A stretch of 64,000 nucleotides of DNA from a virus, in IMG/VR virus record IMGVR_UViG_3300027801_002650, positions 1-64,000 of that record. One strand, 5' to 3'. Made by a program: the position numbers and the translations under genes. Below are positions 1 through 64,000 of the stretch, in pieces. Numbering within the stretch: position 1 is the first letter of the stretch; the number at the start of each line of letters is the position of its first letter. The notes under the pieces are model-generated. The model was not told where the DNA came from and did no database searches. It saw only the letters and a list, made by a program, of their open reading frames with translations.

Positions 1-107
1 ATCACTGCTTCAAGTGTTTTGTTATGCTTGTTGTCCCTGAGGACCTTTTCTTTATGGAGTCTGGAATTATCCGACCCAATCTCATCTAAGATCGTTTTAA
101 TAGTCAT
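1..107 (-). CDS. 30: ATP-dependent DNA ligase, N-terminal fragment (T4 gp30-like)
   Basis: The first 35 codons of a leftward gene that leaves the window. The start is the ATG at 105-107. The visible peptide begins MTIKTILDEIG and continues with a charged helix ending KHNKTLEAV, which resembles the N-terminal helix of T4 gp30 ligase (MILKILNEIA...). T4 ligase seals nicks in phage DNA; the catalytic Lys motif would lie outside the window. It follows the 51-aa ORF at 123 by 15 bp and probably shares the promoter at 338-366. With so few residues the call rests on resemblance only. Confidence 0.6.
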   Translation of the reverse strand, partial: MTIKTILDEIGSDNSRLHKEKVLRDNKHNKTLEAV

Positions 108-122
108 ATTTATTTTTAGATT

Positions 123-278
123 TTAGGATTTTGAAGTTTCTTCTTCTGATTCCAAACATGGTTCGCAGGTGTATTCAAACACTTTAGAACCATCTTCACA
201 TTTGATTTCTTCAAATCCAAAGTCTGGACTTTCATCGGTGTCTGATAGACATCCATATTTACACATTATCATACTCAT
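123..278 (-). CDS. Small Cys-rich acidic protein, 51 aa
   Basis: Short ORF with a good Shine-Dalgarno (AAAGAGGT) five bases before the ATG at 276-278, stop TAA at 123-125. It contains Cys6, Cys10, Cys27 and a CEPC pair (Cys39, Cys42), so a small zinc-binding knuckle is possible, and it ends in an acidic tail. It sits about 53 nt downstream of the predicted start of the strong promoter at 338-366, as expected for a small early phage protein. No family recognised and no function assigned. Confidence 0.6.
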   Translation of the reverse strand: MSMIMCKYGCLSDTDESPDFGFEEIKCEDGSKVFEYTCEPCLESEEETSKS

Positions 279-337
279 TTGACCTCTTTAGGTTTAAGTT
301 ATCGGCAATATCGCCTTTTTTTATTTTCACTATAACA

Positions 338-366
338 ATTATACCTTATTTAACTTAAAATGTCAA
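338..366 (-). promoter_or_regulatory. Sigma70-type early promoter (TTGACA-17-TATAAT)
   Basis: On the minus strand TTGACA (complement of 361-366) and TATAAT (complement of 338-343) are separated by exactly 17 bp, a perfect consensus. It would start near position 331 and drive the 51-aa protein and the ligase. It shares CTTGACATTT and a GG before the -10 with other promoters in this window. Confidence 0.85.
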
Positions 367-389
367 GCGTAATCTTATCTTTTTTAACT

Positions 390-944
390 TTATTCGAGTT
401 CAATGACGATTTCTGATGTGGTATTATCTTCAAAGAGGAAACCCCATCCACCTTCTTGCATTTCTTTTGCTAATGCTTGGACATTAATAAAACTCCAAAT
501 CATTGCCTTCTCTAACCCGTATGATTCTATTTCCCATGGTGTCTCCCAATACGGACTGCCTCCCAGATGTTTTGGTTGCGGGAACTGCCATTTCTTGCCC
601 TCCCAATACGTACCAGTCTTCTTATATATTAAACGACCTGTTGCGTACTGTGTAATATGAATAGACTCATGAGCAATCATGACCATGAACTCTTTCATGT
701 TATCACAAAGATCAGGGTTTAACGTAATCTTAAAATGATTTGGTTTATTCCGTCTTGCCATCCAATCTGGAGACACTTCACCTCCGAGATCATGTTTTTT
801 ATTTAAGCAAACTTTGACTGTGAGGAAGGACATCCTGCGTACTGATAACCAACCTGAACAGGTATGATCAATTAGATGATGGATTTGTTTTTTCCAATCA
901 TCTGGCATCCAATCTCTGCGTGACCCGTAGATAGTTACTTTCAT
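390..944 (-). CDS. SprT-like zinc metalloprotease (HExxH)
   Basis: 184-aa protein with the zincin motif HESIH at residues 92-96 in an AHESIHITQY helix. A downstream Glu in the PWEIESYGLE stretch could be the third zinc ligand. The lack of a signal peptide suggests a cytoplasmic protein. SprT-like proteases of this size are known in T4-like phages; the substrate is unknown. A consensus promoter lies 33 bp upstream (977-1005), which points to early expression, unlike the late structural genes to its right. The family-level call rests on the motif and size; another small gluzincin family is possible. Confidence 0.6.
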   Translation of the reverse strand: MKVTIYGSRRDWMPDDWKKQIHHLIDHTCSGWLSVRRMSFLTVKVCLNKKHDLGGEVSPDWMARRNKPNHFKITLNPDLCDNMKEFMVMIAHESIHITQYATGRLIYKKTGTYWEGKKWQFPQPKHLGGSPYWETPWEIESYGLEKAMIWSFINVQALAKEMQEGGWGFLFEDNTTSEIVIELE

Positions 945-976
945 GTTCTCTTATTCAATTTTTATCATTAGTATTA

Positions 977-1005
977 ATTATACCACATATGATTTAAAAT
1001 GTCAA
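977..1005 (-). promoter_or_regulatory. Sigma70-type early promoter (TTGACA-17-TATAAT)
   Basis: Minus-strand TTGACA (complement of 1000-1005) and TATAAT (complement of 977-982) with a 17-bp spacer; perfect consensus. The predicted start near 970 gives a leader of about 26 nt before the protease ATG at 944. Confidence 0.85.
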
Positions 1006-1071
1006 GTGAAAAGTATGATTTTGTTTTGGAGAGATTAGAAATGAGGGGTAAGTCGTCTAATGAAGATTAAC

Positions 1072-1100
1072 TTGACATTTCTTGCAAAAGGGGTTATACT
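1072..1100 (+). promoter_or_regulatory. Plus-strand sigma70-type promoter (TTGACA-17-TATACT), antisense to resolvase/portal
   Basis: TTGACA at 1072-1077 and TATACT at 1095-1100, spacer 17 bp. It begins with the same CTTGACATTT signature as the leftward early promoters. It points right, into the 3' ends of the resolvase and portal genes, and no plus-strand gene follows. It could make an antisense or small RNA. The 207-bp gap 945-1151 holds this promoter, the opposed promoter at 977-1005 and nothing else identified. Confidence 0.65.
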
Positions 1101-1151
1101 TGAGTGTCCGATCACTGTTGAATCAAATGTATTCATCACTCAATTGTTATT

Positions 1152-1766
1152 TTATGTATTATTCGTTTGATGTATTGTCTGGTAGTACCATTTAGCTATC
1201 CAATAAGCATCAGCTATGTCGGACCATTGTTTTATTTTGCCTAGTTCAATTCCCGTATCCTCAACAAAAGCAGCTAACATATCTACTTTAGGAGCATTCC
1301 CTTTTCCTGTTGCGTATTTCTTAACAGTACCAGGAACAACAGTATCAAACATCATATGATTCTGAAACAGTTTATATTTTAATATACCAGTATTCTCACC
1401 AATATTAAATACACGACCAGTAGCAGCATAGGCATAATTTTCTATGACTATGTTCTTAGGTCTGTGACACCAAGTCAACTCATCGATAACCCAAGATGCT
1501 AGTCTTGAATAACGATCAGTCTCAGTATTATATTTAGGGTATATTTTTGGATTTAGTGTTTTGGAGGTCTCCCTCCCCAGTACCACATCGCGATCACGAG
1601 CAACAAGATAGTTAATATTAAAATTGGATCCATCATAAATACAAAATGCGGGTGATGTCATACTATAGTCAATACCACAGACCTTAGTATCAGAATCCAG
1701 AATCCTCTGAGTCGTCGTAGAGTCCTGCTTCTTTTTCTGCTTGGATTTCTCCATCAATTCTTTCAA
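1152..1766 (-). CDS. RuvC-like Holliday-junction resolvase / RNase H-fold endonuclease
   Basis: Up to 204 aa. Acidic residues match the RuvC/RNase H fold: Asp33 in GIDYSM, Glu109 in IVIENYAY, and Asp183/Asp186 in DIADAYWIAKW near the C-terminus. Such enzymes resolve branched phage DNA before packaging. The ORF overlaps the portal 3' end by 77 bp. ATG starts exist at 1764-1766 and 1752-1754, but the first strand with Asp33 begins only near 1700, so a shorter product from a non-ATG start near the portal stop is possible. No Met between residue 5 and Asp33 settles this. Confidence 0.7.
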   Translation of the reverse strand: MKELMEKSKQKKKQDSTTTQRILDSDTKVCGIDYSMTSPAFCIYDGSNFNINYLVARDRDVVLGRETSKTLNPKIYPKYNTETDRYSRLASWVIDELTWCHRPKNIVIENYAYAATGRVFNIGENTGILKYKLFQNHMMFDTVVPGTVKKYATGKGNAPKVDMLAAFVEDTGIELGKIKQWSDIADAYWIAKWYYQTIHQTNNT

Positions 1767-3219
1767 TATCTTCCTCTGTTTGACGTAACATCTGCTGACG
1801 GATTTCCTTGATGGATAGGAACGTACCTTTATGGTCGATTGCCTGCCCTACAAGATTTAATCTCTGTTCTGTCAGTTCTGCATTTTTCAATTCGTCAAAA
1901 TGGGAATCAGTTTCATAGTTAAATAGAATCCCGTCTCTAATATTATCCCAGTCCTGCTTGTTGCAAATACCTTTGAGTAAGCATTGCTTCTTGAGGACAT
2001 CATAGAAAAGATTATTGAAACGAGCACGTAAACGATCAAGAAACTTAGCAAACTTTATCTCGTCACGGGTAATCTCTGATGCTCGACCAAAGAAACCTTG
2101 GCCAGAATCTTCTGTTGCCATTCGTGACAGTGGAACGTTTAGTGCCTTATAGAGTTTTTTCTGGAAGAAAAGAATATCGTCGATCTCTGCCAGATTTTCG
2201 CCACCAGGCAAAGTTGTGATCTCTGTTCCTCGACCACCTTCTCTTCGTGGGAGCCAAAAATCCTCTAGTATGGATTGAAATTTTCTGTCATCTCGCATTT
2301 CGCCAGTAGACGCATCATAAACCAGTTTATTCTTATACCGATTCATAATATCACGCATATACTGCTCTGCCTTTATCTTAGGCAAGTTACCGACATCAAC
2401 GTAGAAAATACGTCGCTCGGGTGCGCGAGATACACGATAGATGATTTGGGCATCTTCTATCATGCGTAAGTTATTTAGAGGTTTGATTGCCTTATGCAAA
2501 TAGCCAATCACCATTCGGCGACCACCATCCATAAGACCTGAGGTACAATAAGCAACTGCGTCAGACGCAACTCTTAGTGTTTGTTGATTGCCTGCTCCTC
2601 CAGAGAAAAATCCAGTAGGATTATAAACAAAGTAGTCCTGAGTACGTGGAATAACAACATCCAACTTCCTCATTCGTTCTTGTTCATCAGAGGTAGGAAT
2701 TTTGGTTTCTCGAACCTTTTTCATCTTAAGAGCATCTATTAATCTCATTTCCGTAATTCCCTTGTCGGGCGATTCAGGATCAATGATTAAATGATAGTGG
2801 AGTCTTCCGTCAACATACCATCGCTTAAAGATATCATAACCGAGGTTACGAAAATCCATCATTCGAAGGACGTGCTTGAACTCATCTCTTATTTGATTTT
2901 TGGTTTTGTCGCCAACGTTAAGGTTAGCAAGATTGAGGGTAATAAGATCCGACCTGCCAGTATCAACAATTACTTCATTGATGATATCGTCGATAGCCGT
3001 CTCGCATTCTGGTTGGAGAGACATTCCACGATAACGACCAATCAAGTCGAACTCATTTTTGACAGTTCCTTCTAAATCAAGAAACGTGCCGTATGCACCA
3101 GCACCCGAAGCAATGGGAGCTATTCCCTCTTCGGGTTCTGGTACTGTAAAAGTCTGTGAGGATAAAACCTTATCACTGTCATCTCTTCCGATCGTGAAAC
3201 CGAAAAGTTTGATTGCCAT
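1690..3219 (-). CDS. 20: Portal vertex protein (T4 gp20-like)
   Basis: 509 aa, close to T4 gp20 (524 aa). It forms the dodecameric ring at the capsid vertex through which DNA is packaged and the neck attaches. Recognisable stretches include the GMSLQPECETAIDDIINEV segment after residue 60, the YRVSRAPERRIFYVDVGNLP core and LPGGENLAEIDDILFFQKKL. It sits beside tube gp19, as in T4. The end is acidic. The adjoining T4 prohead genes (67, 68, 21, 22, 23) are absent here; the resolvase and early genes follow instead. Confidence 0.95.
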   Translation of the reverse strand: MAIKLFGFTIGRDDSDKVLSSQTFTVPEPEEGIAPIASGAGAYGTFLDLEGTVKNEFDLIGRYRGMSLQPECETAIDDIINEVIVDTGRSDLITLNLANLNVGDKTKNQIRDEFKHVLRMMDFRNLGYDIFKRWYVDGRLHYHLIIDPESPDKGITEMRLIDALKMKKVRETKIPTSDEQERMRKLDVVIPRTQDYFVYNPTGFFSGGAGNQQTLRVASDAVAYCTSGLMDGGRRMVIGYLHKAIKPLNNLRMIEDAQIIYRVSRAPERRIFYVDVGNLPKIKAEQYMRDIMNRYKNKLVYDASTGEMRDDRKFQSILEDFWLPRREGGRGTEITTLPGGENLAEIDDILFFQKKLYKALNVPLSRMATEDSGQGFFGRASEITRDEIKFAKFLDRLRARFNNLFYDVLKKQCLLKGICNKQDWDNIRDGILFNYETDSHFDELKNAELTEQRLNLVGQAIDHKGTFLSIKEIRQQMLRQTEEDIERIDGEIQAEKEAGLYDDSEDSGF

Positions 3220-3246
3220 AATTTAATTTCTATTAAAGGTTAAATA

Positions 3247-3861
3247 TTACGATACATCCTTTATGCCTTTGGAATTTGCACCCGCACCATCACCGCCAGA
3301 TACATCGAAATAGGAATAAGCAAATGTAACTGAAAATTCTTCAATTGCTTCTGCTTGATCAAATCCAAGATCGATTGCACTACAAGTTGTCGGGAAAGCA
3401 TAATAAAAATCGTATGCTCTTAAGTCTTCGCCTGCTTTAGATAACTGGATTACCTTGATAGTGGTAGATGATTGTCCACCTGAGCTATCAGCCAGGTTTA
3501 CAATATTACCAAATGGTTTACCAAATGATTGTATTTGGTGCATCCAAGTTTCTATCTCATGGCGAATCCCGAAATCTTCATCATTGTAGAATGAAAGAGT
3601 CAGATTCTCGTAAGTTCTGATTCCAGGCATTTTTACTTGCCTTCCCAGAAAGTTTACAGGAATTTCGCCAATTGTGGATCCTGGTAATTGAGCATTCTTA
3701 CACAAAAAGGAAACTTTTTGAAATCCTTCTTTCGTCACACCTTCAAGTTTTTCTGGTGCTGTAATTTCCACTTTGTATAAAGAAGGGCGAGCACCAGCAG
3801 CACCAAAATTATTGACGAATGCACTAATGTCGACATTTTTACCGAATTGTCCGTCTGCCAT
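3247..3861 (-). CDS. 19: Tail tube protein (T4 gp19-like)
   Basis: 204 aa. Major subunit of the non-contractile inner tail tube. The GEIPVNFLGRQVKMPGIRTY and LTLSFYNDEDFGIRHEIETW stretches are typical of the gp19 family, and the length is slightly above T4 gp19 (163 aa). It lies 12 bp downstream of the sheath gene and 27 bp upstream of the portal gene, preserving the T4 order 18-19-20. Confidence 0.95.
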   Translation of the reverse strand: MADGQFGKNVDISAFVNNFGAAGARPSLYKVEITAPEKLEGVTKEGFQKVSFLCKNAQLPGSTIGEIPVNFLGRQVKMPGIRTYENLTLSFYNDEDFGIRHEIETWMHQIQSFGKPFGNIVNLADSSGGQSSTTIKVIQLSKAGEDLRAYDFYYAFPTTCSAIDLGFDQAEAIEEFSVTFAYSYFDVSGGDGAGANSKGIKDVS

Positions 3862-3873
3862 TGTCTGTCCTTA

Positions 3874-6000
3874 TTATACGTTTCCGATTGCCTCGTCGAA
3901 ACTTACGCCAGAGCGAACAGCAACAAAAGACAGTCGAATAAAATTAATTGATTTAGTTGGTTTCACAAAGATATCGGCAACAAACTTGTTGCTATCAATA
4001 ACGTCGGCAGTGTTGTTTGTATCATCGCAAACAACTTGAAAGTCTGTAAGACCTTGTCCTGCTTGTATACCCTGCAGAAATCCCTCAGTCGATGACTGAA
4101 ATTGACTTCGTGTGAAATCTGTATTAAACTGAAATAACACCCCTCGTGCTGCTTCTCCAATAACTTTCTCCATAAAGATAAACAGTCGGCGAACGTTAAT
4201 GCGATCAAAAGCACTTGGTTTTGGAGACAATGTTTTGTCACCAAACAGCATTATTCCTTGTCCCGGAAACGAAACAACAGAGTTGTAACCAATTCTATAT
4301 AGCTCGTCTCTTTGTGCCTGTACTGGGTTATATGCCAGTTTGATCGGAGAGTTCAAAATACCTCTCTGTAGACCAGCAGGCGAGAACCAAGTATCTGCAT
4401 TTGTATCAGTTCTTGCACAAAGACCAGCAATGTCACCATTTAATGGTATCCATCTATAAGTATCATTGTATTTATCGTACTGATATCCCCATCCTGAATC
4501 TAAAATCGCATAAGTCGATGACTTAATAGAATTTCGGAAACCTTTGAGGTTTGATAGTTCTGATCCTGGAACCAAAACTACGTCAGAAAACTCAGGAGAA
4601 ACAAGTGCCACAGCATCTTTTCTCTTCTCAGCAACATTAATCACGTAGTTAGCCAAAGCAGGTCCGTCTCCATCAGGAGCAGCACCTTGCATCAACAAAC
4701 TTACCTCAACTGTATTAGGATCATTGAAAATGTCCCAACCAAGTTGTAAGTCTCCTACTGATACGTTGTTACCGTCAGATCCACCTTGCATTTCATAATA
4801 CTTCGTACCCTTGAGCAGATCAAATACGTTATCTTCTGCTTTATCTCCCCAGTTAGTAACGCCAGTTTGATGTTTTATGAAACGAACATATGCTGATGAA
4901 TTATTTAATCGGTTTTTGTAATAAATACTAGCACCTTCAGGTGACTTAGCATTCTTAGCAACACTCATGCTGTCATATGCTTCGAGGACATCATCCTCAA
5001 CATTAGTCCAGCGACCACGATAGTCATACACAACTAAGTGCATTTCATCGTTTGCAGAGTTAGCAGTTGTAGCAAACTCACTTGTCCCAGGTGATCTATC
5101 AAAATTAAGAGCGAACCTCCAACGAGAATCCATTGAAGTTCCACCGACAATAGCAGCTGGTGAAATTGGGCCATTGAGCTCAACACTTGCGTCGTTTGTA
5201 ACAGCGATTACTTCAGCTGAATTTGAACCGACTATAATAGTATCACCGACAAATATTTCGTTGGTAAAGTTAGAAGAATCACCTGTAACTGTGTTTGAAT
5301 TAGCAGTCATTGAGATAGTACCTGTTACGGTCTTCTCGAAGTTGGTTCTTGCATTTCTTACCCCGATGACACCACTTTGATCAGCAGGTGCATACTTGAG
5401 GGTTGCGTTTGTTGCATCAGTTACTGCAGAGATTACGTAAGCAACACTGTTAAGTGTGACAACGTCACCTGCTTCGAGTTCTGTGTCGAAGGCAGTTCCG
5501 ATACCTGTCATTGCTGTTCCAGTTATGGAACATGTACCAACCATATCATAGGCAGGTTTATCAGCTGGACAGATGGAAATACCTAAACTGTTCCCCAGAT
5601 CTCCTGGGAATTTTCCAATCCAGAATCGGTTAGCGGTTGCATCAGCACCACCACCTTGATCAGGATCGAGAGAAACGTATGCGGTATCGTTTTTTACGAG
5701 TCTACCTACGCTATCAGTTGTAGCATTTAAGGCAGTATCGTCGTCTGTAACACGACAAACTCGTAGATTATTACTATACGACAGAAAATTCGCTGCAGTA
5801 TAATAATGTACATAATTGTTATCGTTAGGTTTACTAAATGTATCTCGTAAATTGACTTCAGATGAGATTAAAACTCTCTCATCAACTGGTCCCCATGTAA
5901 ACTGTCCTACGCATGCCCCGATAGAGGTGGAAACGACAGGAGTTCCAGTGGTTAGATCAATCTCTCGAACATTAACACCTGGTGAAATTGGAAATGACAT
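3874..6000 (-). CDS. 18: Contractile tail sheath protein (T4 gp18-like)
   Basis: 708 aa (T4 gp18 is 659 aa). It starts MSFPISPGVNVREIDLT, the typical sheath N-terminus, and ends with the conserved C-terminal domain (residues about 560-708: INVRRLFIFMEKVI, ...FVADIFVKPTKSINFIRLSF). Residues about 150-290 carry two tandem copies of a roughly 45-aa beta module (GT..F...L..GD.I.......V.AVTNDA...L), probably a surface insertion. A late-type promoter box lies 45 bp upstream. It works with the tube and stabiliser genes of this operon. Confidence 0.95.
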   Translation of the reverse strand: MSFPISPGVNVREIDLTTGTPVVSTSIGACVGQFTWGPVDERVLISSEVNLRDTFSKPNDNNYVHYYTAANFLSYSNNLRVCRVTDDDTALNATTDSVGRLVKNDTAYVSLDPDQGGGADATANRFWIGKFPGDLGNSLGISICPADKPAYDMVGTCSITGTAMTGIGTAFDTELEAGDVVTLNSVAYVISAVTDATNATLKYAPADQSGVIGVRNARTNFEKTVTGTISMTANSNTVTGDSSNFTNEIFVGDTIIVGSNSAEVIAVTNDASVELNGPISPAAIVGGTSMDSRWRFALNFDRSPGTSEFATTANSANDEMHLVVYDYRGRWTNVEDDVLEAYDSMSVAKNAKSPEGASIYYKNRLNNSSAYVRFIKHQTGVTNWGDKAEDNVFDLLKGTKYYEMQGGSDGNNVSVGDLQLGWDIFNDPNTVEVSLLMQGAAPDGDGPALANYVINVAEKRKDAVALVSPEFSDVVLVPGSELSNLKGFRNSIKSSTYAILDSGWGYQYDKYNDTYRWIPLNGDIAGLCARTDTNADTWFSPAGLQRGILNSPIKLAYNPVQAQRDELYRIGYNSVVSFPGQGIMLFGDKTLSPKPSAFDRINVRRLFIFMEKVIGEAARGVLFQFNTDFTRSQFQSSTEGFLQGIQAGQGLTDFQVVCDDTNNTADVIDSNKFVADIFVKPTKSINFIRLSFVAVRSGVSFDEAIGNV

Positions 6001-6044
6001 CTTACTCCTATATTTTTGTAAACGTCAGCAGAAGTATTGCCCAT

Positions 6045-6053
6045 TATTTAGGG
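6045..6053 (-). promoter_or_regulatory. Late promoter box upstream of sheath gene
   Basis: Minus strand CCCTAAATA, close to the T4 late box TATAAATA. It lies in the 63-bp gap between the terminase and sheath genes, 45 bp before the sheath ATG. The same CC(C)TAAATA string recurs at 12331, 12350 and 57257, each time just upstream of a gene. Confidence 0.55.
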
Positions 6054-6063
6054 TTTATGGAAT

Positions 6064-7701
6064 CTAGAGCCATTCGGATCCTTTATTTTCAAGCCAATCA
6101 TCATTTCCATCTCTGGCCACGTGTGTGGTTTCTGAAGGAATATCTATTAGGCCATCGTCAATAAAACCGAATGGGGTCAAATTATCCCATGTTTCTTCGT
6201 CAACGTCTTGTAATAAGTTTTCTCTTAGATTTACGTCAGTCAACTCAGCAAAATATCTCTGAGCAACCAACCAAGCAAATGATACGCAACACATTGCAAG
6301 GTCGTCATGTGTCCCAGGAGTTGCCTCCCAAGATTGACCTCTTTGTGCGAAACTATAAAATTCTGTTATAACGTGAACATCCTTTAGTAATATCTTTTCC
6401 TGTTCTATCAGATTCTTAATCGTCATACAACCTATGTTCTTTACTGGACGTGTCATTTTAAGTCCCATCATTGCAGACCTTTTGAAACCACTTGATATTT
6501 GAACGCCATTTCTTCCTGCGTTCCAGGTCATGAGAAGATTCTCATAACCAAGATCGTGTCTCAATATGTCACCAACTTGGGCACCTGACCCATCTATTTC
6601 TACAAGGGTGTATGCGTTATTGTACTGTTTAACTAGGCTATGTATTACATTTGGAAAAACAAGTGGTGTGATTAGGTTGTCTCGGTAAACCACTACCACC
6701 TCGTAAGGAATTTTTGTTATATCAAAAATAATAAATGCTGAATAATCCTTGCCTTTGCCCAAAGCAACATCCACAGTACAAGCATATAATTTGTCTGTAC
6801 TTGGCTCAGCATAAATGGTTAATCCTTGTCTGTTGATCAATGGTTTGGCCCATCTCAATGCCGTGAGGCAATTCGGGTCAACCAACGTTTGATCAGAACC
6901 AATAAATTCAGTCTCAAACTCTTGCCGAAACTGTTCTACTGATGTATTTCGTATAGTATTTTCTTTCCATTCTTCATCTCTTCCTGGAACTTCCGACCAA
7001 TGTACCTGAATAGGCACGAACTGTGAGCGACCATCGATTGCCTCTTTCCACATACGATAGTAGTGGTTCATCCCATAGGGGGTAGAAACAATCATTAATT
7101 TTGTGTTTTTACCGGAAGATATAGTAGGAAAAACAGAACGGAAAAAATCTTCTGCTAGATTATTTTCGACGAATGCAAACTCATCCAAAAATACCAAATT
7201 AAAAGAACTACCTCGAATGGCACTGGAACTAGTAGCAGAACTAACGATTTTTGAACCATTCTCCAGTTCGAAAGAACCTTTATTCCAAACTCCAACACCT
7301 TGTTGAAGCCAAAAGGGAAGATTCTCGTATGCAAGTTGCATCCTTGATAAGAGTTCACGAGAAGTAGCTGCCTTGTTTGCTAACATAGCAACAGACACAC
7401 TCTCATTAAATAGCATGTACCACAACAAATATGCGATTACGGTGACTGACTTTCCTGACTGCCGACCAACCTTACAGATAACAAAACGATTCTCGTGAAA
7501 GGTTTTTACCATTTTCTTTTGAAAACCATATAATGCAAAAGGAACTAATCCTCTTTCTAGATGTACGATTTTTACATAATTTTCAATAAAGTACTCAGGA
7601 TCCCCTGCACACTTAGCAAACTCTGCAATTTGTTCCTTAGTAAATTCTTGTTCTTGATGCTGTGCCTTAATCAGAGGATTATTAACGTACGATTTCACCA
7701 T
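6064..7701 (-). CDS. 17: Terminase large subunit (T4 gp17-like)
   Basis: 545 aa. ATPase/nuclease motor that packages and cuts phage DNA at the portal. Walker A is GRQSGKS at residues 79-85 and Walker B is LVFLDEF at 169-175. The C-terminal RNase H-like nuclease starts near residue 310 with VDVALGKGKDYSAF and includes LVEIDGSGAQVGD and HDDLAMCCVSFAW. T4 gp17 is 610 aa. The start overlaps the end of the small subunit gene by 20 bp, suggesting coupled translation. Confidence 0.97.
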   Translation of the reverse strand: MVKSYVNNPLIKAQHQEQEFTKEQIAEFAKCAGDPEYFIENYVKIVHLERGLVPFALYGFQKKMVKTFHENRFVICKVGRQSGKSVTVIAYLLWYMLFNESVSVAMLANKAATSRELLSRMQLAYENLPFWLQQGVGVWNKGSFELENGSKIVSSATSSSAIRGSSFNLVFLDEFAFVENNLAEDFFRSVFPTISSGKNTKLMIVSTPYGMNHYYRMWKEAIDGRSQFVPIQVHWSEVPGRDEEWKENTIRNTSVEQFRQEFETEFIGSDQTLVDPNCLTALRWAKPLINRQGLTIYAEPSTDKLYACTVDVALGKGKDYSAFIIFDITKIPYEVVVVYRDNLITPLVFPNVIHSLVKQYNNAYTLVEIDGSGAQVGDILRHDLGYENLLMTWNAGRNGVQISSGFKRSAMMGLKMTRPVKNIGCMTIKNLIEQEKILLKDVHVITEFYSFAQRGQSWEATPGTHDDLAMCCVSFAWLVAQRYFAELTDVNLRENLLQDVDEETWDNLTPFGFIDDGLIDIPSETTHVARDGNDDWLENKGSEWL

Positions 7702-8110
7702 CCTCCTTGACCTGACCTCTTTTCACCAACGATAGCAAATCTTTCGTAGATCCTACTAATACATTTTGCTGGACGTTTGTGGTGTTATTCACAGTTTTGC
7801 TCCGAGCATCATTTACTTTTTCTTTTTGCTGATGTAGAGTCATCAGTTTTATTTGAGCATCAGTGTACTGTGAAAACATAGAACCGAAAACCTCAAATGC
7901 TCTTTGGTGACCAGATGCCTTTGCTAGCTCCAACATTTCACCCATTGCTTCGGTCTGCATTTCCATAGCAGTATACATGTTATCTCTGGAATATTCAAAA
8001 TCAGTTTCTAGTTCTAGATTACCCTTTGGTGCCGGAACGACTTCTACTTCGGTTGATTCTTTTTTAACAGGTAGATCGAATATATGTTTTAGTTCTTCAT
8101 CTTGATTCAT
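7682..8110 (-). CDS. 16: Terminase small subunit (T4 gp16-like)
   Basis: 142 aa, mostly helical, with the central AMEMQTEAMGEMLELAKAS helix followed by QRAFEVFGSMFSQYTDAQIKL, typical of the gp16 coiled-coil core. It recognises DNA and stimulates the large subunit. Position directly before gp17 with a 20-bp overlap supports the call. The end is basic and charged (VKRGQVKEDGEIVR). Confidence 0.85.
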   Translation of the reverse strand: MNQDEELKHIFDLPVKKESTEVEVVPAPKGNLELETDFEYSRDNMYTAMEMQTEAMGEMLELAKASGHQRAFEVFGSMFSQYTDAQIKLMTLHQQKEKVNDARSKTVNNTTNVQQNVLVGSTKDLLSLVKRGQVKEDGEIVR

Positions 8111-8120
8111 AACATATCTC

Positions 8121-8543
8121 TCAAATAGTAATACGAGCTGGTGTTACAGAAGATTCTTTAGCGTTTTTATCTGCACAAGCTCTAGTGACAACGTATACAT
8201 ACTGAGTATTTTCTGGAGTAAGTATTTGTACATCTGCAAGATTTTTGCGGAACCATTCCCACGAATGTTCCTCTTCGTATTTTTTCATAGTACACTTGAC
8301 TATTGCAAATACGTCCTCTGGTCTTATCCGTTGTTGAATGCCTGGGTGGCTAGCCATAGTATGAAAGTATCTTGCATACCAATATTCTTTACCATCTTGT
8401 GGCCACGGAGCGTGTTTACTCTGTTCGGCCTGCTTCATCTCTATTTGAGCTGGAACTTTCTTTTCATCAGTAGGTGGTTGTGGGGTCATATTTATTGTGC
8501 ACCCCATCATAAAAAGAGCTAGCACCATTACGAAGTATTTCAT
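8121..8543 (-). CDS. Predicted phage lipoprotein, 140 aa
   Basis: N-terminal signal peptide with lipobox: MKYFVMVLALFMMGC, so Cys15 should be lipidated after cleavage. A Pro/Lys-rich linker follows, then a soluble domain (about residues 45-130) with two further Cys (in VKCTMKK and TRACADK) that could form a disulfide. It is inserted between gp15 and gp16, which are adjacent in T4. Envelope location implies a lysis role (outer spanin-like) or superinfection exclusion; sequence alone does not decide. Spacing of 10 bp and 2 bp to its neighbours places it in the late operon. Confidence 0.75.
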   Translation of the reverse strand: MKYFVMVLALFMMGCTINMTPQPPTDEKKVPAQIEMKQAEQSKHAPWPQDGKEYWYARYFHTMASHPGIQQRIRPEDVFAIVKCTMKKYEEEHSWEWFRKNLADVQILTPENTQYVYVVTRACADKNAKESSVTPARITI

Positions 8544-8545
8544 AA

Positions 8546-9358
8546 TTATCCTTCAAAAGGTTCTAATTGCGGTACACAAGTCACAGGATTAAAATGCATT
8601 GCGGTATTAAAGAAATTTTGTTCTGTTGTTATTGTGTACGGGTCAAACTGCGTTGCCGACGTCGGTGAAGGTTTTATTTCAATGTTAGAATTAAACCCTG
8701 CAGATGTATCTGTATCTGCTGCCAAGTGTACATCAACGTGTTTAACAATTCCCCTAGGACTTTCCTCAACTTCTGGAAAGAAATGCCCCTTCATTGTAAA
8801 TTGTAAAGTCCAAATAATTGTTCTTGTTCCATCAGGACTGTTTTCGTAAGTGTCCTCATTTGTTACACTATCTAAAACAACGGGTACGTCTAAACTTAAA
8901 TCCATTTTATCAACTAACTTCAAACTGGCAGTAAAATCAGGATGAAAGTATGGCACGATTTGTTCTATGATCTGTTGCCCATCTTCTTGGTTTTTACACC
9001 AGACATGAAGCTCAAACGAAAAATCGTATGGAATACTGCTACCCATAGCACGTATTTGTCCGCCAACATTACTGACGAACTTATGTAATGGATTTATTTT
9101 TCTCGACATATCATACGACATAGTTGACATCATGAATCCCATGCGCGGAAGCATTTGTGATGCCTTCCTTGCTAATTCAGGATCTGAGACCAATCGTTGT
9201 CTATAATAATCTTTGCTTGCGTAAGATATTGGAACCCGTAACCTGCCTATAATCTTTGAATCACTATCATAACGACGCACTTCAATATTATTAAACAATG
9301 TACCAAAATAAGCAACGTATTTTTTTACTAGCCTATGGTAAAGATGATTCCCAAACAT
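8546..9358 (-). CDS. 15: Tail sheath stabiliser / tail terminator (T4 gp15-like)
   Basis: 270 aa, nearly the same as T4 gp15 (272 aa). The start MFGNHLYHRLVKKYVAYFG and the RVPISYASKDYYRQRL stretch match the gp15 family, as does the MLPRMGFMMSTMSYDMSRKI segment. It forms the hexameric cap that ends the tail and joins it to the neck. Its ATG overlaps the stop of gp14 (TAATG). Confidence 0.93.
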   Translation of the reverse strand: MFGNHLYHRLVKKYVAYFGTLFNNIEVRRYDSDSKIIGRLRVPISYASKDYYRQRLVSDPELARKASQMLPRMGFMMSTMSYDMSRKINPLHKFVSNVGGQIRAMGSSIPYDFSFELHVWCKNQEDGQQIIEQIVPYFHPDFTASLKLVDKMDLSLDVPVVLDSVTNEDTYENSPDGTRTIIWTLQFTMKGHFFPEVEESPRGIVKHVDVHLAADTDTSAGFNSNIEIKPSPTSATQFDPYTITTEQNFFNTAMHFNPVTCVPQLEPFEG

Positions 9359-10446
9359 TAGAATTGCCCTTCTGAAAATGGATCGTTCTCCGAAAAGTCG
9401 ATGAAGTTATTAGCAAAATCCTCGAGTTCAACATTCATTGCTGATTCATCAGCATTGTCTGACAGTTCCTCGAGTTCAACCGAAGGAGCATTACCAAGAC
9501 CATCATTTGCGAGAAGGTAGGTAAAGGTAGTATAAGCACCAGATGTTTGCCCATAAATGTGGTCACCCGTAGATAGTCCTGGCGTCATTGGAGCGATGAC
9601 AAGTTTACCAGTGTTGCTATCATGACTAAGAACACGAGCACTTGCAGTATTAGCGTTACTATCGTCCGTTCCAAGCACCGTAGTTTCACGGAGAATTTCG
9701 CCACGTTGAAACTGCCCAACAGCACCACCTTCAATAGTAGTACAGGTTGATTCGACAAGCATCTGAGAGAGTTTATCTTCGATACTATCGATTTCAGGAA
9801 CTCCAGTAATAAATATTTCATTGCTATACTCTAGTAAGTCACACGTCAGCACAAATTGGGGCAATGTTCCTCCTGGATACATTGGAGACTCATGCTCAAC
9901 AAAAGTGATTTGGAAACACTTTTCGTTGTACGGAAAATAAATCAAGTCACCTTCCATTGGACGACGATTTCTGCTTCCATACTGAACGCTATCTTCTAAG
10001 TAAAATTTGTCACCAGAATCATCCTCGTTTACTAGACGATCGATTGTTGATCCTGTTTCTGGTTCAAATAATAATCTATCATATCCATCAGAATCTTCCG
10101 TATTCCATGTCTGGACTGGTGATGCTGAGGTTAGTTCCAACTCATCCCAAGTTTTTCTGGAGCAAGACAATGTAACTCTATCTTTAATATCCAGACCAAA
10201 CTTAGAATAAAACTCGCCTTCGCCTTCAAATCCCTCAGTCGACTCTAACATCATTGCTACGTTGAGTGAGGTCTTGAAAATGAGTTGAGTTGCTTGTCCA
10301 AAGATAGGGTCTTCTCTATTGTAATCTTCTCTAGGCAGGTATATTATATCTCGACCACCGAGAAAAATAGTCTCGGCAGTGATCGATTGAATAAGTCCTT
10401 GTTCCCCAACATCTCTATAGTGGTGTATGTATGGACTTGTTGGCAT
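9358..10446 (-). CDS. 14: Neck protein (T4 gp14-like)
   Basis: 362 aa (T4 gp14 is 256 aa). The N-terminal region, with ETIFLGGRDIIYLPRE, FGQATQLIFKTSLNVAMMLE and YSKFGLDIKDRVTLSCSR, matches the gp14 family; DGYDRLLFEPETGS and LIYFPYNEKCFQITFVEHES are also characteristic. A longer C-terminal section with a beta-rich piece (residues about 240-320) and an acidic end makes it larger than the T4 protein. It works with gp13 to connect head and tail. Confidence 0.92.
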   Translation of the reverse strand: MPTSPYIHHYRDVGEQGLIQSITAETIFLGGRDIIYLPREDYNREDPIFGQATQLIFKTSLNVAMMLESTEGFEGEGEFYSKFGLDIKDRVTLSCSRKTWDELELTSASPVQTWNTEDSDGYDRLLFEPETGSTIDRLVNEDDSGDKFYLEDSVQYGSRNRRPMEGDLIYFPYNEKCFQITFVEHESPMYPGGTLPQFVLTCDLLEYSNEIFITGVPEIDSIEDKLSQMLVESTCTTIEGGAVGQFQRGEILRETTVLGTDDSNANTASARVLSHDSNTGKLVIAPMTPGLSTGDHIYGQTSGAYTTFTYLLANDGLGNAPSVELEELSDNADESAMNVELEDFANNFIDFSENDPFSEGQF

Positions 10447-10779
10447 TTATGTCCTAGTTACTGTGATATCCATTGTCGCAGGATCGATAGTAATATCGCA
10501 CGAAATTGTCATTGGGCCAATATCTGGCATGTCCGGCATCCCGGGAATCGATGGAACATCATTGTTGTCAGGATCGACCATGCAGTCAATAAAATGTTCC
10601 ATAGTGTCGCAAGGGTGGCTTGGATCTGAACTTATGATTGTGTCAATCGCTTCCATTGCGTCAGGTGGAACTGCCTTTTTAATCATCTTCATTACGTGGT
10701 CTTTTGCGAGATCTGTTGCCGCATCGGCACAGAGACCTCCAATTACATTAGTCAACAAGGGTATTAATAAGGGTAACAT
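10447..10779 (-). CDS. Small protein with hydrophobic N-terminus, 110 aa
   Basis: Begins MLPLLIPLLTNVIGGL, a short hydrophobic or amphipathic segment, then a charged helix (DLAKDHVMKMIKKAV) and a Pro/Asp-rich C-terminal half (IPGMPDMPDIGP). Three Cys lie after residue 50. Its ATG overlaps the stop of the next gene upstream (TAATG at 10777-10781) and its stop abuts gp14, so it is part of the late operon. Family not recognised. Its place after a holin-like protein suggests a lysis or virion accessory role, which is inference. Confidence 0.7.
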   Translation of the reverse strand: MLPLLIPLLTNVIGGLCADAATDLAKDHVMKMIKKAVPPDAMEAIDTIISSDPSHPCDTMEHFIDCMVDPDNNDVPSIPGMPDMPDIGPMTISCDITIDPATMDITVTRT

Positions 10780-11117
10780 TATTCTCCTTTTTTTGGTTTA
10801 CTTGATGAAATGCGGGCATCGATTTGTTTTAATTTTGCTGTACTTACGTGGACTACAAAGTCTACCAACACAGGCAACAAATCCCTAAAGGATAATGCCA
10901 CTAAAAATGCTATCAAATATTCAAACTCTTTATAAGGTACTAAGTAACTAATCTGAAAAATATAGTAAACAAACAGCATTCCCGAACTCATGTAAACTGC
11001 GTTGCGAAAAAAGTTTGCTAATTTGCTAGTTACGTCATTTACCATTACTAAAACAGAGTAAAGTAGTATAAAGACCATCATGAGAATGAGGTTCATGCTT
11101 TCTATTAAAGTTTCCAT
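10779..11117 (-). CDS. Holin-like small membrane protein, 112 aa
   Basis: Three hydrophobic segments: residues about 9-28 (LILMMVFILLYSVLVMV), 43-62 (SSGMLFVYYIFQISYLV) and 67-90 (FEYLIAFLVALSFRDLLPVL), followed by a basic tail ending KPKKGE. Small size, three membrane spans and a charged C-terminus resemble class I holins, but no family was recognised. Start and stop each overlap the neighbouring genes by one to a few bases, so translation is probably coupled across the three small genes. Confidence 0.65.
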   Translation of the reverse strand: METLIESMNLILMMVFILLYSVLVMVNDVTSKLANFFRNAVYMSSGMLFVYYIFQISYLVPYKEFEYLIAFLVALSFRDLLPVLVDFVVHVSTAKLKQIDARISSSKPKKGE

Positions 11118-11509
11118 TATTTCAATTCTCCCCCAGAATCAGAAAAGCTCGCTTCTGCCTTTGTTTTCTCCAGAGCCAGTTGTTCTCTTTTCTTTTCCTG
11201 TACTATTTGTTGCAGTTCTTGCGGACTGATATTGCACTGGAATGCTTCTAGAATTTCCTGTGCACCTTTTCCTTGCAACAATAAGTTCAAGGATTTTTCA
11301 TAATTATCATTCGCGTCGTCTAATTCATGGTCCACAATAGTTTGTAAAACAGCATTTTCCGCGACAATGATTTTCTCAATCAATGCGGGAAGTGACATTA
11401 TTGTTATTGTTAACCATAAGATAGCACCCACGAGAATCCATAAAACCTTTGACTGCTTTACCATTATCGCAGGTTCATGCTTATCTGTGTTTGTTTGTTC
11501 TTCTGCCAT
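11117..11509 (-). CDS. Single-span membrane protein with coiled coil, 130 aa
   Basis: A charged N-terminus, one membrane span at about residues 23-45 (VLWILVGAILWLTITIMSL), then a long predicted helical region rich in Glu/Gln/Lys (QQIVQEKKREQLALEKTKAE). The N-in, single-span, coiled-coil plan resembles i-spanins, but no spanin family was identified. It is the first gene after gp13 in transcription order. A CATAAATA string (11520-11527, minus) just before its ATG could be a weak late box. Confidence 0.65.
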   Translation of the reverse strand: MAEEQTNTDKHEPAIMVKQSKVLWILVGAILWLTITIMSLPALIEKIIVAENAVLQTIVDHELDDANDNYEKSLNLLLQGKGAQEILEAFQCNISPQELQQIVQEKKREQLALEKTKAEASFSDSGGELK

Positions 11510-11541
11510 TTTATCTCATTATTTATGTTAAATTTTTCAAA

Positions 11542-12306
11542 TCACGCAACAAAAAAATCCATCGGTAATTCGAAGTTTAGGGACATTTCCTCATTCAGTA
11601 ACTGCAGATTTTCTTTTGCCTCTGAAAGGATCGCCTCGCCATTCAACGTCACACCTCCTGGTAACGCAACACCCTGTAACTTGATCAAATTTGACCCCCA
11701 CTGGTATCTGAAAAGTTCAGTACAATATTTCTTTAACCACATATCATTCCATACATCGGGGTATGTATCCGGATCAGTTTTCCTGTGACCCACAATAATA
11801 ATGGTATCACCTAATATTATATCTGGTTGGCTTGACGCTGCTCCTGGCCATACGAGGTCCAGATAAAGTCTATCTGTATGTCTATTGAATCTTATGTTTT
11901 GTCCACGACTGTTGAAAAGTTCATCAATCATGTCGAGGTTTTGCATTGATATAGCAAAGTTGTTCATATTACCTTTGGCAAGGTGAGGCATGTCATTCAT
12001 CATATATTGGTATTTGAATGACCACATACCGGAAGTGCCTCGCATACTAGTAGGTGGGAGTATGCGTTCAATGCCTATGTATTCGTCTGAGACTTCTATC
12101 CATTGCCTGTCAATGTCAACTTGGGAGAGTTCATGCTTCCAATAATATCGCGATGATCCGTCAAAATGGTAATCTGACCATTTCTGCAATCCTTCGTCTA
12201 TCCGATCTTCTAGTTGAACGTCGGCGACGTTGATTTCAATGACAGGTGACCCAAGTTTCCTTAGGCAATAATTCTTAAAATCTGTTCTGCTTACTGGTTT
12301 GCTCAT
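11542..12306 (-). CDS. 13: Neck protein (T4 gp13-like)
   Basis: About 254 aa from the chosen ATG at 12304-12306, which has an AGGGG ribosome site six bases upstream; an in-frame ATG at 12325-12327 lies too close to the predicted late start. MSKPVSRTDFKNYCLRKLG opens the family domain; ERILPPTSM, QNIRFNRHTDRLYLDL and WLKKYCTELFRYQWGSNL are typical of gp13. It closes the head-tail connector with gp14. It is the last minus-strand gene before the plus-strand cassette and must be re-promoted there, presumably from the box at 12331-12339. Confidence 0.92.
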   Translation of the reverse strand: MSKPVSRTDFKNYCLRKLGSPVIEINVADVQLEDRIDEGLQKWSDYHFDGSSRYYWKHELSQVDIDRQWIEVSDEYIGIERILPPTSMRGTSGMWSFKYQYMMNDMPHLAKGNMNNFAISMQNLDMIDELFNSRGQNIRFNRHTDRLYLDLVWPGAASSQPDIILGDTIIIVGHRKTDPDTYPDVWNDMWLKKYCTELFRYQWGSNLIKLQGVALPGGVTLNGEAILSEAKENLQLLNEEMSLNFELPMDFFVA

Positions 12307-12330
12307 GGTGCCCCTAAGAAAGTTCAACCA

Positions 12331-12339
12331 TATTTAGGG
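12331..12339 (-). promoter_or_regulatory. Late promoter box for gp13 (left arm of palindrome)
   Basis: Minus-strand CCCTAAATA, 24 bp before the gp13 ATG. The T4-late-like spacing would place transcription start about 18 nt before the start codon, leaving room for the AGGGG ribosome site. Confidence 0.55.
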
Positions 12340-12349
12340 TTACACGAAT

Positions 12350-12358
12350 CCCTAAATA
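12350..12358 (+). promoter_or_regulatory. Late promoter box for the plus-strand cassette (right arm)
   Basis: CCCTAAATA ends only 4 bp before the ATG of the carbamoyltransferase gene. If T4-late geometry applies, transcription would begin at about 12364, giving a leaderless or nearly leaderless message. Confidence 0.5.
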
Positions 12359-12362
12359 GTAC

Positions 12363-13739
12363 ATGAATGATAATGTGATTGAATGGGGATTAAGTTTTGG
12401 ATCCCATGACTCGGCTATTTCGGTATTTATTAATGATCAACTTGTCTTTGCTACAGAAGGCGAAAGATGGTCCGGAATCAAGCACGATAAACAACTCCCT
12501 CCTAACCTCCTCAATTTCCTCAGAACAACTTACGGTAAACCTGCTAAAATATACTATTTTGAGGACCACTACAAAAAGGAACATCGGCGCAAAGAAGCAG
12601 GTCAACCTTCTAAACCGAAACCATCCATCTGGAACGGCAACGATGTCTTTCACTATGATTCCTGGATTCTTACTGGTCATCATCAATCACATGCTAGCTG
12701 GGGATATTATACTAGCCCATTTGATACATGCACCACCCTTGTTATCGACAGTATCGGCGAATGGGATACAATGTCTGTATGGAAATGCGCAAATGGAAAA
12801 ATGACAAAAATATCTGGATGGACTTACCCACAATCATTAGGACTGATGTATACTGCCGCAACCATAGCAGGTGGATGGAGAGGCAACGACGAAGAATACA
12901 AAATGATGGGTGCATCTGCCTTAGGGAATGGTGACAAAGAATACAATATCCTGAAAGAACTATTTGATTCAAAATACAACTTTCACAAAGGATGGGTATA
13001 TGAGGGTGATAGGTTTGAAATTGCTGCTGGTGCCCAGAAACTATACGAAAAGTGGTTACATAACATAACAACGAACATAACTGGCCCCATAGTTTTGACT
13101 GGGGGATGCGCACTCAATGTACGAGCAAACATGCTGATCAAAAATGATCTGTACGTACCACCTGCCCCGAATGATGCTGGATCAGCAATAGGTTGTGTCT
13201 TAGCGCATAAGAAACAAAAACTTGACATTTCTCCCTATCTAGGGTATAATATAATGAAGCCAATTGTTTTAGAGGAAATAGGTAAAGAATTGACAGACGA
13301 CGGCATAGTTGGAGTTGCACATGGTAAATGTGAGTTTGGGCCAAGAGCACTGGGTAACAGATCTATACTAGCCAATCCTAGAAAAAGGCACTGGAAAGAA
13401 AGACTGTGCAAGATAAAGAACCGAAGCAGTTGGAGACCATTTGGTTGCATCGTGAAAGAAGAAGACGTAAATAAGTATTTCTTGCGTGGAAAACCTTCCC
13501 CTTATATGAATACATGCTTCTTTGCCAACCAGAATATGAATGATTTTCCTGTAGAATTATTGCACGAAGATCAAACTGTTAGAGTGCAAACAATAACTTC
13601 TGACCATTACCTTTATCCTCTCCTCAACGACTTCCCAGTCCTAATAAACACGTCACTAAATATAAACGGGAAGCCAATCTGTAATAATGAGCAAGATGTG
13701 GAAGATTTCAAACGGGAAACAGGTATCGCTGTCCTATAA
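12363..13739 (+). CDS. Carbamoyltransferase (NodU/CmcH/TobZ family)
   Basis: 458 aa. This family moves a carbamoyl group from carbamoyl phosphate via carbamoyl-AMP onto a hydroxyl (or related group) of a sugar, antibiotic or base. The N-terminal Kae1-like domain has the metal-binding GHHQSHASW (His106, 107, 110), a VIDSIGEWDT strand, EEYKMMGASALGN and LTGGCALNV (residues 246-253). The C-terminal part carries the hallmark EFGPRALGNRS at 324-334 and LINTSLNINGKPI. About 100 aa shorter than many bacterial members. Start: ATG at 12363, or in-frame GTG at 12375; no ribosome site is visible. A consensus promoter lies inside the gene. First gene of the cassette. Confidence 0.92.
   Translation: MNDNVIEWGLSFGSHDSAISVFINDQLVFATEGERWSGIKHDKQLPPNLLNFLRTTYGKPAKIYYFEDHYKKEHRRKEAGQPSKPKPSIWNGNDVFHYDSWILTGHHQSHASWGYYTSPFDTCTTLVIDSIGEWDTMSVWKCANGKMTKISGWTYPQSLGLMYTAATIAGGWRGNDEEYKMMGASALGNGDKEYNILKELFDSKYNFHKGWVYEGDRFEIAAGAQKLYEKWLHNITTNITGPIVLTGGCALNVRANMLIKNDLYVPPAPNDAGSAIGCVLAHKKQKLDISPYLGYNIMKPIVLEEIGKELTDDGIVGVAHGKCEFGPRALGNRSILANPRKRHWKERLCKIKNRSSWRPFGCIVKEEDVNKYFLRGKPSPYMNTCFFANQNMNDFPVELLHEDQTVRVQTITSDHYLYPLLNDFPVLINTSLNINGKPICNNEQDVEDFKRETGIAVL
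13222..13250 (+). promoter_or_regulatory. Consensus sigma70-type promoter inside the carbamoyltransferase gene
   Basis: TTGACA at 13222-13227, 17-bp spacer, TATAAT at 13245-13250; perfect consensus. It carries the same CTTGACATTT start and GG before the -10 as the early promoters at 338 and 977. In the coding frame it reads KLDIS...GYN. The transcript would start near 13257 and serve the genes from 13687 onward but not an intact carbamoyltransferase. Confidence 0.75.
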
Positions 13740-14229
13740 TGAGATTGAGACCAATGATGTCCTAGAAATAGAAAACTTTTGGGTTCCATATTGGAAACAA
13801 CGAAGGTATATTAACTACGACATCAACTATCTTAAAATAGATAGAATGGAGACTTGTTTCATTTATAGAAATCATGGCGAGTTCTGTATGATGTCGGGTG
13901 TTGATGACATAAGCAATTTTATCCCGAATACATACAGAATATTAGTACGGGCAACCACAACACAATATGCCCCCAAAGTCTGGGGAAAGTACGTTGAAGA
14001 AAGATTTTTCTCAAATGTGGTCGCGGGAATCTCGTTAGATTGGTGCTTAGAAAAAGGCAAAGAAGTAGTAATCACAACAAACGTTGATTCCAGAATAACA
14101 AAGGTTGTCAGACGCAGTAAAAGAAAATGGTTACATGAAAGATCAATCGAAAACATATATGGAGTCGATCAGGTTGTTTGGGATATTGATTATGAAAGAT
14201 GCATAGATGATAGAACAATTAGATTTTGA
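13687..14229 (+). CDS. Unknown protein, 180 aa
   Basis: Not recognised with confidence. The middle region (residues about 60-130: FCMMSGVDDISNF, YRILVRATTT, VAGISLDWCLEKG, VVITTN) looks like mixed alpha/beta and loosely recalls GNAT-type acyltransferases, but the acetyl-CoA loop is not visible. The start overlaps the carbamoyltransferase end by 53 bp; an alternative ATG at 13696 also overlaps, and no start lies after the upstream stop before conserved-looking sequence. First full gene behind the internal promoter at 13222. Confidence 0.6.
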   Translation: MSKMWKISNGKQVSLSYNEIETNDVLEIENFWVPYWKQRRYINYDINYLKIDRMETCFIYRNHGEFCMMSGVDDISNFIPNTYRILVRATTTQYAPKVWGKYVEERFFSNVVAGISLDWCLEKGKEVVITTNVDSRITKVVRRSKRKWLHERSIENIYGVDQVVWDIDYERCIDDRTIRF

Positions 14230-14665
14230 CGTTGACATAGAGTTAGTCAAATCTGAAATAAGAAAAATAATACCCGAATACGATGATCAAATACTTTTGC
14301 AGACAGTCAAAGGTAAGGATCCTTTTTATGGAGCTAGAGCAGGCATCGAGTTTACTGAGGGCGAGTTTCAATTCTGTGAGTTCTTTTGGACTGAGATGAC
14401 ATACACTAATTCTATACTGGCAAAGTTTAAATTGGTGAGAAGCAGACTTATGAATCTAAAAAGTAAGACGTGCCTGTCGTATCACAAAGATCCTACGCCA
14501 AGATTTCATATGCCAATCATCACGAACGAAAGTTGTTTTTTAATTATAGACAAAAAAGTACACCACCTCCCCGTGGGTAAGTGTTATATTATCGATAGCA
14601 CTTTACCACACACAGCAGTTAACGCATCCTTCGAGGATAGACTACACATTATAGGAACAATATGA
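14207..14665 (+). CDS. Aspartyl/asparaginyl beta-hydroxylase-like 2-oxoglutarate oxygenase
   Basis: 152-aa cupin-type protein. HxD is His93/Asp95 in SYHKDPTPRFHMPI, the distal iron ligand His135 lies in LPHTAVN, and Arg145 (EDRLHIIG) could bind 2-oxoglutarate. This order and spacing fit the Asp/Asn hydroxylase branch of Fe(II)/2OG enzymes, which hydroxylate side chains in proteins or free molecules. It overlaps the previous gene by 23 bp and the next by 4 bp (ATGA). A second, larger member of this group lies at 21989. The target is unknown. Confidence 0.8.
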   Translation: MIEQLDFDVDIELVKSEIRKIIPEYDDQILLQTVKGKDPFYGARAGIEFTEGEFQFCEFFWTEMTYTNSILAKFKLVRSRLMNLKSKTCLSYHKDPTPRFHMPIITNESCFLIIDKKVHHLPVGKCYIIDSTLPHTAVNASFEDRLHIIGTI

Positions 14666-15306
14666 ACGGATCATTTCGCAAAATGATAAAGGAGACGATA
14701 CACGAGTCTCAAAAATGTCAGAGAAACTGGGATCTATCAAAACATATCTCAGAAGAAGACAAACAACTGATCTTAGAATCGGCAACAAATTGCCCCTCAA
14801 AGCAAAACCTCAACTACTATAAATTACACGTTATTGAGGATCGGGGGACTATTGAGAAGATACATGAAAAGACCAAAGGATTTGGTCCAATCTACTTTGA
14901 TTACAATCCAGAACAAAGAGAAGAGAATGCTTATGACGCCAGCAAGTCGGGAGAAATGTATACTAACTCTCAGACCTTGGCTCAATTGCTTTTAGCATTT
15001 ACTAAGAACGATGAAGGGTTGATCGAAAGAGAAAACGATGATGACTATGACGAGGATCGTGCAATGGCAGTTGGTATTGCCGCAGGATACGTCAATGTCG
15101 TTGCCACTCAACTTGGATATGCTACAGGATGTTGCAAGTGTATGGACGGAGATGAGATCGAAGAGATTTTAGGAGAGTCACCTATTTTACTTATGGGTGT
15201 TGGCGTTCCTGATAAGACTCGTAATCGCAGAGAACATCACACTGAGGATTTTGTATTTCCGACTCTTAAGAAAATGAAGAATATCGAAACAGTAATACAT
15301 TCATGA
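14662..15306 (+). CDS. Nitroreductase-family flavoprotein
   Basis: 214 aa, the usual size. The N-terminal CQRNWDLSKHI.....LILESATNCPSKQN segment is the FMN-binding start of nitroreductases, with YYKLHVI as the following strand; AVGIAAGYVNVVATQLGYATG is the family core helix and ESPILLMGVGVPD the C-terminal strand. Members are FMN-dependent NAD(P)H oxidoreductases with diverse substrates. Two genes before the halogenase-like gene, it could provide reduced flavin or act on a pathway intermediate; both are inference. ATGA overlap on both sides. Confidence 0.85.
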   Translation: MNGSFRKMIKETIHESQKCQRNWDLSKHISEEDKQLILESATNCPSKQNLNYYKLHVIEDRGTIEKIHEKTKGFGPIYFDYNPEQREENAYDASKSGEMYTNSQTLAQLLLAFTKNDEGLIERENDDDYDEDRAMAVGIAAGYVNVVATQLGYATGCCKCMDGDEIEEILGESPILLMGVGVPDKTRNRREHHTEDFVFPTLKKMKNIETVIHS

Positions 15307-15605
15307 TTCTGACAAATAGTATTATTAAAGTCAAGGGTGAGTTCGAAAGTAAAGAAGAAATAAAAAAGTATCTCTATAGTTTTATAGAAGATCACCCTTT
15401 CCGAAAATACAATCAGGAAATAGCAGACGAATTTGGAGAAGAATTGTTCTCTATGACATTTGTTCCGAAGGACACAGTTGTTTTAACCCAACGTTATCCT
15501 TCTGAAAAACATTACATAATAGCGAAACATTTCAGAGACGACATTATAGAAGTAATGAAAGATATCGTTGAATATTACGAACCAAGTGATCCAATATTGG
15601 TATAG
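15303..15605 (+). CDS. Unknown small protein, 100 aa
   Basis: No family recognised. Predicted alpha/beta with charged helices (KEEIKKYLYSFIEDH; FRDDIIEVMKDIVEYYE), no Cys, no signal or membrane segment. Coupled by ATGA to the nitroreductase gene and 2 bp before the halogenase-like gene, so it probably acts with them, for instance as an accessory or carrier-like protein, though no carrier-protein Ser motif is evident. Confidence 0.65.
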   Translation: MILTNSIIKVKGEFESKEEIKKYLYSFIEDHPFRKYNQEIADEFGEELFSMTFVPKDTVVLTQRYPSEKHYIIAKHFRDDIIEVMKDIVEYYEPSDPILV

Positions 15606-15607
15606 TT

Positions 15608-16840
15608 ATGAAATTATGTATTATAGGAGGTAGCACTGCTGGTTGGTGGACTGCTGGATATTTTGAGAAACATATGCCCGATTGGGACATAACATTATAT
15701 GATTCCCCGAATATACCAGGATTAGGTGTTGGCGAATCAACTTTACCGCAACTCAAATGGTGGTGGGAAGAGTTAGGAATACAAGAAAAAGATTGGGTCA
15801 AAGAATCCAATGCTGTTTTAAAATATGGCAACTACAAAGAAGGGTGGAACGCACCCGAATTTGATAAACCATTCGTGACTCGCTTTTGGTTCAACGACGA
15901 TAATAAGTTTGACCAAATGATGGCAGACCCAGCCAACTTTGATAAGAATGGAAAGATAATCGAGGAAAACTTCTATAAGGAATTTGACTCCCCTGACTCT
16001 AGGTCAGATTATGCTTACCATGTTTGCGCAGAATCTGCTGCCGATATAGTAAGACAATCTTGTACACAAACTAAATACATTGAGGAAGAGGTGGATGAAT
16101 TGCCACCAGGTTTTGATTTGTATGTTGACGCAACAGGGTTTAAGCGAAAGTTTGTACAAGATTTTACAAAAATGAGTATTTCAGATTATCATTTTGTGGA
16201 TTCTGCTTGGGTTTGCCCCATGGAGAAATCTCCCAATGATGCTGATGTAACAAAATCAATTGCGAGAAAATATGGTTGGACGTTTGAAGTCAATTTACAG
16301 AATCGCGTGGGCATGGGTTATATACATTCAAGCAGTCACGTTAATAAAGAGGAAGCACTCAAAGAGTTTCGGGAAATTTATGGGGCACTTAATAGAACAC
16401 CCTTGTCCCCACAAGGAGGAGAAAGATTCATAAAGTGGGATCCAATGATCCTACAGAATCCCTGGTCAGACAATGTAGTTGCAATAGGAACATCTTCTGG
16501 TTTTGTAGATCCTCTTGAAGCAACTGCGTTGTTTATGACGCAAAGTGGTATTACGCAATTAGCGAATACTATCAAAAGAGGATACAGCAAGAAATCTTAC
16601 AATCGTGTGATGCGAAGAATATGGAATGACGGACTTAGATTTCAGCTGGCACACTACACTTTGAGCAGTCGAACGGATACACAGTTTTGGCTCGACTCAC
16701 AAAAAGGTGCCGACGAAAAATTTATCTGGGATAATTATCAAAAATACAGTGGCTCATATCAATGGATATTCCCAGATGGGATTTGGTGTCAACTGGGTAT
16801 ATACTTAAATAAAATGGAACACTATGCTCCTAAACTTTAA
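15608..16840 (+). CDS. Tryptophan-halogenase-family FAD enzyme
   Basis: 410 aa, shorter than PrnA-type halogenases (about 530). The FAD site GGSTAGWWTA is at residues 7-16, VGESTLPQL follows at 41-49, and Lys72 in VLKYGNYKEGW lines up with the catalytic Lys of halogenases. The C-terminal GTSSGFVDPLEATAL (residues 294-308) is the typical halogenase signature. The WxWxIP motif is altered to WTFEV at 224-228, followed by a normal RVGMGYIHSS. It may halogenate, or be a related flavin monooxygenase. Related genes have been noted in T4-like cyanophages. Confidence 0.85.
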   Translation: MKLCIIGGSTAGWWTAGYFEKHMPDWDITLYDSPNIPGLGVGESTLPQLKWWWEELGIQEKDWVKESNAVLKYGNYKEGWNAPEFDKPFVTRFWFNDDNKFDQMMADPANFDKNGKIIEENFYKEFDSPDSRSDYAYHVCAESAADIVRQSCTQTKYIEEEVDELPPGFDLYVDATGFKRKFVQDFTKMSISDYHFVDSAWVCPMEKSPNDADVTKSIARKYGWTFEVNLQNRVGMGYIHSSSHVNKEEALKEFREIYGALNRTPLSPQGGERFIKWDPMILQNPWSDNVVAIGTSSGFVDPLEATALFMTQSGITQLANTIKRGYSKKSYNRVMRRIWNDGLRFQLAHYTLSSRTDTQFWLDSQKGADEKFIWDNYQKYSGSYQWIFPDGIWCQLGIYLNKMEHYAPKL

Positions 16841-17048
16841 TCACTTAGCTGAGTCAAACTCATCCTACTGGCACCACTTCAAATACTCAGGGTTGTGTAC
16901 AATGTGTGCTGGTGCAGTATTTTTGCTAGGAATAGTTCATACATTTTTTCCGTTTATCGGTGACTGGTGGACAATTAGACTGTCAGAGAAAATATCAAAA
17001 ATAACATATGAACAATTTGGATATAAGAAACTACAAAAAAGAGACTGA
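16824..17048 (+). CDS. Small membrane protein, DUF6356-like, 74 aa
   Basis: One clear hydrophobic segment (residues about 24-46, GLCTMCAGAVFLLGIVHTFF) followed by PFIGDWW and an amphipathic C-terminal helix. The pattern HLAE...SYWHHFKYSG...VHTFFPF matches my recollection of the DUF6356 family, which has no known function. It overlaps the halogenase gene by 17 bp and the ligase gene by 41 bp. It is the only clear membrane protein in the cassette, so it might anchor the pathway. Confidence 0.7.
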   Translation: MLLNFNHLAESNSSYWHHFKYSGLCTMCAGAVFLLGIVHTFFPFIGDWWTIRLSEKISKITYEQFGYKKLQKRD

Positions 17049-17964
17049 GGAAATCATTCGTAAGTGGGAAAGAAAAGAGGATTTCACTTATTATACGTCA
17101 GGGTCAACAGGGGTGCCCAAGAAAATAACACATTCCTGGAAATTGATGACAGCTGTTGCTGAGGAGAATTGCCTCTATAATAACTATACAAAGAATGATG
17201 TAATAGTAAACGCATGCCTTCCAGCATCCTCAATCGGATATCCAGTTCTTTCTGTTTTACCTGCTTTGCTGACAGGATGCAGGTTGCAAACAATTGAGTT
17301 TAATCCTTATTCATATCTTGATGTGGTAAAGGAAGCAACTCATATGTTTATTCTTCCAGCAGTGTATAGAGTTATTAAAAAAACTGATAAATGGAAAAAA
17401 TTTGATTGTACTGGGAAAATAGTATCTTGTGGTGCTGACATTGTACCCGAGGGAATCAAGGAAGACGTTTTATCAAAAGGTGCTAAGAAGTTCCATCATT
17501 TATATGGATCGACAGAAGTGCCTCCTGCGATTTCCGACTCAGAAGATGAAAGACAGATCGGCCAAAACCTTTCGCCTTTGATTGATTACTATGTCGAGAA
17601 TGATGAACTGTTTATCAAATGGAAAAGTCAGGAATCATATTGGCAATCTGGGGACTTGGTCGATGAGAACATGAGAGTAACAGGCAGAAAGAAAAATATC
17701 CTAGCATTGAACTGTTCTCGCATACAACCTGAGACCATTGAGAGATACGTACTGGATAACACCAACGTAAATAAATGCCTGCTTACAACCAAAAAAGACA
17801 AGGTATGGATGTATTTTGATGGTGACGAAGAAAATGATGTTGTTAAAGAAAGGGTACAGGAGTGGTATAAAGATTCTCCTGTCACAGTAAAAAAAGTTGG
17901 CAAAATATTAGTCAACAAAATGAATAAACTAATAAGAACCGCACAGTACGAAGGAGTTTCATGA
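17008..17964 (+). CDS. Miniature AMP-forming ligase (ANL superfamily)
   Basis: 318 aa versus about 500 for standard acyl-CoA synthetases. Motifs are in the right order: P-loop YYTSGSTGVPKK (residues 28-39), HLYGSTE, SGDLVDE, GRKKNIL, and the C-terminal catalytic Lys region (KMNKLIR) near residue 308. The usual N-terminal 150-200 residues are absent: the protein starts just before the P-loop. ANL enzymes activate carboxylates as acyl-AMP and pass them to a thiol or amine. No CoA- or carrier-protein partner is obvious nearby. ATGA overlap with the next gene. Confidence 0.85.
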   Translation: MNNLDIRNYKKETEEIIRKWERKEDFTYYTSGSTGVPKKITHSWKLMTAVAEENCLYNNYTKNDVIVNACLPASSIGYPVLSVLPALLTGCRLQTIEFNPYSYLDVVKEATHMFILPAVYRVIKKTDKWKKFDCTGKIVSCGADIVPEGIKEDVLSKGAKKFHHLYGSTEVPPAISDSEDERQIGQNLSPLIDYYVENDELFIKWKSQESYWQSGDLVDENMRVTGRKKNILALNCSRIQPETIERYVLDNTNVNKCLLTTKKDKVWMYFDGDEENDVVKERVQEWYKDSPVTVKKVGKILVNKMNKLIRTAQYEGVS

Positions 17965-18725
17965 TCGGTTTTATCAATATAGTCAAATGTCTTATTGAAG
18001 ATTATAAGGTGGATAACGCATTTGATCTAGAACAGCTGATTCTCTTAAAACGAGAACATAATATGCAATTCTCGAATATGGGGGAGCCACCTACAAAGTT
18101 CGTTTATTATGACGAAGACCTAAAAGAATATAATATGATATTCATGTATCTCAGAGAAGCAGATATGATTGAGCAATATGTTGATTCCGTTAAGGATTCA
18201 GGGCAAACCAAATTTCCAGAAGAGTATATTGTTTCAAGATATGGCTCAATGTCAGACCTGAATGTTGCGATTAGACCTATCGACATTCCTGACACTCTTA
18301 TTTCAAAGATGAGGGCAACTTTAGAGTTAGGGCACATTAGATGGTCTGACAAAAAGAGATTTGCTAGCATTGATATTTCTACCGAAGATAAGTTTGTTAA
18401 GTGGATAAATACTAATGAGATAGATAAGATTTGGACAACCATACCAGAGGAATTGGATGGTGAAAACAAAGCAGAGCAATTTGAAATCTGGATTAGTCAA
18501 AAAGGAATAGCACTCAACGTTGAGTATCAAGTGAATGCTGATAACGATAACGTGAGATATTCTAAAGACCAAGAACAAATATCAGATGTGGTTCCTGCTG
18601 GTCTTAGTTTATACCAGGACGAACTCAAACAAGTTATTGATCAAGCAAAAACTGCTAAATTTTCTGATGAATTCTTTTCAGCATTAACTGGCGCAGGTGC
18701 AACAGTAGACAAAACACAATTTTGA
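17961..18725 (+). CDS. Unknown acidic protein, 254 aa
   Basis: No family recognised. Acidic, without Cys clusters or membrane segments. It ends with VPAGLSLYQDELKQVI...FSALTGAGATVDKTQF, a small-residue-rich tail. Its TGA stop overlaps the TTG start of the first radical SAM gene (TTGA), so the two are translationally coupled. A protein immediately upstream of and coupled to a radical SAM maturase is a reasonable candidate substrate or substrate-presenting partner, but there is no direct motif evidence for this. Confidence 0.7.
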   Translation: MIGFINIVKCLIEDYKVDNAFDLEQLILLKREHNMQFSNMGEPPTKFVYYDEDLKEYNMIFMYLREADMIEQYVDSVKDSGQTKFPEEYIVSRYGSMSDLNVAIRPIDIPDTLISKMRATLELGHIRWSDKKRFASIDISTEDKFVKWINTNEIDKIWTTIPEELDGENKAEQFEIWISQKGIALNVEYQVNADNDNVRYSKDQEQISDVVPAGLSLYQDELKQVIDQAKTAKFSDEFFSALTGAGATVDKTQF

Positions 18726-19801
18726 GCAAATATTTTTGTGCATCACCTTTTACCAGAATGACCAGGTCTCCGAATGGTGACCTGAGAACCTGCGTGTATT
18801 CCCCACCTTTAGAGGGAGAATACACAAACATTCTTAGTGCTTTCAAGTCTGACGAAATGGAGACAATTCGCCAAGAGATGAGAGACGGTAAACGAAGACC
18901 TGAATGTGAGTGGTGTTATTTTTATGATGAATCCAACCAATATTCCTGCCGACAAGACATAAACGAACGATACCCAGAACCACCATCTACACAGTTACGA
19001 GAATTAGATTTTGCTGCCTCAAACAAGTGCAACTACATTTGCGTAACTTGTGACGAGTCTGCTTCATCTGGATGGGAACAGAGAAACAAAGAATTTAGAT
19101 TTGCTGCTAATGAAATCAAACATAAATTACCTGCTGACCTATCAGGGATTAGCAATCTAAAACAATTAACAATCATGGGTGGTGAGCCAACTATTGAACC
19201 TTACTACACTAATGAGTTCTGGGATTTGATCGAGAGTAAGACAGACAAGAACTTGTGGTTCCAGATGGTCACAAACTGCTCAGCATTCCCCAGCAAAAGA
19301 TGGATGGATTTTCTCTCGGGTCTTGAGCATGTCAGCATAGGAATATCGTTAGACGGCATAGGAGAAGTCGGAGAGTTCTGCCGACTAGGTTGGAAAGAAC
19401 GACCTTGGCGCAAAAACTTTTTGAAATGGATGAAGTTTTTTGATAGAGGATATGAGCTTGGGTCAAGGCATGACGGACCTTGGATAAATATTGTACTTAG
19501 CAATTATAATATATTATTCAGTGCTAAGACTTTGAAATACGTTTCAGAGTTTGGTATGAGGCATCGAGTCATGCTCACAACTGCCTTTGAACCTGACTAC
19601 CTCTGTCCTGCATATCTTCCCGATAAATTTAAAGAAGAAATAGAGTTAATGGAGTATTTTGACGACAATCATCGAGACTTTGTTATTGACGTGTTAAAAA
19701 CAGGTGAGTACAGCGAACCTGTGTATAAGAAGTTCCAAGACTACACTAAATATTTAAACGCATTTGTGAAAGTACCAGAACCATGTCTACATTTTGTATG
19801 A
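18722..19801 (+). CDS. Radical SAM protein with N-terminal twitch-like Cys domain (class 1, no. 1)
   Basis: 359 aa from a TTG start overlapping the upstream stop. The N-terminal Cys set (Cys6, Cys24, Cys62, Cys65) precedes the radical SAM motif CNYICVTC at 103-110, which binds the 4Fe-4S cluster that cleaves SAM. MGGEPT is the SAM-contacting GGE motif and IGISLDGIGEVGEF a barrel strand conserved among the cassette's class 1 proteins. The N-terminal Cys pattern resembles the SPASM/twitch auxiliary-cluster module, which in most enzymes is C-terminal. Substrate unknown; coupled to the 254-aa protein and to the next radical SAM gene. Confidence 0.92.
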   Translation: MSKYFCASPFTRMTRSPNGDLRTCVYSPPLEGEYTNILSAFKSDEMETIRQEMRDGKRRPECEWCYFYDESNQYSCRQDINERYPEPPSTQLRELDFAASNKCNYICVTCDESASSGWEQRNKEFRFAANEIKHKLPADLSGISNLKQLTIMGGEPTIEPYYTNEFWDLIESKTDKNLWFQMVTNCSAFPSKRWMDFLSGLEHVSIGISLDGIGEVGEFCRLGWKERPWRKNFLKWMKFFDRGYELGSRHDGPWINIVLSNYNILFSAKTLKYVSEFGMRHRVMLTTAFEPDYLCPAYLPDKFKEEIELMEYFDDNHRDFVIDVLKTGEYSEPVYKKFQDYTKYLNAFVKVPEPCLHFV

Positions 19802-20931
19802 GTCCATTCGTAAGAATGACGCAATGGTGGAATGGTAATCTTAATACCTGCACTCATTATGGTGAAATGTCTGGTGACGGGACTGACATTGAGAAACAGG
19901 TGTTCATACCCGATGGTAAATATGATAGCCTCGCAGAAGCATTCGAGGGTGAAGAGATGGAAGACCTCAGACAGAAAATGCTGAACGGCAAGAAGCTCGA
20001 GGGATGCCGTTACTGTTATCATTTAGAATCTTTAGGACTCATGAGTTTGAGGGAGAGCATCAACTCCTGCTATGATGTTTCTGCAAGAAAAAAAGAGTTG
20101 AAGGAAATAGAGATTTATCCTTCAAACAAATGCAACTTTAGATGTACTATCTGTAACTCAGAAGCAAGCAGTGTATGGGGGAATACCACAATGCAAACTC
20201 CTGGAAGAATTCCTTCAAATCCATATATGCTTGACGGACTTGGTGATATGAATTTGATTACTATCTCAGGTGGTGAGCCAATTATCATGCCAGATTATGA
20301 TGGAGACTTCTTTGAGGGCAGGTCTACGAAAATGTTCACGATGGCAACCAATAACTCAGTATTTCCTAGTGACCAGTTCTTTGAGTTCTTGGAAAGGTGT
20401 GAGGATATTTTAATATATCTTAGTTTGGACGGTATAGGGGAAGTTGGAGAATGGTGTCGCAAGGGTTTGAAGATGTCGAGATTTGAGAGGAATATGTACA
20501 AATGGCAACACTGGTTTGAGAATAGTAAGTTTGAGAGAAAGGGTAATCCTGATTACAAACTGCGACCACCTTACCTTACTGGTCTGAGAATAATGTATGT
20601 GATGCAACCATATAATATTCTAAATATGTATGAGACTCTAGAATGGGCAGAAGAACACGACATTATTTTAGATATGAGAAATTGCTACTCGCCAGAAAAA
20701 TTGAATGTTGCCTACTTGCCCGATAGTATTAAGAATGATATTATGCAGGAAACAAAATTCTACAACGACGACCATAGAGAGTTCGTTGAGAAAATACTTG
20801 CATCTGCTAAATATGATGAGAGCAGGACAAGAGACTTTATAGAGTATACAAAATACTTGATGGTGCTTGACGAAATACCTAGTCAATCATTGGAGATTTA
20901 TAAAAAATGTTTGGATATAATCTCAGATTGA
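19783..20931 (+). CDS. Radical SAM protein with N-terminal twitch-like Cys domain (class 1, no. 2)
   Basis: 382 aa. N-terminal Cys5, Cys23, Cys75, Cys78 (FCMSPFVRMT..., GCRYC), then CNFRCTIC at 117-124, ISGGEP, and a YLSLDGIGEVGEWCRKGLK barrel strand almost identical in plan to the previous protein, so the pair is a tandem duplication with divergence. The N-terminal domain has an insert around residues 28-48. The start overlaps the preceding gene by 19 bp. Substrate unknown. Confidence 0.92.
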   Translation: MSTFCMSPFVRMTQWWNGNLNTCTHYGEMSGDGTDIEKQVFIPDGKYDSLAEAFEGEEMEDLRQKMLNGKKLEGCRYCYHLESLGLMSLRESINSCYDVSARKKELKEIEIYPSNKCNFRCTICNSEASSVWGNTTMQTPGRIPSNPYMLDGLGDMNLITISGGEPIIMPDYDGDFFEGRSTKMFTMATNNSVFPSDQFFEFLERCEDILIYLSLDGIGEVGEWCRKGLKMSRFERNMYKWQHWFENSKFERKGNPDYKLRPPYLTGLRIMYVMQPYNILNMYETLEWAEEHDIILDMRNCYSPEKLNVAYLPDSIKNDIMQETKFYNDDHREFVEKILASAKYDESRTRDFIEYTKYLMVLDEIPSQSLEIYKKCLDIISD

Positions 20932-21512
20932 ATGTCGATGATCATGTCTGGACTAACTCCAAAGAACTGTACAGTCCAGAAAGGCATGTCATCATTGACA
21001 AATACAGAGACGGGTGCACAAGAGTTCCTTGTTGCCGGAATGACAATATAGGATTAGAAAACTCTAGTTGGCCATTGCCTGTATTTATTATTTGGGCAAA
21101 TGGTATTTATGTCAACCATCTCATGTGTTTTATGACTGAGGATGAAGCATTACGTTGGGTGCAACAGTGGATTAGAGAGGAAAAGGGTAAAAACTGTGGG
21201 AGATGGAACTTCCCCCACATCCACGCACATAACGTATTCGGCAATGATGTTTCATCTTTTTTACATCCTGTCTTTGATGGAGGCAAATTTATCGAGACAG
21301 TGACAGATGGACAGATAACAAATGAAAACTTCTGGAATGGTGGAACAATGGAAACATATCAAAATCACACCATTTTTAAAACAGATGCGGTAAACTCCTT
21401 TGATGTTATGGATCATTGGTTTGGTGTAGAAACCTACGCCAATGAGTTTATCGAATCCTTTTATGATGAACCCTGGCCAAGCGATTGGGATCTTGATTTG
21501 GTAATGAGTTAA
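20907..21512 (+). CDS. Unknown protein, 201 aa
   Basis: Not recognised. Rich in Trp, Asn and His, with a central RWNFPHIHAHNVFGND segment whose histidines could bind a metal, and a GCTRVPCCRND segment with three Cys. PVFIIWANGIYVNHLMCF looks like a beta strand pair. No signal peptide. It overlaps the radical SAM gene by 25 bp and lies 7 bp before the next gene, which is the largest gap between genes in the cassette. Confidence 0.65.
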   Translation: MFGYNLRLNVDDHVWTNSKELYSPERHVIIDKYRDGCTRVPCCRNDNIGLENSSWPLPVFIIWANGIYVNHLMCFMTEDEALRWVQQWIREEKGKNCGRWNFPHIHAHNVFGNDVSSFLHPVFDGGKFIETVTDGQITNENFWNGGTMETYQNHTIFKTDAVNSFDVMDHWFGVETYANEFIESFYDEPWPSDWDLDLVMS

Positions 21513-21519
21513 AAAAATT

Positions 21520-22005
21520 ATGGAATTTCAGTTTGAAGTAAGAAGCAAAATATACCCAAGCAAAACCTGGGACACCACCGACCAGTTCTGTATCGATCAT
21601 GATCATTCTATACCAATGCATTATCAAAAACGCATACTTGAAATAGCATCGGAGTATGGCGTTTACAGAAAAATAGAAATGCTAAACGACGGCAAGGGCA
21701 TGAAGTTGTATGCTCGTCTACCTTCCCCAACAATGTTTTCTGAATGGCTAGCCAAAAGAATAGACTATTTCTATGAGGCAAAGAACTCAGAAACAGAAGA
21801 AGACATGGAGGGAGAGATCCCTTATTTTCCAAACTCTTTTCAAAAACGATGCTGGCATTTGTCAAACTTCTCTCCCTTGATTCCCTACGATATTTTTTGG
21901 GAGAATGTGCATAAAGCATTTGACCTCGCAGAACACGAATGCAAACTCAACTTAGACACTTTCAATGTTACAGCAAAAAAGGCATATCATGACCTTTATT
22001 CCTAA
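21520..22005 (+). CDS. Unknown protein, 161 aa
   Basis: Not recognised. Mixed alpha/beta prediction, with an aromatic-rich middle (RIDYFYEAKN) and Trp/Phe-rich CWHLSNFSPLIPYDIFW. No catalytic motif or membrane segment seen. It lies between the 201-aa unknown and a 2OG oxygenase and overlaps the latter by 17 bp from the preferred start, so it may serve the same step. Confidence 0.6.
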   Translation: MEFQFEVRSKIYPSKTWDTTDQFCIDHDHSIPMHYQKRILEIASEYGVYRKIEMLNDGKGMKLYARLPSPTMFSEWLAKRIDYFYEAKNSETEEDMEGEIPYFPNSFQKRCWHLSNFSPLIPYDIFWENVHKAFDLAEHECKLNLDTFNVTAKKAYHDLYS

Positions 22006-22741
22006 AGAAGATTTTGAAAGACTGCATCATCAAAACATCATACCAACAGATATGAAAATAAATGTAGAAGATTTTAAGTCTGAGATCAAAAATTATGACC
22101 AACACTTTTCCCAATGGGGAGACAAGTTCACAGACCTGGCTAGACTTGGATTGCCGTTGGTCAATAAAAATGGTAAACTTGGCAACAATCCCGAACCTGC
22201 TTGTTGGCCATTGGACAGATGGAACTTTGTTAACTTGGGATACGAAGATACGGACGAAGGATTTACAGAGTTCTATAAAAATATACAGGAAAATATATTG
22301 TCTGACAAACTTGAACTTGAAATAGATTTTACTGAACCAACAAAAGCATTGGATATGAAATCCCTTGATCCTCTGAATGACATCAAAGAATACATGGTTC
22401 GTAGTTGTATTCTTAAATGGGACACCCGTGCCCACTTCAAACCTCACTATGATACGTGGCACCCTGTTAGATGGCTGAGACTTTGGGGTACAACAGATCC
22501 CGACAGCATGTATTTAAGATTTAGAGCAGAAGACGATAATACAGATGGCTTTTGTATGTGGAATGAAACCAACCAAGAGCATGAAATTTATAAAGCAGAA
22601 GAGAACATTGAAGCAGGTAGACTGTACCTGATGAATACGTTGAAATGGCATGACGCATTTGCCTTCAACGATAATGTACACCAGTTCTTTATAGCATTAA
22701 ATATTGATTCTTATGAACACATTTTGCATGGCACCATTTAG
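21989..22741 (+). CDS. Aspartyl/asparaginyl beta-hydroxylase-like 2-oxoglutarate oxygenase (second copy)
   Basis: 250 aa from the ATG at 21989, chosen because an AAAAAGG ribosome site lies about 8 nt upstream; an in-frame upstream start at 21965 is possible. HxD is His143/Asp145 in HFKPHYDTW; distal His211 (LKWHDAF) or His221 (NVHQFF) follows. RWLRLWGT and GRLYLMNTLKW fit the double-stranded beta-helix of Fe(II)/2OG hydroxylases. It is not a close copy of the 152-aa protein at 14207, so the two probably act on different positions or substrates. Confidence 0.75.
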   Translation: MTFIPKEDFERLHHQNIIPTDMKINVEDFKSEIKNYDQHFSQWGDKFTDLARLGLPLVNKNGKLGNNPEPACWPLDRWNFVNLGYEDTDEGFTEFYKNIQENILSDKLELEIDFTEPTKALDMKSLDPLNDIKEYMVRSCILKWDTRAHFKPHYDTWHPVRWLRLWGTTDPDSMYLRFRAEDDNTDGFCMWNETNQEHEIYKAEENIEAGRLYLMNTLKWHDAFAFNDNVHQFFIALNIDSYEHILHGTI

Positions 22742-23780
22742 CAGGATGACTGGCGGTCCCGAAGGGACTTACCGTACCTGTTGCTATCACCCTCCTATCG
22801 AAAAAAGATACACTAATGTCCTTGATGCATTTGAGGGTGGGGAGATGCAAATCCTGAGGCAGAGAATGCTGGATGGTGAGCACATCAAAGAATGTGAATC
22901 TTGCTACTATTATGAATCCATAGGCGAACTGTCCCAGAGACAGGTCATCAACCAAGAGCATACGTACATAAAAGAATATCATTTAGAAGGTCTTGAAATT
23001 TCCTTCAACAACAAATGTAACTTTGCATGTGTCACCTGTAAACCTGAGTCGAGTAGTATATGGGAAGATCGTGTGGGCAAGATAGACAAAATCACACCTG
23101 ATTATTCCGGAGTTGATTTTAGCAAACTGAAACATCTGTCGTTTACGGGAGGTGAACCAACTATACAAAGGGAGTTCTCTCCTAAGTTTTTTGCGATGCT
23201 CGATGAGCAAGTAAAATACGATACATTATTTTTTTCAATGAACACAAACTGCTCCAAGTTTGTTCATAGACCTTGGGTAGAGTTTATTAATAAGTTGAAG
23301 AGAGTAATGATAATGACAAGCATCGATGGGATAGGAGCTGTCGGAGAATGGGTCAGGTTAGGATTGAAGATGGATATCTGGGAAAAGAATGCTCTAAGGT
23401 GGAAAGACCTCTTGAAAGACAATAAAGAATATACTTACGGAGACATGACAAGTGGTGTCTGGTCAAATTTTGTAATGACAAACTATAACGTGTTCAACGT
23501 AGATGAAACTGAAAAATACCTTGCGTCACTTGGTATTCGGATGAGGAAAACAAATTGTTTTAGTCCAGAGTATCTTAGTCCAGAATATTTGCCTGACGAA
23601 ATCAAAAAGGAATTACCTGCTAACGATTTTGTGCAGAACATTTTGAATGCAAATGAATATAATGAAAAACACTGCAAGGAATTCATGGTGTATACAAAAT
23701 ACCTTGAGACATTTGCTCCTGCACCTGAAGAAGCAAAATTTGTCTATCGAAAATTAGAAGAATACTATGTGGCCAATTAG
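22713..23780 (+). CDS. Radical SAM protein with N-terminal twitch-like Cys domain (class 1, no. 3)
   Basis: 355 aa from the ATG at 22713 (an in-frame TTG lies at 22704). N-terminal Cys5, Cys23/24, Cys61, Cys64 (FCMAPFSRMT, RTCCYHPP, CESC), then CNFACVTC at 102-109, FTGGEPT and MTSIDGIGAVGEWVRLGLK. Closest in plan to the two proteins at 18722 and 19783. It is followed, with a 14-bp overlap, by a class 2 radical SAM gene. Substrate unknown. Confidence 0.92.
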   Translation: MNTFCMAPFSRMTGGPEGTYRTCCYHPPIEKRYTNVLDAFEGGEMQILRQRMLDGEHIKECESCYYYESIGELSQRQVINQEHTYIKEYHLEGLEISFNNKCNFACVTCKPESSSIWEDRVGKIDKITPDYSGVDFSKLKHLSFTGGEPTIQREFSPKFFAMLDEQVKYDTLFFSMNTNCSKFVHRPWVEFINKLKRVMIMTSIDGIGAVGEWVRLGLKMDIWEKNALRWKDLLKDNKEYTYGDMTSGVWSNFVMTNYNVFNVDETEKYLASLGIRMRKTNCFSPEYLSPEYLPDEIKKELPANDFVQNILNANEYNEKHCKEFMVYTKYLETFAPAPEEAKFVYRKLEEYYVAN

Positions 23781-24720
23781 CATTGAAAAAGCAAAAAGAT
23801 TGCAGATAGAAATAACAACATTCTGTAATGCTGCGTGTCCTTCGTGTGAGCGAGCCAACTATAAAGTGGGGACTATTTACAAGAGGCACCTGAACTCCAT
23901 ACACGTAAGTCTAAAACAACTGCAGAAATGGCTACCTTTGGAAGAAATGAAATCAATGGAAGTCTTCCATTTATGCGGTAACATAGATGAGCCAACGTTA
24001 AATCCTGAGATTTTTGAAATTTGTGAATGGCTAGAGCAGTATGCTCGAGTACATATTTCGACTAACGGAGGAACAAAGAACAAGGAATTTTGGAAAAAAC
24101 TGGCGACTCTAAAAAACACGTCAGTTATCTTTGGTATCGATGGTCTCGAAGACACGAACCATATCTATCGCAAGAATGTACGATGGGTAAAACTGCACGA
24201 CAACTATAGTACTTATATAAAACACGGTGGACTAGCCTTCTGGCAGTTTATTATATTTGAACACAACAAGCACCAATTAGAGGATGCCAGAGAAAAATCT
24301 ATAGAAGAAGGATTTGCATCTTTCAATACTATTCACTCTATGCGAGAAAACCATGAGGTGGAAGCAGTTGCAAATGAAAGAGTCAAAGAAACATGCGTCA
24401 AATGTAAAGCAACATACGATAATGATGATTTGGGCGATGTAGGTTTTTATATAGACGTGAGGGGAACTGTTTGGCCTTGTTGTTGGATGGCAACAAGTTG
24501 GGTATCCAATAACGATATTGCACCAAAAACAAAACACTTTGGGCACTTCTTAGCTCATAATTTAAACTACGATACGTTGCAAGACATTATCAGTGGTGAC
24601 CTGTTTACATACTTATGGGAGAACCTGGGTCAGTTCGATATATGTAACCAAAAATGTAAAGAAAACATAACCGATACCATTGTCTGGAATGCAGACTGGG
24701 AAAATATTATGAAAAGGTAA
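23767..24720 (+). CDS. Radical SAM protein with C-terminal PCC cluster domain (class 2, no. 1)
   Basis: 317 aa. The radical SAM motif is near the N-terminus: FCNAACPSC (Cys20, 24, 27). The GGE motif is replaced by CGNIDEPTLNP, where DEP may do the same job. STNGG and FGIDGLEDTNHIYR are barrel strands shared with the other class 2 proteins. The C-terminal part has ETCVKC, then RGTVWPCCWMA and a final CNQKC, the arrangement of a SPASM-type auxiliary-cluster domain. Starts inside the end of the class 1 gene before it. Confidence 0.9.
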   Translation: MWPISIEKAKRLQIEITTFCNAACPSCERANYKVGTIYKRHLNSIHVSLKQLQKWLPLEEMKSMEVFHLCGNIDEPTLNPEIFEICEWLEQYARVHISTNGGTKNKEFWKKLATLKNTSVIFGIDGLEDTNHIYRKNVRWVKLHDNYSTYIKHGGLAFWQFIIFEHNKHQLEDAREKSIEEGFASFNTIHSMRENHEVEAVANERVKETCVKCKATYDNDDLGDVGFYIDVRGTVWPCCWMATSWVSNNDIAPKTKHFGHFLAHNLNYDTLQDIISGDLFTYLWENLGQFDICNQKCKENITDTIVWNADWENIMKR

Positions 24721-24722
24721 AT

Positions 24723-25682
24723 ATGATTTATGATGAATGGAATAATTTAGGCGAGGTCATAGTTGGTACCTCATATGAGGATTGCACTCTTGCTGGACTC
24801 GAGCAAATCGTCGATGAGACCAATGAAGATCTGGATACTCTTGCTAAAATGCTCGAGAATGAATGGTGCACTGTTCACAGACCTAAACAACCTGAGTTTG
24901 CTCAAACTAAAGAAGGTGGCGTGGAAATCCATCACCCCATCATGCCGAGAGATTCCTTTGGATTTTTCGGGGACAAAATGATACAAACTCAAAACCTTAA
25001 AGAATCCAAGCAAGCAGAACTTGGCCTCTACGAACCTATTGTGAACTCACATATGTTGAGTCGTAGATATGGATTATGGAGAATGCCGCACCCCTCAATC
25101 GATCCTGATCATGGGGTAGATGTATTATGGAGTGCGTCTAATCTTATGAAATGCGGGTATGATATATTGTACACCCAACCTGTGGAAAGAGATGAAACTA
25201 ACGGGATTGGAACTCAAGCAGGACTGGACTGGATTGCTACCAGACTTGGTACATATAATTTTATTGAAGTGCCGACGGGTGGTCATGTAAACAGCAAACT
25301 AACTCTTCTCAAGCCAGGTCTTCTAATGACACACAACGAAAAGTTTATTCCTAAAGAACTCAGAAAGTGGGATAAGATAATCGTTGAACAAATCAAAAAA
25401 CCAAGATTCTCTGATACGTACACTCAAACATATTTGAAGAACTTTAAAAATTGGAAAGATTGGACTGGAAAACGGGACTCGATTCTAGAAATAAACTGCC
25501 TTGTTATCCGTCCTGATAAGATTATCACTACTGCCCAGAGTAAAGATAATATTAAGAAAATGGAAGACAAAGGAATTGAAGTGGTTATATGGGATCATAG
25601 ACACAGATACTTTTGGGATGGTGGCGCACATGATTGCACACAAGATACTGCTCGCGGAGGCGAAAGAAAGAAATGGCGTTAA
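24723..25682 (+). CDS. Amidinotransferase-like pentein enzyme
   Basis: 319 aa with an AAAGGT ribosome site. NEWxxLxEVIVG-type start (DEWNNLGEVIVGTS), PRDSFGFF at 75-82, His188 in PTGGHVN, and the nucleophile Cys305 in GGAHDCTQDT mark the glycine/inosamine-phosphate amidinotransferase and arginine-deiminase fold. Such enzymes move an amidino group from arginine to an amine, as in creatine or streptomycin biosynthesis, or hydrolyse guanidines. The wide spacing Asp...His...Cys is normal. Alternative: an agmatine- or arginine-deiminase-like activity. It would add or remove a guanidino group in the pathway. Confidence 0.85.
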   Translation: MIYDEWNNLGEVIVGTSYEDCTLAGLEQIVDETNEDLDTLAKMLENEWCTVHRPKQPEFAQTKEGGVEIHHPIMPRDSFGFFGDKMIQTQNLKESKQAELGLYEPIVNSHMLSRRYGLWRMPHPSIDPDHGVDVLWSASNLMKCGYDILYTQPVERDETNGIGTQAGLDWIATRLGTYNFIEVPTGGHVNSKLTLLKPGLLMTHNEKFIPKELRKWDKIIVEQIKKPRFSDTYTQTYLKNFKNWKDWTGKRDSILEINCLVIRPDKIITTAQSKDNIKKMEDKGIEVVIWDHRHRYFWDGGAHDCTQDTARGGERKKWR

Positions 25683-26398
25683 CTGTCGATATTTATGGCG
25701 ATAGTTTCTCCTGTCCCTGCTGCAAAACTGACGAAAAAGACACCTACCTCGATATACTATCCGATCAATTTTTATTGGACAATACATCAAAGCATGGTGT
25801 TGGTGCACAATGGTGCGTTGAGAAGTTTATGGCAAGACAGTCTCATGGTGATTTTCTTTTATTCTGTCTGCCAGATGCACAAAGACTGTGGTTACAATAT
25901 TTACCGGACTACATGGCTAGCCAGTCAAACAAAATATATGCCATGATGAAGGCAAATAACATGGACTTTCCTGAAGAACTGGAAGAGTTGGCAGTTGAAG
26001 AAGCACCTAAAATATTTAAGGACTATGAAGGATACTACAACACAGGCATGCACAGAATTTTTGAGGTCTTGGCTTCGAGTTTTATTTTGTCAAAGGCGAA
26101 ACATTACAAGAAGGTTTTGATATGGCCATCGTCTGGCTCAGGTTTTCCTTTTCGTAACTATAACCACGCATTAGAAATACCTTCTAATGTACTCATGGTT
26201 CCGAAGTCCTTGACATTCATATCCCAATTCGAAATAAATAATAAAACAAATCAGCCACATTTTGATTTTGATACTAGAAGCAATCACTTGTCACATGCAA
26301 ATCACATTGTCCTTGCTAAGCAGATATCACAGTTTTTCTTGACAAACAAACACCCTGACATTATGGAATTTAAAAGATATATCTATGGAATGCAATAG
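25673..26398 (+). CDS. SGNH-hydrolase-like protein
   Basis: 241 aa from the ATG at 25673, which overlaps the previous stop; an upstream in-frame ATG at 25634 would add a basic tail and is less likely. IYGDSFS (Gly9-Asp10-Ser11) is a block-I-like motif, GVGAQW could be block II, and SNHLSHANH near the end could hold the catalytic His. The protein also has a CPCC cluster just after the GDS. SGNH enzymes are esterases or acyltransferases acting on sugars and lipids. The block III Asn is not obvious, so the call is tentative. Confidence 0.6.
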   Translation: MALTVDIYGDSFSCPCCKTDEKDTYLDILSDQFLLDNTSKHGVGAQWCVEKFMARQSHGDFLLFCLPDAQRLWLQYLPDYMASQSNKIYAMMKANNMDFPEELEELAVEEAPKIFKDYEGYYNTGMHRIFEVLASSFILSKAKHYKKVLIWPSSGSGFPFRNYNHALEIPSNVLMVPKSLTFISQFEINNKTNQPHFDFDTRSNHLSHANHIVLAKQISQFFLTNKHPDIMEFKRYIYGMQ

Positions 26399-27422
26399 AC
26401 TAAAGGGATACTTAGATCTTAGTCAAGCAGATGGCAGAGTCACACCATGCTGTTTGTTTGATATAGCTACAGGATGGAACTCAAACATTTATACAGGTGT
26501 CGATTTTTCTGAATGGTCAAATCCTGTCAAAAAAGGTTGCTGGCCTTGTGTAGAAAATGAATCTAATGGCCATGAGTCAATGCGACAGACTGCCGTTGCA
26601 GAAGGCATACAAATTGCCCTTGACTTTACGTGTAACTTCATGTGCCGTATTTGTCGACCTGCCTTGTCATCAAAATGGGATTCGGTCGACGAGGACTGGA
26701 CTCGGTTTGATAAAGACCATTTTTACAAGGATCCAAACAGAAAACGATTCGCTAATGAGCAAGAACGATTTCTAAACCTTGTAGATCTCTCAGAAATGAA
26801 AGAAGTCCGAATCGTGGGCGGAGAACCTTTCCTTTCAAAAAAATTAGTACCATTTCTTAAAAGACTGCCCAAGTCTGCCAAAGTTGATATAAATACTAAT
26901 GCTAGCATTTTCCCAGATGATGCAACAATCAAAGAACTGGAAAAGTTTGATTCTGTTCAAATAGACGCAAGCATTGATGCCGTCGGGGAGCTAGCCGAGT
27001 GTATTAGGTTTGGTACTATCTGGTCTGAGGTAGAGAAAAATATTAACAGACACATATCACTTTGGGATACTTACATTTATACTACTATCTCAGTTTTGAA
27101 TGTGAACAATCTAAATGAAGTATATGACTTTGCTGGTGGAGATGAATACCACGGAGGCAAAAGCAGAATGAATCCCTTGATTACACCAACCTTCCTACGA
27201 CTTGAACAGATACCACAAAACATAAGAAAATCATGGGGCATAAAATCACTGAGAGGCATGGGTGATTTTAACAATATTATTTGTAATGAAACTGAAGTAA
27301 AACCTGAGCATAAGAAATGTATAGACTTTATACAAACTTGCGATAAACATCAGGGAATACTTTTTCAAAATGTAAATAAAGAAATGTGGGAAATATTATG
27401 GACATTAGCATACCCAAAGTAA
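26385..27422 (+). CDS. Radical SAM protein with N-terminal twitch-like Cys domain (class 1, no. 4)
   Basis: 345 aa. N-terminal Cys3, Cys22/23 (TPCCLFD), Cys52, Cys55 (GCWPC), then CNFMCRIC at 83-90, VGGEPF, and IDASIDAVGELAECIRFG. It has a shorter N-terminal domain than the first three class 1 proteins and lacks their FCxxPFxRM start. It overlaps the SGNH-like gene by 14 bp and the PP-loop gene by about 37 bp. Substrate unknown. Confidence 0.9.
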   Translation: MECNRLKGYLDLSQADGRVTPCCLFDIATGWNSNIYTGVDFSEWSNPVKKGCWPCVENESNGHESMRQTAVAEGIQIALDFTCNFMCRICRPALSSKWDSVDEDWTRFDKDHFYKDPNRKRFANEQERFLNLVDLSEMKEVRIVGGEPFLSKKLVPFLKRLPKSAKVDINTNASIFPDDATIKELEKFDSVQIDASIDAVGELAECIRFGTIWSEVEKNINRHISLWDTYIYTTISVLNVNNLNEVYDFAGGDEYHGGKSRMNPLITPTFLRLEQIPQNIRKSWGIKSLRGMGDFNNIICNETEVKPEHKKCIDFIQTCDKHQGILFQNVNKEMWEILWTLAYPK

Positions 27423-28198
27423 CAACCCGTTATACTGATAAAATAATGCAGGAGTTGCATGATATAAGATTTTTCGATGATTCCGATGAGATGAAGAAAC
27501 GTCAATCGACACTCAAAATCAAAGAAGAGTTTGTTGAAATTCCTGTAAAAACAATCGGCATGTGGATGTCAGGTGGTGCCGACAGTTCCCTCTGTGCCTG
27601 GATGATAAACAAAAAGATTCGCGATGAAAATCTTGATATAAAATTCCAACCAATGTCTGTTCGTAGAGGAAGACCATCAAATCCTATCTATGCTGGCAAC
27701 GTTATCGATTTTATAGAGGGTGACCTAAATATTACAATGAATGATCACATCATTTATTATCCAGACATTGCAGATGAGTACCAAAGAGAAATAAAGGAGT
27801 TTAGAGACAGAGACGTTGAGAACTTCAACTCTGGATTAATCGAGATTATGTATTCAGGAATAACCTCAAATCCCCCTGATAATGATATGAGTATTTTTGT
27901 AGACAAAAAATGTGAACCTACGAGAAACGAGTCGGCTGAGAAACCTCTAGAATCAGTTAGTGGACTAGCTCATTATATAAATCCCTTTTTTCAAATAAAC
28001 AAAAAAGATATTAAAACTCTTTATGATGATTTCAAATTGACCTACACATTATTTCCTATCACCAGAAGTTGCGAAGGTGATCCAGAAGATACTGGAAATC
28101 TTTCATATCATTGCGGAAAATGCTGGTGGTGTGAAGAAAGAATGTGGGCATTTGGATTTTTAGATAATCCTCCTCCCCAATATATTTATGATAATTGA
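27386..28198 (+). CDS. QueC/ExsB-like PP-loop ATPase
   Basis: 270 aa. The PP-loop SGGADSS is at 62-68 after the strand IGMWM, and the C-terminus has Cys229 plus CGKCWWC (Cys243, 246, 249) followed by ERMWAFG, the zinc site and tail of the QueC family. QueC turns carboxy-deazaguanine into the nitrile preQ0 by two adenylations; relatives build amides, thioamides or nitriles. QueD, QueE or DNA-deazaguanine genes are not visible here, so a different carboxylate may be activated. An alternative start is ATG 27398, which is less overlapping. Confidence 0.8.
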   Translation: MGNIMDISIPKVTTRYTDKIMQELHDIRFFDDSDEMKKRQSTLKIKEEFVEIPVKTIGMWMSGGADSSLCAWMINKKIRDENLDIKFQPMSVRRGRPSNPIYAGNVIDFIEGDLNITMNDHIIYYPDIADEYQREIKEFRDRDVENFNSGLIEIMYSGITSNPPDNDMSIFVDKKCEPTRNESAEKPLESVSGLAHYINPFFQINKKDIKTLYDDFKLTYTLFPITRSCEGDPEDTGNLSYHCGKCWWCEERMWAFGFLDNPPPQYIYDN

Positions 28199-29612
28199 TA
28201 AAGATCCTACCAATCTACCCTCAAAAACTTTCTGTGCTTTACCTTGGATGCACGTATCCACACGACCGAATGGCCACATGCGTGTTTGCTGTACAGCAAA
28301 CGCATCAGGTGTTCAGAATAAAGACTCAACAAAAAAGACTCTCTCAGAGGCAGGTGTACTCAGAAGAGATGATGGTCTTCCAGCAAATCTAGCAACGACA
28401 AGTTTGCTTGATGCTTGGAACAACGAATACATGAGGTCAGTTCGCAAAATGATGCTTAATGGTGAAAAACCTCCCTCATGCTTGAAATGCTTTAAGGAAG
28501 AAGATGCAGGACACAGAAGCAAACGACAATGGGAAACTGCCAAGTGGGTAGGAGAACTCGGACTCGACGATATCATCGGAGAAACAAACGAGGATGGCTC
28601 CGTACCTCCAAGAGTCAGGTACATTGATTTACGTTTGGGCAGTAAGTGTCAGTTGGCTTGTGTTATGTGTTCTCCTCATGATTCTTCTAAATGGGTAAAG
28701 GAATATAAAGAAATCTACCCTGATCTAAAGAACGAACGACTACGCGACTCACAACTCTGGGAAAAAGACTCCGGAAAGTTGGCATGGTCAGGTGGCTCGT
28801 ATGCTTGGCACAAATCAAATCCTACATTCTGGGATGAGTTTTGGACTCAGGTTCCTACGCTGAAACAACTGTACTGGGCAGGTGGCGAATCATTGATTAT
28901 GGATGAGCACTACATGGTGCTTGAGAAGATCATTGAAATGGGGCATGCTAAAGATATAGAACTACGATACAACTCAAATGGTCTCGAATGGGAACCACAC
29001 TTGTTTGATTTATGGAAAGAATTTAGAAATGTAATTTTTCATTTCAGCATTGACTGTCATGAGGAGAAAAACCATTTCATTCGATACCCATCTAATTGGG
29101 AACAAGTCGTGACCCAAATGGAAGCACTTGATGATTACCCGCACGGCAACTTGAGACTTACTACAGCCACGACAATCATAGCTCTCAATTTGTTTTATCT
29201 TCCCGATTTTATCAAATGGAAACTGAGCAAACAATGGAAGCTGTTAAACAAGTTTCCTGCTGGAGCAGGCATGATAGATTTACATCTTGCCTACTGGCCA
29301 CCTCAATTAAACTGCAAGGTACTGCCAAAGTGGTTCAAGATGGAGGTAACCGAAAAGTTTAATGAGTTCTATCCTTGGCTTGAAGAAAACTGGCAAAAAT
29401 GCAATGGCGTAGAAAATCTGTCATTTACAGAGTGGCGTGAACTGCCATACGGCATAAAAAGACTTGAGGGACTTGTTTCATTTATGAACTCGGAGGACTG
29501 GTCTGAACGATTGCCCGAAACTGCAGAGTGGTGTTATACCATAGCAAAAAGAAGAAAACTTGATTTTTTGAAAATCTTTCCTGACCTCGAATGGCTACAA
29601 TGGTATGCTTAA
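28188..29612 (+). CDS. Radical SAM protein with N-terminal twitch-like domain, long form (class 1, no. 5)
   Basis: 474 aa, the longest in the cassette. N-terminal FCALPWMHVST, RVCCTAN, SCLKC (Cys16, 34/35, 98, 101), then LGSKCQLACVMC with Cys154, 158, 161, AGGESL, and FHFSIDCHEEKNHFIRYP. The plan matches what is annotated elsewhere as twitch domain-containing radical SAM protein, common in marine phages. A Trp-rich segment around residue 190-225 precedes AGGESL. Starts 11 bp inside the PP-loop gene. Substrate unknown. Confidence 0.92.
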   Translation: MIIDKDPTNLPSKTFCALPWMHVSTRPNGHMRVCCTANASGVQNKDSTKKTLSEAGVLRRDDGLPANLATTSLLDAWNNEYMRSVRKMMLNGEKPPSCLKCFKEEDAGHRSKRQWETAKWVGELGLDDIIGETNEDGSVPPRVRYIDLRLGSKCQLACVMCSPHDSSKWVKEYKEIYPDLKNERLRDSQLWEKDSGKLAWSGGSYAWHKSNPTFWDEFWTQVPTLKQLYWAGGESLIMDEHYMVLEKIIEMGHAKDIELRYNSNGLEWEPHLFDLWKEFRNVIFHFSIDCHEEKNHFIRYPSNWEQVVTQMEALDDYPHGNLRLTTATTIIALNLFYLPDFIKWKLSKQWKLLNKFPAGAGMIDLHLAYWPPQLNCKVLPKWFKMEVTEKFNEFYPWLEENWQKCNGVENLSFTEWRELPYGIKRLEGLVSFMNSEDWSERLPETAEWCYTIAKRRKLDFLKIFPDLEWLQWYA

Positions 29613-30753
29613 TATAGAAAATATAGAAGACAAATCAAATCGTTATCAGATCATATGGGACCTCGGACGCAGGTGCTCATATGCCTGCTCATATTGCCCT
29701 CCTCACAGAAACAATAAGTGGTCTACATTTATTGACTATGAAAAACTATGCGACACCGTAGACAAGGTTGCTCAATATGCGTTACTGTATGATCAGTTTC
29801 GTAAAGTGCCTGCTATGAAAAAACTTAGTTTTACTGGCGGTGAGCCAACTGTTCATCCGGACTTTTTTAAATTCCTAAGATACGTAAAGACTACTTACCC
29901 CTTTTTCAGTAGAGGTCTGACTACAAATGGGTGGTTTTCGAATAGTGTTTTAGATAAAGTGATGTCCCTGACAACTGGTGGTACTCTGTCATATCATTGT
30001 GAATCAACAGATAAACAGAAAAAACAAGTAATAAGCAATGCTATCGTATTACGAGAAAAGTACAAGGTAAACGTAATGTTTCACAAAGATTACTTTTGGG
30101 AATGCGTAGATGTTTGCGAGACAATGGAGAAAAATGGTGTAGACTACGTACCACGAATCATAGGAGATGATCATCCCGATGATAAAAAGTCCATAGAGTT
30201 AGGTTATACACAGGTGTACGAAGAAGATCAAATGAAATGGTTTAGAGATTACTGGAAACAGAAAGGACAAAATGTTGCAGAATCAGGAAACACCCAAAAA
30301 GGATTGGGACGTCCCTGTTGCGGAGGCAGATGCTTTAAGGCAGACGGCAAGGATTCTTACTTTCTCCCTGATACAAACTTTCAGGGTTGGAGCTGTATGG
30401 TTAACTGGTATTTTCTTTTCATAAACTCAGAGGCAGATCGTGTATGGACTCATCAAACTTGTGGCGTAAATCTTGATGGAAAAGTTGCTCCTCTTGGAAA
30501 GATATCCGAGTTTGACGATATACTTGACAAACTCGGCGATTCATTGTATACTAGAAGGGTGCCAATGATTACGTGTCCGAAAACATTTTGTGGATGTGGT
30601 ATGTGCATCACAAAATCAAAAGACAATGTGAAAGAGATGTTTGACAGGCATACTGTCGATGAGTTGGACTTTGAGAAAGTATCACAAAAGAAAAGCAACT
30701 GGTTCACAGACGAAACAACGAAAAGGGTTTTTGAGAAGTTAGATGCTGTGTAA
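29605..30753 (+). CDS. Radical SAM protein with C-terminal Cys-rich module (class 3, no. 1)
   Basis: 382 aa. N-terminal WDLGRRCSYACSYCPPH has Cys24, 28, 31; FTGGEPT and LTTNGWFS follow. The C-terminal third has PCCGGRC and then a Cys-rich module: GWSC, HQTCG, ITCPKTFCGCGMC, likely one or two extra iron-sulfur or zinc sites. The same module recurs C-terminally at 38189 and N-terminally at 36262. A consensus-type promoter for the genes downstream lies within its last 230 bp. Substrate unknown. Confidence 0.9.
   Translation: MLNIENIEDKSNRYQIIWDLGRRCSYACSYCPPHRNNKWSTFIDYEKLCDTVDKVAQYALLYDQFRKVPAMKKLSFTGGEPTVHPDFFKFLRYVKTTYPFFSRGLTTNGWFSNSVLDKVMSLTTGGTLSYHCESTDKQKKQVISNAIVLREKYKVNVMFHKDYFWECVDVCETMEKNGVDYVPRIIGDDHPDDKKSIELGYTQVYEEDQMKWFRDYWKQKGQNVAESGNTQKGLGRPCCGGRCFKADGKDSYFLPDTNFQGWSCMVNWYFLFINSEADRVWTHQTCGVNLDGKVAPLGKISEFDDILDKLGDSLYTRRVPMITCPKTFCGCGMCITKSKDNVKEMFDRHTVDELDFEKVSQKKSNWFTDETTKRVFEKLDAV
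30524..30552 (+). promoter_or_regulatory. Near-consensus sigma70-type promoter inside a radical SAM gene
   Basis: TTGACA at 30524-30529, 17-bp spacer, TATACT at 30547-30552. In the coding frame it reads LDK...LYT. It would serve the genes from 30743 onward. It lacks the ATTT that follows TTGAC in the other copies, so it is a little less certain. Confidence 0.6.
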
Positions 30754-31696
30754 AATGCCTTTCACCCATTCTTTTATAGATGGGGAAACTATGAAACCTT
30801 GCTGTATGTTTGAAGGCGAGGGAGACGTACGGGAACAGTTTCTAGCAGGCATAAAACCTGAAGGATGCAAACCTTGTTTCGACAAAGAGGAACGTGGAGG
30901 AACCAGTTCGAGACAGTATTACAATCAACGATATGACTTTTTGCCTCTGGACAAAGTCAGAACCTTTGACCTGAGAATCGATGATGTATGTAATCTAAAG
31001 TGTGTTATGTGTGGACCTGATCAGTCTACCAAATGGAGAGAAGACATTGAGATATTCGATGAGTTTGTTGGTAGACCACTGTGGAACAGGAAAATACCAC
31101 TGCCAGATTTATCTGATGCATTAGAAATAAGCATCCTTGGTGGAGAACCATTCTATATGAGAACTGCTGAGAACATATTGAAAAAGCAGTCCCGAGACAC
31201 CCGCATTATTTTGAACACAAATGCTTGCATCGATGCAGACAACAAACTGCTGGGCATATTAAAAGAGTTTGATGTTGTTGAAATCGTAATATCGATTGAC
31301 GGGTACAAGCAAGTAAACGATTATATTCGTTTCCCATCAGAGTGGGATAAGTTTGAGTCTGGTATAGATATTATTTTTTCCCTCGACAATATTGAATATA
31401 AACCATTTAACACAACAGTCAGTTGCCTAAACCTGCCAGACCTTGATAATATCAAAAACTACACAAAGCAATACTCAGACTACAAACACTACATAAATTA
31501 TCTTACCGACCCAGACTTTTTGAGTATAAATGCTTTGCCACCGAAAGTCATAGAATACTGTGATGTTGACGTAGACTATGAGTTCGACAAAAAGTTGAAT
31601 CAAAAGATGAGAGCATACTTGAGTAAGTTAGACAAGAAAAGAAATACAAATAGCAAAAGGACATTACCATGGTGCTGGATCGACCATTCAGAATAG
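30743..31696 (+). CDS. Radical SAM protein with N-terminal twitch-like domain, short form (class 1, no. 6)
   Basis: 317 aa. Compact N-terminal Cys set: Cys3, Cys20/21 (KPCCMFE), Cys42, Cys45 (GCKPC); then CNLKCVMC at 83-90, LGGEPF and IVISIDGYKQVNDYIRFP. The smallest class 1 member. It overlaps the previous gene by 11 bp and the next class 2 gene by 28 bp, forming the second class 1/class 2 pair. Substrate unknown. Confidence 0.92.
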   Translation: MLCKMPFTHSFIDGETMKPCCMFEGEGDVREQFLAGIKPEGCKPCFDKEERGGTSSRQYYNQRYDFLPLDKVRTFDLRIDDVCNLKCVMCGPDQSTKWREDIEIFDEFVGRPLWNRKIPLPDLSDALEISILGGEPFYMRTAENILKKQSRDTRIILNTNACIDADNKLLGILKEFDVVEIVISIDGYKQVNDYIRFPSEWDKFESGIDIIFSLDNIEYKPFNTTVSCLNLPDLDNIKNYTKQYSDYKHYINYLTDPDFLSINALPPKVIEYCDVDVDYEFDKKLNQKMRAYLSKLDKKRNTNSKRTLPWCWIDHSE

Positions 31697-32634
31697 AGTT
31701 TGAGATAAGTTCTCTATGTAATGCTCTCTGCTCAGGTTGTCAACGAACAATGATGGACAACAGGGGAAAGTACTACTACAAAGGAAATATTACCATAGAC
31801 CAAATGACAGATTGGTTTGATGAGGTTGACTTGACTAATGCCAAAATTAAACTGTGTGGTGTGTTAGGTGACCCGATTGTCAACCCTGACTGCTATGAAA
31901 TATGTTCCTATTTGATGCTAGAGAAGAAAGTCAAAAGCATAGAAATATCTACCAATGGTGGTATGAGATCATCAAAGTTTTGGACTCAGTTAGGCGAGTT
32001 ATCAGCGATGAGCGGCAATCGTTTATATGTACATTGGTCAATAGACGGAGTTACCAAAAATGATTACAGAGAAAACGTAAACATCGACAAGGTCTGGGAA
32101 AACTTTCATACTTACTATAATGCTGGTGGTAAATGCATTTGGCAGTATATACATTTTGATTACAACGCAGACGAAATCCCTCTGGCAAAACAAAAAGCAA
32201 AAGAGTTAGGTGTTGAGTTAAAGATACGTGTCAGTTGGAGAAATACTGCTGATGCAGCAAAGTTTAAATCAAGCGAAGCACTAAAGATCGACGAAGACAT
32301 ATACGAGACAGTTGAGACTCGAGCACGCACGGGTGACTATGAGGCAGCAAATATTGTTTGTCGACATCAGTTAGAAAATGAGCTGTTCGTTACATCAGAA
32401 GGCAGAATATGGCCTTGCTGTCATTTACAAGATGAACAGGTTGCAGGCAAAACTGACATACTAACAAAAGTTGGTTTAAAAAATGATCTACAGCAGTCAA
32501 AATTTTACGACATTATTCAGTCTGAGTGGTATGAAAAAACACTGGCCGAGTCGTGGGAAAAATCACACCCTCTTCACCTACCCAGGTGCTATTTATCCTG
32601 TGGAGATTTTGCGAAAAGAAAAGTTATTAAATGA
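31669..32634 (+). CDS. Radical SAM protein with C-terminal PCC cluster domain (class 2, no. 2)
   Basis: 321 aa. LCNALCSGC has Cys17, 21, 24; CGVLGDPIVNP replaces the GGE motif; STNGGM and HWSIDGVTKNDYRENV are barrel strands. C-terminal IVCRHQL, GRIWPCCHLQ and CYLSC give the auxiliary Cys set. The start must lie inside the upstream gene because the Cys motif follows within 17 residues; GTG 31672 is an alternative. ATGA overlap with the PLP-enzyme gene downstream. Confidence 0.9.
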   Translation: MVLDRPFRIEFEISSLCNALCSGCQRTMMDNRGKYYYKGNITIDQMTDWFDEVDLTNAKIKLCGVLGDPIVNPDCYEICSYLMLEKKVKSIEISTNGGMRSSKFWTQLGELSAMSGNRLYVHWSIDGVTKNDYRENVNIDKVWENFHTYYNAGGKCIWQYIHFDYNADEIPLAKQKAKELGVELKIRVSWRNTADAAKFKSSEALKIDEDIYETVETRARTGDYEAANIVCRHQLENELFVTSEGRIWPCCHLQDEQVAGKTDILTKVGLKNDLQQSKFYDIIQSEWYEKTLAESWEKSHPLHLPRCYLSCGDFAKRKVIK

Positions 32635-33464
32635 TAGATAGTCCCGAAAGAGAATACACATTAGACTGGTTGCAGTATGAAAGACAGCAACCAATGTACG
32701 ATGAGAGCATCAATGATTTTTATGCTCGTATTTTTAAGGAAACTCCAGTTCACGCAAAAACTATTGACGTAGATTTTTTACATGCCTTTGACGAATGGTT
32801 GAGAAATCATCAGTTCAGCAGTTTTACAGGAATGGATGCATTCCCTGTCAGGCATGTCATACAGGGTGTCACACATTACATCGACGACCTGTATCAGACA
32901 TATGGTTCTTTGCAGATATTCAAAAATGATTATAAATACCACTGGCGACTGAACAATGAAATAGAGTATGCTACTATCGATACCCTGGATAAAAGGCACC
33001 TACTTATATCAATGCCGTTTCCTTACTACGGTGATATACATCCTGGCATGTACACAATACTCGATGCGTGTTATGAAAAGGGAATCCCTGTGCATGTTGA
33101 TGCTGCTTGGATTAGTTGCATACGCAATATTGATTTCAATTTTGACCACCCTGCTATTCAGACTTTTGCTATCAGTTTAAGTAAAGGAGGCATAGGTGGT
33201 TGTCGAATCGGTGTGAGATATGCACGATGGACAACTGAAGGACCTATCACATTAATGAATAAGTTTAACATGAATCAACAACCACTGATGTGGATTGGAA
33301 CACGTTTCATGAAGGAGTTTGGTCCAGAGTATTTTTGGAAAAAATATGAAAACAAATATAATCAAGTTCTTAAGGATTTCAAACTGCAACCATCAAAAGC
33401 AATACACCTTGCTATGAGCAACGGTAAACCTGTTGGTGTTCGATCACTGCTGAGGGCATTATGA
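32631..33464 (+). CDS. Compact fold-type I PLP enzyme (aminotransferase-like)
   Basis: 277 aa, well below the usual 350-420. Asp157 in VHVDAAW should hold the PLP nitrogen, and Lys185 in SLSKGGIGGCRIG is the likely Schiff-base lysine, with Arg192 in the typical position after it; NDYKYHW may be part of the active site. The small C-terminal domain and the N-terminal arm appear shortened. It could transfer an amino group to a ketone product of the pathway, or decarboxylate or cleave an amino acid. ATGA overlaps on both sides tie it to radical SAM genes. Confidence 0.75.
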   Translation: MIDSPEREYTLDWLQYERQQPMYDESINDFYARIFKETPVHAKTIDVDFLHAFDEWLRNHQFSSFTGMDAFPVRHVIQGVTHYIDDLYQTYGSLQIFKNDYKYHWRLNNEIEYATIDTLDKRHLLISMPFPYYGDIHPGMYTILDACYEKGIPVHVDAAWISCIRNIDFNFDHPAIQTFAISLSKGGIGGCRIGVRYARWTTEGPITLMNKFNMNQQPLMWIGTRFMKEFGPEYFWKKYENKYNQVLKDFKLQPSKAIHLAMSNGKPVGVRSLLRAL

Positions 33465-34672
33465 GTTGTATTCTACCTTGGATCAATTTTGGTACAAATA
33501 TTTACGGGCGACCGAGAGTCTGTGGTTACTCTAACATAAATGCACAATGGAAGCATATGTTTGAGAAAAGAGGTTTACCATGGCCACCTACTAAAATTGA
33601 AGACACCCCAAAGGAAATCCTTGAAAGTGACTTTGCCAAAGAGTTCCAGACTTGGAATGGTAAGTTAGAAAAGCATGGTGTAAAAGAGCAGTGGAACAAC
33701 ATTTATTTTAGAGAGATTCGTGAAACATTTTTGAATGGTGAGTGGCCAGCAAACTGTGGCAGATGTAAGCATGTTGAAGAGTTGGGTGGCAAGTCAAAAC
33801 GCATAGACGAAAATGATATGTGGCATGACGAAAATCTGATCGTAGAAACAGAATATCCAAAGCACATCGATGTAAGAACTGGTACAGTCTGCAACTTTAA
33901 ATGTATTCATTGTAGTCCAAATGTTAGCTCGAAATGGGTTGAGGACAAGGAAGTCGCCATAAAATATGGAACCGAATACGTAGAAAATGATAATACTTGG
34001 ATAGCAAAAGATAATGACTTTTGGAATCAACTTGACATTTCTCAAATAAAAAGGTATAATTTCTTAGGTGGTGAATCGTTTTATAATAAAAGACATAACG
34101 AGTTTATCAAAAAACTGAATGAAAGCGAGTATGCGAATGAAATAGAAATCGCTTACGTCACCAATGGTTCGTTCAGATTTGAGAATATGGAAAACTTCAA
34201 AAAGGTAAGACTGAGATTGTCTGTTGACTGTGTAGAAACAGCAGGGGAATATTTTCGTTATGGATTAAAATGGGATGATTGGTGTGAAAACATTAAAAAA
34301 TTTCCGTCAAACTTTGACACATCCTTTCAATGGACTTGCAGTAATGTAAGCATGTTCTACTTAGTAGATACCTACAAGTTATTGCGCAAACAGTTTCCTG
34401 ACATTAGATTTTTGTTTGAGAATCATGTAACAGAACCCTACTATATGTCAGCACAAAATCTGCCCAGTAGCATCAAAGAAAAAATCAGTGACGAAATTGA
34501 TTTTGAAATAGATCCTTTTTACGTTAATTATATGTTTAAAAAAGATGGATGGTCAGAAAAAGGTGAAACTTTTATTAACTATCTAAACGATTTAGATAAA
34601 GCAAGAAAAACCAATTGGAGAAAAAGTCTGTGTGGTCTAGAGAAAGCATTGAGTGGATTGACGTTGAGCTAA
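33461..34672 (+). CDS. Radical SAM protein with N-terminal twitch-like domain (class 1, no. 7)
   Basis: 403 aa. N-terminal Cys3 (CILPW), Cys21 (RVCGYS), Cys99, Cys102 (NCGRC), with an insert around residues 30-80; then CNFKCIHC at 144-151, LGGESF, and RLSVDCVETAGEYFRYGLK. Closest to the long form at 28188 (PW motif, GGES instead of GGEP). It contains a perfect sigma70-type promoter at 34032-34060. The next class 2 gene starts 58 bp before its end. Substrate unknown. Confidence 0.92.
   Translation: MSCILPWINFGTNIYGRPRVCGYSNINAQWKHMFEKRGLPWPPTKIEDTPKEILESDFAKEFQTWNGKLEKHGVKEQWNNIYFREIRETFLNGEWPANCGRCKHVEELGGKSKRIDENDMWHDENLIVETEYPKHIDVRTGTVCNFKCIHCSPNVSSKWVEDKEVAIKYGTEYVENDNTWIAKDNDFWNQLDISQIKRYNFLGGESFYNKRHNEFIKKLNESEYANEIEIAYVTNGSFRFENMENFKKVRLRLSVDCVETAGEYFRYGLKWDDWCENIKKFPSNFDTSFQWTCSNVSMFYLVDTYKLLRKQFPDIRFLFENHVTEPYYMSAQNLPSSIKEKISDEIDFEIDPFYVNYMFKKDGWSEKGETFINYLNDLDKARKTNWRKSLCGLEKALSGLTLS
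34032..34060 (+). promoter_or_regulatory. Consensus sigma70-type promoter inside a radical SAM gene
   Basis: TTGACA at 34032-34037, 17-bp spacer, TATAAT at 34055-34060; perfect consensus with CTTGACATTTCT and GG before the -10, as in the copy at 13222. The coding frame reads QLDIS...RYN. It would serve the genes from 34615 onward. Confidence 0.75.
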
Positions 34673-35553
34673 CGTCATTTTGTAATATAGACTGCCCAGG
34701 TTGTTTCCGGCAAGTCAAAAGGGATAAGGTTGATCATCTTCTAAACAAAAGCATGATTACTTTAGATCAGATTAAAACATGGCTGACATACAAGAACTTT
34801 CCTAACGCAAAACTGGTCAACTTTTGTGGATCGATTGACGAACCTACCTTACATCCTGATATGTTGGCAATCTTAGACCACCTTGACGGCATAGACATTA
34901 ACATATCATCGAATGGCTCAACTAAGACAGAAAAGTTTTGGGGCGAGTTAGGAAAAAGAAAAATATCTGTTTTCTTTGGTCTTGACGGCATAGACCAGGA
35001 GTCACTTGAAAAATACAGGATAGGTGCAAACTTCAAAAAAGTGCAGGCAAATTGGAGAGCATTCATTAAGGCAGGTGGCAAAGCAACGTGGCAGTTTATA
35101 GCATTTGATCACAATGAGCACTTGATGGATGACGCCAAACGCATGGCAAAAAAAGAAGGATTTACTGACTTCAGATTGATTTATTCTCATAGAAATGAGA
35201 ACCAAGAGTCTAAGAAACTACAAAGAAAAGAAGAACAGACCATTGTATGTAAATATGGGGAGCAAAATAGAATCTTTATTAGTCACACAGGTGTGATGCT
35301 CCCTTGTTGCTTTTTGAACTCAGAGTTCCTACAGTCTTATGCTACAAAAGAATACCATACTGACTTTCAACAACTGTTCAAAAATACAGGTGACGTGCTG
35401 AACAACAGTTTGAAATATGCTGAGCCAGACGAAATCATTGACGGGGAATTGTGGAAAGAAATCGTTTCGTCGTGGGATCACAAACCAATATCAAGGTGTG
35501 AAACTACGTGCAAGCAAGCAAAGCAAGATGTATTTCTTGGAGAGACATTATGA
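34615..35553 (+). CDS. Radical SAM protein with C-terminal PCC cluster domain (class 2, no. 3)
   Basis: 312 aa from TTG at 34615; GTG at 34630 has GGAG nine bases upstream and may be the real start. SFCNIDCPGC has Cys23, 27, 30; CGSIDEPTLHP replaces GGE, almost the same as in the protein at 23767; SSNGSTKTEKFW and FGLDGIDQESLEKY follow. The C-terminus has VCKYGE, GVMLPCCFLN and CETTCKQA. Starts within the class 1 gene. It ends by ATGA overlap with the methyltransferase-like gene. Confidence 0.9.
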   Translation: MEKKSVWSRESIEWIDVELTSFCNIDCPGCFRQVKRDKVDHLLNKSMITLDQIKTWLTYKNFPNAKLVNFCGSIDEPTLHPDMLAILDHLDGIDINISSNGSTKTEKFWGELGKRKISVFFGLDGIDQESLEKYRIGANFKKVQANWRAFIKAGGKATWQFIAFDHNEHLMDDAKRMAKKEGFTDFRLIYSHRNENQESKKLQRKEEQTIVCKYGEQNRIFISHTGVMLPCCFLNSEFLQSYATKEYHTDFQQLFKNTGDVLNNSLKYAEPDEIIDGELWKEIVSSWDHKPISRCETTCKQAKQDVFLGETL

Positions 35554-36281
35554 AGATAAGTGATTATCGTGAATATGCTAATCGTCTATCTGCATTACGA
35601 GAGAAATTGGCCGACATTGAAAAGGTCTTTTACAATGTTGAAAAAGAACAACGGGCGACGAAGTATGCTCAGGTAGGCAGGTGGATAGAGGGCAATCTGT
35701 CACAAGATTATTCACAGTCCTGGGAAGACTCAATGTCTGCTCAACAGTACGAATCTAAAAAATGGATGGTCGATGAAATAGCAAATCTTAAACCAAAGTT
35801 TGAATACTCCGAACCCTGCCACATTGAGGTTGTTGGTTCTTGGTTCGGGTGGCCATTGATGGAATACATTGATCATGCCTTTCCCAATATAAAACAGGTA
35901 GACCTGTATGATAAGGATGAACTGTGCCATCCTGTCATGGCTCAATACAAAAATCACTTTGCCCCTAAATATTCAGTCCACCAATTTGGTGATTGGTTTG
36001 AAAGAACTGATAAAAGAAGAAGGCAGGTGATCATTAATACTTCTGGTGAACACATGTCTAACATTTCTGCGAACAAAGAAATGTTCAAAGGAAATCCTCT
36101 TATTATCATAATGTCAAATGATTATTTTGATGGAGATGGCCACACTCACTGTGTCCCTGACGTAGAGGAACTTGTGCGTCAACAAAATCTCGGGGAAACC
36201 TATTACACTGGTACACGATCAATGCAGACTTATAACAGATTCATGGTGATTGGGAGAATGCATGCTGAAAGTACTGACTGA
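35550..36281 (+). CDS. SAM-dependent methyltransferase-like protein
   Basis: 243 aa from ATG 35550 (ATGA overlap with the previous stop); a longer in-frame start at 35508 would overlap more. After a helical N-terminal segment comes HIEVVGSWFGWPLMEYI, a glycine motif of the class I methyltransferase fold, with VDLYDKDE as the second strand and the acidic residue that would hold the SAM ribose. RRQVIINTSGEHM matches the fourth strand region. Substrate unknown. A shortened relative seems to lie at 39941. Confidence 0.65.
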   Translation: MKISDYREYANRLSALREKLADIEKVFYNVEKEQRATKYAQVGRWIEGNLSQDYSQSWEDSMSAQQYESKKWMVDEIANLKPKFEYSEPCHIEVVGSWFGWPLMEYIDHAFPNIKQVDLYDKDELCHPVMAQYKNHFAPKYSVHQFGDWFERTDKRRRQVIINTSGEHMSNISANKEMFKGNPLIIIMSNDYFDGDGHTHCVPDVEELVRQQNLGETYYTGTRSMQTYNRFMVIGRMHAESTD

Positions 36282-37164
36282 CAAGGGACTGAAGACAGCA
36301 ACAGTCAGTCAATTAAAACAGAATACAAACTTTAAGGGATGGGTTTGCCAACCAAATCAATACGTTATTGACGTAGAGAAATGGACAGTTAGGCAAACAG
36401 TTTGCGGACACCCTGACGAACAATCTATTGGAGAGTTTGTCCCTATCAAAGAAACCATCTGCCCCAACGACAACTGTTTTTGTGGCAATGATATAGAAAT
36501 GAGAAAAGGAAAGACACACGATTTTCTTAAACTAATCAAACATGCCCCCGATAAGATTGACCCGTACAGAGGTGAGAAGATACTCGCCATCGATAATAAA
36601 AACAGAGTCAACGTCAACTTTTATACTGAAAAGAAATGCAATTATAGTTGCTCATACTGTGAACCTGAGAATCATTCATCTACTAAATCCATTGACATCG
36701 AAAAATACAAAGAGGCATGGAATACTGTAAATCCAAAAAATGTCTCTACCATAAATATATCTGGTGGCGAGCCAACACTCAACAAAAAATATATTGACTT
36801 TGTAAAATGGTTGAGCGAACACAATCCTTACGCACACATATCGACATCTACAAATGGATCTAAGTCTGCCGATTATCTTAGGCATCTTAATACATACTCT
36901 CACCTAGCGATAAGCATACATTTTGAATTTATTACAGAATCCTACATAAAAAAGTTACATAGGTTTCTTTCACACAGAAACGAAAACAAAAAGTCAGTAA
37001 GATTAAAATGCATGTTGCATCCAGAAAAAATCCAACAAGTAAAAAGTTTTATGGACGGATTCAAGGGATATCCGGACATCCAAGTTTCGGTCACTCCTTT
37101 GTGGACACCTGGTACAAAAGATATTATGGAATATGAGGAAGAAGTATGGAATTTAGTGACATAA
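36262..37164 (+). CDS. Radical SAM protein with the Cys-rich module at the N-terminus (class 3, no. 2)
   Basis: 300 aa from the ATG at 36262 (an in-frame TTG lies at 36250). The N-terminal 80 residues hold GWVCQPN (Cys29), TVCGHP (Cys48) and ICPNDNCFCG (Cys67, 72, 74), matching in order the C-terminal modules of the proteins at 29605 and 38189. The radical SAM motif KCNYSCSYC follows (Cys126, 130, 133), with ISGGEPT and STSTNGS. Total length is small and nothing is attached after the barrel. Substrate unknown. Confidence 0.9.
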   Translation: MLKVLTDKGLKTATVSQLKQNTNFKGWVCQPNQYVIDVEKWTVRQTVCGHPDEQSIGEFVPIKETICPNDNCFCGNDIEMRKGKTHDFLKLIKHAPDKIDPYRGEKILAIDNKNRVNVNFYTEKKCNYSCSYCEPENHSSTKSIDIEKYKEAWNTVNPKNVSTINISGGEPTLNKKYIDFVKWLSEHNPYAHISTSTNGSKSADYLRHLNTYSHLAISIHFEFITESYIKKLHRFLSHRNENKKSVRLKCMLHPEKIQQVKSFMDGFKGYPDIQVSVTPLWTPGTKDIMEYEEEVWNLVT

Positions 37165-38198
37165 GGCAAGTACATTTTGAACCATCACAGGGATGCAATG
37201 CTTCTTGTCCTATGTGTGACAGGAATCAAAATGGTGGGGCAGTTAATCATCACCTTACAAATGCTACGTGGACTGCTGAAGAGTTCATGAACAAGATAGA
37301 CTTTGAGTTTATCAAGAAAACCAACTTCTGGTATTTTTGTGGGAACCACGGGGATCCACATATGTGTGAGGACCTACCCAGAATTTGTGCGTGGATGAAA
37401 CAGAAAAATCCAGGGATTCGTTTACTTACCACAACAAATGGTGGAGCACGTGATGTGTCTTGGTGGGAAGAACTTGCACAATACTCAGAGGTCAACTTCT
37501 CCGTCGACGGACTAGAGGACACAAATCATCTCTATCGTCAAGGTGTGAGGTGGCAAAGGGTTGAGGAAAATATGGTAGCATTTTGTGAGGCAGGTGGTTT
37601 CGCGAAATGGACATTCCTTGTCTTTCGTCACAACGAGCATCAGGTTGAGGATGCTAGAAGATGGGCTACGGCACTTGGCGTAAAAGATTTTATTGTTAAA
37701 AAGTCAGGCAGGTATATCAACACTGCTACCCTGACTGAGAAGGATGGCCACCAAGCAGTCAACAAAAAGGGTGAAACGAAACAATACCTCGAGCAACCTT
37801 TGAATCCCAAATATCAGAACAAGGCACTGCCCCAGTACAAGGTGCTAGAGAAAAAGTATGGAACTTTTGATAAATACCTTGAGGTGTGTAAAATAGACTG
37901 TAAAGCAGAAGACAAAAAAGAAATCTATATCTCAGCAGAGGGATACACTTTTCCTTGTTGCTGGTTGGGTGGGCAACCTCTTAAGTGGTGGCGTAAACAA
38001 AAATCTGGTGATGTACATGATATGATTGGTGACTACGACCTGATAAACATAAAGAAGACACCCCTGAAAGAGATCATAACGGGTGGGTTCTTTAACCGAG
38101 TACAGGAATCTTGGACTGGTGACAGACTCAAGACCTGTGCGTTAAAGTGTAACTCCGGACAAGATAACTACGATCCTTTTTCAGCACAATGGCAGTAA
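37146..38198 (+). CDS. Radical SAM protein with C-terminal PCC cluster domain (class 2, no. 4)
   Basis: 350 aa. QGCNASCPMC has Cys17, 21, 24; FCGNHGDPHMC replaces GGE; TTNGGARDVSWW and FSVDGLEDTNHLYRQGVRW are close to the class 2 protein at 23767. The C-terminus carries VCKIDC, GYTFPCCWLG and CALKC. An insert around residues 190-240 makes it the longest of the four. It overlaps the class 3 gene upstream by 19 bp and the next by 10 bp. Substrate unknown. Confidence 0.9.
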   Translation: MEFSDIRQVHFEPSQGCNASCPMCDRNQNGGAVNHHLTNATWTAEEFMNKIDFEFIKKTNFWYFCGNHGDPHMCEDLPRICAWMKQKNPGIRLLTTTNGGARDVSWWEELAQYSEVNFSVDGLEDTNHLYRQGVRWQRVEENMVAFCEAGGFAKWTFLVFRHNEHQVEDARRWATALGVKDFIVKKSGRYINTATLTEKDGHQAVNKKGETKQYLEQPLNPKYQNKALPQYKVLEKKYGTFDKYLEVCKIDCKAEDKKEIYISAEGYTFPCCWLGGQPLKWWRKQKSGDVHDMIGDYDLINIKKTPLKEIITGGFFNRVQESWTGDRLKTCALKCNSGQDNYDPFSAQWQ

Positions 38199-39298
38199 AA
38201 TTCTCACAAACTGACTTTACCAAAATCCCTTGGGACGATATTGAGATGGTGGGGCAATGGACGATGCTCCATCGCGACCTATTCAATGTGTCGTGGTTGC
38301 TTGGTAGATACTGTAACTACTCCTGCAGTTATTGCTGGCCGTATGCTTCAACCAAAAAGAAAGATTGGAGATCGGAAGACCTCGTACTGCTTACTATTGA
38401 AGAAATCAAACGACAGGCAAGAGAACGAGGATTTAACTCGTTCCACTTCTCATTCTCTGGTGGAGAACCCACCGTAGTTCCTACTCTTATTCCTCTCCTA
38501 GACAACCTCCGTGAAGATATTGGAAACTGTAACTGGCTGTCTACACACCTTACCTCTAACATTTCACGGAAAATGAAATGGTGGGAGGAATATTGCCAAC
38601 TAACTAAGGACTTTCATCGAGTATCAATCACAGCATCCTACCATAAAGAGCATATCAATACTCCTGAAAAGAGAGCAGACTTTGCTGATAAACTTGAATA
38701 TCTTCAGTCACAGGATGTGCAGGTAACGGTCAACTCAGTAATGATACCCGAGAGATTTGATCACCTCTGGGAAGACGCCAACTACTTCCATGAGAGGAAA
38801 ATCAACGTGACGTTGAAACCTCAGTCAGATCCCACAGCAAGTTTTGTGGTTGATGGATACACTGATGAGATGATGAATATACTTCACAATGGTTTACCTC
38901 AGCAAGATTTCACTGAAAGAAAAAGGCAGGTTGTCAGACCTACGTCAAAGTTCCCTCGCATGAAAGCGATTGACGGCCAACATTATCAGATTGAAATGCA
39001 GGACAAGGACGGGAAAACATGGCGACTTGACCAGGCAGAGAGGTTCAACTCCTTTGGTTTTAATAAGTTCAAAGGTTGGGACTGCTCATCAGGGTATCGT
39101 AGCATAATCATACGGGAACCTGACGGGTCGATCAAAAGAAGTTATAGCTGCTCGGACGAACCTTTGGGTTATATTAACAAAGGATTTAGATTATTTGATT
39201 CTCCTATGCCTTGCATCACTGATTCGTGTGTATCGAGTGCTGACTCTAAAATACCAAAACGGAAACCCTCGTCAAACGCAGATCTATGGTCCAGCTGA
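38189..39298 (+). CDS. Radical SAM protein with C-terminal Cys-rich module (class 3, no. 3)
   Basis: 369 aa. WLLGRYCNYSCSYCWPY has Cys42, 46, 49; FSGGEPTVVP follows. The C-terminus has GWDC, RSYSCSDEP and MPCITDSCVSSAD, similar in order to the module in the protein at 29605 but with fewer Cys. About 35 residues precede the motif. Last of the fourteen radical SAM genes. The glycosyltransferase-like gene starts 13 bp before its stop. Confidence 0.9.
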   Translation: MAVKFSQTDFTKIPWDDIEMVGQWTMLHRDLFNVSWLLGRYCNYSCSYCWPYASTKKKDWRSEDLVLLTIEEIKRQARERGFNSFHFSFSGGEPTVVPTLIPLLDNLREDIGNCNWLSTHLTSNISRKMKWWEEYCQLTKDFHRVSITASYHKEHINTPEKRADFADKLEYLQSQDVQVTVNSVMIPERFDHLWEDANYFHERKINVTLKPQSDPTASFVVDGYTDEMMNILHNGLPQQDFTERKRQVVRPTSKFPRMKAIDGQHYQIEMQDKDGKTWRLDQAERFNSFGFNKFKGWDCSSGYRSIIIREPDGSIKRSYSCSDEPLGYINKGFRLFDSPMPCITDSCVSSADSKIPKRKPSSNADLWSS

Positions 39299-39978
39299 AC
39301 ACCCTGAAGTGGGGAGATAAATACGACAATCAATATGTCAATCGACTGTACAGTCTACTTGGCAAGCACCTTGATCTGCCATTTGTCCTGAGAGTGTGGA
39401 CAGACAATAAGAAAGGTATTACCAATGAGTGCGAGTTTCGTGATATCCAAGATCTACGTCCATACGACACAGAACGAATGTTCACGTATGAAAAGTTAAT
39501 GCTAATAAATAATGATGAAGCAGATGTTAATGGTTGGCTAGACTTGGACATACATATCAACAAAAACATAACACATTTGGTATCTCGACCTCATCCTAAC
39601 ATTACTTTTATCTGGAACTATTGGAACAATTTTGCTGATATGAGTCTAGGACCTTATGGTAAAGGATCATCCTGTCACGTCAATAGTTCATTTGTATTTT
39701 GGGACAGGAACAAAGCGACGTGGTTACGTGAGTACACTGATCAAAACTGGGAGAAAATTGCTTGGACATACAAAAGTCTGGATAAGTATTTGTTCTATCA
39801 GCATGTAAGAAATAATAGATTGAGTTTTTGGGGTGATAATATATTCTCCAATTACAACGTGAATGGGGTAGAAGGATGCGTGACGTTGTTCAACACCTCC
39901 CACCTTTATAATAACAATATATCTGTAATGAAAAAACATTATGAACTCCACGAAACAGATTTATTCATGGTTAGTTAA
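39286..39978 (+). CDS. Glycosyltransferase-like protein (GT-A fold), 230 aa
   Basis: The N-terminus LKWGDKYDNQYVNRLYSLL and PFVLRVWTDN resembles small GT-A glycosyltransferases of the GT8/GT32 type, and the DxD metal motif is in WLDLDIHI near residue 85. A Trp/Asn-rich acceptor region (FIWNYWNNFADMSLGPYG) follows. It would transfer a sugar from a nucleotide-sugar donor. It is the first of three small glycosyltransferase-like genes at the cassette's right end. Alternatives within nucleotidyl-sugar folds cannot be excluded. Confidence 0.65.
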   Translation: MVQLNTLKWGDKYDNQYVNRLYSLLGKHLDLPFVLRVWTDNKKGITNECEFRDIQDLRPYDTERMFTYEKLMLINNDEADVNGWLDLDIHINKNITHLVSRPHPNITFIWNYWNNFADMSLGPYGKGSSCHVNSSFVFWDRNKATWLREYTDQNWEKIAWTYKSLDKYLFYQHVRNNRLSFWGDNIFSNYNVNGVEGCVTLFNTSHLYNNNISVMKKHYELHETDLFMVS

Positions 39979-40348
39979 ACACGACGAACTAACCTTTGTC
40001 GCATGCAACGAGCTGGAACTGATGAGACAACTTGAAACCATGGGTGTAGAGGTCTGGAATATCAACTATGACATAAACTATAACACCGATGATAAAGTAA
40101 TCTGTAAAGATGCTATCTTTGATGACGTAGAGTTCCACGGATGCGTGGTTCATTGGAACTGCGAAAAGACCTACCCAATAGGCAGAATCCATAGTGGCGA
40201 GTTTATCCTCAGAGGAGACAACCAAAATCACAATGGTGACTGTAGTCCAATTAAAAACTGTGAACAACTGATTTCTCAGAATCAACTGAGTGAAGTTTAT
40301 GATATGTACCAGGATGGTGCTCACACATATGTATATGGAAGAACATGA
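39941..40348 (+). CDS. Unknown protein resembling the C-terminal half of the methyltransferase-like protein, 135 aa
   Basis: Starts inside the previous gene by 38 bp and ends ATGA on the next. By eye its second half (VVHWNCEKTYPIG..., DNQNHNGDCSPIKNCEQL, QNQLSEVYDMYQDG) aligns with the C-terminal part of the protein at 35550 (VIINTSGEHM..., GDGHTHCVPDVEEL, QQNLGETYYTGT). The SAM-binding glycine motif is missing, so it may be a non-catalytic partner or a degenerate copy. The alignment is weak and unverified. Confidence 0.5.
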   Translation: MNSTKQIYSWLVKHDELTFVACNELELMRQLETMGVEVWNINYDINYNTDDKVICKDAIFDDVEFHGCVVHWNCEKTYPIGRIHSGEFILRGDNQNHNGDCSPIKNCEQLISQNQLSEVYDMYQDGAHTYVYGRT

Positions 40349-40863
40349 CAATAGTCGTAATGGTTTGCACTGGCGATAAATACAATAAGAATGATGTTGC
40401 CAATATAGAATATCAATTGCACAACGTAGGGTTTGATTATGATCGTGCTCATGTAATCACAAGAGGCGAAGGATCAGTCTACGATAAACTCAAAATGTTT
40501 GAGCAATGTAAGAAAGACGAGAACTACGTCTACTTTGATTTAGACTTAATAATCAAAGATCCAATAGACGTGGTTAGAGATGAGTTTACTTTATTGTTTG
40601 CTTGGTGGAGACCGCCATTTCACACGCCACTTAACTCCTCAATAATGACATGGCGTGGTGACCGAAGTGATATAGCAAAAAACTTTAAACGAGAAAAATA
40701 TGACAAGGGAATAGACGAATATTTTTACAAAGAAGTCGAATATAAAATCTATGATAGAATAGCATGGTCTTGGTACTGGGACAAAAGAATGCACGATTTT
40801 CCTGTTTGTTTATTGAACCATAACGTAGAAACACCTGAATGGACTACAGAGTATATGCCGTAA
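40345..40863 (+). CDS. Glycosyltransferase-like protein, 172 aa
   Basis: Short GT-A-like protein: first strand TIVVMVCTGDKYN, DxD in YVYFDLDLIIKDP (residues about 61-73), then FAWWRPPFHTPLNSSIMTW as the likely acceptor-side region. Smaller than typical glycosyltransferases, so it is a minimal domain or part of a complex with its neighbours at 39286 and 40839. ATGA start; its end overlaps the next gene by 25 bp. Confidence 0.55.
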   Translation: MTIVVMVCTGDKYNKNDVANIEYQLHNVGFDYDRAHVITRGEGSVYDKLKMFEQCKKDENYVYFDLDLIIKDPIDVVRDEFTLLFAWWRPPFHTPLNSSIMTWRGDRSDIAKNFKREKYDKGIDEYFYKEVEYKIYDRIAWSWYWDKRMHDFPVCLLNHNVETPEWTTEYMP

Positions 40864-41501
40864 GAATCGGGGAAGGGTACGGTCTCGAACACGAAACAAG
40901 ACTCGAAAAGCAGTTAGATATTAATTGGATTCGAGACGAAGAGGAAGGAGTTGCACTCCAATGGAACAAGCTAAGAGCATTCGAGGGCGAGGATTGCCCC
41001 GTGGTGCTAATCGACATTGACTTAGAGTTCATGAACGACTACAAAGATTTGTTTGAGTTGCCTGTTAAGAGGGGCGAGTTCCTGACTACAAAAAACTGGT
41101 ACGGGCAAGATAATCCTACAGCAATACATTACAAAATCGCAGGAGGATTTTACAAGTTTTGGCCAGAAGACACCAAATATATTTTAGATACGTTCAGAAA
41201 AGATAAACAATATTGGCAAAATCACTACATCGCTGAGGGAATAACCTGCGGACCTGTCAATGGGGAAATGAATTTTGTTGAAGATTGTGTCAGAGGGAGA
41301 ATCGGTGCCACCCCTCTGAAAATGAAATTTGTTCCAGATGCGTGGCATACTAAATGGAAAGATAAACCTGAAAAGGAATATATTTACCATATGTCAAAAT
41401 TATATGATAATGAATATTTATGGTTGGGAGATTTCCACCCCGATATTAAGCTGGTACACTACCAGCAGGGGAAAGATTTGCCTCATCATCAGGAACCTTA
41501 G
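40839..41501 (+). CDS. Glycosyltransferase-like protein, 220 aa
   Basis: DxD motif in VVLIDIDLEFM near residue 58, after ALQWNKLRAFEG; AGGFYKFWPEDTKYIL and a C-terminal LVHYQQG follow, a common plan in small GT-A glycosyltransferases. It is the last gene of the cassette. Its last 56 bp overlap, tail to tail, the end of the minus-strand gene at 41446-42027, so there is no room for a separate terminator between the two convergent units. Confidence 0.6.
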   Translation: MDYRVYAVRIGEGYGLEHETRLEKQLDINWIRDEEEGVALQWNKLRAFEGEDCPVVLIDIDLEFMNDYKDLFELPVKRGEFLTTKNWYGQDNPTAIHYKIAGGFYKFWPEDTKYILDTFRKDKQYWQNHYIAEGITCGPVNGEMNFVEDCVRGRIGATPLKMKFVPDAWHTKWKDKPEKEYIYHMSKLYDNEYLWLGDFHPDIKLVHYQQGKDLPHHQEP

Positions 41502-42027
41502 TCATGACAGAATAATAAAGACTAAAAATCTCAAAGGGATCCTTGGACATGCGTATCCGTGATTTGATCTTTTTATCAGCATTCTGAACTTCCTCTTTCT
41601 CAAATATGTCCAACTTGAGTTTGAAGATATCCTCGCTTGTTGCTTGCTCTATAGTACTAAGAAAGACCTTCTCAACTACTTCTTTTATAACCACCTCTTT
41701 TACTGCTTGAGGAACTGCTGCTTCCTTGTTATTTGCTTTCCATTCTTTATACTCAGTGAATTCTTGGGCAGTTTCTGCCTCCATCACGTTCCATTCTTCA
41801 GTGGAAAGAGTTATCTTTCTTTCAAGTTCAGCATCACTACCATTTCCCCATTCCGGATCCATAAGGATTTCCTTAAAGGATTCCGAAGCATGGTCGACAA
41901 TAAAAATATCATGTTCATATTCACCGTATTCATTATGGCGAACGACCTCAATCGTGCTTGGGCGATCTAACTGTTTGTCTTCTTCTGGATTCGTTACCCA
42001 GTTTACCCATCTTGGTGTGTTTTTCAT
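41446..42027 (-). CDS. Unknown late-operon protein, 193 aa
   Basis: Family not recognised. N-terminal WVNWVTNPEEDKQLDRPSTI, an acidic middle, a Glu/Lys/Val-rich helix (AVKEVVIKEVVEKVF), then RMSKDPFEIFSLYYSVMTK. Cytoplasmic or virion-associated; no signal peptide. Its ATG overlaps the stop of the upstream fibre-like gene (ATGA), so it belongs to the minus-strand late operon. Its last 18 codons lie in DNA that also encodes the end of the cassette's last gene, so the C-terminus may have been reshaped when the cassette was inserted. Confidence 0.7.
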   Translation of the reverse strand: MKNTPRWVNWVTNPEEDKQLDRPSTIEVVRHNEYGEYEHDIFIVDHASESFKEILMDPEWGNGSDAELERKITLSTEEWNVMEAETAQEFTEYKEWKANNKEAAVPQAVKEVVIKEVVEKVFLSTIEQATSEDIFKLKLDIFEKEEVQNADKKIKSRIRMSKDPFEIFSLYYSVMTKVPDDEANLSPAGSVPA

Positions 42028-42980
42028 ATTAGCTTAAAGTAATAGTTTGTTATATTTGAAGCACCACCACTTGGGGTTCGATGCGAAAAATAGTTTGGAT
42101 TCGAATAATTTTGTGACGTAGACGATGATTCCTGGCGTCTGTCACTCATAGAACCTCTGTTGGTTCCATTGTTCGTACCACCCATCCTATATTGTAATCT
42201 ACCACCTCCCGAAATATTTCTTTTGAGAATGGGTAGCAGTACATTTTGGATGAGACTCGAGCCAGTTGAAATATCCTGAGGATGGAAACCTTGTGATGCT
42301 CCTCCGACTGTCCATCGATGTGAAGTAGGAGAGGAAGGGGCATAAGGAGAAGGATCGCTCAAATTCCGTTTAAGATACAACCTGTATGTGGTTGATCCTG
42401 CAGAATATGTAGTATCGGTAAAAACAACTCCTTTGTCAGTCCACGTTCCCGAGCCACCATTGCTTGGTGTTCCAGTTCCTACTCTGTAAGTTCCTACCTC
42501 ATGTCCAGTTCTCATTATTGAAATAGCATCATTAACGATAGTATCTAAAAAATCTGTTTCGGTATTGATGTATTGGAACTGGTATCCACTTCCTTTATAA
42601 TAAAGAAATGATTGATCAGTAATAGTAGCAGCACTTGGCATACCAACGGCATCTAAGTTTTGTTGCCAACGACTACTTGATATTGTAGAAGTTGTAGTAC
42701 TGGGATATCCTGGATAATCTGTTCCAGTTCCACCACCTGCTGTGTTCGAGTTTGATGCAGCATTTCTTCTTGTATCGGTAGTAGATCCTCCAGCAGGGTT
42801 AAATATATCTGCTTTCCCTGTTCCTGTTGAAACTCCTCCAACTGCGCCAATTCCGCCACCATTCAAATAGTTACCGAATGCTACTGCCAAATTATATTTC
42901 AGGGCACCTATCTCTGAATCCGACCACTCCTTGAATCCGTTAAGTGTGTAATCCCATTTTATTGGTCTTCGTGTCGCCAT
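42024..42980 (-). CDS. Gly/Ser-rich tail fibre-like protein, 318 aa
   Basis: N-terminus with WDYTLNGFKEWSDSEIGALKY, then low-complexity Gly/Thr/Ser/Asn stretches (GGGIGAVGGVSTGTG; SNSNTAGGGTGTD) and a C-terminal Ser/Asn/Arg-rich end, typical of virion fibre or decoration proteins. The position after two larger fibre genes and before gp13 corresponds to the T4 region of genes 9-12 and wac. Function within the fibre is unknown. Confidence 0.65.
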   Translation of the reverse strand: MATRRPIKWDYTLNGFKEWSDSEIGALKYNLAVAFGNYLNGGGIGAVGGVSTGTGKADIFNPAGGSTTDTRRNAASNSNTAGGGTGTDYPGYPSTTTSTISSSRWQQNLDAVGMPSAATITDQSFLYYKGSGYQFQYINTETDFLDTIVNDAISIMRTGHEVGTYRVGTGTPSNGGSGTWTDKGVVFTDTTYSAGSTTYRLYLKRNLSDPSPYAPSSPTSHRWTVGGASQGFHPQDISTGSSLIQNVLLPILKRNISGGGRLQYRMGGTNNGTNRGSMSDRRQESSSTSQNYSNPNYFSHRTPSGGASNITNYYFKLI

Positions 42981-42983
42981 ACA

Positions 42984-45900
42984 TTAAATTAGTCGATTGC
43001 CAGATGCGTCAAATACTCCGAAATCAATCCAGGTAGAGTTCCCGTCGCCATCTGTACATTGTAAAATTTTATTGGATGCTGCACTGGTTCCTGGACGAAT
43101 TCTGATTGCATCGTTTGAATCATCACCAATATCAATTCTTGTTCCTGTCAGAATTATAGCAGTATCAGTCATATCAAAATTTGATGCGCCAGTATCTAAA
43201 TTAATCTGCGTCGCACCATTTATTTGAAGAGAACCTGAAGTCCCGTTGATTATTGGGACAGTTATCGATGTAGTTACTCCAAGAGTATTATCTATCGTGG
43301 TAGCACCATCAATATTCATTGTGGAGTTGTGCTCAGAATGACCATCAACATCAAGGGTAGAGTTAAGAGTCGTTGCTCCGTCTACATCAAGTGTAGAGTT
43401 AAGAGTCGTTCCTCCGTCTACATCCATTGTACTATTAAATGTAACGGCTCCATCAGTATTTAGGGTGGAATCAAAATCAACTGATCCGTTTACCGTGAAG
43501 GAACTGTTAAAGACAACTGCACCTGTAACATTGGCAGTACCTCTGACTTTGAACTTGGCGTCGGGAGCATTACTTATATGAGTACCAACATCGCCCAAAT
43601 CATATGAATCACCGATGTATACGTTACCCGAGACACCCGAAGAACCTTTGTCGATTGTCATTATATGGTTTGAGTTCGAAACAAAAACCATATCATTTTC
43701 TGTATGCACAGAATCAGAAGCTACGCTAGCAGCATCAGTAGAAGAACCATACGGGTTAATAAAAGTATCGCCACCATTTTGTATATCCGACAAAACACCG
43801 AAACCAGCCCAGGTAGTTCCATCAGTCATCACACCTTCAAAGGCATTAATGTCTGTGTTAAATCTTACCGAACCTGCCCTGAGGCCATTTCCTGTAGTAG
43901 AAGGTCTTTGTGCAGTTGTACCTGTCGGCAACCTTACTACACTATTAGCACTTGTATGTAATGAAATCCAACTATTCGCTGAAATCAACATTTCTTCTGT
44001 GCCATCGGTAACAAAAGTCAAATCATTGAAGACGTGACTTGCGGCATTGATTACACTTGTTGCGTTTGTGGGATTACCATAAGGATTAATAAACGTATCT
44101 GAACCATCAGACGAGTCAACAAGACCACCAGTTCCTGACCACGTAGTTCCGTCGCCCAGTACAACTTCCATTGCATTGGTATCCATGTTGAAACGTAAGG
44201 ATCCTGCGTCATAACCTCCAGCAATAGCGGAAGGTCTTTCAGCAGTTGTGCCTCGTGGAATCTGAAGTACCCCATTCGAAGTAAATGATGCCCAACCAGT
44301 CGAATCGATGATAAATCTCTTATCCCCTGCAACAGTAACAATCACGTCGTCCAGAGTATGGACAGCATTCCCCTGTATCCCTACATGCGTTCCAGCAGGA
44401 TCATGCGAAAATGGATTGACATCATTGCCATAAACACTCAAAAATGTATTATTACCTGAACCAGATCCAGTATCAACTGTACCTGACCCGAGAGGCATAA
44501 AACGTAGACTGTCTGTACTTGAATCATCCTCAAATACACCTTCGTACACATTGAGTTCAGTATTAAATCGGATCATTCCGACTTGCATACCATCGCCCTG
44601 AGCATCAAGAGGATTTGTTGTGTCTCCACCTGCATCTGTTGATGGGAATCTTGGTTGCTCGGCAGTAGTACCCTTTGGTATTACTATACCACCATTAGAA
44701 GTGAAGTGGGCGTATCCAAGATTATCAATAAAGAATCTCTCAACTCCGTCAGTTACAAATACAATATCGTTGAGTGTATGCCCTGCAGCAGATACAACTG
44801 CTGTTGGGACTGATGGATTCCCGTATACATTTATGAAGGTATCAGATCCGTCATCGGAGTCAATCATAGAATGGAAAAGTGCCCAGTGTTTTGTAGTACC
44901 TCCACCTGCACTGGTCATTATTGATTCTAGACAGTTCAGCTCGCTGTTATATCGGAGTGATCCTTTGTAATCATCGATGTGAGGATTATCCCCTGATCCA
45001 CCACTTAGATTTGGTCTCTGTCCACTATTTCCTACAGGAAGTCCGAAAGCAGCAGTATTGTCTATTCTCATGTTATCAGAGAACGAAAAATACTGATCAG
45101 AATCTGTCCATTTTAAACTATGCTCTGTATTTCCTGGCAGTACAAGACCACCCGATGAAACAGCAGCATCAGACTGTGGACCTGCCCAAGAAAGAGTTGG
45201 GGAAAAAGTACCTACGATTGCACCGATAGGAGTTCCATCTGCGTTATTAATCGAAAACTCATAGATATCGTGGATTGCCTCGACTGCGTAGAGACCTTCT
45301 AGAGTGTTTTGAATATCGTTAACATTAGTAATCCAAAGCAACTCACCTACATTTAATCCATGCGGAACCTGTGCCCCTGTTCCAGTTGTAGTCTGGATGT
45401 TTGGCATTCTAATTCTAAGATTTGCTCCGTCGGATAGACATACGCATTCATTTCTTAAACCATTGACCATTCCAATATTAATTAACCTGTCTTCAATAGC
45501 AAGTGAGGTCGCATCGACTGAGGACTGTTGTCCGAGTATTGTCAGGTTACCGGAAATGGTAATATCTTTTTCAAATAATACATAGTCTTTAAAAACAGCA
45601 TTAACAACTGTGTTCGTTGTAGCAGCATTGATTGTAAATACAGGAAAGGCAGTTCCAGTGTTACCGACGTACATCTGAATAGTATCTTCATCAGTTCCTG
45701 GAGCATTTTCCACTTTGATTACAGTATCAACGTCTCTGTCGCCAAGTTCTCCACCACCCAATGTCTTCCAACTTATCGTGTTTTCGTTCCAGTATGTAAG
45801 AGTTCCTAAAGTAAGATCATATCGAAGCATTCCTGCTTCTGGATTTATCGGTGCTTCACCTGCTGTACCACGTGGTAATAATATAGCATCTGTAGTACGA

Positions 45901-46292
45901 CATATTAAGGATCGTATTCCTGACGGGTCGGTTATTGGATCGACAAGAACATCATTAGCAGTACCATAAGTATTGGATGCCTTATCCCAAGAACCAGCGT
46001 AGAACCCTGAAGTAGTTACGGCAGTGTTCGTATTTGTTTGTTCGCCATTTGCTAAGAAAAAGTATGATACATTTGAGGTGAAATTATTACCGGTAATGTC
46101 ATTGGCAACAAACGAAGCGAATTCGTCTCTAACTACCAGACGTGAAATGAGATCTGAATAATCGACATTCGTGTTTGACGATGTCGCATTATTTACACGT
46201 GAGATAGTTTGGTTGGTTAGCACCCTCCAGTCATCAAATGTGCTGATAGTATCTACTGTTGTTATTGGCTCTAAAGGTGTATATCCTGACAT
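42984..46292 (-). CDS. Repeat-containing tail fibre-like protein, 1102 aa
   Basis: N-terminus DTISTFDDWRVLTNQTISRVN resembles the start of adhesin-type phage fibres. Residues about 450-880 carry four related blocks of roughly 100 aa, each with F(I/L)xxYG, a hydrophobic FVTDG strand, (I/L)P(K/R/T)GTTA(E/Q)(Q/R)P and RFNT...EGV. Before the C-terminus are about eight 12-aa repeats (STLDVDGATTLN type). A beta-helical, trimeric fibre shaft is likely. Lies 7 bp from the next fibre gene upstream. Receptor unknown. Confidence 0.8.
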   Translation of the reverse strand: MSGYTPLEPITTVDTISTFDDWRVLTNQTISRVNNATSSNTNVDYSDLISRLVVRDEFASFVANDITGNNFTSNVSYFFLANGEQTNTNTAVTTSGFYAGSWDKASNTYGTANDVLVDPITDPSGIRSLICRTTDAILLPRGTAGEAPINPEAGMLRYDLTLGTLTYWNENTISWKTLGGGELGDRDVDTVIKVENAPGTDEDTIQMYVGNTGTAFPVFTINAATTNTVVNAVFKDYVLFEKDITISGNLTILGQQSSVDATSLAIEDRLINIGMVNGLRNECVCLSDGANLRIRMPNIQTTTGTGAQVPHGLNVGELLWITNVNDIQNTLEGLYAVEAIHDIYEFSINNADGTPIGAIVGTFSPTLSWAGPQSDAAVSSGGLVLPGNTEHSLKWTDSDQYFSFSDNMRIDNTAAFGLPVGNSGQRPNLSGGSGDNPHIDDYKGSLRYNSELNCLESIMTSAGGGTTKHWALFHSMIDSDDGSDTFINVYGNPSVPTAVVSAAGHTLNDIVFVTDGVERFFIDNLGYAHFTSNGGIVIPKGTTAEQPRFPSTDAGGDTTNPLDAQGDGMQVGMIRFNTELNVYEGVFEDDSSTDSLRFMPLGSGTVDTGSGSGNNTFLSVYGNDVNPFSHDPAGTHVGIQGNAVHTLDDVIVTVAGDKRFIIDSTGWASFTSNGVLQIPRGTTAERPSAIAGGYDAGSLRFNMDTNAMEVVLGDGTTWSGTGGLVDSSDGSDTFINPYGNPTNATSVINAASHVFNDLTFVTDGTEEMLISANSWISLHTSANSVVRLPTGTTAQRPSTTGNGLRAGSVRFNTDINAFEGVMTDGTTWAGFGVLSDIQNGGDTFINPYGSSTDAASVASDSVHTENDMVFVSNSNHIMTIDKGSSGVSGNVYIGDSYDLGDVGTHISNAPDAKFKVRGTANVTGAVVFNSSFTVNGSVDFDSTLNTDGAVTFNSTMDVDGGTTLNSTLDVDGATTLNSTLDVDGHSEHNSTMNIDGATTIDNTLGVTTSITVPIINGTSGSLQINGATQINLDTGASNFDMTDTAIILTGTRIDIGDDSNDAIRIRPGTSAASNKILQCTDGDGNSTWIDFGVFDASGNRLI
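43312..43515 (-). repeat. Coding 36-bp tandem repeats in the fibre gene
   Basis: Two copies of a 36-bp unit at about 43349-43420 are almost identical; at protein level 12-aa units of the form STLDVDGATTLN extend about eight times through this region. Such repeats can change number by slippage and lengthen or shorten the fibre shaft. Confidence 0.75.
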
Positions 46293-46299
46293 TTAATCC

Positions 46300-49137
46300 T
46301 TACCATGTTTCGTCGGTGAATGCAATTCTTCTCCAAATGTTTGTAGCTCCGTCATAGTCTGCTATGCAGTAGTAAAAATAACTTGCATCGGCAGAAATCA
46401 TTCCTTCCTTGTCTGAGGAAGACCCAACTGAAGTACTGACGCTATCTGTTCTTGCTCTTGTCAGTGATTTTACCGTCGTTGGAATATATTTAGCTGACGT
46501 CGAATCGTACGCCAGTACGTTATCCTCATTTGGGCTAGTGTTTTGGTCCACGTCAGAATGATTACTAATACTACCAATCACTTGATCTAGATCCCTGGCT
46601 TCCCATAACAAACCATTACCCTTTACGAGCACGTCACCCTCAGTGGAACCATTCAAAGCATCTACATCACCGAGATCTTGTAGATAATGATTTCCTAATT
46701 CGAGTTGTGCATCTGTAGCAGGTGCCCATAGACTTCCGTCCCATTTTAATACATTTCCTACACTTGGAGGACCTGGTGAAACATTCGTTAAATCCTCAAG
46801 TTCGTGCGTATTTTCTACAAGGGATGTTGGTTCAAAAGCAAGACCAGTCCATTGAAGAACTGCCCCTGACACTAAACCACCACCCATTGAAACATCGGAT
46901 AGATCCATAATGCTGGAAGACGAAAGATCTAAGGTGTAAATGTATTCATCTGCTGGACCCCATTTAGAGGAAGCAGTATCATATTTTAATATTTGTCCAT
47001 CAGTTGCGACAGTCGTCGACACATCAGGTATGTCAGCAAGAACGTTTGGTGCTAAAGGCAAGGAATATGAAGTCCATTCCGTCCCATCGTATCTTAGAAC
47101 ATCGCCTACCAACTTCCCTGCTGTTATAGTATCAACGTCGTTCATAGCATCGATAGTTATCGTGCTCAGAATCTGTAAGTAGGAAGTATCGTCTGCTGGT
47201 ATAAAGTTGCCTGTAGCAGTCTCATATTTTAAGAGTTGGCCGTCAGTCGGTGCATTCGTAATAATATCTATATCTGAGAGTCTGTTTAATCCGAAAGAAC
47301 CAATCTCCGTCATTACGTCATTGCCTGGTTTCCATTTATTGTCGCTTGTATCAAACCTCAGGATTTGATCATGCAAAGGTTTATCGACTAAAGGATACGG
47401 ATACTCAACATCAACAAGGTCACTAAGCTCTGGCATATCGTTTGCTGCCCAAGTGCCGGCATACCATTCTTCTGCCGTCTGATCCCACCGTAAATACAGT
47501 GACTTAGAAGGCGTCGAAGACGCATTTGACGTATTTACGTCCGAAAAGACCCCCAGCTGGTAAAGGGACGGGTCATTGACATCAACCTCCGCACCCCATC
47601 TTTGTGATGCTGTATCCCATTTTAGAACGTAATTATCTGTGAGGGTAGTAGCATCTACGGGTAAATCTATGTCCGCGAGCTCATGCAGTTTGTTCGTTGA
47701 TAGATCAACAAAGGTTGCTTCCACATCTCCTGGAATCCATTGAGAAATACTTGACTCCCAACGAAGAACCTGATGATGAGATGGAGGATAAACAGAAGTA
47801 TTAACATCTGCCATTTTATCAACAGTCCCAAACATCGGTGTATAATTACAGTCAAAAAACGTTCCATCATCTCTAGTAAATGTAACTGTATTTGCTTTAG
47901 CACTTGTTTGTGGATTTACGACTGCGTGGGCAGTAGAAGTATTTGCTGCTGAAGTATCTTGACCTGCCTCCCAACGATTGTTGGTAACACTCCACTGAAG
48001 TACTGATTTTTCTATGAGTCCTGCCGTATGTATATCGGCGAATCTGGTAATAGAATCAAAAAGTGGAGCAACGTTCATTGTTGATTCAGAGTTATTTTCT
48101 CTGGTAACGACAACTGTATTTGCTGGTTCGTTCAGTACGATGCTTCTTATAGAGGTATTAGAAACTGTATTTGGTGTCCATTTATTTACTGAGGCATTAT
48201 AATGTAAAAGTTGCCCATCCACTGGAGTCAAATCAGTGTTAAAATCAATCAACTCAGTAATCGAAAGGTTTTGTGCTTTCCAGACTGAGCCATCCCAGTA
48301 CAATCTATCACCTGCTACTGGAGCACCAAGATTTACATCAGCAAGATCATCGATCCCTGAAGTACCGACTGGTGTAACTACCTGAGAAATCCATTTTGTT
48401 CCGTTCCAAGTAAGTACGTCATTTACGGAAGCACCTGTAAGATCAATTCCATCTAAATCCTGAAGTGTTCCTGCGGCATTCACCCATCCGTCATCTATGT
48501 CATAAAACTGAAGAAGGTTTAATTCTGTATTTAAACGAAATTGCCCTTCGAGACCTGCGGTGTTTGATGTAATGCCCTGTGGTATTTTTATTGGTCCTAT
48601 AAACTCAGTATTCCCGTATGTAAAACCATCACCATTTAAATAAAATTGTCCTTCGACATTAGCATTTGCTTCTGCCGTAAAGTTCGTGAAAATTCTTGTT
48701 CTATCAACTTGCATAGTGGCCACGTAATTTTGAGTGCCTCCAGCATAAAATTTTATTGTCTCGTCATCGATGGTCTCATCTGTTCCATCTAATTTGATCA
48801 TTGTAGAATTGTCATCGTCAGCGATATAATTGATCGTACCTGAGATATCGCCTGTCAATATAATATTGTTACAGGTTATATCACCAGCAGCAAACTGCCC
48901 GTCCGGACCTCTCATCACAATAGTATTACCAAAGAAAAGATTACCACCTGCTGTTCTGTGGTCAAGGTTCACCGTATTCTGATCAGTAATAGAATTATTG
49001 AACAGTTTTACTATTTGATTGAAACCTTGCCTGAACCCATCAAGTGTATCTGCTTGGGTAATCTCGACCATAGGATCAAGAGTATTCGCTATTGCGTTAT
49101 CAGCATTAGTTACTGCGTTATTTGCGTCTTCTGCCAT
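46300..49137 (-). CDS. Repeat-containing tail fibre-like protein, 945 aa
   Basis: From about residue 225 to 880 the protein is built of about a dozen 40-55-aa repeats with the pattern L.DL.DV......G..L.(Y/W)......W.P(A/G), e.g. DDLADVNLGAPVAGDRLYWD. This is a known style of phage fibre shaft with regularly spaced Trp. The N-terminus (VEITQADTLDGFRQGFNQIV) probably joins the baseplate; the C-terminus ends WRRIAFTDETW. Operon gaps are 7 bp on each side. Confidence 0.8.
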   Translation of the reverse strand: MAEDANNAVTNADNAIANTLDPMVEITQADTLDGFRQGFNQIVKLFNNSITDQNTVNLDHRTAGGNLFFGNTIVMRGPDGQFAAGDITCNNIILTGDISGTINYIADDDNSTMIKLDGTDETIDDETIKFYAGGTQNYVATMQVDRTRIFTNFTAEANANVEGQFYLNGDGFTYGNTEFIGPIKIPQGITSNTAGLEGQFRLNTELNLLQFYDIDDGWVNAAGTLQDLDGIDLTGASVNDVLTWNGTKWISQVVTPVGTSGIDDLADVNLGAPVAGDRLYWDGSVWKAQNLSITELIDFNTDLTPVDGQLLHYNASVNKWTPNTVSNTSIRSIVLNEPANTVVVTRENNSESTMNVAPLFDSITRFADIHTAGLIEKSVLQWSVTNNRWEAGQDTSAANTSTAHAVVNPQTSAKANTVTFTRDDGTFFDCNYTPMFGTVDKMADVNTSVYPPSHHQVLRWESSISQWIPGDVEATFVDLSTNKLHELADIDLPVDATTLTDNYVLKWDTASQRWGAEVDVNDPSLYQLGVFSDVNTSNASSTPSKSLYLRWDQTAEEWYAGTWAANDMPELSDLVDVEYPYPLVDKPLHDQILRFDTSDNKWKPGNDVMTEIGSFGLNRLSDIDIITNAPTDGQLLKYETATGNFIPADDTSYLQILSTITIDAMNDVDTITAGKLVGDVLRYDGTEWTSYSLPLAPNVLADIPDVSTTVATDGQILKYDTASSKWGPADEYIYTLDLSSSSIMDLSDVSMGGGLVSGAVLQWTGLAFEPTSLVENTHELEDLTNVSPGPPSVGNVLKWDGSLWAPATDAQLELGNHYLQDLGDVDALNGSTEGDVLVKGNGLLWEARDLDQVIGSISNHSDVDQNTSPNEDNVLAYDSTSAKYIPTTVKSLTRARTDSVSTSVGSSSDKEGMISADASYFYYCIADYDGATNIWRRIAFTDETW

Positions 49138-49144
49138 TTATACC

Positions 49145-52100
49145 TTATGAGAATGCAAAAAATCTTAATGATTTCAAATATGGAACGGTAGTAGAGTCAG
49201 CAGATGTAAAGACAACCTTAACCTGAAAAGTAGAATAGGTGTCATAGACTATCTCATCTTTGTCTCGTATAATAAAATCCTTTGGTGTTTCCCAACCAAA
49301 GGTCGTAATTCCGTCCCCATAAACATATTTATTTTGTGTACCTTCGAGTTTATGATACATTGCATCATAAATCTTTTCTTTACTGAATCCTGAGACTGCT
49401 CTGAAATACACATGCACGTCAGTGCCTCCTGGTCGAACTCCCTCTGCCATAACCCGTAATCCTTTAGCAGGTATGTTCGCCCCTGTAGCAAAAATCTTTG
49501 AAATGTATCTTGCCTGACAGTTACCTTTATAAGGATCAAGCTCGCTTTTTGCTCGAATAATAGCGACAGTTGAAGGAGGTGTGGAACCTGACTTCTGTAA
49601 TACTGTTGCAGTTACATTTCCTGTGTATCCTGTGCCTTGATTTGTTACGTTTACTCCAAGAACACGTCCACCTGGCCCAACGACGAGTTCGGCGACTGTA
49701 ATCTCGAGTCCGTTTGCATATGTTCCACCACCCGTCAGAGCGATTGTAGCATTTGTATTTCCTGAAGCAGTTGTATCGTAATCATATCCTAGACCTGGCT
49801 CTTCAACAATAAAGTCTGAACCAACCATTGTAGCATCGTTAATAATGTTTTCAGTCGTTACCAATTTCATCTGATCCTTATCGAGGACAGGTGAAACTCT
49901 ATCATCCCATGTCTGCATGCTTACGTTGATCACGAAAGTATTAGAATCATTTGCCATAACTCTTTGCTGACCTTCTCGACCGAAAACATTAAAATTATAG
50001 TTTTCGTTTACTCTAAAGGTTGTGTACGACAGATCAGTACCAGTTGCTACTGAGGTTGATCGGTATGTAAATCCTGGTTCAGCAATATTCCCGAAAGTCA
50101 TGTATGGCGACCTGACATAAAAATTATCGTATGCCGCATTGACAGTTGGGAAATCCTTGACGTTGAAAAATGCCGCAGAGTTAGGAGTATTATAAAACTT
50201 CGCTCTATGTAAATCTATTGTCAAAGTAGTATTATTGTCCCTGTCCCAGCGACCATGGTTGTTCGTTCTCCAGAGTCCTAGGAAGTGTTTAAATCGTGGA
50301 ACTCTGTGTTCTTCGTTCAGTAGAGTCTCTCCGACTCGTGACATGTGCAGTCTGTACTCAGGATTATCCGAGTCAAAACATAAAGCATATGCCTTTCCTG
50401 GCTTACAAAAAACAGGATTGAGAAAGGTAAATGCCGTTTGAGTATCATCATTTGCACTGTCAGGAATTATTACTTGAGTAATCTCAGTTGCCTGAATCAG
50501 TACTTCTGAAAAAGGAAGTGTCTCACTCGGAGACGGAAATCCATCAACCATAGGACGCATTGAAATTTTCAATGGTAATCCAGTATTGGCGAAAGAATCG
50601 CTATTAGCAACATAGCAGAATCCACCTGTTAGAAATAATCCTCTTGGATAGTCCGACGGATCAACATAAAGCTCTTGAGCAAAGCACCTCTTAAAATTCG
50701 AGGAAGTCTTTTGCCTTTCGACTTCAGTATAATAAACATTAGCATCGTTATTGTCTGCTCGTCTCTTGAGAGTTTCCCTTGTCGTAGAATTGTTCGGCAA
50801 GAAAGGTTTACCATAAAAGGTTGTTTCCGCGAACGTAGTCTCTGTTGCAGTTGCATCGGTATCATCAGCATTTGTGATACGAAATACCTTGTCAGTAGCG
50901 GTAAATCTACCTGCTGGCAGGTCATATGCTCCAGCAACGATCCCAAATTGATCAACAGCAAGCGATGTAGGTGCTGGTTCGAACGTAAGGATCTGACCTC
51001 TTGCTCCAGAATCCTGCCCGTCAACCGTATCCACCGAAGTAGTACTAAAATCCTGATCAGAAGTTTGGATTACGTAGAGTGAAGTCTGATTTGCACTTGG
51101 TTTTGCTATAGCAACTACGATACCTACTGCAGTTTCAAGTGATACTGCTTGTCGTACCTCTTCACCTGTATTGTACAGGGCAGTCGCGATATTTTCGTCA
51201 TCAAACTTGATTACCTTAGCAAATCGTATGAAGTCTTTATCTATTCTTTCGTTATCAAAATAAACAAAAAGATTAGCATGTGCTTTCATTCCCTCAGCAG
51301 AAAAATAAACAGTTTGCTTTGGCATGTAAAAGGCAGTCGTCAAATCTCTTTCGTATGCACCGCCACCTATGCTTTCAGTAAACTGAACAGGTGCAACAGG
51401 TTGCATAATATCATCAGAAAGCAAACCGTATTGGCGAGAAGTCTTTGGTCTTTGTGTCAATCGTATAGAATGTACCCCGTACCAGTGGAACTGGTGCAAG
51501 TTCATTACAGCATTTTTATACGGCACGATCGACTTTTCAAATGCATCGTTCTCACCTACTGTATTAATAATAGTAGAAGGTCTGACAGTATCGTCCATCC
51601 AGTTGTTAAACTGAGGAGTAATACTTATCTGACCTCTGAAAGCAGATCGACCAAAAGGATTCAATGGAACCGTATTAGTATAATATGGATTCGTGAATAC
51701 AGTATTGTCGTTAATTGCCTCAGCCACTATGAGAGAAGGGTAACTATCTACGTTCTTAGAAGCGATTGATGAATACTCAAGGTCGTATGTGTTAAGTATT
51801 ATTTTCGGGTGTACTGTTTTCTCGTACGTATCGACACTTGCTGCGAAATCAATATTGTCTATGTCACTCTTCCCGTGCCCCTCAAAGTTATCAAAGGCAG
51901 AGAATACCGTATTTGGATGCCCGTCATTCATATTCTGGTTGGCAAAGTTTACAGCCAAATCGTAGAATGGATTTATCTCAGCATCAGCAGGCATCAACCG
52001 TATATCAGAAGGATCGGCTGAAAATGGAACTGTAGTAACGTCTGTCAGTTCGTAATGGGATTTCCTTGGAATTGGAGCATAAGGTTTTGCAGAATCACTG

Positions 52101-55100
52101 CCCTCAAGTTTTTCTATGTCAAGTTCGCTGTCAATCTTTATAGTATCGTTTCGCGCAGTATAATATGCTACACTAGTAGAAATACCGTACTCAATACTCG
52201 GAAACTTCTTAAACTCGCTTGTCCATATTTGTCCAGTATTATCGATTGTCTCAGAAGCAATTGGATCAGTATTTTGTGCCGCACTTGAAATACCAAGATT
52301 ATTTCTCTGTGGTCTAAAGTCAAGGCAGTTGGACATTGAATACTGTTTACCTGTTGCAGACACATGTACTGGTAAATCGTTTCTCGCTATATTATTAGGA
52401 TATGAATCAATGCAGAAGTAAGAACCACCCGAATCAACGTGACGAAAGTAATCAAAAATGATACCGATTTGACCCGTTGGTGGTTCACCAATAAGTTTTA
52501 TCCCACCCCATTCGTAATAGTTATCTTCCATACCAGAATACATCTCGTAGTTCTGGGTTGCATACACCGTATTTGCTCCTGACAAGGATGACCCCGTAGC
52601 AGCAGCACTAAGATCCGAAGGATTCAATGCATTTGGCGTTCCACTTGCATCAACTTGGCTGTCAAGAATCGCCCGTATTCTAAAAACATCTATTGTCTGT
52701 AGACTATCAATCAATCCCACAGTTTTATTAGGATCGGTAACTATTACAGACTGCCCTTCGAATAAGGTTTTTTGTTTTGGTACTACGGCAGTCTCAGTTT
52801 CTGCTGCGAAATACACGTCCACGTTCGATGCTGATCCAGCATCCTGTATTGTAAATGTAACTTCTTTTGCCTTTGTAGCAGAACCACCCCCCGATAACGA
52901 AACCGTATCGTACGATGATGAGAAGTTTAGAGAGTTACCGACTGGTGTCGACAAAGTATCAGATGTACCTGTGACAAATATTGCGAATAACTCCCTTGCT
53001 TTCTTTGCGTCCACATCGGCATTGTCATATTCCGTAAATGTAAATCCAGCAGGGGCAGAAACAGAAAGCGACTTTGTTAAGCCAACTCCCCCAGTTACGT
53101 TAGTATTCGTTACCTTCCTACTTACGTACTTGGTGTTAATAACACCATTCTCATCCCTGATTGAACTTACTTCAAACGGAAGTTCATACAAAAATTGTGA
53201 TTCTTGACTCTGAGAAAGTAAAACAGAACCACCCTGTGAATCCACTCCATTATTCGCCGAAATCTGTAATCGAGTGGGAACTGAAAGTCCGTCATGGACG
53301 CAAATTGCTTTAACATCTTTCGCCTGATAGATAAACCTGTAACCATCACCAGGTAATGGTTCGTTAGGCATCTCTGATACAACGCAAGATGTATTCTGAT
53401 AATAAGTTTCAATCTTTGTTCTCTGACCTTTTAATGCTCCCGAAGTAAATTCAACAGTAACTCCGTTGTAGGCATCGTCCAGAGAAGCAGTAGGACCATT
53501 GAGCGAAATAAACGTAAGATTCGCTACAGATCCGATAGTATTTGCTAAAGTTTGTGGTTTAATATTCCATAGTACTGTCGCATATTCGTTTTTACCTTGA
53601 TCCACATTTTCTATGTTGTATGGAATAAAGTCTCTCATTCTTGCTGTCGCCATGACAGTAGAACCCAATTGAGTTTGCGATGCTGTATTTGGTGATATAC
53701 AGGTATGGAGGTAGAGAACCTGGTCTAGATTCTCTGCGTCGATCGAGTTTGGTGCCCCAATACCAGAACATAAAAAGTAATTCTGTACAGGTAATCCAAC
53801 TGAAATCTTATCTAAGTACTGTAACTCTCTTGGAGCACGAATAGGAAGTGTTTCTGTTCTTTGGTAATTTATAACTGTATTACCTAACTGTAATATTCCT
53901 GGCTCAATATGTAATGAGTAAGTATTTGAGTTTACAATATTTTGAGTTGTACCATCACCGACAAGAGCATTCAATGTCATCTGTGTATCATTCGCGACTG
54001 CTACAACATTGGCACCTGCTGTTGGTGAAACAATATAAGGTTGGCCACTTAAATATTTCTCAGTTTGCTTTTCGACATATAATTGTGTGTCATTAGAAAC
54101 TGCGACAATCTCGTAATCTTTATTAGATATGGAAATTTTCTTTCCAATATCAAAGTCGGCCAGAAACTGTGTATTTGTGCCAGTGATAAAACCTGTACCA
54201 TTAGTTGATACGGTCCCGTTTCCGTAGTATCTCTGGTTGCTCAAATAAACAATGTCCCCGACTTTGAAATCGGACGTAAAACTTGTACCTTCACCTGAAA
54301 TGACAGCTACCGACTGGGCATTTGTTGTGCCTTTAACCCCAAAGTTTTGAGATATGCTAAGAGTTTGCCGTTTAATAGATTTTCTCTCATATTCTTTCGT
54401 GTCATGCCAAATATTTACCGGATCTTCGCTAGCCCATGACGACGCAACCACTCCATTCGCTATTCTGAATAACTCAAGGAACTTAGTATTTGCATCTCGG
54501 TCAAACGTATTTCCGACAAAGGATGATCCTCGATACTCACGTTTGGACAGAACAAGTTTTTGTCTGAACCTTGTGGCACCAGGAGCATTGAAGTTGTATG
54601 ACCCGTTAGCAGGGTCAAGGAGGGTTCTTCCTAAATCTACACCCGACTGAGAAGGACTTGTATTTGCGTCATTCTCATCTACAATGATTTCATCAATGTA
54701 AAACCCAACAGAGTAGTCAGGGGCAGAAGAGTATTTTTCAAGGACCAAATACTGCTCAGGTACGTAGTTCAGAAACCCAGACATATAATAGACGGATTCC
54801 TGAACTGATACCAATGAAGCAACATTTGAAGCATTTGGAATCTTGGATGGGCCAGTAGCAGAGGTTGTAGTCGCCTGCTCGCCGTCATCATCTGTTGAAA
54901 CCGTAATACCATCACCAAACTGTTTGTCTGTAAAATATCTAACTATAAGAGTGTTCATGTCTGCAGCATCGCGAGGAACAACGCCAACGACATATGCTCT
55001 GGCCGTACCAGTGGTGTCAGACGCACCAGATATCACTGTATTTTGAAATGCACTCGCAACCAAGTCGACGGAGTCGAACTGGTTTTCTAATTTAATGGAT

Positions 55101-55330
55101 GCCAAACCTGTATCAATTACGATACCTCCTCCCGAGACTAGGTCTCCGTCAGAGTAAGAGGTGTTGGCTAACTTCGTGATTTGATCCTGTAAAATTGTCT
55201 GCGACTGCGTAAGTTCTCTGGCCTGTACTGCATACGATGGTCTGAATAAAACTCTGTAAAAATTATCGAGCTCTGAAAAATCGTCGTAGTAAGGACCTGA
55301 GGTAAAATTTAATGAATCTTGTACTGGCAT
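49145..55330 (-). CDS. Large baseplate-region structural protein with DUF4815-like N-terminus, 2061 aa
   Basis: The N-terminus (NFYRVLFRPSYAVQARELTQSQ, then ILQDQITKLANTSY) is typical of DUF4815-type proteins found next to baseplate genes in T4-like phages. Residues about 335-425 contain two small beta modules (GTSFTSDFKVGDIVYLS; TQFLADFDIGKKISIS...VAVSND) of the same kind as in the sheath insert. Long beta-rich body and C-terminal ...VVFTSADSTTVPYLKSLRFF. Position between gp8 and the fibre genes corresponds to T4 genes 9/10. Probably a baseplate-anchored fibre. Confidence 0.75.
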   Translation of the reverse strand: MPVQDSLNFTSGPYYDDFSELDNFYRVLFRPSYAVQARELTQSQTILQDQITKLANTSYSDGDLVSGGGIVIDTGLASIKLENQFDSVDLVASAFQNTVISGASDTTGTARAYVVGVVPRDAADMNTLIVRYFTDKQFGDGITVSTDDDGEQATTTSATGPSKIPNASNVASLVSVQESVYYMSGFLNYVPEQYLVLEKYSSAPDYSVGFYIDEIIVDENDANTSPSQSGVDLGRTLLDPANGSYNFNAPGATRFRQKLVLSKREYRGSSFVGNTFDRDANTKFLELFRIANGVVASSWASEDPVNIWHDTKEYERKSIKRQTLSISQNFGVKGTTNAQSVAVISGEGTSFTSDFKVGDIVYLSNQRYYGNGTVSTNGTGFITGTNTQFLADFDIGKKISISNKDYEIVAVSNDTQLYVEKQTEKYLSGQPYIVSPTAGANVVAVANDTQMTLNALVGDGTTQNIVNSNTYSLHIEPGILQLGNTVINYQRTETLPIRAPRELQYLDKISVGLPVQNYFLCSGIGAPNSIDAENLDQVLYLHTCISPNTASQTQLGSTVMATARMRDFIPYNIENVDQGKNEYATVLWNIKPQTLANTIGSVANLTFISLNGPTASLDDAYNGVTVEFTSGALKGQRTKIETYYQNTSCVVSEMPNEPLPGDGYRFIYQAKDVKAICVHDGLSVPTRLQISANNGVDSQGGSVLLSQSQESQFLYELPFEVSSIRDENGVINTKYVSRKVTNTNVTGGVGLTKSLSVSAPAGFTFTEYDNADVDAKKARELFAIFVTGTSDTLSTPVGNSLNFSSSYDTVSLSGGGSATKAKEVTFTIQDAGSASNVDVYFAAETETAVVPKQKTLFEGQSVIVTDPNKTVGLIDSLQTIDVFRIRAILDSQVDASGTPNALNPSDLSAAATGSSLSGANTVYATQNYEMYSGMEDNYYEWGGIKLIGEPPTGQIGIIFDYFRHVDSGGSYFCIDSYPNNIARNDLPVHVSATGKQYSMSNCLDFRPQRNNLGISSAAQNTDPIASETIDNTGQIWTSEFKKFPSIEYGISTSVAYYTARNDTIKIDSELDIEKLEGSDSAKPYAPIPRKSHYELTDVTTVPFSADPSDIRLMPADAEINPFYDLAVNFANQNMNDGHPNTVFSAFDNFEGHGKSDIDNIDFAASVDTYEKTVHPKIILNTYDLEYSSIASKNVDSYPSLIVAEAINDNTVFTNPYYTNTVPLNPFGRSAFRGQISITPQFNNWMDDTVRPSTIINTVGENDAFEKSIVPYKNAVMNLHQFHWYGVHSIRLTQRPKTSRQYGLLSDDIMQPVAPVQFTESIGGGAYERDLTTAFYMPKQTVYFSAEGMKAHANLFVYFDNERIDKDFIRFAKVIKFDDENIATALYNTGEEVRQAVSLETAVGIVVAIAKPSANQTSLYVIQTSDQDFSTTSVDTVDGQDSGARGQILTFEPAPTSLAVDQFGIVAGAYDLPAGRFTATDKVFRITNADDTDATATETTFAETTFYGKPFLPNNSTTRETLKRRADNNDANVYYTEVERQKTSSNFKRCFAQELYVDPSDYPRGLFLTGGFCYVANSDSFANTGLPLKISMRPMVDGFPSPSETLPFSEVLIQATEITQVIIPDSANDDTQTAFTFLNPVFCKPGKAYALCFDSDNPEYRLHMSRVGETLLNEEHRVPRFKHFLGLWRTNNHGRWDRDNNTTLTIDLHRAKFYNTPNSAAFFNVKDFPTVNAAYDNFYVRSPYMTFGNIAEPGFTYRSTSVATGTDLSYTTFRVNENYNFNVFGREGQQRVMANDSNTFVINVSMQTWDDRVSPVLDKDQMKLVTTENIINDATMVGSDFIVEEPGLGYDYDTTASGNTNATIALTGGGTYANGLEITVAELVVGPGGRVLGVNVTNQGTGYTGNVTATVLQKSGSTPPSTVAIIRAKSELDPYKGNCQARYISKIFATGANIPAKGLRVMAEGVRPGGTDVHVYFRAVSGFSKEKIYDAMYHKLEGTQNKYVYGDGITTFGWETPKDFIIRDKDEIVYDTYSTFQVKVVFTSADSTTVPYLKSLRFFAFS

Positions 55331-55371
55331 ATCCGTAACTCTTATTCTGGGGCAGTCACCTGCCCCATTGA

Positions 55372-57207
55372 TTAGAACTGAACAATTAGCTTGATATCTT
55401 CAACTTGGTCACTCGCACGTGAAACAGGCGAACGATTTTCTACATAAAGAATGTCCCCACGATACTTCAACATGTCAGGTGGATCCATGACCACACTTGA
55501 GGAAGTAGCATCATTTGCTGCGGTAACTGGGTCGGTAGCAACACCTGTAGGATCGGTAGTAGTGATACGCATGATTCGCTCTCCAACTTGGAAAGAACCA
55601 GCAACACTATCCCAACCTGTAGTGGCATTAGCACCTCGCGTAATTTCAGTAACACGGAGCATTGGGTAAATTTGAGGATCAGTTCCTGATCCAAGAGTTC
55701 CCGCAGTATTTGCATCTGCAGTATTGTTATAATCAACGACAAACCCTTTAGCACCCGAAAGTGATCCAATGACCTGCTGGTCAGGAAGGTAATAATCGGA
55801 GGACGCACCAATTTGTGAACCAATCTTAATCTTGATGGTTTGATCAGCAAGAGTAGATGTGAACAGAGCAGCAGCATCTGCGTGCTGTATTGGATCGCGA
55901 ACAAGTCCGATTTTCCGGAAGTCGTTTGAAACTGTAAAGGTGTTAGACTCAGAACCTTCGAGTCTTACGTTCAACATGACGTTGTAACCAAACAGTTCTT
56001 CTACCATATTATAACCTTGACCACCAACAGGACTTACGAGAGGTCGGAAGTCAGCAGCAGTAGTAACGGTAGCAGAAGCATTCTGTGTGATTGTCAAATC
56101 AGCTGTGTGATAACCAGATCCCACCTCTGCGATGCTGATATCGGTAATACTTGCAGTATTATCACCCGTAGCGTAAGCTAAGGCACCTGTTCCATCACCA
56201 TTAATAGTGACAGTTGGGCCGATTTTAACATCATCACCTGCTGTAAGTGCAGCAGTAAGGTCATATGTGTATGCGGCATCAGCAACTTGTGAGCCGAGGT
56301 TTCCAGTATTCGCCTCTAATGTAAATGTAGTTCCGTTATGAGCATCGATCTTAGCCAGGAGTCCTGGGGCAGAAGATGACTGCGAAACATAGATAGAGGA
56401 ATCGACGAACGCATCCTGTGTAGGATTGGCACCACCATGATTGGTGAAGTCAAGTACTACGTCAGGAGTTGCACCACCGAGAGTTGATGAAGAAACATCA
56501 GCACCGGAAAAGAGATAACCAGCACCATTACCGCTTGCGTTTCTCAACACAACGTCAATAGCACCATTAACTGCGTTATTCTCAATTTCCCACTGGTTTG
56601 TTCCGTCGTCAGGAATATATGTTTTCCCGTCTAAAGCATCAACACCAAGAAGGGCGAAGTCGTCTGTTCTAACACGTCTAACTGGGACGAACGAAGTAGT
56701 AATAAACTTCAGTGCGTCGGCAGCTGTAATTGTGTAGAGGTATTTCCACTTATATCCATCAGAAGTTGTTTCTGACACACCAGCACTTGTATTAATACTG
56801 GAAGGCATAACGGTGGATTGTACCCCATGATTGTTGTACATACATTTGTAGACATTAAAGTCCTCAGTAACAACAAAGAAGGGTTTGCTATAAAGTGTAG
56901 CATCCTGGGAGTCAAATTGGTCATAGACTGTGCCAGTTGTCCAGTTGTAGCGATTAACTACGTGGGACACATCACCTGATATACATCTCTTTGCGAGAAT
57001 CATATCATCCCAATGGCCATATTCTGTATTTTCTACAGTGTCCGTTGGGGAAGGTGGGGCAGAGTCAATATTGACACTACTTGCATCTAACCAGGGAGAC
57101 ACCTTACCGATGAATATGTACTGGTTAGTTCCCGAAGTCTCCGAGAATGCTTCCAGAAATTGTTCCGAGTTATGAATACGGAACTTATTCGTTACGATAG
57201 CAGGCAT
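55372..57207 (-). CDS. 8: Baseplate wedge protein (T4 gp8-like)
   Basis: 611 aa (T4 gp8 is 334 aa). N-terminal IVTNKFRIHNSEQFLEAFSE, FIGKVSPWLDAS, SAPPSPTDTVENTEYGHWDDM and SDGYKWKYLYTI match the gp8 family closely. The extra length comes from a beta-rich insert after residue 200. gp8 joins gp6, gp7, gp10 and gp53 in the baseplate wedge. AGGAGA ribosome site nine bases before the ATG; a late-type box lies 50 bp upstream. Confidence 0.88.
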   Translation of the reverse strand: MPAIVTNKFRIHNSEQFLEAFSETSGTNQYIFIGKVSPWLDASSVNIDSAPPSPTDTVENTEYGHWDDMILAKRCISGDVSHVVNRYNWTTGTVYDQFDSQDATLYSKPFFVVTEDFNVYKCMYNNHGVQSTVMPSSINTSAGVSETTSDGYKWKYLYTITAADALKFITTSFVPVRRVRTDDFALLGVDALDGKTYIPDDGTNQWEIENNAVNGAIDVVLRNASGNGAGYLFSGADVSSSTLGGATPDVVLDFTNHGGANPTQDAFVDSSIYVSQSSSAPGLLAKIDAHNGTTFTLEANTGNLGSQVADAAYTYDLTAALTAGDDVKIGPTVTINGDGTGALAYATGDNTASITDISIAEVGSGYHTADLTITQNASATVTTAADFRPLVSPVGGQGYNMVEELFGYNVMLNVRLEGSESNTFTVSNDFRKIGLVRDPIQHADAAALFTSTLADQTIKIKIGSQIGASSDYYLPDQQVIGSLSGAKGFVVDYNNTADANTAGTLGSGTDPQIYPMLRVTEITRGANATTGWDSVAGSFQVGERIMRITTTDPTGVATDPVTAANDATSSSVVMDPPDMLKYRGDILYVENRSPVSRASDQVEDIKLIVQF

Positions 57208-57256
57208 TTTATTCTCCTGTAAGTTTTAAAAAGTAATAAAGCATCAATAGCTTTTT

Positions 57257-57264
57257 TATTTAGG
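57257..57264 (-). promoter_or_regulatory. Late promoter box upstream of gp8
   Basis: Minus-strand CCTAAATA in the 61-bp gap between the giant protein gene and gp8. Expected start near 57250 leaves a leader of about 43 nt with an AGGAGA ribosome site. Same box as at 6045, 12331 and 12350. Confidence 0.5.
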
Positions 57265-57268
57265 TTTA

Positions 57269-60200
57269 TCAATCAAGAGTCGAAACTCCGTCATGGGTAT
57301 CAAACCTGATAAAGTCTTCAAAAACAATATCAGCAATCGTACGTGGATTACTAAGACTGTCTAAAATAATCTCAGATTTTGTGGCACGAATCGGTTCATC
57401 ACTAAGAATGGTATGACCCTGTTGAGTCAATAACCAATCATCTTGTTGAACCATATCGTACTTTTCTGTCAGCACAAAGTCATGCAAGGAATCATATCCC
57501 GCAATGATCGAATCACCATATCCGGTGAATAATTCCAGATCTAAGTCAAATCCCGTTTCTGTAGTAATAAAGAAAGGAGATCCGCCCAATTCTGCGTCAA
57601 GGATCAATGTGTTGTATGTTCCCTCAGCAAGTATAAACTCATCCAGTTCTGTAGCAAGACCTCCTTCACCATCATAAACTTCTGTTATGATTGGGGTGTC
57701 GTCTTCCTCAGCTAAAATGAACTGCAGGGGTTCTTCTATTAATAGGCCATGAAGTTGAACATCATCACCTTGGATGAATATTCTTCCCTGCCCATATTGT
57801 ATTACGGCGTAAGACGTCTCAATGTGTCTCGTACCTTCTGTCGTGGCATCAACTAGAAAACTAAGATTTGCTATATCCCCTGTATCTGGGGGAATACCTA
57901 CGTCAGAGAGTATACTTCCACCAAGGTCTGCGGTGATAGTGTTTGCGTATAGCTCAAAAATCTCAGTTGTGAGAGGTATCTCGTTAAGTTGGAGCACATG
58001 CTTTTCGACGTCTATAACATGACTTCGAATGTCTGTAGAATGGATACTCCAATCGTAATCTATACTCGTTATTATCTGCGAGTTAGAGTTATTTAGGGCT
58101 GACGTTCCTCCGTTGAATTGGTCCCCTGTCGCAGTTATATTGAACTGAATGACGGGTGTTATTTCAAAAGGAGCGAATTGAAACGGAACAAGATTCGTTA
58201 CGTCAATCGTTACACCAGCATATGTAAAATCATACTCAGTTTTTAGCGATGTCGTATTTCCAGCAAAGGTATACGCTCCATTAACACTGATTGGTTGTGG
58301 AGGCACTAAAAATGGATCTATGTAATCAATTTCAATAGTCGATACATCACCAGCAAACAATGCAAATTGGTTGCTAAAGTCTGGCGTATCTTTTCCTAGA
58401 CCCGAAGGTTTCCCTACGGTGAAATGGGTAGTATTAGCCCCACTCAAAAACAATGCATGAGAATTCATGATGGTGCTATCTACCAGAAAATTATTGGGCA
58501 CACTTGAATATATACCTTTAATAGATTGCTGCATAAATCCATCATTTCGTCCGTTACCGAACGTCCAGATCTGAGTTGTATTCGCTGTGACACGTTTTAG
58601 ATTCGGATCACGCACTCCTTCGATTGCTATGTTATTGGCATCATCAACATACACAAAGGAACTTTCTTCTAAAGATTTCCAACCCATTGGATCAAGGCCA
58701 AATCCACTTCTATTATCATAACTGTTTCCTCCGATTTCTCTACCGGAAAGGGTTCGATTATGGGTTGCAACCAAAGCAACTTTCATACCATGCTCATAGA
58801 AAGTTGAAAACGATCCAGTATTAGATGAGGATCGCAATGTCTCTGGACCAGAGGCACCAACAGTAAATCCTTCAGGAACAGCTGTCGTGACCGTATTTAC
58901 GGTCAACGGATGTGCTGAACTACTCAGTTCTGTTGTCTCTCCTGACTCGAGTTCGGAAAGATAGAAACGGAACTGGTTATTCAAAGGATCGTCGGTGCCT
59001 TCAATCCAACCTGTTTCAGGATCATCTGTTCTGAATTCGTTGATCCCTGCTCCACAATGTCTACCATTATAAGATATAGTTATTGAGTACCATTTATCGA
59101 GTCTTGTTCTATATCGATTTGGCCAATTATAAGGTACCGTGTCCGTTGGATCTATCTCTAGTCGCGTAATAAAAGTATTTGCACCATCGGGATCACCGTA
59201 AGTAAAAACCATGAATCGGTTGTTGATACCAAATCGAAATCCAGGACCTTCATTGTCATTTGCCTGTGACCAAATCCACATTGGATCCCAATTATTACTA
59301 TCTTGATTCCCTCTGTTATGTCCATCTAGGGATTGAAAGGTTTCAATATTAAACATAGCAGTTACTGTCCACTCATTATTAGCAGCAGAAATGTCACTGT
59401 CTTGTTGTTTAGCAAGTGGGTAACTGTCGTAGGTGTTTATCCTTAGACCATTGGTATCATTTCTTCTGTGTACAAGTGCTGTATCTCCGATCGGTGTCCA
59501 GATTGTTTCATACGGGGTAACTCCATAATAGTTTGGTCCTCGATCTGTAACAGAGTATGGAAATACATCAGCGCATCCGACAATATCATAATCAAAGATT
59601 AATGACTCGAAACTCAGATCCAATGATACTGTAATTTGTGGAGTTATGAACGAGGTTAAATCCCAATGAATCACGTTTTCACCCAAATCGGATGTAGCAA
59701 TTGTCCAGGCGTATACTATTCCCAAATGGAATTCATGTTCAGGTTCGGCAAATTCTGAGCCACCGATCAAGTTCCCAACAAGTATTGGATCATGTACTTC
59801 ATGTATTGGAAGAACGATCGTGGATGCATCTATTGGAAGTTGGACATCCAATTCAAATTCATTTTGTCTATGGTACTGCGAATGTGTAATAATCTGTTGC
59901 CGTGGAACAAAGAGATAAAATTCTTCTTCCCACTCATGGGATTCTCTTACGATCAAGTCCTGCTCAGGCATATAGAGAATAGGTTCGTAGTATGAGTAAA
60001 TGGTCGCAGTATTATATTCTACAATAAACTCAAAAGTCAATGACCTTTCGTGCAGAGACGTTACAACACAGGCACCGATATCCTTTGGAGCAAATCCATC
60101 AACATCAGCAGGTGTGCCTCCATCCAGTATTTCTCTTAAATCTGAGTCTTTAGAATAGGAACGATAGACAGGTGACTGAGGAAAGTTCCACCAGATTGTT

Positions 60201-63200
60201 CCAGCATTGAAAGGAACAAGGTGGTTATGAATTTCTCGAGATACTGTAACAGAAGCATCGTAGAAAATCGGATCAGACATTTCTAGTTGAGGTTCGCTAT
60301 AGACTACTATAGATGTTAAATCAATTAAAAGAACATCTGCTCTGTCAGGTGGAGCAATATATGGTGGAGGAACCTCCAAATACAATTCTATTTCAATATG
60401 CCTTGGGAAAGTCTGAGGCATCCACCAGCGTGCTTGCTCGTCATTGATATGGTCACCATCTTCGTAAACCAAAAAGTTTCCGTCCTCAGTATAGAAATAG
60501 TAAGGAACGTTTTGTGCAGGTTTACGATTTGGCTCCCACATAACTGGAGTCAAATTCATAGGTTGAATGTCCCCAAAATCCAACTCGTAAGCAGGATAAT
60601 CCTGGATAACACTCCATCCACGAGTATCTCGCCGGAGGTCACTTCCTTCTTGATTATACTCAGAGAACTGTCTGTCAACTAAATCCCAATTGTATACAAG
60701 ATTTCTGATTGACTCTGGGATTTCTTCGTTTAGAATGTAACCATTGTCCTCAAACGTAACAGCACTATTAGGATTATCATCTAACAAACAATGCCACCCA
60801 CCAGATTCTGTTTCTAATCCGTAAGGGATGAGAGTATGATCAATAACCCTTTGTTCTCCAGCAACGTATGCTAACGTGTCGGGCATTGATTGGGAATGAT
60901 GATATTCTATTTCTACTGCCTCAGGATGCACGGAAAACTGTACATTGGCCTGCATATTATACTCTAACTGAGGACTATGAGTAGGGGTAAAGACACTAAA
61001 GGTCGTCGACGCATCATAGAAGCAGTAAATCTCTTTGTGATACTCTACTGGAATATCACCGCATTCATCCTCTATTGCCAAGTACTCAAGTTGAAATCCT
61101 TGTGATTCTGTTACCATCCTTGAAGAAAAGTTACCAATAACGTCTGTGTTTGCTACCTTCTGTTCGCTTGATTCTGTTATTAGTAGTTCCCCTGTAGTAT
61201 TATACCCTATGTCAATTCCAATTTTTTCTGCTGAAGTGGTTACAAAGTCTGGGTAGTATGTTGAATGGTATTCGGGAGGTGTCATTATCAGTCTCTCGTA
61301 CAACATCTGACTACTTGCTACGCTAGCAGTTTCCTGAATCAAAAGTCCACACTGTCTTCCAAGTGGCAATTTAACAGCAGTACTGGTAGCACTGATAACC
61401 ATTAATATGTCTATTTCAACAGCCGTAGGAATGGCAATGATTTCCCCAATTTCAACATTAAAATCACCCAAGTCATTGAGAATAAACATTTCCATATTGA
61501 TTGGTTTTACCACCTCAGGATTCAGCCAACCTTCGTCTGCCGCAACATGGACAGGCAAGTAATGATACTCAGTTGGTACTAATGGATTTCCGTGGCCACG
61601 TATTTCTATTTCGACATTCATCGAAGGAGTGGCATAAAGATTCAGTGTTGGATAAATCTCTGGCTGAGTGGATCCTGATATGTGTAGTACGCTAGGTATT
61701 TGAGTATTGATGAAATCGTTATTGTGGTAAACAATAGTTGGTTCGGAAAAAGCAAACCAGTCTCTGTGAGTATGGACTGACCCGTTAGCACCTGCTTGCT
61801 GCCAATCAGCACTAAACTCTTCCGATAACATATTTCCATCGTCTTCAAAGACTATCTGAAGATTTCCAGTTGGATCTTGATTCTGTTGCTCAGCGAAGAA
61901 TACGAAACTATTGAAATCTGGCAAATCGGCTATGACTCTATCATACCTAACCCTGTAAGGTTCTGGGATTGTAGTTGGATTGTCTCTCCAGTCCCTGTAG
62001 ACTGTTCCGTCGTAATCAGATGGATGGCGTTCCTTATCAAAAAGAGGATTGTAAAAATTTTGAGTCGTTACGTCTATGGGGAGATCGAAGTCTATCTCGT
62101 TTTGCATCTCTGCATAAATCCTACCATCCAGTGCCCAGTAAGGATAATCAAAATTAATCGGATTCCAAACTGCCCCAGGAGTTGTATCTTCAATCTTGAG
62201 ATAGAATGGAGCAGAAATCTCACCACCGAAAGTCATCTGTATTTCTTGTCTATAGAAACTTGCATTTCGTGTGATAAATGACCCAGATAATTCCTCTTCT
62301 ATATGAAACTGAGGAGGATTAGTATCGGTCATTGTTGCTTCAAATGGCCCATAATGTGTGAAGTTGTACGTTGCTACATTTGCATCTCCATCAAGGTAGA
62401 TGGCATTGCCCACGAACTGATCATAAACATTGTTGTCACCACCGAAATTAAGAACTGCCCCACCGAGGTGAGTCACTGTGTATTCGTTGTTTGTGCCTGT
62501 AGGCGTAACCTTGTACTCGGAATAAACAAAATCTGTATTTAGGTGATCGAGAGAACCTGTATTAGCAGGTTGAATAGCAAAAAGTGATGCTGTAACATTT
62601 CTGTATTGGTGATCACCTGAGAAAATGCCTCCGGGGATAAATGTAGTCTCAGGAAGTTTTACTGTTAAACTGCCAAGAGAAGAAATCTCTGCTTTAAAAT
62701 CTAACTGTTTCCCGTCGATCAATGTACCCTTGATACAGACAATCTCTCCGATGTTAAAACCTGCTCCGTTCATATTATCAAAACGATAGAAGTTTCCAGG
62801 ACCATCAATATTTGAACTGACAGTCATAATTCCATTAGAGGTGCCTGTAAATTTATGAGGTACGATGTCTGAGATAATAATTTTTTCAATCTCAGGACCT
62901 GTGTAATCAACTCCAGCATTATCCTTGATTCGAACAGTCTTAGCTGCTTCTGCTCCCTCGTAATATGAAATAGTAGTTTCAAATCCTGAGTTAAATCTAT
63001 CAGTCGGGCCACCGAAATCAATCTTATGACCAGCAACATATACTGCCTCGTGTCTATTTAAACCCAAAGGTGTCATCGAATAGACAGCAGGATTTGCCAA
63101 TGGAACTGATTCTATAGGGGAATCCTCGACCGTATACACGTAAGTAGGACTTGAGCCACTTCCAATATTGAAGTTTGTATCGCCCCAAGGTGTAGTAGCA

Positions 63201-64000
63201 AATCCCATGTTCTTAATGAAAATAGTATCAGCAGTTTTGCCAAGATACATACCAAAACCAACACCATACATACTGCTAGAATCTGACAACCCAACCCGTA
63301 ACCATTGACCAGGAGATATGCTGTTAAAATCAACAAACATCATTATTCCCGGTGTTGAGATACTGGTAACATCTCTTAAACGTACATCAGCAATATGAGT
63401 CACACCATCAATAGTAAACTCCCCGTAGTTGTATCCTGGGAAAACATCAACTGTCATTAATGGGGCAGAGGGAGTTTGGGGAATGAACCAATTTTGTGGA
63501 TATGACAGTGCTGAAGCAGTTGTATTTGAAGTCTGTATCGTTATAAGTGTTTCGGCAAGGAAATCAAATCCGTCGAACTCAAGAACCTGTGGTACTGTCT
63601 GTCGGATAATCGCGTTATGTATGCCTCCTCCGTAGATATCCGATGGGCCACCCCAATCTAATACGGGACCTGATACACGAGCAACATTATAATTACTAGA
63701 ACCTTCGTGAGTAAAGGTATAAACTGAAGGAACCTCAAAACTCGGATTTCCACCTGACACAACTGTGAGGTTTTCGATCGAAGGATTTACAAGTCCTATC
63801 TCATTAATTTCTGCAGTAAAGTTTGCTCTGTTCAATAGATTATTGGAAGCATCCTTGAGATTTACCCGTCCTTCAAAAGTATTAATGTCCCCACGTCGGA
63901 GACTTCCGCCATTGATTATATCACCGGAAATGTATGTGACAACGAACCTGTCAGGTGTTAACATGTAATCAAGTCGATAAATACCGATCTCACCCGTATC
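57269..64000 (-). CDS. Giant baseplate/tail structural protein, 5' end beyond the window (over 2243 aa)
   Basis: The reading frame is open to the window edge: 12 sense codons precede the first ATG (63962-63964), so the gene probably starts outside. Beta-rich throughout, with repeated stretches of the type (Y/F)xxTxxG...V.Y.AG..IDFGG in the N-terminal part. A LamG-like sugar-binding domain lies at about residues 1530-1755 counted from that ATG (WTVTAMFNIETFQ, WYSITISYNG). Its place just before gp8 corresponds to T4 gene 7, but no gp7 similarity is evident by eye. Confidence 0.7.
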   Translation of the reverse strand, partial: DTGEIGIYRLDYMLTPDRFVVTYISGDIINGGSLRRGDINTFEGRVNLKDASNNLLNRANFTAEINEIGLVNPSIENLTVVSGGNPSFEVPSVYTFTHEGSSNYNVARVSGPVLDWGGPSDIYGGGIHNAIIRQTVPQVLEFDGFDFLAETLITIQTSNTTASALSYPQNWFIPQTPSAPLMTVDVFPGYNYGEFTIDGVTHIADVRLRDVTSISTPGIMMFVDFNSISPGQWLRVGLSDSSSMYGVGFGMYLGKTADTIFIKNMGFATTPWGDTNFNIGSGSSPTYVYTVEDSPIESVPLANPAVYSMTPLGLNRHEAVYVAGHKIDFGGPTDRFNSGFETTISYYEGAEAAKTVRIKDNAGVDYTGPEIEKIIISDIVPHKFTGTSNGIMTVSSNIDGPGNFYRFDNMNGAGFNIGEIVCIKGTLIDGKQLDFKAEISSLGSLTVKLPETTFIPGGIFSGDHQYRNVTASLFAIQPANTGSLDHLNTDFVYSEYKVTPTGTNNEYTVTHLGGAVLNFGGDNNVYDQFVGNAIYLDGDANVATYNFTHYGPFEATMTDTNPPQFHIEEELSGSFITRNASFYRQEIQMTFGGEISAPFYLKIEDTTPGAVWNPINFDYPYWALDGRIYAEMQNEIDFDLPIDVTTQNFYNPLFDKERHPSDYDGTVYRDWRDNPTTIPEPYRVRYDRVIADLPDFNSFVFFAEQQNQDPTGNLQIVFEDDGNMLSEEFSADWQQAGANGSVHTHRDWFAFSEPTIVYHNNDFINTQIPSVLHISGSTQPEIYPTLNLYATPSMNVEIEIRGHGNPLVPTEYHYLPVHVAADEGWLNPEVVKPINMEMFILNDLGDFNVEIGEIIAIPTAVEIDILMVISATSTAVKLPLGRQCGLLIQETASVASSQMLYERLIMTPPEYHSTYYPDFVTTSAEKIGIDIGYNTTGELLITESSEQKVANTDVIGNFSSRMVTESQGFQLEYLAIEDECGDIPVEYHKEIYCFYDASTTFSVFTPTHSPQLEYNMQANVQFSVHPEAVEIEYHHSQSMPDTLAYVAGEQRVIDHTLIPYGLETESGGWHCLLDDNPNSAVTFEDNGYILNEEIPESIRNLVYNWDLVDRQFSEYNQEGSDLRRDTRGWSVIQDYPAYELDFGDIQPMNLTPVMWEPNRKPAQNVPYYFYTEDGNFLVYEDGDHINDEQARWWMPQTFPRHIEIELYLEVPPPYIAPPDRADVLLIDLTSIVVYSEPQLEMSDPIFYDASVTVSREIHNHLVPFNAGTIWWNFPQSPVYRSYSKDSDLREILDGGTPADVDGFAPKDIGACVVTSLHERSLTFEFIVEYNTATIYSYYEPILYMPEQDLIVRESHEWEEEFYLFVPRQQIITHSQYHRQNEFELDVQLPIDASTIVLPIHEVHDPILVGNLIGGSEFAEPEHEFHLGIVYAWTIATSDLGENVIHWDLTSFITPQITVSLDLSFESLIFDYDIVGCADVFPYSVTDRGPNYYGVTPYETIWTPIGDTALVHRRNDTNGLRINTYDSYPLAKQQDSDISAANNEWTVTAMFNIETFQSLDGHNRGNQDSNNWDPMWIWSQANDNEGPGFRFGINNRFMVFTYGDPDGANTFITRLEIDPTDTVPYNWPNRYRTRLDKWYSITISYNGRHCGAGINEFRTDDPETGWIEGTDDPLNNQFRFYLSELESGETTELSSSAHPLTVNTVTTAVPEGFTVGASGPETLRSSSNTGSFSTFYEHGMKVALVATHNRTLSGREIGGNSYDNRSGFGLDPMGWKSLEESSFVYVDDANNIAIEGVRDPNLKRVTANTTQIWTFGNGRNDGFMQQSIKGIYSSVPNNFLVDSTIMNSHALFLSGANTTHFTVGKPSGLGKDTPDFSNQFALFAGDVSTIEIDYIDPFLVPPQPISVNGAYTFAGNTTSLKTEYDFTYAGVTIDVTNLVPFQFAPFEITPVIQFNITATGDQFNGGTSALNNSNSQIITSIDYDWSIHSTDIRSHVIDVEKHVLQLNEIPLTTEIFELYANTITADLGGSILSDVGIPPDTGDIANLSFLVDATTEGTRHIETSYAVIQYGQGRIFIQGDDVQLHGLLIEEPLQFILAEEDDTPIITEVYDGEGGLATELDEFILAEGTYNTLILDAELGGSPFFITTETGFDLDLELFTGYGDSIIAGYDSLHDFVLTEKYDMVQQDDWLLTQQGHTILSDEPIRATKSEIILDSLSNPRTIADIVFEDFIRFDTHDGVSTLD

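Follow-up and report, generated by a model that had tools for sequence, protein, structure and literature searches.

The gp13/carbamoyltransferase junction

The window, which is the whole stretch of 64,000 nucleotides analysed here, belongs to a virus record of 80,839 bases (an 81-kb fragment). The record is that of a T4-like phage, with genes for the portal, the tail sheath, the terminase, a gp15-like sheath stabiliser, a gp14-like protein and gp13 on the minus strand. The gp13 gene and a carbamoyltransferase gene, the first of a 29-kb cassette, form the only divergent gene pair of the window. The features of this junction, and two other late promoters of the window used for comparison, are the following:

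11542 to 12306, minus strand: gp13 (head-tail adaptor Ad2, neck protein), 254 aa (phrog_211, 1.7e-32; tblastn)
12311 to 12317, minus strand: gp13 Shine-Dalgarno sequence TTAGGGG, followed by CACC and the ATG, four bases ahead of the ATG
12331 to 12339: left repeat arm, TATTTAGGG in plus-strand reading, holding the leftward late-promoter box CTAAATA (12331 to 12337, minus strand), the putative gp13 promoter
12340 to 12349: spacer TTACACGAAT, 10 bp between the arms
12350 to 12358: right repeat arm, CCCTAAATA, holding the rightward late-promoter box CTAAATA (12352 to 12358, plus strand), the putative cassette promoter
12359 to 12362, plus strand: gap gtac, 4 nt from box to start codon
12363, plus strand: predicted transcription start at the A of the start codon (leaderless mRNA), from the box register (PMC1524935) and the conservation of the spacing
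12363 to 13739, plus strand: Nol-like carbamoyltransferase, 458 aa, first cassette gene (PF16861, 1.8e-39; PF02543, 6.2e-29; phrog_1601, 3.4e-76)
12363 to 41501, plus strand: cassette, 29 kb, 35 same-strand ORFs with no intergenic gap above 7 nt
6045 to 6051, minus strand: late promoter of the tail sheath gene, leadered (44-nt leader with GGAG)
57257 to 57263, minus strand: late promoter of a 611-aa gene, leadered (49 nt, AGGAG)

As the preliminary description had proposed, a perfect 9-bp inverted repeat (TATTTAGGG / 10 nt / CCCTAAATA) places identical late boxes back to back. The pair spans 28 bp, and both boxes lie correctly upstream of their genes and face outwards. The leftward copy had been called well spaced for gp13, and it does end 24 nt before the gp13 ATG (12306, minus strand), with the TTAGGGG ribosome site in between. 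The rightward copy, as also stated there, leaves 4 nt between its end and the carbamoyltransferase ATG at 12363. No Shine-Dalgarno sequence precedes this ATG within the predicted carbamoyltransferase transcript, which is the arrangement of a leaderless mRNA. In the record, CTAAATA precedes gp13, the tail sheath gene and gp25, as is expected of a T4-type late box.

Significance of the repeat and the boxes

The palindrome was rejected as an independent signal, as such repeats are expected by chance: the window holds 7 perfect 9-bp inverted repeats with a gap of at most 30, versus a mean of 9.8 in block shuffles. The CTAAATA box is mildly over-represented (17 copies versus 11.5 expected). In the late boxes of the clade, a C stands immediately before CTAAATA in 21 of 27 cases, and a further C one base out in 12 of 27. 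Since the C before CTAAATA belongs to the late-box consensus of the clade, the repeat arms are largely two copies of the clade late promoter. The feature above chance is the placement of the boxes, together with the spacing kept in the relative L005. A scan of IMG/VR for TATTTAGGG-N0-30-CCCTAAATA returned 36 stretches. Most were unrelated hairpins or came from other phages, and only L005 (identical to L038) matched the gp13/cassette junction.

Relatives of the junction

No near-identical phage records were found for the region. A single-protein scan of viral contigs found no relatives of the carbamoyltransferase, and none were found in cellular genomes; alignment gave only two contigs that were already known, and a degenerate DNA pattern of the N-terminus gave the same two. 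The comparison comprises four informative contigs with gp13 (L004, L005, L006 and L007).

L005 (gp13 83% identical) shares the repeat, the length of the 10-bp spacer (6 of the 10 bases identical to the window) and the exact 4 nt (gtat) between the box and the ATG. Its contig covers only about 11 codons of the carbamoyltransferase, which starts with MIEWGLSFG, versus MNDNVIEWGLSFG in the window (MIEW versus MNDNVIEW, four codons shorter). The 12-nt length difference thus falls after the start codon and not before it. L006 and L007 (gp13 about 65%, carbamoyltransferase 60-62% identity) also carry related cassette genes. The boxes are crossed in these two contigs, and both genes have leaders of about 30 nt, in which the ribosome site coincides with the GGG side of the opposite box. 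In L004 (gp13 85%) same-strand genes replace the cassette upstream, and only gp13's own box is kept.

Since L004 keeps the gp13 box without the cassette, the left box would be older than the cassette in this comparison. There seem to be at least two layouts by which the cassette was given late control. The palindrome and leaderless translation are not needed for the cassette, because L006 and L007 have crossed boxes, leaders and ribosome sites. The repeat is nevertheless present in one of the three relatives that carry the cassette, so its absence from all of them, which the preliminary description had named as a refutation, is not what is found. The double late promoter proposed there is likewise upheld, as far as sequence comparison goes, by the left box serving gp13 in the cassette-free L004 and the right box being kept in L005.

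The repeat sits exactly at the edge of the cassette, as would an insertion scar or a recombination site, and it could also be read as an RNA hairpin or terminator instead of a promoter pair. This is very improbable, considering that the left box occurs in L004 without the cassette, that L006 and L007 have the cassette without the repeat, and that similar back-to-back boxes lie at gp4 junctions without any cassette (G006, G008 and HTVC008M). Moreover, the repeat would be in neither predicted transcript, and its stem has no T-run.

A fixed 4-nt spacing in the clade

A second CTAAATA-N4-ATG lies in the other half of the record, at gp25 (phrog_261; record positions 70202-70189). The 4-nt spacing of gp25 is found in five of five contigs, with the spacers ctgt, catc, caat, aaac and agac. 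The gp25 box can overlap the stop codon of the upstream gene, so translational coupling could contribute there. Furthermore, gp4 (phrog_218) has a GTG exactly 4 nt past the box in both contigs available, which are also among the gp25 relatives. The gp4 boxes are also back to back (TATTTAGGTGACCTAAATA and TATTTAGGTTACCTAAATA); in the one tested, the gene opposite is a leadered tail-tube-cap gene. The spacing is therefore conserved while the spacer letters are not, and GTG can stand for ATG.

The pattern CTAAATANNNNATG (CTAAATA-N4-ATG) has 7 matches in about 220 kb of clade contigs versus none for the reversed control, and 2 matches in 22 other records. Box-to-start distances in the clade fall into two groups: 8 genes have exactly 4 nt, and 22 have at least 12 nt. 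Of two further genes, one lies at 9 nt and one at 10 nt, neither with a CTAAATA box. Permuted boxes average 0.14 per motif at 4 nt. The contigs of the clade are related, and the eight 4-nt genes amount to about three independent families (gp25, gp4 and carbamoyltransferase). The spacing is kept at exactly 4 nt in L005, gp25 and gp4, as expected under selection.

These data bear on which codon starts the carbamoyltransferase. The rightward box could be a real late promoter with translation beginning at the GTG at 12375, on a 12-nt leader without a Shine-Dalgarno sequence. This GTG aligns with the ATG of L005, L006 and L007, a GTG start is used at gp4, and the A of the ATG at 12363 is missed under the strict T4 register. 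However, the additional 12 nt keep the reading frame and place the ATG at the exact distance found in L005, gp25 and gp4, and none of the other boxes listed has a 12-nt leader that lacks a ribosome site. A start at GTG 12375 is thus considered unlikely, and the ATG at 12363 is kept as the start codon.

A matching layout outside the clade

A fixed short spacing, of 5 nt, was also found in other marine phages: 12 genes lie 5 nt past a late box in HTVC008M and 6 in Mosig (both Pelagibacter/SAR11 phages), and 3 in Melnitz (OM43), 21 in total. Among them, gp25, gp4 and gp2 recur in each phage and the tail tube gene in two. In HTVC008M, gp4 and gp2 are divergent, with boxes 2 bp apart and both genes at 5 nt, which would be a doubly leaderless version of the junction. 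Two or three genes at 5 nt were also found in each of the metagenomic T4-like contigs G012, G014 and G018. On the other hand, the same measure gave no such gene in T4 (0/32), phiM12 (0/16), Cr30 (0/5) or the cyanophages P-TIM40 and S-SM2 (0/70).

Pattern counts at 5 nt gave 27 matches versus 2 controls for HTVC008M, Mosig and Melnitz together, and 15 matches versus 20 controls for ten cyanophages (Fisher p ~2e-5 between the two groups, with matches treated as independent). A generic spacing effect across all T4-like phages was rejected on these cyanophage counts. T4 and RB49 gave 4 matches each and no controls, and none of the T4 matches is at the start of an ORF of at least 70 aa.

Shine-Dalgarno-like motifs precede few of the genes at 4 or 5 nt (1/8 in the clade, 2/12 in HTVC008M, 0/6 in Mosig and 0/3 in Melnitz) and most of the leadered genes (16/22, 13/15, 23/29 and 25/28, respectively).

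In six IMG/VR contigs (L041, L043, L055, L058, L061 and L063), two divergent genes of unknown function are separated by a palindromic CCCTAAATA pair, and the ATG of the right gene lies 5 nt after the box.

Predicted transcript start and probable late expression of the cassette

The T4 late box occupies positions -13 to -6 (PMC1524935), so that +1 falls six bases past the box; with a spacing of 5 nt, this is the A of the ATG. In leadered genes, the fraction of purines at the sixth base is 0.80 in T4 and 0.86 in the SAR11/OM43 phages; in those of the clade it is 0.72 at the fifth base, from 18 genes only and with no clear peak. At the junction, +1 would fall on the T at 12364 under the strict T4 register, and the clade would need a start one base nearer the box. 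The 4-nt spacing thus places the predicted 5' end at the start codon to within one base of the T4 register, and the carbamoyltransferase message probably begins at the start codon itself. That the first cassette gene is probably leaderless had already been suggested, and the suggestion gains support from the T4 register, the 4-nt spacing at gp25 and gp4 and the 5-nt spacing in three marine phages.

Because no gap in the cassette exceeds 7 nt and no sigma-70-like site was found at the junction (12100-12700, weak scan), the rightward box is the only candidate for an intergenic promoter of the 29 kb, and further promoters may lie inside genes. One of these could be an early or middle promoter within gp13, antisense to it, from which the cassette would be read, with the rightward box incidental or only auxiliary. 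Early expression is frequent for metabolic genes of T4-like phages, and genes of RB49 and S-PM2 can carry early and late promoters together (PMC2984593). Nevertheless, the scan of the junction argues against such a promoter, as does the conservation of the box and its spacing, and a transcript from inside gp13 would carry an AGGG 23 nt before the ATG that is paired in the repeat. This reading is regarded as improbable, and late expression together with the virion genes is the simplest one for the cassette.

The mechanism proposed is as follows. On the leftward side, the late RNA polymerase (presumably the host core plus a late sigma factor of the gp55 type, whose gene was not located on the 81-kb fragment) would initiate about 5-6 nt past the box and give gp13 a leader of about 20 nt with its Shine-Dalgarno sequence. 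On the rightward side, the same rule would set the 5' end on the carbamoyltransferase start codon, producing a leaderless cassette message that ribosomes would start by binding the 5'-terminal AUG. The 29-kb cassette would then be expressed late, alongside the virion genes. We consider it likely that two divergent T4-type late promoters make up the junction, both of them extended CCCTAAATA boxes, and that the cassette message is leaderless and expressed late; the activity of the boxes, the 5' end, the leaderless translation and the late timing are deduced from sequence. The junction would be a case of a wider habit, in which the clade and other marine T4-like phages fix the starts of certain late genes 4 or 5 nt behind the box.

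Comparison with known systems

It is generally assumed that the late genes of T4-like phages carry leaders with ribosome sites. The junction resembles the T4 late promoters (gp55/gp33/gp45-dependent, TATAAATA) in having one box, roughly a helical turn ahead of the start, and no -35 element, and divergent late genes of T4 are also transcribed from such boxes (PMC2988020). Unlike in T4, the box is the CTAAATA variant and the start codon is 4 nt from it. The late promoters of Aeh1 (CTAAATA from -12) have the same core in silico (PMC1524935). However, Aeh1 is from a different phage group with no leaderless genes reported, and at 5 nt it shows no excess (1 match, 1 control).

The lambda cI message from PRM is a leaderless phage mRNA. 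It is alike in its 5'-terminal AUG and lack of a ribosome site, but here the start would depend on a T4-type late box at a fixed spacing, and several virion genes as well as the first gene of a cassette would be concerned. Leaderless mRNAs have been reported as frequent in phages generally (PMC5312081). As for gp25, T4 gene 25 has a split ribosome-binding site in which a hairpin bridges a distant Shine-Dalgarno sequence (PMC3014915). Initiation at gp25 would be non-canonical in both cases, but in the marine gp25 genes a late box lies 4-5 nt ahead of the start codon, and a Shine-Dalgarno sequence is lacking. In the open-access literature searched, no earlier report of leaderless late genes in T4-like or SAR11 phages was found, the papers giving only unrelated mentions or entries in reference lists.

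We conclude that leaderless late mRNAs are, on the sequence data, a likely recurrent mode of expression in some marine T4-like phages, of which the junction would be one case. A broader proposal, which we somewhat favour, is that T4-like phages of several marine heterotrophs use leaderless late mRNAs as a standard, host-linked mode. The starts of gp25, gp4, gp2, the tail tube gene and an imported cassette would be tied to the box at a distance that differs by clade (4 nt in this one and 5 nt in the SAR11/OM43 phages), whereas cyanophages of the same family, Kyanoviridae, would not have this arrangement. If many late genes of the SAR11 and OM43 phages and of the clade are leaderless, virion production would hinge on the ability of the host to initiate at a 5'-terminal AUG, and these phages include some of the most abundant marine viruses. 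In addition, about 10 bp of new promoter would have sufficed to bring a 29-kb cassette under late control. The simple rule of a box plus 4 or 5 nt could also serve to correct start codons and assign late genes in metagenomic phages.

Content and surroundings of the cassette

The cassette is rich in biosynthetic enzymes. About 14 ORFs have radical SAM matches, some of them below the Pfam cut-off, and other matches are to a tryptophan halogenase, an AMP-binding enzyme, a nitroreductase, an Asp/Asn hydroxylase and a QueC-like protein. It looks like a natural-product or modification pathway. The more distant L006 and L007 (G003 and G004) have related carbamoyltransferase, halogenase, hydroxylase and AMP-binding genes at the same place beside gp13, with a different gene content. 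In the Pelagibacter phage Mosig (L074), the genes immediately upstream of gp13 encode a heme oxygenase, a phycocyanobilin:ferredoxin oxidoreductase and a 2OG-Fe oxygenase. This suggests that the place upstream of gp13 is a recurring site for metabolic genes.

At its other end, the cassette converges with the tail-gene operon, with a gene overlap of 56 nt (41446-41501). Finally, a perfect 24-nt match (E 8.5e-6) links the carbamoyltransferase gene (13520-13543) with a tail gene (51924-51947); it is in the same reading frame, and FANQNMND is present in both proteins.
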